IMG/VR virus record: IMGVR_UViG_3300017773_004876
Location: 1-32,049 of that record
Strand: one strand, 5' to 3'
Source of the DNA: a virus
Length of the DNA: 32,049 bases
Made by a program: the position numbers and the translations under genes. The notes beneath the pieces are model-generated. The model did no database searches and was not told the origin of the DNA. It saw only the letters and a list, made by a program, of their open reading frames with translations. Of the stretch, positions 1-32,049 are shown one piece after another. The first letter of the stretch is position 1. Every line of letters starts with the position of its first letter.

Positions 1-851
1 AATGATTGATGAGTAGCTCTAATAGGATTAATATCTAATCCTCCTCTACGAGTATATAAACAAGCAACCATTAACTGTTCTGGTTTACAAGCATCAGATA
101 AATGCTTAAATACCATTTCACATATTTCCTCGTGAAAATGACTAACTGTTCTATGACTAACAATATATTTAGCTATTGATTCTGCTGTTGGTACGTTTTT
201 ACCTATAATCTTAATAAATACATCACCCCAATCTGGTTGGTTAGTCACTCTACAATTAGACCTTAATAAGTTAGAACTAAATCTAACAGTAGTAGTATCG
301 CTATGCTCTTCAATATCAAGCTGACTTTCATCTGATTGGAAAGCTGTAAAGTCTATAGCATCTAAGTTAGCTATTTCTCCTAAATCTGTATACTCTTGAA
401 AAGATAAAGGTTCAGTTTCTAGATCTGAAGCATAGAAAGTAACAGTTGTTGTAGTCTCTAATAATTCATCTAGATCTCTCTTAACTCTTGCTTCAATACC
501 ACTAATACAATCAGCTGCATTATCTCCTATTCTGGTCATATTAAATGAATTCAAATATAATTTAATTGACTTAGATTCTACGTGAAATTCACTATTACTA
601 GGGCAAACGATTTTTAGCATTCCTGCTACTGGTTGACCTTTAGTAGTAATTGCTGATACTTCGTAACAATTCCATGTATCTACTCCTACAAAGCTATCAG
701 ATGTTAATCCGTAACCTTCTCTATTTAAGTATCTTGGTATTTTTACTAGTAGCTCAGGAGCATAGGTATCTTTGTACCCAGCACCTCCTACAGTTCCTAA
801 ATGTTTAGATGCAATATCTACAACTTCTTGATAATTTTTAACTTCTGCCAT
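1..851 (-). CDS. queF: QueF, NADPH-dependent 7-cyano-7-deazaguanine reductase (3' end cut by window)
   Basis: QueF reduces the nitrile of preQ0 to the aminomethyl group of preQ1. The frame runs from an ATG at 851 to the window edge with no stop, giving 283 codons. It is the long, tandem T-fold (E. coli) type. Visible hallmarks are the QueF motif ESKSIKLYLNSFN, the catalytic-cysteine segment LRSNCRVTNQPDWGD (thioimide Cys and the following Asp), and a C-terminal LYTRRGGLDINPIR, which in E. coli lies close to the end, so probably only about 10-20 residues are missing. The start is one base past the stop of the nuclease gene, which fits co-transcription. In this operon preQ1 is expected to serve DNA modification through DpdA rather than tRNA queuosine. 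Assignment is firm. Confidence 0.95.
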   Translation of the reverse strand, partial: MAEVKNYQEVVDIASKHLGTVGGAGYKDTYAPELLVKIPRYLNREGYGLTSDSFVGVDTWNCYEVSAITTKGQPVAGMLKIVCPSNSEFHVESKSIKLYLNSFNMTRIGDNAADCISGIEARVKRDLDELLETTTTVTFYASDLETEPLSFQEYTDLGEIANLDAIDFTAFQSDESQLDIEEHSDTTTVRFSSNLLRSNCRVTNQPDWGDVFIKIIGKNVPTAESIAKYIVSHRTVSHFHEEICEMVFKHLSDACKPEQLMVACLYTRRGGLDINPIRATHQS

Positions 852-852
852 A

Positions 853-1218
853 TTAACCTTTAAATAATTGTTTTTTACCACCCTCATAAACATAAGCGTG
901 ACCGTTTTCTATTAATAAATCATTAAGAGATTTTTCTTCTCCATCTATGAATATTTCTGCAAGTACTCTACCGTACTTACCTTTACCGTAAGATTGTATT
1001 TCAAACTTACCATCATTCATCTCTAGGTATTTTTTCGTAAATTCCGAAGCAAGTAAACCTTTAGCTTTTTCCTCTAGGTTTCTTGTTCTCTTTTCCCAGG
1101 TGTCAACACCTTTAAATCTTAACCTAGCTTTTACCCAGGTACTAAATCCTAAATCGATCATAACATCTGCTGTGTCACCATCTACTACTCTTAGTAATTT
1201 TGCTCCGTATCTAAACAT
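853..1218 (-). CDS. Staphylococcal nuclease-like (SNase/TNase) protein
   Basis: A compact 121-residue protein covering essentially one SNase OB-fold domain. The metal and catalytic residues align with staphylococcal nuclease: D13 and D15 in VVDGDT, R34 (R35), D39 (D40) and E42 (E43) in RFKGVDTWE, and R84 (R87) in KYGRVLAE. No signal peptide is visible, so it should act in the cytoplasm. Its ATG overlaps the end of the upstream kinase gene by 8 bases and its stop is one base before queF. Lying inside a 7-deazaguanine operon, it may degrade unmodified host DNA, but this is inference; it could equally be a general nucleotide-scavenging nuclease. Confidence 0.88.
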   Translation of the reverse strand: MFRYGAKLLRVVDGDTADVMIDLGFSTWVKARLRFKGVDTWEKRTRNLEEKAKGLLASEFTKKYLEMNDGKFEIQSYGKGKYGRVLAEIFIDGEEKSLNDLLIENGHAYVYEGGKKQLFKG

Positions 1219-1732
1219 TTATAAATTTTAATATTTGTTCTACCCTTTGCATAGGGGAACCAGTTATCGTCAAGTAAGGCTGACGTACACCTTCTAATAC
1301 TGCTTTAAACTCTTCATCAATATCTGTTCTCCACTTTTCATTTACACTTCTAACTCCATCATCTACAGAATCAAATTCTATAGGAAAATAAATATAATGA
1401 GTATATTCATGCTTTATTCTATTCCAAGTATCATTAATATACTTGATTGTTCCTCCTCCAACATTATCCATAAATCTTGTATATACTACAACATCCATAA
1501 AACATCTATCGAGAACTTGATTATAAGGTTGCAATAAAGCCTCTAAGTGAAAACAGCTAATAGCTAACTGAGTAGCTTCTGTTCCTTTCTCATTAATAGG
1601 AAATTCGTAACTACTTACAGTTCTAGTAGACTCATTTACGAATTCATACTTAGGTAATTTATTTTTAAGTAGTTCATAAACAGTAGTCTTACCTGTACTA
1701 CTAGCTCCTACTAATGCTATTCTTTTAATCAT
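1211..1732 (-). CDS. P-loop kinase, NadR/AAA_28-like
   Basis: A 173-residue P-loop NTPase. The Walker A motif is GASSTGKTT at residues 9-17, and the later layout (NESTRT, an LDRCFMDVVVYTRF segment, and a DDGVRSVNEKWRTDID lid-like region) matches small NadR-type or AAA_28 kinases that phosphorylate nucleosides or nicotinamide riboside. Substrate cannot be assigned. It lies between the formyltransferase and nuclease genes of the modification operon. A 32-base gap precedes it, one of the few in this operon; it holds TATAAATA (1743-1750, minus) and AAAAAGG four bases before the ATG, so it may have its own late-type promoter and ribosome site. A deoxynucleotide or modified-nucleotide kinase is one reading; NAD salvage is another. 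Confidence 0.75.
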   Translation of the reverse strand: MIKRIALVGASSTGKTTVYELLKNKLPKYEFVNESTRTVSSYEFPINEKGTEATQLAISCFHLEALLQPYNQVLDRCFMDVVVYTRFMDNVGGGTIKYINDTWNRIKHEYTHYIYFPIEFDSVDDGVRSVNEKWRTDIDEEFKAVLEGVRQPYLTITGSPMQRVEQILKFINV

Positions 1733-1742
1733 AAAACCTTTT

Positions 1743-1750
1743 TATTTATA
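1743..1750 (-). promoter_or_regulatory. TATAAATA, T4-late-promoter-like box
   Basis: Exact TATAAATA on the minus strand, ten bases before the ATG of the P-loop kinase. The same octamer at the same ten-base distance precedes the fibre gene (11132-11139). In T4 this octamer is the late promoter. In such AT-rich DNA, two hits could be chance, and the short distance would leave an almost leaderless transcript. Confidence 0.35.
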
Positions 1751-1764
1751 TAAAGATAAGAAAT

Positions 1765-2313
1765 TTACTTCGTATTTCCTAATAATTCTTTTAAAAATTC
1801 TAACCACAAATATAACGATCTATCCCTCATAGTTTCCCACATCTCCGTTTCTGTAATACCCCAAGAGTTAAAGAATATTTCCTTTAAGACTCTTCCTTCA
1901 TCTACTCCTGCAGTAACTTTATGTATTACTGCTCCCATTACTTCATGTTTTGCTAGATATGCTTTAAGTTGAGGATCTTTACCTTTTAATTCAGGGTACC
2001 TAGTAATCAAACCTGGATGTCCATTGTATATATTAAACTTATCACAAATTTCAGGAGGCATAATTCTTAACCAACCATGTAATGTTATTGTAGCTTCCGG
2101 AAAATAAACTAAAAACTCTTCATAATCCTCTAACGTAGGTTTATTAGGTAATGTATAGAATCCTTTTTCTACAATTCTAGGATCTACAGTTCGAAGATCT
2201 TCCGGTCTATCGTTAGTATAAATTCTATCAGGCCATCGACCTATTGATTCCGCTATGTCTGCTATTTCTTTACCAGTTTGGCTAAAGAACGTTATCCACA
2301 TTTTGCTGTCCAT
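1765..2313 (-). CDS. dpdN: Formyltransferase of the PurN fold, candidate dPreQ1 formyltransferase (DpdN-like)
   Basis: A 182-residue Formyl_trans_N protein, close to single-domain PurN in size. The catalytic triad of 10-formyl-THF formyltransferases is present: N97 and H99 in YNGHPGLITRYPELKGKDPQ and D138 in TAGVDEGRVL. It is not expected to be host-type GAR transformylase because the N-terminal phosphate-binding loop is replaced by ITFFSQTGKEI and no other purine gene is near. It overlaps the 3' end of dpdA by 32 bases (20 if translation starts at Met5, which better matches the usual PurN start). A dPreQ1 formyltransferase named DpdN has been described in phages whose DNA contains fdPreQ1; the adjacency to dpdA and the presence of queF support that role here. 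Family is certain, substrate is inferred. Confidence 0.85.
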   Translation of the reverse strand: MDSKMWITFFSQTGKEIADIAESIGRWPDRIYTNDRPEDLRTVDPRIVEKGFYTLPNKPTLEDYEEFLVYFPEATITLHGWLRIMPPEICDKFNIYNGHPGLITRYPELKGKDPQLKAYLAKHEVMGAVIHKVTAGVDEGRVLKEIFFNSWGITETEMWETMRDRSLYLWLEFLKELLGNTK

Positions 2314-3109
2314 TTGTAAACCATCTAAATTTTTGAATATTACTTTTAATATATGTTAATTGATCTTCATTTACTTCATAGTTAATTAATTCAAATAACT
2401 TCTGAGATTCTTTATCCCATAGTCCTTGATCTTTATAGATTATTTCTTTTATTCCATGTACTACAGGATTAGATGTATCTAAAGAGTATATCCAATCATA
2501 GTTAGATTCTCTATATAACATAAACTCTTGAGGTAAACCACATCCTAATAAATGATGAGGCTTATCTTTATTAATAACATCGTTTTTAACTAAATCTCCA
2601 AGTAGCTTTGCACGTCCTAGCATCCAACTAACGTACTTGTTAGGATGCGGACAAACCTCTTCATAATACGAATAATCAAAAGATATAGCAATCATATCTA
2701 CAGGAGCTACTTTATCCATATAGTCGTAACAGCTAGCTATTGATTCATATGTTTTACCTTGTACTACTCCAATTGCTTTTCCCGGTAGACTATCTTTAGG
2801 ATACTTTTCAAAAAACTTATGAGCTTGATCACAAGTCTTAAAACATTGCTCTAAAGCATCTGGAACTATATACCAAGTAGGTTTTAGTTCTTTTATCCAG
2901 TATGCAAATCTATCAGCATCGAATGCTTCTTCTAATTCAAATATAGAATTATCTAAAATTACTTCTCTACCGTTTGCTAATGCATCTTTAAAGTGTTGAA
3001 GGTACTCTTCGTCTTCTTCAAATAAATGTACTAAAGCATAATCGTAGTCTGTAAATTTCTGTACAGTACTAAAAATACTCTTTGGTGATTCGTGTGCTAT
3101 CTTAATCAA
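2282..3109 (-). CDS. dpdA: DpdA, DNA guanine transglycosylase (TGT fold)
   Basis: This 275-residue protein should exchange guanine in DNA for a 7-deazaguanine base. It carries all TGT active-site positions in order: D53 in ILDNSIFEL (TGT D102), D84 in IVPDALE (D156), Q117 in GVVQGK (Q203), G189 in LLGCG (G230) and D211 in YSLDTSNP (the nucleophile D280). It lacks the C-terminal CxCxxC...H zinc site of tRNA TGTs and is about 100 residues shorter, as phage DpdA proteins are. The start is TTG at 3109: the in-frame codons just upstream are TAG then ATA, and no Met occurs before about residue 131. The start overlaps the previous stop (TTGATTAA). Which DpdA subfamily it belongs to cannot be decided by eye. 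Confidence 0.92.
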   Translation of the reverse strand: MIKIAHESPKSIFSTVQKFTDYDYALVHLFEEDEEYLQHFKDALANGREVILDNSIFELEEAFDADRFAYWIKELKPTWYIVPDALEQCFKTCDQAHKFFEKYPKDSLPGKAIGVVQGKTYESIASCYDYMDKVAPVDMIAISFDYSYYEEVCPHPNKYVSWMLGRAKLLGDLVKNDVINKDKPHHLLGCGLPQEFMLYRESNYDWIYSLDTSNPVVHGIKEIIYKDQGLWDKESQKLFELINYEVNEDQLTYIKSNIQKFRWFTNGQQNVDNVL

Positions 3110-3284
3110 TATCTAAATCTTTAAATGCGTTATTTAAATCCATAGTAGATTTTTTTATTGTATCTACTACCTGTTCAAGTGACTTATTACTTGCATAAGC
3201 CTCTGCTAGAGCTTTCACTGCTATATCGTAAGGTACATATAAAGTACCTTCTACTTCTTTTTTATGTTCGTCTAAGTTAATCAT
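3102..3284 (-). CDS. Small hypothetical protein (60 aa) before dpdA
   Basis: A 60-residue, mostly helical, acidic protein with no recognised domain (it includes YVPYDIAVKALAEAYASNK and ends NNAFKDLDID). It overlaps the MazG-like gene by 8 bases upstream and the dpdA TTG start by 8 bases downstream, so translation of all three is probably coupled. The tight fit on both sides argues that it is a real gene. Function unknown; a small partner of DpdA is possible but not shown by the sequence. Confidence 0.7.
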   Translation of the reverse strand: MINLDEHKKEVEGTLYVPYDIAVKALAEAYASNKSLEQVVDTIKKSTMDLNNAFKDLDID

Positions 3285-3822
3285 TAAAAAATTGTTTAAG
3301 GTCGGGTCTAAAATAACTAAGGCTTTTCAATACTTTTCTATCTCTTGTTCTGTAGACAACGTACCGTCCTTCCGCAACCTTCTCAAAATGACAGGCCTCA
3401 CCTTGCTCCTTAGCTCTTTGGCTGACACTCTGTATGGCCTCTTCTTCAGTTTTGCAAGCTTTTGACATATTAGAAGCTTGTACTTCTTGATATGCTGGCC
3501 ATATCTTATCTTTAAGGCCATGTAGCATAGTACCGTTCCCAAGGGAAACATAAGTAATGTCGCACAAAGCGTCCAAAACTTCCACAATGTCCCCTCTTTC
3601 GCAAGCTTCTCTATATTCTTCGAGTTCTTCGAGGATAAAATCATAGACAAATTTCCACTCTTTGTATTCTGGGATGACTGGTTCATAGTTATTAGTTTTT
3701 CCGAATGTATTATTAAATGTTTCTACTTCATCTACAAAAGGAACTCCGTTAGTCCATACTGGTAGCGGTTCCATGTCTTTCATCTCATTATCTGAGAATA
3801 ATGTTAATTGGTTATCTTTCAT
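3277..3822 (-). CDS. MazG-like nucleotide pyrophosphohydrolase
   Basis: 181 residues with an all-alpha NTP pyrophosphatase (MazG/PRA-PH) core. The metal motif is visible: EELEEYREA (E65, E66, E69) followed about 12 residues later by E81, D84 and D88 in GDIVEVLDALCDITY, then the KIWPAYQEVQASNMSKAC segment common in this family. About 60 extra residues follow, with no recognised domain (ending DLKQFFND). Members hydrolyse NTPs or dNTPs to monophosphates. In a phage that modifies guanine it could trim aberrant nucleotides or lower ppGpp, as proposed for other phage MazG proteins; the substrate is not readable here. It overlaps the cupin gene by 11 bases. Confidence 0.85.
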   Translation of the reverse strand: MKDNQLTLFSDNEMKDMEPLPVWTNGVPFVDEVETFNNTFGKTNNYEPVIPEYKEWKFVYDFILEELEEYREACERGDIVEVLDALCDITYVSLGNGTMLHGLKDKIWPAYQEVQASNMSKACKTEEEAIQSVSQRAKEQGEACHFEKVAEGRYVVYRTRDRKVLKSLSYFRPDLKQFFND

Positions 3823-4159
3823 AATCGTCTTCTAATCTTACTATATCGTCTTCTCCGAAATAGCTTCCTGTTTGTGTTTCTATAAATTGTGATACTTCCA
3901 TAGTATCGTTAAATGCTCTGTGTTTAGCTCCTTGAGGAATAACTATTGAATCCCCAGGATATAACTCATGTAAAACATCATCTAAAATAACTGATAATTT
4001 ACCTTTTACACAAGCCCAAACTTCTGATCTTTTATGATGGTATTGATAAGATAATCTACCGCCTGGTTTTACAGTTATAATTTTAACCTTAGTTGTATCA
4101 GTATCTAATAATACATCATAACAACCCCAAGGTCTTTCATCGTGTTCTAATGCTTGCAT
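3812..4159 (-). CDS. Cupin of the mannose-6-phosphate isomerase type II / ManC C-terminal family
   Basis: A 115-residue single cupin. The sequence follows the C-terminal domain of ManC/PMI type II enzymes: RPWGCYDVLL, KPGGRLSYQYHHKRSEVWACVKG with metal-type residues H41, H42 and E46, then GDSIVIPQGAKHRAFN. The nucleotidyltransferase domain normally fused to it is absent. Stand-alone versions are thought to isomerise mannose-6-phosphate or a related sugar phosphate. It sits between folE and the MazG-like gene with overlaps on both sides, so it is co-translated with the modification genes although a sugar role has no obvious link to preQ1. Family is clear, substrate open. Confidence 0.82.
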   Translation of the reverse strand: MQALEHDERPWGCYDVLLDTDTTKVKIITVKPGGRLSYQYHHKRSEVWACVKGKLSVILDDVLHELYPGDSIVIPQGAKHRAFNDTMEVSQFIETQTGSYFGEDDIVRLEDDYER

Positions 4160-4860
4160 ATACTTGCTAATTCTATATTTTTATAAAACTCTGCTTTAGC
4201 TGAGTCTTCATTTAGAAATGCTCCAGTTAATTTAGCTGTTTGCATAGAAGCTCCTCCATGCTTAACTCCTCTACATGATACACATGCATGAGTTGCATTT
4301 ACTTGAACTGCTACTCCTAAATTACCTTCACATATCTTATCTACAGCATTATGTATAGCTATAGTTAGCTGTTCTTGAATAGCTCCTCTTCTGCCGAATT
4401 GCTCTACTATTCTATTTAATTTAGATAGTCCTACTACCTTACCATCTTCTGATGCTATATAAGCAATACTTACTGTACCTCTAATAGCTTGATGGTGATG
4501 AGAGCACATAGACGTTACAGGTATATTACTTTCCTGTACAATACCGTCATAACCGTCAGATGGAAATGCTGTAATACGATCTAGTGGAGCATATCTTCCA
4601 GCCCATAAATCGTTAACGTATGCTTTTGCTACTCTCATTGGAGTATCTGAAGAGTTAGGATCATCAGCATAATCACATCCTAAGGCAGTTAGAAAATCTG
4701 CATATGCTTTTGCTGCATTATCTATAATAACTTGCTTCTCTTCAGCATTTAACCTTGCTTCAGGTCCTTCTTTCTCCTGTTTCTTTGCTAATTGACTTGA
4801 TATTCCGTTAGCAAAACCGGCTCGAACTAATTCTGTTCCTTCTATAAACTTTTTAGGCAT
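4147..4860 (-). CDS. folE: FolE, GTP cyclohydrolase I
   Basis: Converts GTP to dihydroneopterin triphosphate, the first committed step towards 7-deazaguanines and also of folate. The 237-residue protein has the T-fold FolE1 core from about residue 45, with zinc ligands C119 and H122 in MCSHHH and C193 in HACVSCRGVK, plus SSDTPMRVAKAYV and VGLSKLNRIVEQFGRR. The first 40 residues are a basic, low-conservation extension. Next to queD, queE and dpdA it is read as the supply enzyme for preQ0; it could at the same time support the 10-formyl-THF needed by the formyltransferase. The start is preceded by AGAAGTTATATT rather than a Shine-Dalgarno sequence. Confidence 0.96.
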   Translation of the reverse strand: MPKKFIEGTELVRAGFANGISSQLAKKQEKEGPEARLNAEEKQVIIDNAAKAYADFLTALGCDYADDPNSSDTPMRVAKAYVNDLWAGRYAPLDRITAFPSDGYDGIVQESNIPVTSMCSHHHQAIRGTVSIAYIASEDGKVVGLSKLNRIVEQFGRRGAIQEQLTIAIHNAVDKICEGNLGVAVQVNATHACVSCRGVKHGGASMQTAKLTGAFLNEDSAKAEFYKNIELASICKH

Positions 4861-4901
4861 AATATAACTTCTGTTTTTATTGAGGTTCTACGACTCATTG
4901 T

Positions 4902-4920
4902 TAATACAATATAGTAATTT
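4902..4920 (-). promoter_or_regulatory. Candidate AT-rich promoter upstream of folE
   Basis: The 64-base gap between the phosphoribosyltransferase and folE holds ACTATATTGTATTAAC on the minus strand. It matches elements in other gaps (7250-7267, 15445-15468, 25575-25593, 27506-27530) with the common core TATATTRTA. A mid-operon promoter is possible; no experimental support. Confidence 0.3.
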
Positions 4921-4924
4921 ATTT

Positions 4925-5323
4925 TTAATTATCCAAATAATCTTGGATGGATTTTGCGTTTTCATTTTCCCATGGGTATACAATCCATTCAGGTCCTACT
5001 TCTTCAACATAGTAATTAGGTTTAAATACTGATTGTTTTTTATAGTGTAGAGATGCATACATAGGTTTTGGACATTCATCATAATACTTTTTAAATGTTT
5101 TTCCTGTGTCAGCTATATCATCAATAACTAATAAGTGAGGATAATGATTACTAATGTTGTTAAAATACTCAACTCCAAATCTATGAGAATATAAGATAGC
5201 TATTATTGCTCCTCCTCTTGGAATACCTGTTACTAATCTAGCTTTCCCTCCTACTTGTTCATGTAACTTATCTAAAAGTACATTTATATCGTCCCAAGTT
5301 AAATATACTTTCTCTACTCCCAT
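4925..5323 (-). CDS. Purine-type phosphoribosyltransferase (xanthine-guanine PRTase-like)
   Basis: A 132-residue type I PRTase. The PRPP-binding loop LLVIDDIADTGKT (D68, D69, D72-T76) is intact, and TGIPRGGAI around residue 36 fits the pyrophosphate loop. The tail segment PEWIVYPWE resembles the base-binding hood of xanthine-guanine PRTases. Its place in the 7-deazaguanine operon suggests a reason: DpdA releases free guanine each time it swaps a base, and a guanine PRTase would return it to GMP, which after phosphorylation can feed FolE. The base specificity is inferred from weak hood similarity, so hypoxanthine or another purine is not excluded. Confidence 0.82.
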   Translation of the reverse strand: MGVEKVYLTWDDINVLLDKLHEQVGGKARLVTGIPRGGAIIAILYSHRFGVEYFNNISNHYPHLLVIDDIADTGKTFKKYYDECPKPMYASLHYKKQSVFKPNYYVEEVGPEWIVYPWENENAKSIQDYLDN

Positions 5324-5409
5324 GTATGATTTGTTGTCCAGTAATTATCTGGTAATTCTATTGTTGCGATAACTGAGTTATCCGTTCCACTTTTCTCCAA
5401 AAAATTCAT
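5314..5409 (-). CDS. Possible 31-aa small protein bridging ferredoxin and PRTase genes
   Basis: A short frame starting at an ATG inside the ferredoxin 3' end and ending in a TAG that overlaps the PRTase ATG. It fills the only non-coding gap (5324-5377) here and has a varied composition (DNSVIATIELPDNYWTTNHT), unlike random AT-rich DNA. It could also be a coupling leader. Not recognised; comparison with related phages would decide. Confidence 0.4.
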   Translation of the reverse strand: MNFLEKSGTDNSVIATIELPDNYWTTNHTWE

Positions 5410-5692
5410 AATTTAATTTAACATATTTATCTGTGCCATCTTTTTCTATGGCTGTTTCTTCATCTTCGTAGATTGCATCTACTGGACATTCCGGAAGACA
5501 AGCACCACAGTCGATACATTCTTCAGGATTAATATAGAGCATTTTATTAACTAGCTCTTCTTTACTCATATCTGCTACTTCAGCTCCTGCTCCATCTACT
5601 TTAATAGGACCATGTATACAATCTACTGGGCAAACTGCTACACAAGCTGTATCACAGGTACTAACGCAAGGATGTCCAATTATATAACTCAT
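5378..5692 (-). CDS. Bacterial-type 7Fe/8Fe ferredoxin
   Basis: A 104-residue soluble ferredoxin with two iron-sulfur sites. The first uses C9, C17 and C21 (C-x7-C-x3-CP, the pattern of seven-iron ferredoxins; C13 and C25 are extra) and the second C59, C62, C65 and C69 (CIDCGACLPECP). Its ATG overlaps the stop of queE as TAATG, so the two are translationally coupled. Radical SAM QueE needs a low-potential electron donor, and a phage-supplied ferredoxin beside it is a natural partner; the two other radical SAM proteins in the window might use it as well. Identity is certain, partner inferred. Confidence 0.95.
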   Translation of the reverse strand: MSYIIGHPCVSTCDTACVAVCPVDCIHGPIKVDGAGAEVADMSKEELVNKMLYINPEECIDCGACLPECPVDAIYEDEETAIEKDGTDKYVKLNYEFFGEKWNG

Positions 5693-6471
5693 TAGACTTC
5701 TCTTTGATCTTCAAATGCAATAATATGAGGTCTCCAGGTCATTCTATAACCATTATCTCTAACCCAATCAAATAATATAGGGTAAGATTTATATAAAGCT
5801 TCTCTACTATCTCCAGCAGGCATAAACCATACTTTATCTTTTGGAGCATTTAGTGTTTCAATACATTCCATAATTTCATTTAGAGCATTATTATCTTTAC
5901 CGTCCCAAACAGGTTTAATATGGTAATCAGAATGATAGTCCATACTCTGTTTTATAGTATCGTATTTTAATCTAAATTTATTATGTTGTTTAATCATTCT
6001 TTCGTCTGTAGTCGCTCCTTGAGGCGTAGGTACTCCCAGTACAGGAACACTATTGGAGAACTTAGGACTAATAGAAAGCAAATTAATAGGATAATCAGTG
6101 GGTAGAAAATGGCTTCCTTCAGTCTCGATAGTAATAAAGATATTTCTTTCATTAGCAAAGTGTGTTAATTCGTTTACAAGTTTTTTATGCATAGTAGGTG
6201 AACCTCCAGTTAACATCATTTCTGATATTTGAGGATTCTTATCGTACATTTCTATAATATCGTTAAACGAATATTGACCTTTTTCTGGATGAATACTTGT
6301 ATACCAAGAATCACACCAACCGCCTTCACCAAAATAACATCTGTGAGTACATCCTGTAGTCCTAATTACTACCGTTGGGTATCCTGCTCTTGAGCCTTCT
6401 GATTGGACTGCAGTATATATTTCTACAATCGGTAAGTTTTTATCATAATCTTCTATTCTACCTAGGGACAT
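5692..6471 (-). CDS. queE: QueE, 7-carboxy-7-deazaguanine synthase (radical SAM)
   Basis: Radical SAM ring contraction of 6-carboxytetrahydropterin to 7-carboxy-7-deazaguanine. The 259-residue protein shows the QueE opening IVEIYTAVQSEGSRAGYPTV, the cluster cysteines C41, C45 and C53, a GGSP motif (family GGEP) near residue 90 and an SISPK motif. The cluster spacing is CX3CX7C instead of the standard CX3CX2C, so five residues (within FGEGGW) are inserted before the last cysteine; altered spacing is known in some QueE proteins. It overlaps queD by 14 bases and ferredoxin by one base. Function is confident because queD, queC, folE and queF are all present. Confidence 0.93.
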   Translation of the reverse strand: MSLGRIEDYDKNLPIVEIYTAVQSEGSRAGYPTVVIRTTGCTHRCYFGEGGWCDSWYTSIHPEKGQYSFNDIIEMYDKNPQISEMMLTGGSPTMHKKLVNELTHFANERNIFITIETEGSHFLPTDYPINLLSISPKFSNSVPVLGVPTPQGATTDERMIKQHNKFRLKYDTIKQSMDYHSDYHIKPVWDGKDNNALNEIMECIETLNAPKDKVWFMPAGDSREALYKSYPILFDWVRDNGYRMTWRPHIIAFEDQREV

Positions 6472-6925
6472 ATAGTGCTGAGTTTTTACCGTGTTCTCTA
6501 AATTCTACTTTTATAACTTTTACTCTACCTTCAGTTTCCGTCTCTATGAACGGAGCTAGCTTTTCGTATATATATTGTGAGAACTTCTCTGCTCCTGTAG
6601 CAGGTACTACTCTAACCTGTGCTATACCCTTCTCATCTAGCTTTAATGCTTCAGGTAAAAATGGATCGTCTTCTGCTATCAAGTATGTATGATCAAACAT
6701 ATAATCCATCCATGCTTTAGGTGATTTTCCGTCAATTAAGGTTTTAGCTCTTTTCATTCCTCCAAAGTCCCAGACCCAATTACGATTATCTAATTCTCCT
6801 TCAAACCAGAGTTTAAATGATACTCCATAACCGTGAAGAAATCTACAGTGAGTTGTTTCGGCTTTCCATTGACGAAAGACGGTACTAAATCCATCGAATA
6901 CTTTTGTTGATTGATATTTTGCCAT
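6458..6925 (-). CDS. queD: QueD, 6-carboxytetrahydropterin synthase family
   Basis: A 155-residue T-fold PTPS/QueD protein. The catalytic cysteine and one zinc ligand are clear in THCRFLHGYG (C27, H31), followed by WVWDFGGMKR, MFDHTYL and EFREHGKNSALY, as in the family. Two of the usual three zinc histidines appear changed: F17 stands where the first (E. coli H16) is expected, and Y33 replaces the third (LHGH becomes LHGY). H26 next to C27 might compensate. Position next to queE and near folE supports the 6-carboxytetrahydropterin role. First gene of the operon after the small membrane-type gene; start context AATAAGTTATG. Confidence 0.9.
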   Translation of the reverse strand: MAKYQSTKVFDGFSTVFRQWKAETTHCRFLHGYGVSFKLWFEGELDNRNWVWDFGGMKRAKTLIDGKSPKAWMDYMFDHTYLIAEDDPFLPEALKLDEKGIAQVRVVPATGAEKFSQYIYEKLAPFIETETEGRVKVIKVEFREHGKNSALYVPR

Positions 6926-6935
6926 AACTTATTTT

Positions 6936-7238
6936 TTATACTAATTCTTCTATTATACCTACTATTTCAGATAATATAAGAAGAATAGCTGAGGTTACCA
7001 AATTAAATGGTATAAAACAGTATCCTAGTATTCTAATACCGGATTTAATAAACGATACAATCTGGTGCTTCTTTGCATCAGGGTAGTTAATCGATTCATC
7101 AGATGTAATTTTGTTTTGATGTATACGGTTCGCTAAGTATTGCTCTTCCGTCATTCTGCGAGACTCTACATCATAGAGATCATTCTCGACTTCCTTTAAG
7201 TCCATCATTTTCGTGTTTTTTAAGTGGTGCTGTGACAC
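6936..7238 (-). CDS. Small membrane-associated hypothetical protein
   Basis: 100 residues: a charged N-terminal half (MTEEQYLANRIHQNK) and a hydrophobic C-terminal half from about residue 64 (IKSGIRILGYCFIPFNLVTS onward), long enough for a membrane hairpin or a single re-entrant helix. The frame opens at a GTG (7238); ATG codons at residues 11 and 12 (7208 and 7205) are alternative starts. It stands 10 bases upstream of queD behind a candidate promoter, so it may be the first gene of the modification operon. No function recognised. Confidence 0.65.
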   Translation of the reverse strand: MSQHHLKNTKMMDLKEVENDLYDVESRRMTEEQYLANRIHQNKITSDESINYPDAKKHQIVSFIKSGIRILGYCFIPFNLVTSAILLILSEIVGIIEELV

Positions 7239-7249
7239 TGTCGTCTAAT

Positions 7250-7267
7250 TATACTATAATATAAGAA
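7250..7267 (-). promoter_or_regulatory. Candidate promoter upstream of the queD operon
   Basis: Minus-strand TTCTTATATTATAGTATA in the 48-base gap before the GTG at 7238. Almost the same string, TTCTTATATTATAGTATT, lies before the ssDNA-binding protein gene (27506-27530), and TTCTTATATTGTATAT before the small gene at 15432. The repeated position in front of transcription-unit heads suggests a phage promoter class. Confidence 0.45.
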
Positions 7268-7286
7268 AGTTATTTCTAATTTCCAA

Positions 7287-7919
7287 CTAGATTATATAAT
7301 TTTCTTCTAACCCATACCTCCAAAATCCAAATGCATCTCCGGTAAGATTTAAATACCAATAAATATGTTTATCTATATATCTCTCAACCTTTAATAGCCT
7401 CCTCTTATATAGTATTCTACCTAGCATTCCATCTTCACCATATCTTGTATTATCTGGTATTTCTTTCCATGCTTCTTTTGCTATATCTGTTTTAATAACA
7501 CATTTGCAGTCTGTAGGTGCTACTATATCGAAACCGTACATATTCTCCCATCTTTCCGCGTACCTCTTTCTAAAATCACATACTAACATTTTGCCGGGGA
7601 TACTTTCGTTAGGTTTTCCATCAAATTCTTGTACCATTCTATACGATACAGAGTCTGGTTGGAATTCTAATTCTTTCATTATATGATGTATACCTAAAGG
7701 GTGAATCCAATCATCATCATCCCACTGTACGCTGTAAGGCATAGTAGACATTTCATAAAGAAGTCTTCTTTTCTTACCTAAAGGCATTTCTTTTTGATCT
7801 GAAAGGTATATTATTTCTACTTTATCGCCAAAAGGTTCTGCTTGTCTTTTTAGCTCAGCTAATAGAGGATTAAAAACATGAGAACGAGAAACAGTTGTTG
7901 GAATCTGTATAGATAACAT
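7287..7919 (-). CDS. Glycosyltransferase family 2-like (GT-A fold)
   Basis: 210 residues. The N-terminus (MLSIQIPTTVSRSHVF) is the first strand of a GT-A domain, and VQWDDDDWIHP at residues 64-74 gives the metal-binding D-x-D type cluster (D67-D70) at the expected distance. The later TRYGEDGML may hold the catalytic acid. No membrane segment is seen. It follows the subtilase gene with a TAATG overlap, so it is translated with virion genes, which suggests it glycosylates a phage protein or a surface polymer. Glycosylation of the modified DNA base is a less likely alternative. Confidence 0.8.
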   Translation of the reverse strand: MLSIQIPTTVSRSHVFNPLLAELKRQAEPFGDKVEIIYLSDQKEMPLGKKRRLLYEMSTMPYSVQWDDDDWIHPLGIHHIMKELEFQPDSVSYRMVQEFDGKPNESIPGKMLVCDFRKRYAERWENMYGFDIVAPTDCKCVIKTDIAKEAWKEIPDNTRYGEDGMLGRILYKRRLLKVERYIDKHIYWYLNLTGDAFGFWRYGLEENYII

Positions 7920-9526
7920 TAAAAGTCTAAGTTTGTAGTAGCAGTAAAACTCCCAGAGAATGTTAATGGTGAATTTTGACCGTACTTATTATGTAACATT
8001 TTAACTGAATCAGCCTGTAGTGAGTAACTACCGGATAAATGTTCTGTAGGATTATAAATTACTTCACTAGCATTTGCAAAGACTACTTCTTGCATTTTAG
8101 CTGGTGTTAATCCTGGGGATGACTGTGCATATAGAGCTACTACACCGCATACTTGTGGAGCTGCCATTGATGTACCATTTAATATAGATTCCCAATACGC
8201 ACCGTTATGAGTATAAGAACCTCTTGCGTATCCTGAGGTATTACTTACTGATGAAAGTATACGTGAACCGGGTGCATAAATGTTTACTCCAGGTCCGTGA
8301 TTTGAAAAAGAAGCTCTTTTATCTATGTAGTTACTTCCAGATTGTACTTGATCTTCATCAATACATCCAACCATAAAAGCTTTATCAGAATAAGGTGATG
8401 AACCTCTAGAATAATATCTCCATTGAGTATTTTTAATCAATGCTTGATTATTATAATCAGCTCCTGAAGGTACATCTATCTTATGATTACTATTTCCTGA
8501 AGCAATTATTACGTGGATGCCTTCTTCTACCATTTCTTCAATATCGGTATCTACAGAAGTTATTCTTACTGGGTGTTTCCATGTGCCTAACAAACCTATA
8601 CTAGGCGCAAATTCGTTTAGCCCAAACGCTTTAAGTTCTCCTCCAAAGGAGTTTTGTATGACGGTAGAACTATATGACGTTCCTCTATAATTTACTGCGT
8701 ATGCTGTAGAGCCTCCTGTAAATTTTGCAGAATACCCCCAAGACATATTGACTACTGTCGGTCTTTTATACCCGGTAGCAGGGTCAATAGCCTTTTGTCT
8801 GTGGAATAATTTAATTGCATCTAATGCATAACTATCATCTATTCCAGTAGCACCGTCACCAGAGCCTTCTAAACCTCTTATTTTTAAGGAGTATATTTTT
8901 GCATTCTTAGCCCATCCAAAGGTTTTTCCTGCTGCTATACCTGCACAATGAGTACCGTGACCATCATTATCTCTTTCATGGTTAGCATTTTGAGTAAATC
9001 CTGTATGAATAGAACCCCAATCTATAAATGTATACCTGGATACTCCATGCTGATCTTCCCATTCTGGATGATCAGTTTGTACTCCGGAATCAACAATAAC
9101 TACGTCTACTCCTTTTCCATCTAAAGTATAATTATAAGTTTCATCTATAATTTCATTACCGTTATAGGTATTATCTTTAGTATTGCATCTTAATAGTCCC
9201 CAGTTTTTATCTCCTGAAGATAATGAAGGGCTTCTATTATACGATCCGCTAATTATAGCTCCGTGTTCTTTTACTATATCATTTCTCTGTTCAGGTGGTA
9301 TTTCAATATCTAAAACACTAGGATGTTCTAAGAGGTCATCTTTTTCAGCTTCTGTCAACCAGTAGTGTGTTTGGCGATAACTACCTAATCTCGGATTGGC
9401 TATTTCCACTTGCCTATTAGGTACATTATCTTTTTCTGTAATTTCTTTTAGATCTTCCCAAAATAAATCATAGTCTACTTCTTTATGAAGGATAATATTA
9501 TATTCTCTCTCATTAAATTCTGGCAT
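7919..9526 (-). CDS. Subtilisin-like (S8) serine protease, probably virion-associated
   Basis: 535 residues with a complete catalytic triad: D146 in DVVIVDSGVQTDHPEW, H190 in NDGHGTHCAG and S453 in NGTSMAAPQV; the oxyanion Asn is N345 in ASGNS. The first about 100 residues have the look of an I9-type propeptide region (NIILHKEVDYDLFWEDLKEI). No secretion signal is visible. Its place directly after the fibre-like gene and before a glycosyltransferase suggests a structural or processing protease. Phage-encoded subtilases of this kind may mature virion proteins or act on the host surface; the substrate is not known. Family certain. Confidence 0.93.
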   Translation of the reverse strand: MPEFNEREYNIILHKEVDYDLFWEDLKEITEKDNVPNRQVEIANPRLGSYRQTHYWLTEAEKDDLLEHPSVLDIEIPPEQRNDIVKEHGAIISGSYNRSPSLSSGDKNWGLLRCNTKDNTYNGNEIIDETYNYTLDGKGVDVVIVDSGVQTDHPEWEDQHGVSRYTFIDWGSIHTGFTQNANHERDNDGHGTHCAGIAAGKTFGWAKNAKIYSLKIRGLEGSGDGATGIDDSYALDAIKLFHRQKAIDPATGYKRPTVVNMSWGYSAKFTGGSTAYAVNYRGTSYSSTVIQNSFGGELKAFGLNEFAPSIGLLGTWKHPVRITSVDTDIEEMVEEGIHVIIASGNSNHKIDVPSGADYNNQALIKNTQWRYYSRGSSPYSDKAFMVGCIDEDQVQSGSNYIDKRASFSNHGPGVNIYAPGSRILSSVSNTSGYARGSYTHNGAYWESILNGTSMAAPQVCGVVALYAQSSPGLTPAKMQEVVFANASEVIYNPTEHLSGSYSLQADSVKMLHNKYGQNSPLTFSGSFTATTNLDF

Positions 9527-9537
9527 ACAAATTTATT

Positions 9538-11121
9538 TTATAGTGATCCTATAGCTGCTTGAAATTCTGCGTATGAACCTGTAATAAATGTTTTAAGCTT
9601 TTCTATACTAATATAGTCTGATGCAATACTTGCTGATGTTTGAATTACTGTTGCTGAGCTCGCACTTAATGCTGTTCTTTGTGTATGAGCTGAGCTAGAT
9701 AAGGCTGTATCTCCTGCTACATATTCACTTCTTAATGCAGTTGCTGCTGAACTACTTAACGCACTATCTGCTGCTATATATTCTGTTCTTATTGCAGATG
9801 CTTCAGAACCAGAATTAGCTAATTTTATCCAATTACCTCCGTGAGCAAAATACCCTAATCCAGTAGCATGTACATGTGCGAACATTCCATGGTAGTCAGC
9901 TGCAGTTGGTAGATCTCCTTCTGTAGCATAAACATTAGAAAATTGTATCTTTTTACCTGGTAAGTCTACTATTCCTCCTGAATGAGAAACGTTTGATGAA
10001 ATCACACTGTCTATTGCTGTATCTAATGCTCCTGAGATTGCTGTTCTTTGTGTATGAGCTGAAGCTGATATTGTAGCAGTTGTTTCTGCACTTTCTAAAG
10101 TAACAATTCTAGTATTTAATGAAGAACTCAAAGAAGTGTCACCAGCTAAAAATTCTGTTCTTAATGCTGATGCATTAGATGATGAAAATGCTGTATGTGT
10201 TGCTGTAGGTAATTTAGTACCTATAGTAGTTGCTATAGAAGCTGAAAATGTTGCATCATCTCCTAAAGCTGCTGCTAATTCATTTAACGTATCTAAAGTT
10301 CCTGGTGAGCTATCTACTAATGCTGCTACTTTAGCATTAATGTAGGTGTTTTGTGATGCACTTAACGCACTATCTGCTGCTATATATTCAGCTCTTAAAG
10401 CACTTGCGCTTGAACCACTTAATTCGTTTCTTCTTACATCTGCAGAAGTAGATAATGCTGTATTAGCACTTGATGCTAATCCTTTAATTGCTTCTCTCTG
10501 TATGTGTGCAGAACCAGATAATACTATATCTTCAGATACTCTTTGAGAATGAGCTGAACTACTTAAAGCAGTTATGTTTGCGTCTAAGTGAGTATCTGCT
10601 GAAGCTGAAAGTAATGATATTTCAGAATCTAAATGACTATCAGTTGAAGCTGATAAAGCACTAATATTGGCATCTAAATGTGCATCTACTGAAGCACTTA
10701 ATATTGTGTCTAAAGCTACTCTATGAATATGTGCTGATTGTGAGTTAGCAATAATAGCATCTTCTGCAGCATCTAATGAAGCTGATACGTTAGCATAGTT
10801 TCCTAATGCTAAAGAATTATGCATTGTTACTGATCCTGAAAAGCTATGTGTGTCTGTTGCATCATCCCCGAAAGCTGTAGAACCAGACTTATATAATACG
10901 GTAGATTGAGTTAATTCTGTAATAAATGCTCTTGCTTTTACATCACCGGTAACTGTTAAATCACCTCCAACTGTTTGACTACCGGTAACATGCAAACTAC
11001 CGCTAAGTTTTATTGACCCTGTGAGTGGAGAACCTATTCCATTCTGCACTAATTGACCATCGTCAACTTGCACTAACTTATAGTAAGTGTCTTTTATTGT
11101 ATTTCCTGTTAAAGTAGCCAT
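9538..11121 (-). CDS. Fibre-like structural protein with Ala/Ser-rich repeats
   Basis: 527 residues. The N-terminal about 75 residues have the pattern of phage fibre shaft repeats (TGSIKLSGSLHVTGSQTVGG, then DLTVTGDV). From about residue 115 it is a long run of heptad-like, Ala/Ser-rich repeats of the type ALR-x-EY-x-A-x-D-x-ALS-x-S, expected to form a trimeric coiled coil or helical bundle. A folded insert (ISFSNVYATEGDLPTAADYH-like, about residues 395-430) interrupts the repeats and could be a knob or receptor contact. Tail fibre, head fibre or baseplate fibre are all possible. Upstream lies TATAAATA, ten bases from the ATG. Confidence 0.8.
   Translation of the reverse strand: MATLTGNTIKDTYYKLVQVDDGQLVQNGIGSPLTGSIKLSGSLHVTGSQTVGGDLTVTGDVKARAFITELTQSTVLYKSGSTAFGDDATDTHSFSGSVTMHNSLALGNYANVSASLDAAEDAIIANSQSAHIHRVALDTILSASVDAHLDANISALSASTDSHLDSEISLLSASADTHLDANITALSSSAHSQRVSEDIVLSGSAHIQREAIKGLASSANTALSTSADVRRNELSGSSASALRAEYIAADSALSASQNTYINAKVAALVDSSPGTLDTLNELAAALGDDATFSASIATTIGTKLPTATHTAFSSSNASALRTEFLAGDTSLSSSLNTRIVTLESAETTATISASAHTQRTAISGALDTAIDSVISSNVSHSGGIVDLPGKKIQFSNVYATEGDLPTAADYHGMFAHVHATGLGYFAHGGNWIKLANSGSEASAIRTEYIAADSALSSSAATALRSEYVAGDTALSSSAHTQRTALSASSATVIQTSASIASDYISIEKLKTFITGSYAEFQAAIGSL
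9670..9693. repeat. 24-base exact direct repeat, copy 1 (partner 10039-10062)
   Basis: String beginning TGCTGTTCTTTG occurs again at 10039-10062, 369 bases (123 codons) away and in frame. It encodes the SAHTQRTA motif of the fibre. Confidence 0.85.
9754..9783. repeat. 30-base exact direct repeat, copy 1 (partner 10360-10389)
   Basis: A 30-base string beginning ACTTAACGCACTATC is repeated exactly at 10360-10389 in the fibre gene. Both copies encode the EYIAADSALS type repeat. Identity at silent positions points to recent duplication or gene conversion. Confidence 0.85.
10039..10062. repeat. 24-base exact direct repeat, copy 2 (partner 9670-9693)
   Basis: Second copy of the SAHTQRTA-encoding string within the fibre gene. 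Confidence 0.85.
10360..10389. repeat. 30-base exact direct repeat, copy 2 (partner 9754-9783)
   Basis: Second copy of the 30-base string; the copies start 606 bases apart (a multiple of three), so recombination between them would keep the frame and shorten the fibre by 202 codons. Confidence 0.85.
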
Positions 11122-11131
11122 GAATTATGTT

Positions 11132-11139
11132 TATTTATA
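11132..11139 (-). promoter_or_regulatory. TATAAATA, T4-late-promoter-like box before the fibre gene
   Basis: Exact TATAAATA on the minus strand ten bases before the ATG of the fibre gene, a structural gene where a late promoter would be expected. See the equivalent at 1743-1750. Confidence 0.4.
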
Positions 11140-11146
11140 AATAGTA

Positions 11147-11260
11147 CTAGAAATTCTTATAAACAAAAGGGTCTCTCTTTTTAAGTTCCTTTAATCTCTC
11201 TTGAAATTCTTTTTCTTTCTTTTCTTTTAAAATCTTCTCTTTTTTTTCTTTGTCTGTCAT
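11147..11260 (-). CDS. Small Lys/Glu-rich protein (37 aa)
   Basis: A 37-residue highly charged frame (MTDKEKKEKILKEKKEKEFQ, then RLKELKKRDPFVYKNF) that begins with ATGA overlapping the stop of the carbamoyltransferase gene. It should be one continuous helix. The coupled start and the absence of other coding potential in this gap favour a real gene. Function unknown. Confidence 0.55.
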   Translation of the reverse strand: MTDKEKKEKILKEKKEKEFQERLKELKKRDPFVYKNF

Positions 11261-12924
11261 AATTTCTGTATAAGATGATTATTGATAACTAAAAAATCTA
11301 TATTAGATTTCATAAATCTTGATATAGCTTGTTCTGGGGACATTGTTATAGTTTGATCTTTTAAATTAAACGAAGTATTAAGTAGTATAGGAGATCCAGT
11401 TAACCTCTTAATTTCATCTAATAATAAATAGTAACGTTCGTTTTGTTCTGGTGTTACTGTATGTACCCTTGCTGAATTGTCAATATGAACAGCTGAAGGT
11501 ATCCTTTTAGTCTTAGCTTGAACTACTATGTTCATATATGGAACTTCTTCTTTTAGATCAAAATATTTACTTGCTTCATCAGCTTTTACAGAAGGAGCAA
11601 AAGGTCTAAACCCTTCTCTTTTCTTTATAACATAATTTAATTTTTCTCTCATCTTAGGATCTTGAGGAGCTGCTAATATAGACCTATTACCTAATGCTCT
11701 TGCTCCAAATTCCATCCTGCCTTGAAACCATGCTACTATTTTCTGTTTAGAAAGCAACTCAGCAGTTTTTTTAACTATTAAATCATCAGACAGTCTAAAC
11801 GAAGTTATAAAATCAGGCCATTTTTCTTGAAAGTCATTAATAGCCTTGTGTATTTCGATATCTTTATAGTCTGGTCCTAAATACGGATTACTATTATCCT
11901 TACGTTCTCCTTTATAGTGGTGTAAACATGCACCTATAGCTGATCCTGCATCTGATGGAGAAAAAGGGATATGTACTGAGTCAAAATATTTATAAGCTAA
12001 AGCATTTGCTACTCCATTATAGGCACATCCTCCTCCTAAACATAAATTAGGTGACTTCGACATATTTTTTGCAGTTATCAGCAATTTAGTAAATTGATAT
12101 TCATACCATTTCTGTAAAGCTGCTGCTAAATCTTTGTGTTCCTGAGTAACTGGTTCTTCTGGAAATCTAGGAAGTATGCCAAGTGCCTTAAATAAGTTTT
12201 TATTAAACATTACTTTATCAGAGTATTCCCAAGAGAATGGTTTAGTATTTAATCTAAACTGATTAGATGTATTTTCTACTAAACTCATTAACTTACCTAA
12301 ATATACATCTGGATTACCGTATGGTGCTAATCCCATAATTTTATATTCTCCTTCATTAGGTTTAAACCCTAAATACGCAGTAATAGTAGAGTATACTAAT
12401 CCTAAAGAATTAGGATATTTAATAGATTGCATTTTCTGTACTTTGCCGTTTCTACTTCTATATACTGCTGTGGTATCCCATTCACCTACTCCGTCGACTG
12501 TTAGTATTGCAGGATTTTCATAGGGACTTGTATGTAGGCTAAAAGCTGCATGAGAAGTATGATGGTCGGTGTATACTATTTCACCTTTAAACCCACCTCT
12601 TCTTAAAATAGTTTCAGGATTATATTTTTTATAATCTCTTAAATATCTATACCTTAACAATAACGTTTTAAAGAAATGTTTATTAAAAGTAGTAAGTACT
12701 CTATCTTTTTTTAATTCAGGATTTTCATACCAACAGACTTGATCTACTGCTTTAAGAGTTGTTCTAGTATACCTTAAACACCAATTAATAGCATTAAAAG
12801 GAAATGAACTGTCATGCTTAATTCCGGTAAATCTTTCTTCTTCTGCTGCTGCAATAACTTTACCGTCTACTACTAAACAAGCAGCTGAGTCATGGTAAAA
12901 AGCAGATATTCCTAACTGTATCAT
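11257..12924 (-). CDS. Carbamoyltransferase of the NodU/CmcH/TobZ family
   Basis: 555 residues, full length for the family. The N-terminal Kae1-like domain starts LGISAFYHDSAACLVVDGK and contains DHHTSHAA (D120, H121, H122, H125) and LTVDGVGEWDTTAVY; LCLGGGCAYNGVAN follows. The C-terminal part has WFQGRMEFGARALGNRSIL and REGFRPFAPSV, the YrdC-like/C-terminal signature. These enzymes carbamoylate a hydroxyl on a sugar or small molecule using carbamoyl phosphate and ATP. It overlaps the SGNH gene by 4 bases. Candidate targets are a surface glycan, a virion glycan or a modified base; the sequence does not say which. Confidence 0.93.
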   Translation of the reverse strand: MIQLGISAFYHDSAACLVVDGKVIAAAEEERFTGIKHDSSFPFNAINWCLRYTRTTLKAVDQVCWYENPELKKDRVLTTFNKHFFKTLLLRYRYLRDYKKYNPETILRRGGFKGEIVYTDHHTSHAAFSLHTSPYENPAILTVDGVGEWDTTAVYRSRNGKVQKMQSIKYPNSLGLVYSTITAYLGFKPNEGEYKIMGLAPYGNPDVYLGKLMSLVENTSNQFRLNTKPFSWEYSDKVMFNKNLFKALGILPRFPEEPVTQEHKDLAAALQKWYEYQFTKLLITAKNMSKSPNLCLGGGCAYNGVANALAYKYFDSVHIPFSPSDAGSAIGACLHHYKGERKDNSNPYLGPDYKDIEIHKAINDFQEKWPDFITSFRLSDDLIVKKTAELLSKQKIVAWFQGRMEFGARALGNRSILAAPQDPKMREKLNYVIKKREGFRPFAPSVKADEASKYFDLKEEVPYMNIVVQAKTKRIPSAVHIDNSARVHTVTPEQNERYYLLLDEIKRLTGSPILLNTSFNLKDQTITMSPEQAISRFMKSNIDFLVINNHLIQKL

Positions 12925-13595
12925 ATTATGTTGTATCCTCTTTTAGGTTCCTCTGGGAGTTTTATACTACTGTTAAAGTAATTCTTTGAGATAAATTTGG
13001 CAAATTGCCAATGTCCTTTTATACTAAAATGATCATCAGCAGTACTACCATTAGATGCTACTCTTGAAGTTTCAAACATTTCGCCTTTTTGAATATTAGC
13101 AAAAGAGAGCTTATACGGTAAATGTATGTATTCTACTTTTATTGATTTAAAAAATATACCGAAATCAGAGAATATACTAGAAAAGTACTTACCAAAAGGA
13201 TTTAGTTTCTTATATCTATGGTCGTATATAAAGTTAAATATACTTTTTATTTCATCTTGATTATTAAAATAATTTTTGTCAAAAGGAACTCCAAATTCAA
13301 GTGCATCTACTAATTTACCATTCGTAACAGAAACAATTTCATCTTTATATTCATTATAAACCTCTATTCTATCCGGTACAGTTTCTAGTAAAAATACTTT
13401 ATCACCTTCTTTAATATTCGGCAATGCTTTAATAACTTGATTAATTATAAACTGTGGACTTGCTCCTCCTTGAGCATAATTTTTATACTTTAAATCTAAT
13501 CCTTTAGCAATTAATCTAGGCCAAATACTAGAGGTTTTATACAAAGTGTGACCACATGTAAAACTATCTCCGAAAAAATGTGCCGTTGATTTCAT
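12921..13595 (-). CDS. SGNH/GDSL-type hydrolase
   Basis: The chosen start is the ATG at 13595, giving 224 residues that begin MKSTAHFFGDSFTCGH, with the GDS nucleophile at S11. NYAQGGASPQ is the second block (Gly oxyanion residue), and DDHFSIKGH near the C-terminus gives the Asp and His of the triad. An in-frame TTG 57 bases upstream lies inside the tRNA gene and is rejected. Such enzymes are esterases or acetylhydrolases acting on sugars or lipids. Coupling to the carbamoyltransferase suggests joint work on one carbohydrate. No signal peptide is evident. Confidence 0.82.
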   Translation of the reverse strand: MKSTAHFFGDSFTCGHTLYKTSSIWPRLIAKGLDLKYKNYAQGGASPQFIINQVIKALPNIKEGDKVFLLETVPDRIEVYNEYKDEIVSVTNGKLVDALEFGVPFDKNYFNNQDEIKSIFNFIYDHRYKKLNPFGKYFSSIFSDFGIFFKSIKVEYIHLPYKLSFANIQKGEMFETSRVASNGSTADDHFSIKGHWQFAKFISKNYFNSSIKLPEEPKRGYNII

Positions 13596-13611
13596 ATTAC
13601 TGAAGTGTTTG

Positions 13612-13685
13612 TGGAGAATATCGGAGTCGAACCGATGACCTCCTGCGTGCAAGGCAGGCGCTCTAGCCAGCTGAGCTAATCCCCC
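13612..13685 (-). tRNA. tRNA-Ala(UGC)
   Basis: A complete 74-base cloverleaf. Acceptor GGGGGAT pairs with ATTCTCC and contains G3:U70, the alanine identity pair, plus a G5:U68 wobble. D-arm GCTC/GAGC, anticodon stem CCTGC/GCAGG with loop CTTGCAC (anticodon TGC), T-arm ATCGG/CCGAT with loop TTCGACT, discriminator A. CCA is not encoded. GC content is much higher than the surrounding genes and the sequence resembles Flavobacteriia tRNA-Ala. It is the only tRNA in the window. Confidence 0.97.
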
Positions 13686-13691
13686 TACCTA

Positions 13692-13838
13692 CTATATAGA
13701 GCGGTTTCTTCTTCTGTTCTCCCACTCTACTCTCTTTGTCGCTCCCAACATCTTATACTTTTCAATTCTTCTATTAAAATCATTTCGAGTACTATTAGTA
13801 TGTGGGTTTCCTGTACTTGTGTTATCGTTATTGCTCAT
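13692..13838 (-). CDS. Small basic protein (48 aa)
   Basis: A 48-residue frame starting inside the end of queC (11-base overlap) and ending 7 bases before the tRNA. The sequence is Asn-rich at first (MSNNDNTSTGNPHTNSTRND) then basic (NRRIEKYKMLGATKRVEWEN, RRRNRS), resembling the short basic proteins seen in many phages. Not recognised. It occupies the whole 13686-13827 gap, which supports it. Confidence 0.6.
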   Translation of the reverse strand: MSNNDNTSTGNPHTNSTRNDFNRRIEKYKMLGATKRVEWENRRRNRSI

Positions 13839-14649
13839 GCTCTGCTAATAATTTTTTAACATGTGCTTTCGCAATTGCGTAATCCACAGGTCCAGTTTCG
13901 TCTTCATACTGAACGGGATCATCAACACCCAACTCAATAAACGCTTCAATTCTTTCCACCGATGATGCAGACTTGTAGTCTGAGTTACCGGACGGGTAAG
14001 GTTTGTAAGACGTGTTTGTTCTCTTGTATACTTGTACAAAATCCAGTTCCAATGCATCTATAAGTAATTGTCCATCTTGTAAAATTCCTAATTTATCTGT
14101 ATCTAAGTAAGGAGTAAAGTACCCTACTTTATCAGCTTCCCAGTTACCTAATCTAAAGGCATTATCGTCTGCATCTCTAAACTCTTGTCTACAGTCTGGA
14201 TAAATAGCATGATCACCTGCATGTATTCCTAAAGCAATATCAGTATCATTTCCATTCGCATTTGCAGCAGATAAAGCTACAGCTTGAACTAATGAAGCGA
14301 AAATTTTATTACGATTAGGTACTACAGTAGCTTTCATGTTATCTTCTTCGTAATGACCTTCCGGTACATCTTCTCCTCCTTCTACAAGGTTAGAATTTAA
14401 CAGATTTACTAAACCGTCTAACTTAATAACTTGATAGTTAATCTTGCAACCTCCAAAACATTCATTATCTGAAGGACAAGTTTCATTAATATAATCTACT
14501 AATGATTGTGCTCTTTCAAGCTCTACTCTATGCTTTTGACCGTAATCAAACGATATAGCAGTTACTTGATCATACTCTTTTAAACATCTGAGTAATAATG
14601 TAGAGGAGTCCATCCCTCCGCTTAGACTAACAACAACATTTTTTGCCAT
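13828..14649 (-). CDS. queC: QueC, 7-cyano-7-deazaguanine (preQ0) synthase
   Basis: ATP-dependent conversion of 7-carboxy-7-deazaguanine to preQ0. The 273-residue protein has the PP-loop SLSGGMDSSTLLL (residues 8-20), SFDYGQKH, VPNRNKIFASLVQAVA and GIHAGDHAIYPDCRQEF, all typical of QueC. The C-terminal zinc site is altered: where the family has C-x8-C-x2-C-x2-C before the VER-type segment, this protein has S214, D224, S227 and S230. An insertion at residues 58-68 (CPSDNECFGGC) adds three cysteines. The gene lies about 7 kb upstream of the other modification genes, next to a small gene and the tRNA. Confidence 0.94.
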   Translation of the reverse strand: MAKNVVVSLSGGMDSSTLLLRCLKEYDQVTAISFDYGQKHRVELERAQSLVDYINETCPSDNECFGGCKINYQVIKLDGLVNLLNSNLVEGGEDVPEGHYEEDNMKATVVPNRNKIFASLVQAVALSAANANGNDTDIALGIHAGDHAIYPDCRQEFRDADDNAFRLGNWEADKVGYFTPYLDTDKLGILQDGQLLIDALELDFVQVYKRTNTSYKPYPSGNSDYKSASSVERIEAFIELGVDDPVQYEDETGPVDYAIAKAHVKKLLAEHEQ

Positions 14650-14704
14650 TTCTATAAATATTAAAATTTGCCAGGTATTATAAACGTATAGGCTAACGTT
14701 AAAA

Positions 14705-15001
14705 TTACTTCATCATAGAAGTAATCTTGTCTGTGATATTATTATATGTATCTACATAGGTTTTAACACTTTTATACTCTTTGTTAGAGTTAAGTAACTC
14801 TGTAGCTACTTTTTTTAGAGCGTAAGTAAAGTTACCGGGGTAACATATAGTCTTAATATAAGGTGTATTATTTTCACCTTTAATTACTCTCTCATAAACT
14901 GTATATCCACCACTAGCTGAGTTAGTTATAAAAAAAGGTTCCATTGCAGGATCTTCTATAACTGTATCAGTAGCTGGAATTGAATCTGGTCTTCTTAGCA
15001 T
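14705..15001 (-). CDS. Conserved-looking hypothetical protein (98 aa)
   Basis: 98 residues, mixed alpha/beta appearance: a beta-rich first half (FFITNSASGGYTVYERV, PYIKTICYPGN) and a helical second half (FTYALKKVATELLNSNKEYK). No cysteine cluster, signal or membrane segment. It lies between thioredoxin (10-base gap) and queC (55-base gap) and begins with the recurring AATAAGTTATG start context. Function not recognised. Confidence 0.75.
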   Translation of the reverse strand: MLRRPDSIPATDTVIEDPAMEPFFITNSASGGYTVYERVIKGENNTPYIKTICYPGNFTYALKKVATELLNSNKEYKSVKTYVDTYNNITDKITSMMK

Positions 15002-15011
15002 AACTTATTAT

Positions 15012-15284
15012 TTATTTGTTAATTAAATTTTTTAAATCTTGAGATGAAAGTACACCTGTTTGATTAGCTGTTATCTCAGCATCATTATTATTCAATACAA
15101 TAGTAGCAGGTATCGATCTTATGTTATACTTAGCAGCAAGTCCTGAGGTATCTTTATCTACATCTATTTCCATAAATTTAAACCTATCACTTAATTCCTC
15201 TTTTACTTTATTCCAAGTAGTATCGTACGCTTTACAAGGTCCACACCAAGTAGCATAAAACTTAATTACTGTTTTTGCGCCCAT
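15012..15284 (-). CDS. Thioredoxin
   Basis: A 90-residue minimal thioredoxin. The active site WCGPC is at residues 13-17 and the cis-proline segment is NIRSIPATIVL. It lacks the usual extra N-terminal strand and is shorter than E. coli TrxA (108 residues), as phage thioredoxins often are. Genes for class I ribonucleotide reductase lie about 2 kb upstream, and re-reduction of NrdA is the obvious job. Its ATG lies inside the 3' end of the 56-residue gene upstream (23-base overlap). Confidence 0.95.
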   Translation of the reverse strand: MGAKTVIKFYATWCGPCKAYDTTWNKVKEELSDRFKFMEIDVDKDTSGLAAKYNIRSIPATIVLNNNDAEITANQTGVLSSQDLKNLINK

Positions 15285-15432
15285 AATTGCCTCTTTGATT
15301 GTTTGATTGTTTTTTATAGTGATCCATTTTAGAAAACTTCTTTTTAGGTTTAGAATCTGTAGTACCGGAAGTACTCTTTCTCCACTCTAACCATTCTTTT
15401 AATTGTGTAATTCTTTGTTTAGCTGATGCCAT
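15262..15432 (-). CDS. Small basic protein (56 aa) before thioredoxin
   Basis: A 56-residue frame: MASAKQRITQLKEWLEWRKS, a Ser/Thr stretch, then KPKKKFSKMDHYKKQSNNQR and a short tail. The first part should be an amphipathic helix and the rest is basic and disordered. It overlaps the thioredoxin start and follows a candidate promoter. It fills the 206-base gap between thioredoxin and the Calx-beta gene. Unknown function. Confidence 0.6.
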   Translation of the reverse strand: MASAKQRITQLKEWLEWRKSTSGTTDSKPKKKFSKMDHYKKQSNNQRGNYGRKNSN

Positions 15433-15444
15433 ATTATAACTTTT

Positions 15445-15468
15445 TTATATATATACAATATAAGAACT
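15445..15468 (-). promoter_or_regulatory. Candidate promoter upstream of the thioredoxin group
   Basis: Minus-strand TTCTTATATTGTATATAT in the gap 15433-15490, sharing TTCTTATATTRTA with the elements at 7250-7267 and 27506-27530. About 12 bases further on is AAAAGTTATAATATG at the start codon of the 56-residue gene. Confidence 0.4.
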
Positions 15469-15490
15469 TTTACCCGGGATTCCTACTTAA

Positions 15491-17083
15491 CTAAGCAAAA
15501 GTTAACGGTATTGGAGATACATCGCTTCCTGATCCTATAGTGTTATTAACGTGTGTCCATGTTTCTGGACCGCTACCTAAAGTTACTATCTCACAATATG
15601 CTTCTTGCTGTAGATTAGAACCTGTTCCTGGAGTTTGTCCATGTTGTACACATATTCCATTATATCCTGACCAAGTTACAGTAGAGGTATAGGTGTATGT
15701 ACCGGGTGATACTGTTCCTATATTAGACATTGCTATTTCTATTGGGTCTATACCGTAAAATAACGGATTATGTAAGAATCCAGCATTACATTTTACTTGT
15801 CCTCCTGTCCATACCCTTGGTGTCCCTAACTCAACATCAGCAGTATCTACAGTATAGTTAATTGCTAGTGTTCCAGTGTAAGAACCAGTAATAGTTGTGT
15901 TAGAAATCGTTAAACTACCGCTATTAATAGTTACTCCTCCTACTAAAATACTAGTATCATTTATACTAACGATTTGTGTAGCTCCTCCATTGTCTAATGC
16001 CAATGTCATTGTTTCAGTACCTTCTGTTGTATTATCTGCTACTAATGTAACTATAGTTTGAGCTGTATTTCCATTGACGGTAAAATTACCTGTTAAGTTA
16101 CCTGTAATATCATTACTATCTATACCTGTTATAGTAAATGGCAGTACCGTTCCGTTTGCAACATTAGCTGTAGTAAGAGTAAAAATTACAGTGTCTCCTT
16201 CATCTACTGGAGTAGTAGCTGAAATGCTATAAGTTGCTGCTGGTTGTGTACTAGTATCGTTAATTACTACTGTTTCTGGGTCGCAAGAAAAATCATCTAA
16301 ATCAATAGTTAAAGTCTCCTGTCCTTCTGAGGTAGCATCTGCTGCTATTGTTAGATCTATAGTACCCACTTGGCTAGTAACTATAAAATTACCTGTCAAA
16401 GAGCCGGATGATAAGTCTGATTGTGAAATACCTGTAATTGTATACCCTACTGGTGTTCCTCCGTCTACTCCTGTTGTGCTTAAGGTAATAGTCAAATCAT
16501 CTCCTTCATTTACTGTTGCTTTTGAAGCTGATAGGTTATATGTTCTTGTAAAACCTTCAAATCTACCCCAAAATGCATCAGAAGCTGTATGGGTAAATCT
16601 TGTAACTGTTAATGGGTTGTCAGTAGAAATTAAAGTTCCTCCTGTCTCTTCTGTGTACCATCCATTAAAAGCAGTATAATCTGGATATACAAAGCTTGCT
16701 TGTATAATCATACTAGAAACATTATCAAAATCTACTGTTTGGGATACAGAGCTTGTTGTAGGTCCTGCAGCGATTGGTGAATTAATCTGAACAGTATTAG
16801 TAAGTGAACCAGAATTAGCTACTGTAAAGTATCTTTTACTAGGATTAAAAAGAGTATTAGAAAAACTAGAAGTAACATTAGCACACGAACCTGAGTCTGT
16901 TACTTTAGCCCAAAAGGTATTAACTCCATCTGGGACTGTTACAGTTACTCCAACTCCTGATAATGTAGCAGGTGAAATATCCTCTGCAATTAAATTTGGT
17001 GCGGCAATTGTTGAATGGTATAGTGACATTGAAGTAATATCTCCACCAATCGTGTTTGCATATAATCTTATACTCTTTGACAT
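15491..17083 (-). CDS. Calx-beta-repeat structural protein
   Basis: 530 residues, almost all beta. An N-terminal part with Ig-like or fibre character (residues 1-175) is followed by at least two Calx-beta domains, each starting with a YxxSA-type strand and an acidic EGD turn (NLSASKATVNEGDDLTITLS and YSISATTPVDEGDTVIFTLT) and ending with a TEGTETMTL/SEGQETLTI strand and an INDTS linker. The last about 130 residues form another beta domain. Such proteins decorate capsids or tails of marine T4-like phages and bind calcium or surface sugars. No signal peptide. Located 12 bases after nrdA. Confidence 0.82.
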   Translation of the reverse strand: MSKSIRLYANTIGGDITSMSLYHSTIAAPNLIAEDISPATLSGVGVTVTVPDGVNTFWAKVTDSGSCANVTSSFSNTLFNPSKRYFTVANSGSLTNTVQINSPIAAGPTTSSVSQTVDFDNVSSMIIQASFVYPDYTAFNGWYTEETGGTLISTDNPLTVTRFTHTASDAFWGRFEGFTRTYNLSASKATVNEGDDLTITLSTTGVDGGTPVGYTITGISQSDLSSGSLTGNFIVTSQVGTIDLTIAADATSEGQETLTIDLDDFSCDPETVVINDTSTQPAATYSISATTPVDEGDTVIFTLTTANVANGTVLPFTITGIDSNDITGNLTGNFTVNGNTAQTIVTLVADNTTEGTETMTLALDNGGATQIVSINDTSILVGGVTINSGSLTISNTTITGSYTGTLAINYTVDTADVELGTPRVWTGGQVKCNAGFLHNPLFYGIDPIEIAMSNIGTVSPGTYTYTSTVTWSGYNGICVQHGQTPGTGSNLQQEAYCEIVTLGSGPETWTHVNNTIGSGSDVSPIPLTFA

Positions 17084-17095
17084 ATATATAAATAG

Positions 17096-18811
17096 CTATC
17101 CATCACAACTTAAACAGTCTAAAGATGTTCTACTACCTATATCGCCGTTTATAACTGAATCTGTTCTTAAATAATACAATGTTTTGATTCCTAATCTCCA
17201 TGCAGCTTGGTGAACCTCGTTAATAAACTTAGGTGAATCTGTTGGATCAAAAGCTAAGTTCAATGACTGCGTTTGATCTATGTATTTTTGTCTTGCTGCT
17301 GCTTGTTCTACTAATTGTAGTTGGTTTATTTCTGCAAATGTTAAAAATATAGGTTTATCTTCGGCTGGCATTACATCTTCTGGTAAATTAGCGATAGACC
17401 CTCTATCTTTCATAATTTGATCCCATACTTCTTCTGTATTAGCACCTTTTTCATTAAAATACTTTTCTAAAGCTGGGTTTTTCCTAATAAATGTACCTTT
17501 AGCTGAATTAAATGTATAAACATTTGCTGGGACAGGTTCAATACCTGCTGATACTCCTCCTGCTATAGTACTATTTGAAACAGTCGGGGCTACAGCGAGT
17601 AAATGTGTATTTCTCATACCAGTTCCTCTACACCATACAGGTTCTCCATATTCATCAGCAAGTTTTCTAGAAGCTCCTTCTGCTTTATTTCTAATATCTG
17701 AAAATATCTGATGTGTGAGTGATGTTGCTGCTATTGAATTAAAAGGTATCTTTTTATTTTGCAATAAAGTATGCCATCCTAAAACTCCTAAACCAATTGC
17801 TCTTCCTTTTTTAGCTGATCTATGTGCTCTAGCTAGTGACTCCCTACCGGAAGTTTTACCTAAAAATTCCTCTAAAACACCATCAAGAAAATATATAGCC
17901 GTCTCTACTAAATCTGTATTTTTCCATTCGTCGTACTTAGTTAAGTTAACTGAAGATAGACAGCATATAAAAGAATGTTCTTCATCTGTAAATAAAGTAA
18001 TCTCAGAACAAATATTAGTCATTGAAACTTCGAGGTTATTTTTTTTGTATGCTGCTGGATTGTTATTATTAACATTATCTTTATACATAATGTAAGGTTC
18101 TCCAGTTTCTACTCTAGACTTAAGTATTTTAACCCATAATCCCATTGCCTCCGGTTCTCTATGCTCAAGTTTCTGCATAAAGCTATCATCCACTACAACA
18201 CATTGATGAAGGTTTAGACACTGTCTGTTCGGGTCTCCTTTTGGTCTTCGTATTTCTAAGTACTCCTCTATATCGGGGTGATTAATATCAAGATTAACAG
18301 ATGCTGCTCCTCTTCTTACTGCTCCTTGATTAGTAGCTATAATAGTAGAATCGTATATCTTAGCCCATGGAACAACTCCTTCTGATTGACCGACAGATCC
18401 ATCTCCAATTTTCTCACTTCTGCCTCTAACTCTTGATAAACTAATTCCTACTCCTCCTCCTAAAGAGGTCAGTCTCATTAACTCAGCGTTAGTAAGACCG
18501 ATTCCTCTAATAGAGTCGGGGGTATCGATTCCAAAACATGATATAGGTAAACCTCTATCGGTTCCGGTATTCGATAAAACAGGTGAGGCTAAGTTCAACC
18601 AACCTTTCCACATATAACGAAAAAACTTATTCGCTAAATCAGGTCGATCTAATCTTCTTGCTATTGTATCTGCTACTCTTCGGTAAGCTTTTCTTGGGTT
18701 TTCATCTGGTAGTAAATATCCTTTAGAAATAGTTGCTAACGAAACTTCGTTCATCCATTCTGGATAATCCTTACCTGCTTCCCACTGGGAAGTATCTACT
18801 ATTATGCTCAT
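17096..18811 (-). CDS. nrdA: NrdA, class I ribonucleotide reductase large subunit
   Basis: Reduces ribonucleotides to deoxyribonucleotides with NrdB. The 571-residue protein has the redox pair C92 (SCFGI, E. coli C225) and C284 (CCLSSVNL), the radical site N266, C268, E270 in TNICSEI, the paired tyrosines in TLYYLRT, and the C-terminal swinging-arm CLSC. It starts so close to C92 that the N-terminal ATP-cone is absent, which predicts loss of dATP feedback inhibition through that domain. nrdB lies 9 bases upstream. Identity is certain. Confidence 0.97.
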   Translation of the reverse strand: MSIIVDTSQWEAGKDYPEWMNEVSLATISKGYLLPDENPRKAYRRVADTIARRLDRPDLANKFFRYMWKGWLNLASPVLSNTGTDRGLPISCFGIDTPDSIRGIGLTNAELMRLTSLGGGVGISLSRVRGRSEKIGDGSVGQSEGVVPWAKIYDSTIIATNQGAVRRGAASVNLDINHPDIEEYLEIRRPKGDPNRQCLNLHQCVVVDDSFMQKLEHREPEAMGLWVKILKSRVETGEPYIMYKDNVNNNNPAAYKKNNLEVSMTNICSEITLFTDEEHSFICCLSSVNLTKYDEWKNTDLVETAIYFLDGVLEEFLGKTSGRESLARAHRSAKKGRAIGLGVLGWHTLLQNKKIPFNSIAATSLTHQIFSDIRNKAEGASRKLADEYGEPVWCRGTGMRNTHLLAVAPTVSNSTIAGGVSAGIEPVPANVYTFNSAKGTFIRKNPALEKYFNEKGANTEEVWDQIMKDRGSIANLPEDVMPAEDKPIFLTFAEINQLQLVEQAAARQKYIDQTQSLNLAFDPTDSPKFINEVHQAAWRLGIKTLYYLRTDSVINGDIGSRTSLDCLSCDG

Positions 18812-18820
18812 GTTTTTATA

Positions 18821-19798
18821 TTAAAATGCGTTAGACCAATCTAAATGTCCTTTACTGTAATTTGTTACTCTGTTAGCAAAGAAATCAGTATGTTGTTTTC
18901 CAGCTATAACTGCATCAAACCATTTCATAGTTTTTAATGCTCCTTTATCAATATCTTCTGATGGTACGATTGGTGTGAGACCTAAGTCTGACATTTTAGT
19001 ATTTATTCTATGTTTGATAAAGTTTTTTAATTCTTCCCTACCTAAATTTTCTAGGTCTCCCATTTCAAATACTTTATCTATGAAGTCAAACTCTAATTTC
19101 ATACTCATTCGAGCTGCATCTTCTATTTCGGAAACTAGTTTTTTTGTTTTAAATTTAGGTTCTTCTTTCATTAACGTCCTGAATAACCAACAACCAGCAT
19201 CAGAGTGAAGCGATTCATCTCTAACAGACCATTCTACTATCTGTCCAACACCTTTAAGTTTATTTCTCATCTTAAATGAAAGTAAAACTGCGAACGAACT
19301 AAATAAGTTCACACCTTCTGTAAATGCAGAAAAAATTGCAAGAGACTTAGCTCTTTCATGCCAATTAGCTGTTCCGTCGTCATTATCTCTAACATTCATT
19401 AATGCTTCTATCTTAGCCATGGTAGCTTCATCTTCTAAGAATTCTGAAAAGTTATCTAAACCGAGTTGTTCATTAAGTAAAGAGTATGCTTCAGCATGAA
19501 TAGTTTCAGATGAACCTAAAGTAGTCCCCATCATGATAATCTCAGGTTTCCTAAACCACTTAGTTACTAATGTAGACCAATAATCATTAACAACGGTTTC
19601 TGTTTGAGCAAAACCTTTTAGGATCTGTCCCACAACGTTTTTTTCATGGTCTTTCATATTAGACTTCCAGTCAGTTACATCTTGTGCCATTGGTACTTCT
19701 GTGTGTAACCAGTGTGCTTGTTGTTGCTTTAACCAGTAGTCGTATGCTTGTGGATATTCGAAGGGCTTGTAGACAACTCTTTCTTTTAATAAACTCAT
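18821..19798 (-). CDS. nrdB: NrdB, class I ribonucleotide reductase small subunit
   Basis: 325 residues. The di-metal and radical residues are in place: E68 (where many family members have Asp) in QTETVVNDYW, E98 and H101 with the radical tyrosine Y105 in SSETIHAEAY, E161 in FTEGVNLF, and E195 and H198 in RDESLHSD. The C-terminal tail ends GHLDWSNAF, a plausible NrdA-binding peptide. It is the first gene after a 116-base structured leader and is followed by nrdA. Metal type (iron or manganese) cannot be read from the sequence. Confidence 0.97.
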   Translation of the reverse strand: MSLLKERVVYKPFEYPQAYDYWLKQQQAHWLHTEVPMAQDVTDWKSNMKDHEKNVVGQILKGFAQTETVVNDYWSTLVTKWFRKPEIIMMGTTLGSSETIHAEAYSLLNEQLGLDNFSEFLEDEATMAKIEALMNVRDNDDGTANWHERAKSLAIFSAFTEGVNLFSSFAVLLSFKMRNKLKGVGQIVEWSVRDESLHSDAGCWLFRTLMKEEPKFKTKKLVSEIEDAARMSMKLEFDFIDKVFEMGDLENLGREELKNFIKHRINTKMSDLGLTPIVPSEDIDKGALKTMKWFDAVIAGKQHTDFFANRVTNYSKGHLDWSNAF

Positions 19799-19914
19799 AT
19801 ATCTTTATATATTGTTGGTTGTGTTAGACAAAAATGTCTGCATAAGGTAGTGCTCAGCAGACCTTAATAAATAGATTATATATTCCACTTTATGCTTTAT
19901 TTTTATTAATATTT
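19799..19914 (-). promoter_or_regulatory. Structured leader of nrdB with mutually exclusive hairpins
   Basis: A 116-base gene-free gap. On the minus strand GTCTGC (19862-19857) can pair with GCAGAC (19841-19836), AGACA (19839-19835) can pair with TGTCT (19830-19826) across a TTTT loop, and AAGGT (19865-19861) can pair with ACCTT (19848-19844). The pairings share bases, so they exclude each other, as in attenuators and riboswitches. Upstream is AATATATAATC, a possible -10 box. No known riboswitch class is recognised; regulation of ribonucleotide reductase is the inferred purpose. Confidence 0.4.
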
Positions 19915-21255
19915 TTAAAATAATTTATTCATAGTCTCTCTATCTAAAGAGAATTTAGGTCCTGCATTAGGATCTTCAAGTTCATCATGTGTCATCGCCT
20001 TGCCTTCAAATTCAATACGACCGTTATTGGTATCCATTTTTATATTATATGTCATACCGTCTTGACCGTATCTATTTTTCATAACATGAACTCTTCCTGT
20101 TCCTAATACTTTATCTTCTTTTTGTCTGGATAGTGATATACAAATATCTGCTACCATCATTTTATCGTAACTACCAGCAGCTTTATCTCCTTCAATGACG
20201 CTATCTCTAGCACCCATTCTATTTACTTGTGACGGAGTTAAAATAGGGATCTTAAGTTCTTTTGCTAATCCTTTTGTAGCAATAAATACATCGTCAATTT
20301 CATCTTTTCTTTCTGAGTTTCTTCCTCTAGAAGGAGCTTTTAAGTAATCGACATAGTCAATAATAATAATATCAGGTTTATGATCCATATCCGTACATTT
20401 CTGAATATGTGATTTAATCGTATTGACTGATGCTCCTTTAGGAGGGTATTCTTTTACTATTAGTTTACCTTTGAGGTTATCAACATATTTTTGAACTTCT
20501 TCCCTATGTTCGTTAATCTCATCGATAGTATAACCAGTGAAATAACAATCGAACCTTTTACCCACATAATCTTCTCCGAGTTCCAAAGTGTAATAATTGA
20601 CTTTATAGCCCATCTGAACAGCATGAGCAGCAATAGCAACCATAGTCCAAGACTTACCACCTCCCGGAGAGCCAAAAACAATACCCAAGTCACCAGGTCC
20701 AAATCCACCTTGGATACCATCATTGAAGACAGGCCAAGGAGTAGGAATAGTAGGACGGTAGTTGTCACGATAACGTGTTTCAATATCTTTATTATATTCA
20801 TGTCCAATATTTTTATCCATACCAGCCTTCATAGCTTTTTCAATAGTATTTCTTATACCATCAAAATCACTTTCCTTTAATAAGTCAGCTGAATTAAGGA
20901 TTGCGTTTTTCATTTCTTGATTCTGGCAGAATTTATTAAACTCTTCTTGCACGTATGCTACATCGTCTGTAGATGCTTCGTAAGAGTGTCTTAATTCTTC
21001 CTTAAGTGCTACTTTAAGCACTTCGTTCTCTACTTTCTGTAGCTTTACTTTAAGTACATCCATTGTAATATTGGTATGGTACTTATCAAAATAACTACAT
21101 ACTTCTGAGATAATCCACTTATGTGAATCTGCATCGAAGTAATGATCGTGGAGTACGTCTCTAACATTCAGTAAGAATGTTTTATCGGTAAGGAGCGATC
21201 CTAATACTTTTAGTTGAAATCCTTTTCCGTACTCTTGAAGTCTTTTTAATGTCAT
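19915..21255 (-). CDS. DnaB-type replicative helicase (T4 gp41-like)
   Basis: 446 residues. The N-terminal about 150 residues correspond to the DnaB N-domain and linker. The RecA-like core has Walker A GSPGGGKS (195-202), a Walker B DIIIIDYVDYL ending at D300, and PSQVNRMG, a DnaB motif. It unwinds DNA at the fork. It is encoded with UvsX, ssDNA-binding protein, polymerase and the FEN-type nuclease; no primase domain is seen here. Two cytidylyltransferase genes separate it from the nuclease. Confidence 0.93.
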   Translation of the reverse strand: MTLKRLQEYGKGFQLKVLGSLLTDKTFLLNVRDVLHDHYFDADSHKWIISEVCSYFDKYHTNITMDVLKVKLQKVENEVLKVALKEELRHSYEASTDDVAYVQEEFNKFCQNQEMKNAILNSADLLKESDFDGIRNTIEKAMKAGMDKNIGHEYNKDIETRYRDNYRPTIPTPWPVFNDGIQGGFGPGDLGIVFGSPGGGKSWTMVAIAAHAVQMGYKVNYYTLELGEDYVGKRFDCYFTGYTIDEINEHREEVQKYVDNLKGKLIVKEYPPKGASVNTIKSHIQKCTDMDHKPDIIIIDYVDYLKAPSRGRNSERKDEIDDVFIATKGLAKELKIPILTPSQVNRMGARDSVIEGDKAAGSYDKMMVADICISLSRQKEDKVLGTGRVHVMKNRYGQDGMTYNIKMDTNNGRIEFEGKAMTHDELEDPNAGPKFSLDRETMNKLF

Positions 21256-21286
21256 CTATAACCGTTTTAATGTTCTATTAATATAA

Positions 21287-21709
21287 TTAATTTTTGCCTA
21301 ATAACCAACTAGATGATTGTATTTTATTCCCTAATCCGTCAATTAATTCTATTCCGTACTGTTCACACACTTTTCTTTCTGGAATCGTATCATTATTTTG
21401 ATCTCCACCATTAGCGAAAGCTAATTTATATGTTTCGTGAAACTTACTAAACATTAGTTTTAAACTTTCTACTTGTGTGCTATCTTTATCTACAGAAATC
21501 CAAGCCATATCTACAATAGTTAGAGCTCTAATAATAGCAATTCGTTCTTCTTCATCTTGAAAAAATTTAGATCCTTTTAATTCTCTCTGGTGATCATTAT
21601 TTACAATTACAATTAAAGCATCACCAGCTTCTTTTGCTTTTTCAAATAACTCAAGATGACCTTTGTGCAGCGGATTAAAGTACCCGCTAACTATTATTGC
21701 TTTTTTCAT
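21287..21709 (-). CDS. Cytidylyltransferase-like nucleotidyltransferase (HxGH)
   Basis: 140 residues of the HIGH-superfamily cytidylyltransferase fold. It starts with GYFNPLHKGHLELFEKAK, with intact HxGH (H15, H18), and has the RELKGSKFFQDEEERIAIIR segment and a C-terminal IQSSSW that replaces the usual ISSTK. Resembles TagD-type glycerol-3-phosphate and HldE-type transferases, which couple CTP or ATP with a phosphorylated alcohol or sugar. It overlaps the second nucleotidyltransferase gene by 23 bases. Substrate unknown. Confidence 0.8.
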   Translation of the reverse strand: MKKAIIVSGYFNPLHKGHLELFEKAKEAGDALIVIVNNDHQRELKGSKFFQDEEERIAIIRALTIVDMAWISVDKDSTQVESLKLMFSKFHETYKLAFANGGDQNNDTIPERKVCEQYGIELIDGLGNKIQSSSWLLGKN

Positions 21710-22103
21710 AACTTTCTGCGATTAATTGTTTAAACTTAGTTGTTGACCATCCATGGTCTCTATTCATATAATGAATAGGTATTTTAAGATTATCTCCAGT
21801 AAAAGGTTTATTAATATAATCATCACCTAAGAACCTCAAATCGAATTCTCCTAATTTTAATAAATCTAGTAACTGTTCTTCATACGTATATCTGATAACA
21901 TCATCTACGTACTTAATGCTTTCTAACATTTCTTTTCTTTCATCGGGTGAAAGTATAGGTTTAAGTTTATGAGGTCTCTCTATTGAAGGATCAGTATGTA
22001 AGAGAATAATTAAACAGTCACAGTTTTCCTTCATTTCTTTAAACATCGCAATATACCCTGGGTGTAGTACGTCAAAATTTCCTGCTATTACTCCTTTTAT
22101 CAT
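21687..22103 (-). CDS. Second cytidylyltransferase-like protein (TagD-like, HxGY)
   Basis: 138 residues, same fold as the next gene. The motif is GNFDVLHPGYIAMFKE, so the second histidine of HxGH is Y17. The C-terminal RDHGWSTTKFKQLI corresponds to the TagD RxxGISTT(K/T) nucleotide motif. Two adjacent, diverged copies suggest a duplication with specialisation, or a heterodimer. The HPGY variant may still be active or bind a different nucleotide. Its start is coupled (ATGA-type) to the 44-residue gene upstream. Confidence 0.78.
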   Translation of the reverse strand: MIKGVIAGNFDVLHPGYIAMFKEMKENCDCLIILLHTDPSIERPHKLKPILSPDERKEMLESIKYVDDVIRYTYEEQLLDLLKLGEFDLRFLGDDYINKPFTGDNLKIPIHYMNRDHGWSTTKFKQLIAESYEKSNNS

Positions 22104-22234
22104 AAACTATTATTTTTATACATAAAAATGTCATCTACTAAATAATCTATACCTTTCATTGCTTCGGGTAAGTTTACATTTGAAACATCTTTTCTTATTA
22201 CTTTTAATCTTTCTATAATTTCTTCTCCACTCAT
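22100..22234 (-). CDS. Small helical protein (44 aa)
   Basis: A 44-residue frame (MSGEEIIERLKVIRKDVSNV, then NLPEAMKGIDYLVDDIFMYK) starting in an ATGA overlap with the nuclease stop and ending in an overlap with the next ATG. Composition and tight junctions at both ends argue that it is translated. Likely two helices; function unknown. Confidence 0.65.
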   Translation of the reverse strand: MSGEEIIERLKVIRKDVSNVNLPEAMKGIDYLVDDIFMYKNNSL

Positions 22235-23259
22235 GATACAGCTGTTAAATGTCGAAAGTTTTCTAACCAACCTTCTGTATTCTTTGTTACTCCTTCAATT
22301 TTATCTTGATCTAGTAGACTTAAAAATACTCCTGTCTGCAGATCCGGTATTGGTGCGTTAATTATTGCATTAACATATTCTTTTTCTTTATCATCTAAAG
22401 CTGTTTGGTGTAAATCCATCAACTTAAAGTTAGTTTCGACTCTATCCCATTGAGTAATAATTTTAGGAAATATCTTTTTACTTTTTTTCTCGTCTAGTTT
22501 AGCTTCACATATACCGTAAACATAATCTAAATCTGTTACTTCACTTAATAGTTTAGGAAATTCAGATACAATAGTTTTAATACCTAATCCTTTTACTCCT
22601 TGTAAATTATCTGAGTTATCTCCAACTAATGCCTTTACTATATTATAATTTTCAGGTAATACTTTTAGTTCATCAAATATATTATCTTTTGTAAAAGTTT
22701 TCTTTTTAACAGGTGCATATACCTCAACAGTATCGTCTACTAACTGTAAAAAGTCTTTATCTGATGAGACGATAGTGCATTTCTTAACATTAGAGGCGGA
22801 AGCTTTTTTAGCAATCCAAGCCATTATATCATCAGCTTCTAATTTTTCCATTACTATTTGCTGCAAAGGTAGACACTCTAGATAATCTTTAGTTCTAAGT
22901 AGTTGATTAATTAAAGCTTCCTGTTCTTCTTCTCTAGTATCATATAATCCCCAATGAGTTATTCTAGATGAAGCACGTTGTGCTTTATAGTTAGGGTCTA
23001 TATTCTGCCTGTTACCTGATCCTCCTTTACCGTCCCACACTACTATCACTCTAGTTGGATCAAATATCCTAGTTACATACCCTAAAGAGCGAAGAAAGCC
23101 CACTAAGCCTCCTATATGGGTGCCAGTGGGATTCATCGCCTTGAGTAACGAAAAGCTACGAATTAACATATTCATAGCGTCTATGACCAAAATATGGTCG
23201 TTCAACTCTCGGGGTGGGGTCTCTTTTAAATTTTTTAATATATCTCCGTAATCTTTCAT
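22231..23259 (-). CDS. FEN-type 5'-3' exonuclease (T4 RNase H-like)
   Basis: 342 residues of the PIN-like 5' nuclease family that removes RNA primers and flaps. Metal-binding acids are all present: D27 (LVIDAMN), D76 (VVWDGKGG), E141, D143 and D144 (KLEADDIMAWI), D167 and D169 (VSSDKDFLQL) and D214, D217 (GDNSDNLQGVKGLG, the helix-hairpin-helix entry). Because the family A polymerase here lacks a 5' nuclease domain, this separate protein supplies that activity. It overlaps the radical SAM gene by 4 bases. Confidence 0.93.
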   Translation of the reverse strand: MKDYGDILKNLKETPPRELNDHILVIDAMNMLIRSFSLLKAMNPTGTHIGGLVGFLRSLGYVTRIFDPTRVIVVWDGKGGSGNRQNIDPNYKAQRASSRITHWGLYDTREEEQEALINQLLRTKDYLECLPLQQIVMEKLEADDIMAWIAKKASASNVKKCTIVSSDKDFLQLVDDTVEVYAPVKKKTFTKDNIFDELKVLPENYNIVKALVGDNSDNLQGVKGLGIKTIVSEFPKLLSEVTDLDYVYGICEAKLDEKKSKKIFPKIITQWDRVETNFKLMDLHQTALDDKEKEYVNAIINAPIPDLQTGVFLSLLDQDKIEGVTKNTEGWLENFRHLTAVS

Positions 23260-24488
23260 ATTAAATTTGTTGATCTTCTATATGAAGTTTTATTATTTTT
23301 ATTTTCATCTGGAAATAATGTATCAAGGGAGTTAACTTTACCGCAGTTTTGTGCGCATGTAATTTTTTTCCCTTCACTGACTTTATTTTCCCAACTATCA
23401 TTATAAAGGTTTTTTAACACCTTATTTTTAATAATATTTTCTAGTGTATTAGAAGCTAAACTAAATTTATCAAATCCTACAGCTTCCATACTACCTAGCA
23501 ATTGCCTTGATGCTACAGGTACGTAATTACCTGCTAAATACTCAGCTCTTTCTCTATAAAACGCTACTGCTACAAAGCAACATTGATGTACAAAACCATC
23601 TACCTCTACGTATAAATCGTTTTGATTACATCTAGGTATTATTTTAGTATTATCAGCAATTTTTATTGTTTCACGGTCCAGATCTGTAAATCCACCGTCT
23701 TTAGAGCCTTCGCCAAAAGGTTCTATTGATTCTTTTATTACCTTAGCATTATCTTTAATATACGAAGGCTTGTAATCCGATACATCAGTTGGATAAATCC
23801 AATACTGTATACCACCTTCATTATTCTGGACTGGTACTGGGGTAATATTTTCTCCGTCATCTAAATTTATAGGAGCCTTAAAAATAGGTTGAAGGTTTAA
23901 ACCAGCAAAGAAGATTTTTGCTTCATCTATTTGATGTTCATTATGTTTAAATACCAAAAATTCCAGTACTGTGTTTTCTTTTCTCGTAAGAGTAGATTGA
24001 TATGCTTCAATATTTTTAATCAACTTATCCCACTTAACGTTTCTGCGGTATATATGATTAGTATCTTTTAACCCATCTACACTAAATACAGCTCTAACTT
24101 CTGTAGTTTTAGAATTGTTTGCTGCGGTTGCTACTTTTTTCCAGAAAGCAGGGTTTTTCATCCCTCCATTTGTGTGGAATTCTATCTTAAAAATATTTTC
24201 AAATTGACCACAGTATTCTAATATCTCTGGAAGATCTGGATTAGTAGCAGGATCTCCATGATTTCCACAGAAGTTTAGGTACTTCACCCTTTTCATTATA
24301 GAAACTGGAAACCACTCTTTAAATGTTTTAATATCTATATACCCCAATGTTAAACTACTGGGAGTTAAAGGTGTATTAGTTTCAAATCTTGGGCAACAGG
24401 GGCATGCAGCATTACAGAGAGTAGATATTTCTACATGTAAATAGTGAATTCTATCTGCCTGTTCTCTTCTTATGGGCTTACCACTCAT
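23256..24488 (-). CDS. Radical SAM protein with C-terminal cysteine-rich (SPASM/twitch-like) region
   Basis: 410 residues. The SAM cluster motif CX3CX2C is C25, C29, C32 in STLCNAACPCCPRF, near the N-terminus. NFCGNHGDP fits the GGEP region. A second cysteine group follows in the C-terminal third (PRCNQNDLYVEVDGFVHQCC and ITCAQNCGKV), suggesting an auxiliary cluster as in SPASM or twitch proteins. Such enzymes modify peptides, sugars or RNA. It lies between uvsX (ATGA-type overlap) and the FEN gene, so it is expressed with replication genes. Reaction unknown. Confidence 0.85.
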   Translation of the reverse strand: MSGKPIRREQADRIHYLHVEISTLCNAACPCCPRFETNTPLTPSSLTLGYIDIKTFKEWFPVSIMKRVKYLNFCGNHGDPATNPDLPEILEYCGQFENIFKIEFHTNGGMKNPAFWKKVATAANNSKTTEVRAVFSVDGLKDTNHIYRRNVKWDKLIKNIEAYQSTLTRKENTVLEFLVFKHNEHQIDEAKIFFAGLNLQPIFKAPINLDDGENITPVPVQNNEGGIQYWIYPTDVSDYKPSYIKDNAKVIKESIEPFGEGSKDGGFTDLDRETIKIADNTKIIPRCNQNDLYVEVDGFVHQCCFVAVAFYRERAEYLAGNYVPVASRQLLGSMEAVGFDKFSLASNTLENIIKNKVLKNLYNDSWENKVSEGKKITCAQNCGKVNSLDTLFPDENKNNKTSYRRSTNLI

Positions 24489-25561
24489 TAAGTTAATAAA
24501 CTTGGAGTAATTCTTTCCTCTTCTAAATCGCCTTCTTCTATCAAATCGAAATCTATTGACCCTACAAGTTTTAACCAGTGGTCTTTATGAGCGTCTCTAT
24601 ACTTGTCGATTGCTTTTTTATCATCTTCTATAAAACCATGTGAAGTCATTACTACTCTGCCTCTAGACTGTACTCCTCCAATGTGATTCTTTTCTATCTG
24701 AATATTAGTTCTTTTAGCGAATTCTACTTGAAGACCGTCCTTAATAGCTTTAATCTTTGATGTACCTGGATTAGTAATATTACCGAAAGTAACAACTAAT
24801 GTAGCATCGTACCACATAGACATTCCTCCTTTATTCTGTAACTTAGGTTGACCCATTGGATGCTCAGGTTTCATAGTCCATACTTTATTAATAGCTACTA
24901 ATGTATTAGTATAGGGAGAGTTTTCTTTTCTAGATAATAGAATCTTTTGATTAAGATTATTACCAAATTGAGTAGACATTGCTCCTGCATTCCATTCATT
25001 ATTATTCTTATTAGAACGTACTGATAGATCACAAGGTATAGATCCAATTGAATCCCAGAAGAAACACATATCATAAGGTAAGTTACCTTTTGTCTGTTCG
25101 TCTATTAAGTCAGCCATATGTACAGCTACTTCTTCTATTGTGTTCAATGTACCTCTATCCGCATATAAAAAGAATCCTTCGTAATCAGTAACTACTCCGT
25201 TCTCATCTTTTACTTCTTCAAATTCTAAGCCCATTTCTCTAGCATGTTCCCATGACCATTTCATCTCTGAAATAATAAATACAGGTAGAACTCCTTGCTT
25301 TTGAGCATTAACTGCTGCTTCTAGTAATGCAGTAGTCTTACCTGTATCACTATGACCTCTTAATAAGGTAATGTGACCTGTTGGTATACCCGGTAATGAT
25401 GTAATATCTTGAAATGCTTTAGATAAAGGTATCCAACCTTGTTCTTTAAACTTAACTGATGCGTTAGCGAAACCTTTTTTCTTCTTAAAGTTTCCTAAGT
25501 TAAAATTCTTTTTGACTGCTGCTGATGCTTTCTTTAGAGTCTCTTCTTTTTTCTTTGCCAT
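24488..25561 (-). CDS. uvsX: UvsX-like RecA-family recombinase
   Basis: 357 residues of the RecA/UvsX fold. After a lysine-rich N-terminal 40 residues comes ITLLRGHSDTGKTTALLEAA with Walker A at 69-76, then FIISEMKWSWE, a MCFFWDSIGSI Walker B segment and the NNNEWNAGAMSTQFGNNLNQ loop, in the order expected for UvsX. It would form strand-exchange filaments for recombination-dependent replication, with the gp32-like protein encoded upstream. It is flanked on both sides by radical SAM genes. A TATATTATA element lies in the 52-base gap upstream. Confidence 0.93.
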   Translation of the reverse strand: MAKKKEETLKKASAAVKKNFNLGNFKKKKGFANASVKFKEQGWIPLSKAFQDITSLPGIPTGHITLLRGHSDTGKTTALLEAAVNAQKQGVLPVFIISEMKWSWEHAREMGLEFEEVKDENGVVTDYEGFFLYADRGTLNTIEEVAVHMADLIDEQTKGNLPYDMCFFWDSIGSIPCDLSVRSNKNNNEWNAGAMSTQFGNNLNQKILLSRKENSPYTNTLVAINKVWTMKPEHPMGQPKLQNKGGMSMWYDATLVVTFGNITNPGTSKIKAIKDGLQVEFAKRTNIQIEKNHIGGVQSRGRVVMTSHGFIEDDKKAIDKYRDAHKDHWLKLVGSIDFDLIEEGDLEEERITPSLLT

Positions 25562-25574
25562 ATAACTGTTTTGC

Positions 25575-25593
25575 TTTATATTATAATATAGTG
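25575..25593 (-). promoter_or_regulatory. Candidate promoter upstream of uvsX
   Basis: Minus-strand ACTATATTATAATATAAAG in the gap 25562-25613; core TATATTATA shared with the elements before the gp32-like gene and the queD operon. The start context is ACAGTTATATG. Confidence 0.35.
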
Positions 25594-25613
25594 TTAATTT
25601 TATTCATATACAA

Positions 25614-26663
25614 CTAAATTAGTGTATTTTTAGTCTCATATAACTCATGAAAATTATGTACAACATTAGGTAAGTCTTTTACCTTAGTTAAGTTTTCCAT
25701 AAATTCCTTAAATAGGGGGTGTTCTTTTTTAAATACTTCTTTGTTTTTAAAACTATCGTCATCATAAGTCCCCCAGTTTATAACTCGATTGAATTTTACT
25801 TCCCATTTAGTAGGAGTTTTTCTTTTATCAAAATAAGTCTTAATTAACTTATAATAATCCTCCATCTCTCTAAAATTACTATCTTGAGTAACAAAAGAAA
25901 AACAATACCAATTAATTGTAGGTATTTGAGTGATAAAGTTTAATCGTTCTAAAATTATATCCCATTTACCTCCTACACGTGTTTCATTCTCATAAGTATG
26001 TTTAGTAGCAGCATCTATAGAAATTTCGCAGGAATTGACAAACTTATGAATACTTTTCATTTTATCCCATAATTCTTTAGTCCATAAGCTACCGTTAGTA
26101 TGTAGGTGCATACTTTCTAACTTTTTATATTTATCAGCAGGTAAATTAATCATAAACTTTCTGAAAGAGTTACTAAAGAATGGATCGGCTGATCCGCTTA
26201 GGTATAATCTCTTTACAAATGGAGCTAACTCTTCGTTTACTTCTTTTAACTTCTTTTCTACTAGTTTCCTATCTTCACCTTTATACATAATAAAGTCTAA
26301 CCTACAAGTAGGACATGCATAATTACAACTTCTATCAAATGCAAAATTTACCGTATGGGGTCCGGGTTCACTTTTTAATAACTTAATATTTTTATCTGTC
26401 TTAGGTATAAACCTTGGTGATATTTTATTATTTTTTAATTCTGCTAGATACGGACATTGTAGTTCATCACATTTAGAGTATGAACCATCTAATATCGAAT
26501 CCCTTACTTCTTCTGCTCTATTGGATCTAAAATTACCTTTAATCCCTAAGCCTTGTTCTATGTCTATAGGTAGCCATGAAGGACAACATAACCACTGGTC
26601 TTTGTCGTGAACTTCAGTATACCTAAAAGGTGCTGTACAGATGTAGTCGGATTTATTGGCCAT
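25614..26663 (-). CDS. Radical SAM protein with N-terminal cysteine cluster
   Basis: 349 residues. The SAM motif is C113, C117, C120 in RSCNYACPTCRLDF. Ahead of it lies a cysteine-rich segment (C9, C26, C27, C65, C70, with RDSILDGSYSKCDELQCP), which has the look of a SPASM-type auxiliary-cluster domain but on the N-terminal side. The core continues with LYLSGSADPFF and HTNGSLW, typical of radical SAM peptide-modifying enzymes. It follows the strong terminator after the ssDNA-binding gene by only 5 bases, so its transcript must come from read-through or from a promoter inside that gene. Substrate unknown. Confidence 0.85.
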   Translation of the reverse strand: MANKSDYICTAPFRYTEVHDKDQWLCCPSWLPIDIEQGLGIKGNFRSNRAEEVRDSILDGSYSKCDELQCPYLAELKNNKISPRFIPKTDKNIKLLKSEPGPHTVNFAFDRSCNYACPTCRLDFIMYKGEDRKLVEKKLKEVNEELAPFVKRLYLSGSADPFFSNSFRKFMINLPADKYKKLESMHLHTNGSLWTKELWDKMKSIHKFVNSCEISIDAATKHTYENETRVGGKWDIILERLNFITQIPTINWYCFSFVTQDSNFREMEDYYKLIKTYFDKRKTPTKWEVKFNRVINWGTYDDDSFKNKEVFKKEHPLFKEFMENLTKVKDLPNVVHNFHELYETKNTLI

Positions 26664-26668
26664 AGAAC

Positions 26669-26694
26669 AAAAAAAAAGGCCGCCGAAGCGGCCT
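26669..26694 (-). terminator. Rho-independent terminator after the ssDNA-binding protein gene
   Basis: On the minus strand AGGCCGC (26694-26688) and GCGGCCT (26683-26677) form a 7-bp GC-rich stem closed by a TTCG tetraloop and followed by eight more T residues. It begins 7 bases after the stop of the gp32-like gene. It is the only convincing intrinsic terminator seen in the window. Confidence 0.95.
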
Positions 26695-26700
26695 GTTTAA

Positions 26701-27486
26701 TTACTCATTAAACAAGTCATCAAACTTGCTTACTGTGGATTGATTACCTGTAGTTGCTGTCTCTAATGTAAAGTCAGTCTTTGCTGGTGCAGTAGGTTCT
26801 GCTCCTGCTGGAGGAGTAGAATTTTCTTCTGAACCTGGGTTTAGGTAATTCTGTAGTTGCTTCTTAATGAAGTCGTAATCGTACTGGGTATGTACTTCAG
26901 TAGGGTTTGGTTGAGTCTTTAACCATGTATCAACTTGATCGTTATTATCTGATAACGCAGTTTGTTTAGGTTTAATTCTAACAGTAGTAGTAGGGTAAGG
27001 GTTACCTTGTTGTTGTTCTACTACTAAATCCCATCCGTTTATTACATCAGTATAGTCACCTACATCTTCATCTTCAGCTAAAGCCAATAATGCTTTATAG
27101 ATAGTAATACCGAATCCCCATAATCTTACACCTTTATCTTCTTCTCCTCTTACTACAACAGGAGCAAAGATTCTAGTTTTAGGATTAATCTTACCTGAAA
27201 GTGACCAATTATCTTTGTCATTAGTCTTTCTCAGTTCTTTAACAAATTCTTCAATAGGATCTTGTTTACCAAAGTTTGATAAAGCAACCATAGGATACTT
27301 TCCAATACCGTAATGAAACTTTAATTCCTTAAATGGGAATGTTGGATCATACGCAGAAGGTACAATTCTTAAAGTTTGCTTTCCTAATTCAGGTTTCCAA
27401 AAAATCTTTGAATAGTCAGTTTTTTCTTGAGTCTGACCGTTGTTATTCAACTCGCCGAGTTTCGCTTTAATAGCATCTAAATTCAT
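26701..27486 (-). CDS. gp32-like single-stranded DNA-binding protein
   Basis: 261 residues with the organisation of T4 gp32: a short basic N-terminus (MNLDAIKAKLGEL), a central OB core (RIVPSAYDPTFPFKELKFHYG, RIFAPVVVRGEEDKGVRLWGFG) and a proline-rich linker leading to an acidic C-terminal tail ending SKFDDLFNE, the protein-recruitment tip. The core has no clear zinc cysteines, unlike T4 gp32. It coats ssDNA for replication and recombination with UvsX. A candidate promoter precedes it and a strong terminator follows, so it may form a highly expressed single-gene unit. Confidence 0.9.
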   Translation of the reverse strand: MNLDAIKAKLGELNNNGQTQEKTDYSKIFWKPELGKQTLRIVPSAYDPTFPFKELKFHYGIGKYPMVALSNFGKQDPIEEFVKELRKTNDKDNWSLSGKINPKTRIFAPVVVRGEEDKGVRLWGFGITIYKALLALAEDEDVGDYTDVINGWDLVVEQQQGNPYPTTTVRIKPKQTALSDNNDQVDTWLKTQPNPTEVHTQYDYDFIKKQLQNYLNPGSEENSTPPAGAEPTAPAKTDFTLETATTGNQSTVSKFDDLFNE

Positions 27487-27505
27487 ATAACTAATTTTAA
27501 TTTAA

Positions 27506-27530
27506 CGTTAATACTATAATATAAGAATAA
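27506..27530 (-). promoter_or_regulatory. Candidate promoter upstream of the ssDNA-binding protein
   Basis: Minus-strand TTCTTATATTATAGTATTAA in the 48-base gap 27487-27534, nearly identical to the element at 7250-7267. With the terminator at 26669-26694 it delimits a possible monocistronic unit. Start context is TTAGTTATATG. Confidence 0.45.
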
Positions 27531-27534
27531 TTTA

Positions 27535-27996
27535 TCAATTATCCAACTCTAGTATCTTATAAAGTTTGGTATTTACTCTTTTTAATTCCGGACCTTTGGT
27601 AAGAAGAATACAATTTCTATAGTCTGGCCAGTTTACTCTGTAGGATGTGTCTAGCTGACCTCCGTTTAGCTCTTTAATTAAGGTGTTTAGAGCATTGATT
27701 GTATATAAGGTATTAGATTCTTTTTTTCTATGTACGAGAATAGTGTTCTCTAGAAACTGTCCTACATTGCCAAAATCTACATTATAAGTACATATATACT
27801 CATCTTGTGACTTGGAATATAAAACAAAAATTTTATTGTATATTATATTGTACCTTTCTTGAATAGTGCCTAATATGTCGTCCAGTGAATCCTCTGTGGC
27901 AAAAGTACAAAACAGTTTGTTACTCATATCTTCATTTAAATATATTGGATCGATATCGTAATCGAACTCCCTTTCTATAACACTTGCATCTTTCAT
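27535..27996 (-). CDS. Hypothetical protein (153 aa) in the replication block
   Basis: 153 residues, mixed alpha/beta, with acidic N-terminal EREFDYDIDPIYLNEDMSN and a central TIQERYNIIYNKIFVLYSKS. No catalytic motif, signal or membrane segment. It lies 48 bases upstream of the ssDNA-binding gene and 17 bases downstream of the polymerase gene. The position would suit a replication or recombination accessory factor such as a UvsY- or gp59-type mediator, but no sequence similarity to these can be seen by eye. Confidence 0.75.
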   Translation of the reverse strand: MKDASVIEREFDYDIDPIYLNEDMSNKLFCTFATEDSLDDILGTIQERYNIIYNKIFVLYSKSQDEYICTYNVDFGNVGQFLENTILVHRKKESNTLYTINALNTLIKELNGGQLDTSYRVNWPDYRNCILLTKGPELKRVNTKLYKILELDN

Positions 27997-28013
27997 ATAA
28001 ATATCTTTCTGTT

Positions 28014-29339
28014 CTATAAACTGAGGTCTTTTGAAAATTTAAATTTCACTGGGTATTTTTTACCTGTTTCTAAGATCTCTTGTAGTTTCTCTAATGTTTC
28101 TTTACCATCTTCTTTTGAATAATCAAAAAGGAGGGCGTCGTAGGTATAGAGTACAACCTTTGTTTTCTTCCCTTGTAGGTACCTAAGTACTTCTTTTAAT
28201 ATAAGAATATTATTTGATGTTTCCAACGACTGCATCATATAGTTCATAAGCTTGGCTGGGTGCATCTCTTTTAACTGCTTTGTAAAATGTTTACCTGATT
28301 GAGGATTTTCTACATAACCGTCACTATTAAAATTGCTCCACATATTATCTATATAATTCTGAATGCCTTTGAAAATGTCTAATTCTTTATGTTCTTCAGG
28401 TATCTTACCGTATATAGCTTGAAAATTAATTTGTTTGGCATCAAGATACTGTTCTTCAGTAATATCTTCAGTGCCGAAATAATGCTTAGCTAGTTGTTTA
28501 TGAGCAGAGTCTGGTGTTAGTTTATAGTTAATTTGCTCAGAAAGTAACCTAAGGTGATAACCATCGAAATCGAACTCAACAAAATAGTTATTGGTTGGAT
28601 GGAAGCACTTCCGGTGTTGTGGGCTCTTAGGAATAGCAGCGAAGTTAACAGAATTAAAAGCATTAGTAGGTCTAGAAGTTGCATTGTATAAATTGTATGA
28701 AGTTAGTACTTTATTATCCACAGTATTATACAGTGGATTTCTTGGTTTAAATAAATCTTTATATTCTTCGTAATAAACTCCTAGTCCTGATTGTTCTAGT
28801 AAATAGAATACATTTGTAGCAATTTTATTATAGAAATCAAAACCAGAAGGTAATGATAATTTTATTACGTCTTGTATTTTATTATATACTTTTTCACTAG
28901 ATTCATACAACTTAGGTAGAGGAATTAACTGATTAATGTTTTTAAAGTCAGTAAATTTATTGTAAAAGTAATTAGTAGTAGGTAATTCTCTAGAATACTC
29001 TAGTCTTTCATAATTTGTCATTGAATATAACAACGATATGTCTATGGCATCCTGTAGATTAAAGTGATAGAGCAAGTTCTTCTTATCTAATGTATATAGT
29101 TTACTTGCAGAAGAAAGAAGCTTGTATACACGGTTTTTATCTACATTAATTCCTTCGTCATGATTTATAGGAATAATATATCCGTGGTGGGAATCTATTA
29201 ATCTAATATAAACCGCTACCGTAGAAGTAAGTTTAGGGTGATAGTAATCGTTAGATGAAATAACATCCACAAATACTCCTAATTTAATTAGCTTCTCTAA
29301 GTTCTGTAATTTGTCTTCTTGCTCAACTATATAAAACAC
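28014..29339 (-). CDS. Compact family A DNA polymerase (degenerate)
   Basis: 441 residues, shorter than the about 600 of a Klenow-type core. Motif A is NYFVEFDFDGYHLRLLSEQ with catalytic D257; motif B is LDAKQINFQAIYG with K302 and Y310; motif C is LYTYDALLF with D401. Changes from the consensus are the motif A Glu steric gate (now H262), the motif B Arg at K minus 4 (now Y298) and the motif C HDE (now Y-D-A). The N-terminal region resembles a 3'-5' exonuclease domain (FVDVISSNDYYHPKLTSTVA) but acidic residues are mostly lost. The start is GTG with AAAAAAGG eight bases before it. Replicative or accessory role is undecided. Confidence 0.82.
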   Translation of the reverse strand: MFYIVEQEDKLQNLEKLIKLGVFVDVISSNDYYHPKLTSTVAVYIRLIDSHHGYIIPINHDEGINVDKNRVYKLLSSASKLYTLDKKNLLYHFNLQDAIDISLLYSMTNYERLEYSRELPTTNYFYNKFTDFKNINQLIPLPKLYESSEKVYNKIQDVIKLSLPSGFDFYNKIATNVFYLLEQSGLGVYYEEYKDLFKPRNPLYNTVDNKVLTSYNLYNATSRPTNAFNSVNFAAIPKSPQHRKCFHPTNNYFVEFDFDGYHLRLLSEQINYKLTPDSAHKQLAKHYFGTEDITEEQYLDAKQINFQAIYGKIPEEHKELDIFKGIQNYIDNMWSNFNSDGYVENPQSGKHFTKQLKEMHPAKLMNYMMQSLETSNNILILKEVLRYLQGKKTKVVLYTYDALLFDYSKEDGKETLEKLQEILETGKKYPVKFKFSKDLSL

Positions 29340-29394
29340 TTATGTAACCTTTTTTATTAATATAAGTAAATAAACTCGAACGAGCAAATATTTA

Positions 29395-29919
29395 CTACAT
29401 TTTAACGAATTGAGCTGTATTGCTCAAAACTTGAGAAGAGATTCCAGGTAAAACTTTATCTGCTTTTTTAGCTACATCAGCATTTTTAGTTTTAACTCCT
29501 GGGTAGACATATCCGTTTATTACTTGGTCTTCAGGATTACCTTTTATGTACCAAATTAATTTCATTACTTTTCTATATCTCTTACTGTCTTTTTTTTCTG
29601 CTAGATATGCTTTTTTGTCAGTTTCTACAATTCTTCTAGATCTTGAATCCATAATAAAGTACCTTATAAATTCTCCTTTAGTATACTCTGCAGGTGTTGG
29701 AGTAACATAAACTGTACGGAGTCCAGTTGCTTTTTCTAGTTCCTTTATATCTTTAACAAGCTTTAACTTTTCAGAGTTACTTGTTACCTCTGTACCTTTA
29801 TAGTAATTACCTTTGTGATCTCTTACTTGCTTACCTAAATATTGTCTACCGGTCTTTATATCCACTAGTTTGCCAGGGACTTTTCCTCCTACGATTAATT
29901 TATGTTTAGGTATATACAT
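29395..29919 (-). CDS. Hypothetical protein (174 aa), likely virion-associated
   Basis: 174 residues, basic, beta-rich at the N-terminus (MYIPKHKLIVGGKVPGKLVD) with helical middle (LVKDIKELEKATGLR). No recognised domain. It overlaps the large structural gene by one base (TAATG-type junction), so the two are probably translated together and belong to the same virion module, perhaps baseplate or tail. The 55-base gap after it holds no strong terminator. Confidence 0.7.
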   Translation of the reverse strand: MYIPKHKLIVGGKVPGKLVDIKTGRQYLGKQVRDHKGNYYKGTEVTSNSEKLKLVKDIKELEKATGLRTVYVTPTPAEYTKGEFIRYFIMDSRSRRIVETDKKAYLAEKKDSKRYRKVMKLIWYIKGNPEDQVINGYVYPGVKTKNADVAKKADKVLPGISSQVLSNTAQFVKM

Positions 29920-32049
29920 TATACTGTGTACATTTTACATGATACTTGAGTCGTCCATTGGTTATCTGTCCCAATTGAATGGTCTGTACCGGTTATAATA
30001 AAACCAAAATCCTTATACTTATCTGGTAATATAGAAGTGTTAAGTTGAAATACTGATCCTATCTTAAATAGAGAGCACCCTTTTAATGTAAGAGATAATT
30101 CAATAGGAACCGGAAGTCCTGCAGGTTTATTACTTTTTACTCTATCAAGGGTCATTTTTTTAGCTATATCAGATTTTGATTCAGGTCGCATTTCATTAAA
30201 CTTCTCAGGATCAATTACCTCTGAGTCATTAAAGTTCTTCCATGCATCTTCAAATCTTTCTTTGAAAGGTTTTTTCTTTTCATCTTGCTTTGCTGGTGGA
30301 TCTTCTTTTTTAGTTACCTGTTTTGATAAATACATTCTATCAACACATCCTGCATTCCACTTAAGTAAGTTATCTAAATTATCGCTATAGGTACCGGTAT
30401 TACCTTGAGCTGCTATAGAAACCATAGAAGCCATATCAGAGCTTATTTTAGACGTAACACTAATATCTAAAACAGTTGTGGAAAGTCCGTTAACTGTTAT
30501 ACGATGTGGTTTAGTGCTTACGCTAGGCATGGTTCTATCTACTACTCTGTACATATTATCAGTTTCATCATACAGTATATCTAGACTGTTTATATCCCCG
30601 AATGTAGAATTTATAGAACTTAATACTCTTTTTACAAAATCAAATAAACTTTGACTTGTTTCTGCTGTTGAGTTTTGTATAGTTTCTAATTGAGACTTAA
30701 TAAAATGAGAAGTAACCATAATATCTAATATCCTTTTTGGTTTATATGCCCCAGAATATTTACTATGTACTTCTTCTCTTTCTATTTGTGCAAACGAAAA
30801 ATCTCCTGCTGGAGGTTTTGGGGGTAGAGCTACTAAAGGATTATTAGAGTAGTGCCCTGGGAATGTGGTAAATTCTTCATCAGTGTGAATATCAAATCCA
30901 CATACAATTTCTCCTTTATGATTTTTTGGTAATTCAAACTGATTAAGAGCATCTAGTACGAACGATAGCGGTAAGTACACACAGAATATATTATCATTAA
31001 AAAGTTTAGTAAACCAATTTTCTCCGCTTCCAACACTAACATCCATTCCGTAAACGTCTTTATCCTCCAATAAAGTCCCCATAGATCCTAAATTAGAATC
31101 GGTAAGAAAAGCTTTGATTCTACCAAAGAATCCTTTTTGCTGTTCTAACCCATTCATAATTGTATGGAAATTACTTTTATTATCCTGTTTATTTTTTTCT
31201 CCCTGTTCTTTGTCTCTTTTTTTCTGCTCGTCTTCAGTTAAATGATCAGTCGGTTTACTTTCTTTTAAACCTTCTAATATAACGCCTTTAGATATTACAG
31301 AAATTGAGCAATCGTAACTCCCGTCTGATTTTAATGACCAGTTAAAGTTCTTAATAAAGCCAAATATACCTTCGTAGTTACCGTTAGTCTGGTTTCTATT
31401 GTATTCTATACCCATATCGATAGCCTTAGGACTACCTTGTTGACTAAACCACATATTTGCATTTACAGTATTAGCATCTGTGAAGGTTTTTATATTACCT
31501 GAGTTATCAACGTATACTGAATGTCCATATTCTAAGAGTACACTATAACCTACTCTAAAATAAATCCTTTCTATATCATCTAAATCATCTTTAGACCATA
31601 CTTTAAATTTAACTTCTGCTTCTCTTAGGGTACCAAATGTTCCTTTTGATTTAGAAGTTACATCCGTTATACCGGGCATAGGTTTGAAACCCATAGAAGA
31701 ATTATGATATGCTCCTGATCCTCCTGCTGTAGAAGAAGTAAAAGAAATACCTGAACGTCCTGTTGATCCTTTTCTATTAACATTATCTTCAGTACCTTGT
31801 AGAGTACCGCCTGCTAATATTAATGATTCTGCTATTGCTGATGAGCCGGGTGTTGTGTCTTTTTTTCCTCCGTAACCTCTTAATTTTTTTGCAACATCAC
31901 CACCTATTATGTTTACACTTGAACGTAATTTAACCCATGCTGAATTTGAGTTAAGATACTCTAAGGTAGCTTTGTCTCTAGTAGCTGCTCCAAATTTAGC
32001 TTCTCGTGCTTTTATTTGGTTAGAGAGATCTAGTGATATTGATGAACCT
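29919..32049 (-). CDS. Large phage structural protein, 5' end beyond the window
   Basis: The frame ending at 29919 is open without interruption to the right edge of the window, giving more than 709 residues. The Met at 31694 is internal: the codons upstream read as normal protein (LEYLNSNSAWVKLRSSVNII, RGYGGKKDTTPGSSAIAESL, then GSTGRSGISF), so the gene starts outside. After the Met comes MGFKPMPGITDVTSKSKGTF and FKVWSKDDLDDIERIYFRVG, a pattern I associate with baseplate or tail structural proteins of Bacteroidota phages. A charged low-complexity insert lies around residue 160 after the Met, and a second near residue 465. Exact structural role not assigned. Confidence 0.8.
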   Translation of the reverse strand, partial: GSSISLDLSNQIKAREAKFGAATRDKATLEYLNSNSAWVKLRSSVNIIGGDVAKKLRGYGGKKDTTPGSSAIAESLILAGGTLQGTEDNVNRKGSTGRSGISFTSSTAGGSGAYHNSSMGFKPMPGITDVTSKSKGTFGTLREAEVKFKVWSKDDLDDIERIYFRVGYSVLLEYGHSVYVDNSGNIKTFTDANTVNANMWFSQQGSPKAIDMGIEYNRNQTNGNYEGIFGFIKNFNWSLKSDGSYDCSISVISKGVILEGLKESKPTDHLTEDEQKKRDKEQGEKNKQDNKSNFHTIMNGLEQQKGFFGRIKAFLTDSNLGSMGTLLEDKDVYGMDVSVGSGENWFTKLFNDNIFCVYLPLSFVLDALNQFELPKNHKGEIVCGFDIHTDEEFTTFPGHYSNNPLVALPPKPPAGDFSFAQIEREEVHSKYSGAYKPKRILDIMVTSHFIKSQLETIQNSTAETSQSLFDFVKRVLSSINSTFGDINSLDILYDETDNMYRVVDRTMPSVSTKPHRITVNGLSTTVLDISVTSKISSDMASMVSIAAQGNTGTYSDNLDNLLKWNAGCVDRMYLSKQVTKKEDPPAKQDEKKKPFKERFEDAWKNFNDSEVIDPEKFNEMRPESKSDIAKKMTLDRVKSNKPAGLPVPIELSLTLKGCSLFKIGSVFQLNTSILPDKYKDFGFIITGTDHSIGTDNQWTTQVSCKMYTV

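Follow-up and report, generated by a model that had tools for sequence, protein, structure and literature searches.

A divPolA1-type family A DNA polymerase, probably accessory, and its near-constant 153-residue neighbour in a viral replication block

The window, that is, the whole stretch of 32,049 nucleotides of viral DNA analysed here, carries a gene for a family A DNA polymerase homologue of only 441 residues, and the question arises what a polymerase so short, and with such unusual motifs, does among replication genes that resemble those of T4. In the earlier note it was taken for a degenerate enzyme far from known types, perhaps an accessory polymerase or one suited to 7-deaza templates. 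The gene and its parts, with residue numbers of the encoded protein, are as follows.

28014..29339, minus strand: divPolA1-type family A DNA polymerase homologue, 441 residues, GTG start
28920..29339, minus strand: N-terminal 3'-5' exonuclease-like domain, inactive, residues about 1-140 (border approximate)
28695..28796, minus strand: residual thumb, E182 to Y215, 33 residues (15-33 residues in 177 relatives)
28548..28577, minus strand: motif A, residues 255-264, EFDFDGYHLR; codon of D257 at 28569-28571, H262 at the Glu710 position
28407..28436, minus strand: motif B/O-helix core, residues 302-311, KQINFQAIYG; K302, Y310 and G311 invariant
28122..28148, minus strand: motif C, residues 398-406, YTYDALLFD; catalytic D401, codon at 28137-28139

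The match of the window protein to PF00476 (DNA_pol_A) reached 43.3 bits (E 3e-11), above the curated cut-off of 34.3. Klenow residues are numbered, and their roles understood, as is general background. The residue equivalences were obtained by profile alignment to PDB 1d8y, in which D257 was aligned to Klenow D705 and H262 to E710. Motif B of the window polymerase reads YLDAKQINFQAIYG, with Y298 at the position of R754, and K302, F306 and Y310 are retained as the equivalents of K758, F762 and Y766. In motif C, Y400-D401-A402 stands in place of H881-D882-E883, and N366 and Q370 are retained from the N845/Q849 segment. Both the open reading frame and the alignment agree with the earlier note on the length of 441 residues and on the absence of the canonical motif A Glu, motif B Arg and motif C HDE. 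An enzyme that lacks counterparts of Glu710 and Arg754 should catalyse less well. A missing second acid in motif C does not preclude activity: the polymerase of phage Tt72, with Ser at this position, is active (PMC9324360).

Conservation was then considered among the relatives of this protein. A scan of IMG/VR viral contigs gave 294 close relatives, and two wider IMG/VR scans gave more than 500 relatives each as a lower bound; conservation was assessed on 177 complete sequences, all distinct, of which the most divergent are about 25% identical to the window protein. No variation was seen in this set at D257, H262, K302, Y310, G311, Q370, E373 and Y400. D259, Y298 (in place of Arg754) and D401 were each found in 176 of the 177, the single exception at D401 (locus L206) looking like a frameshifted reading frame. 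The earlier note was right to name D257 and D401 as the catalytic aspartates, which bind the metals. The F306 position was F in 173 sequences and W in four, position 402 was A or S, D406 was present in 174, and the TxxR motif and the equivalents of Asn845 and Gln849 were invariant or nearly so. For 132 pairs of loci of moderate divergence, dN/dS ranged from 0.04 to 0.22, indicating that the motif substitutions are not the outcome of chance or decay. Judged from these sequences, the polymerase is under strong purifying selection, with an active site that is altered but intact, and the protein is thus specialised rather than decaying; 'degenerate', in the sense of decay, was the wrong word. A search of 84,980 genomes of bacteria and archaea gave no more than three matches, all in metagenome-assembled genomes, and the gene is therefore not a prophage or host gene.

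The window polymerase is a member of divPolA1, the family described by Yutin et al. (2024, Virol J 21:200; PMC11348598) with Flavobacterium phage immuto as the type phage, and nothing sets it outside this family. The nearest isolate protein was immuto gp001 (59.6% identity over 441/441 residues, E 3e-172). In PMC11348598, divPolA1 was reported from 14 phages as having a truncated thumb, an inactivated exonuclease and a conserved palm; the phages encode a further, regular DNA polymerase, which may belong to family A, B or C, and the replication genes downstream of divPolA1 are conserved. All of these features but the second polymerase were reproduced for the window: in addition to the homology with immuto, the palm catalytic residues are kept, the thumb is cut, the 3'-5' exonuclease is dead and replication genes follow downstream. 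Hence the observation made on the window was itself correct and concerns a family already known; 'far from known types' holds only in part, the family having been published. The protein has neither the canonical motif residues nor the thumb subdomain of a Pol I-type enzyme. Another second, thumb-less family A polymerase (PolA) beside a regular polymerase is divPolA2 of barbaviruses, which, as described in PMC11348598, differs in that its N-terminal domain is unique and its gene neighbours vary. A search of the open-access literature found no experimental follow-up or biochemical data on any divPolA1 member. The window polymerase matched no PHROG, and other members of the family match generic 'DNA polymerase' PHROGs. 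Rhodothermus phage RM378 (Far-T4) was considered as a precedent and rejected, its annotated 313-residue 'DNA polymerase' looking by eye like an exonuclease of the family B type; neither RM378 nor T4 nor P-SSM2 was matched by profiles of the polymerase or of its 153-residue neighbour, described below.

Structure prediction, proposed in the earlier note, returned a Pol I large-fragment fold. The AF2 model, built with 105 sequences (mean pLDDT 94.6, pTM 0.91), matched Pol I large fragments from end to end, with some 410 residues aligned at Z about 27 (about 26-27 for the Bst Pol I large fragment). With Klenow and Bst the protein shares this global fold, the catalytic Asp pair and the equivalents of Lys758, Phe762 and Tyr766. 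It differs in the replacement of Glu710, Arg754, His881 and Glu883, in the lack of an exonuclease site, in being about 140 residues shorter and in two features that go beyond the earlier note, a near-absent thumb and a dead exonuclease-like N-terminal third. Against the 15-33 residues of the family, the thumb stretch comes to about 118 residues in Klenow, by a hand count on the profile alignment in which the pre-thumb segment matched very weakly (0.5 bits), and to about 200 residues in the regular PolA of immuto. The alignment of the model starts at its residue 1, and the Pol I large fragments on which it was aligned begin with the exonuclease domain; among the 177 relatives no conserved DEDD set or other catalytic carboxylates were found in the N-terminal third, and neither the window protein nor immuto gp001 matched PF01612. 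Seven members of 332-342 residues begin just before P140 and thus have no exonuclease-like domain. Such forms, for example L157:3079-4077, L144:7588-8598, L150:7773-8780 and L171:3253-4281, consist of little more than palm and fingers.

The surrounding block is T4-like as stated before, with a gp32-type single-strand DNA-binding protein (SSB), a UvsX-like RecA, a separate 5' nuclease and a helicase of the DnaB/gp41 type.

26701..27486, minus strand: gp32-like single-strand DNA-binding protein (PF08804, phrog_1192)
24488..25561, minus strand: UvsX/RecA-like recombinase (phrog_97, PF00154)
22231..23259, minus strand: stand-alone 5'-3' exonuclease (PF02739, PF01367)
19915..21255, minus strand: DnaB/gp41-like replicative helicase (phrog_19, E 8.5e-78; PF03796)
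3..893, minus strand: QueF homologue cut by the left end (64% to immuto QueF)

The gene order of the window is that of immuto: polymerase, SSB, RecA, 5' nuclease, helicase, NrdB and NrdA, and then the QueC/D/E/F, FolE and DpdA genes. At 138 loci the polymerase, the gene for the 153-residue protein, SSB, RecA and 5' nuclease were found all together. Two radical SAM genes lie inside the replication block of the window (23256-24488 and 25614-26663, both minus strand), one in the gap between 5' nuclease and RecA and the other between RecA and SSB; the immuto annotation shows none there.

Whether a separate regular polymerase accompanies divPolA1 was examined in the related records. A family B polymerase, for which the earlier note suggested a search, gave no match in immuto and its 18 nearest contigs (19 records), and the regular enzyme there belongs to family A. 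A second PolA was found in immuto and in seven related contigs, six of these with frames of 777-787 residues and one with a frame of 702 residues that runs off the contig end; no immuto-like record of sufficient length lacks a second, full-length PolA. The regular PolA of immuto (gp199, 777 residues) and its relatives are, like divPolA1, of family A and occur in the same genomes; unlike divPolA1, gp199 has complete exonuclease and thumb regions, a PF01612 match to the 3'-5' exonuclease domain, the canonical motif C HDQ and a PF00476 score of 193 bits against 43. For the distant members, a family B polymerase was detected in 13 of 20 contigs, the others being fragments in which its absence is uninformative, and none of the 20 showed a PolA beyond the short divPolA1 protein. 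The 'complete genome' of Microcystis phage Mel-JY01 (190 kb) also encodes a family B polymerase, and the 484-kb phage LR756508 gave family B matches in two reading frames and one family C match. In the latter record (W03; 260623-266900 and 47415-48068) the family B parts lie in separate frames of 1022 and 625 residues, plus a family C enzyme of the DnaE type; an intein, an intron or an assembly break could account for the split. The window, a 32-kb fragment, gave one PolA match. The start of the full-length PolA gene lies 0.8-1.5 kb past QueF in immuto and in four relatives, and GroES-GroEL come next. Since the window ends inside QueF, this synteny predicts its regular PolA about 1 kb beyond position 1, just outside the left end.

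Between the polymerase and SSB genes there is one further gene.

27535..27996, minus strand: 153-residue protein of no known fold, proposed partner, 17 bp downstream of the polymerase

Of 50,697 phage records, six have homologues of this protein, and the same six have the polymerase, the polymerase search otherwise adding weak matches to ordinary PolA. In IMG/VR the gene lies downstream on the same strand at 214 of 238 polymerase loci; 23 of the remaining 24 end too early, with at most 2.3 kb of downstream sequence, which is within the observed range of gaps. The last one, L143 (record G036, 47 kb), is the only locus with enough flank that carries divPolA1 and no gene for the 153-residue protein, as far as a search run without a positive control can tell; its polymerase is intact and other genes occupy the site. 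The partner is accordingly not strictly required. Viewed from the other side, the gene for the 153-residue protein has the polymerase upstream at 77 of its 78 close loci and at 59 of its 68 distant ones; at the ten where the polymerase is missing, the upstream sequence does not exceed 1.9 kb. This gene arrangement suggests that the 153-residue protein is likely a partner of divPolA1. Interaction is not proved by shared occurrence in the block, where SSB, RecA and 5' nuclease are regular as well. Nor does tree similarity single out the 153-residue protein, because the distance correlation with the polymerase is 0.951 for this protein and almost as high, 0.948, for the 5' nuclease. No fusion of the two genes was detected among 376 polymerase and 359 partner reading frames.

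The AF2 model of the 153-residue protein was confident over the core (mean pLDDT 88.7). It gave no fold match in PDB at E<=0.001, and showed generic alpha/beta matches only, over residues 25-88 with Z up to 6.5. The protein had no PHROG and no convincing Pfam match; FecR_C and SusE, which appeared for the family, were discarded as below cut-off or confined to very few members. Its sole match in the viral library was an uncharacterised phage protein of 38% identity. The family shares a conserved basic/polar stretch, HRKKxxNTxYTxNALN. The text of PMC11348598 does not mention this gene, which may be included in the gene-neighbourhood figure of that paper.

As the relatives carry a separate regular polymerase of family A or B, we favour the reading that divPolA1 is an accessory enzyme, one of the two possibilities named in the earlier note: second PolA genes in immuto and the seven contigs, and family B genes in the distant contigs and in Mel-JY01, speak for it. 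Most probably, divPolA1 is an active, non-proofreading, thumb-reduced polymerase that works beside the regular PolA or PolB, with the 153-residue protein as its proposed partner in a two-subunit accessory enzyme. It has lost proofreading and nearly the whole thumb and kept the palm, the fingers and the two metal-binding aspartates, and may act on short stretches inside the replication/recombination apparatus formed with SSB, the UvsX-like recombinase, the 5' nuclease and the gp41-like helicase, while most of the genome would be copied by the regular polymerase. divPolA1 might, for instance, fill gaps or extend intermediates of recombination, as suggested by the fact that the 5' nuclease and polymerase parts of Pol I are separate genes here. 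Without a thumb, divPolA1 would bind the primer-template weakly, and the 153-residue protein could supply a grip on DNA or tether the polymerase to the apparatus. A bolder form, in which the two proteins make up a two-subunit polymerase, the 153-residue protein substituting for the thumb in grip and processivity, and serve, in place of the exchangeable regular polymerase, as the fixed polymerase of the replication/recombination apparatus, is possible, if doubtful.

The roles of the two polymerases might also be reversed, with divPolA1 as a core replicase, or as the lagging-strand enzyme, and with repair or another purpose left to the regular PolA or PolB. This, the main rival reading, we regard as unlikely. 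It is true that divPolA1 occupies a constant position within the conserved replication block, whereas the regular polymerase changes between families A and B (and C in PMC11348598) and its surroundings are mixed, with GroEL/ES and genes of nucleotide metabolism; however, copying 160-190 kb would be an unusual task for an enzyme with no proofreading activity and hardly any thumb, and it is the regular PolA of immuto that has the PF01612 exonuclease match and the canonical HDQ. Replacement of the Glu710, His881, Glu883 and Arg754 equivalents could instead point to a catalytically dead polymerase fold retained as scaffold or regulator. Dead enzymes, however, normally lose residues such as the metal aspartates, the equivalents of Lys758, Phe762, Tyr766, Asn845 and Gln849, and TxxR, all of which are invariant or nearly so in the 177 sequences, and the active enzyme with Ser at Glu883 cited above also argues against this reading, which is improbable.

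Two more specialised roles have still less in their favour. As the steric-gate Glu is replaced (the E710 equivalent is His in 177/177) and an RNA polymerase role was raised for divPolA2 in PMC11348598, divPolA1 might make RNA or mixed primers; yet immuto has a separate DnaG-type primase gene, Phe306 is retained, and the 50 structural matches listed are all Pol I-like DNA polymerases, which makes a primer-making role very improbable. Specialisation for 7-deazaguanine templates, the other possibility named in the earlier note, accords with the homologues of FolE, QueD, QueE, QueC, QueF and DpdA encoded by both the window and immuto. The same active site is present, however, in Mel-JY01, in LR756508 and in a 173-kb contig, none of which gave a QueC match, and such a specialisation can hardly be credited.

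These findings indicate that many large aquatic phages carry divPolA1 beside their main DNA polymerase. The family is kept with an invariant active site although the main polymerase has been exchanged between families, and divPolA1 must therefore do something that the main polymerase does not. The 153-residue protein is a concrete candidate for how a thumb-less family A polymerase could work. What is new relative to the text of PMC11348598 is modest: the near-constant co-occurrence of the 153-residue neighbour, the forms of about 335 residues without the exonuclease-like domain, and a much wider distribution with invariant active site, several hundred IMG/VR relatives against 14 genomes. At three loci of distant members (L097:9418-10494, L157:4107-5432 and L143:9047-10123), a protein of 350-440 residues is encoded just downstream of the polymerase; the first 40 or so residues of these proteins look alike by eye (LLEWSYRVDKGYP-type), and the remainder differs.
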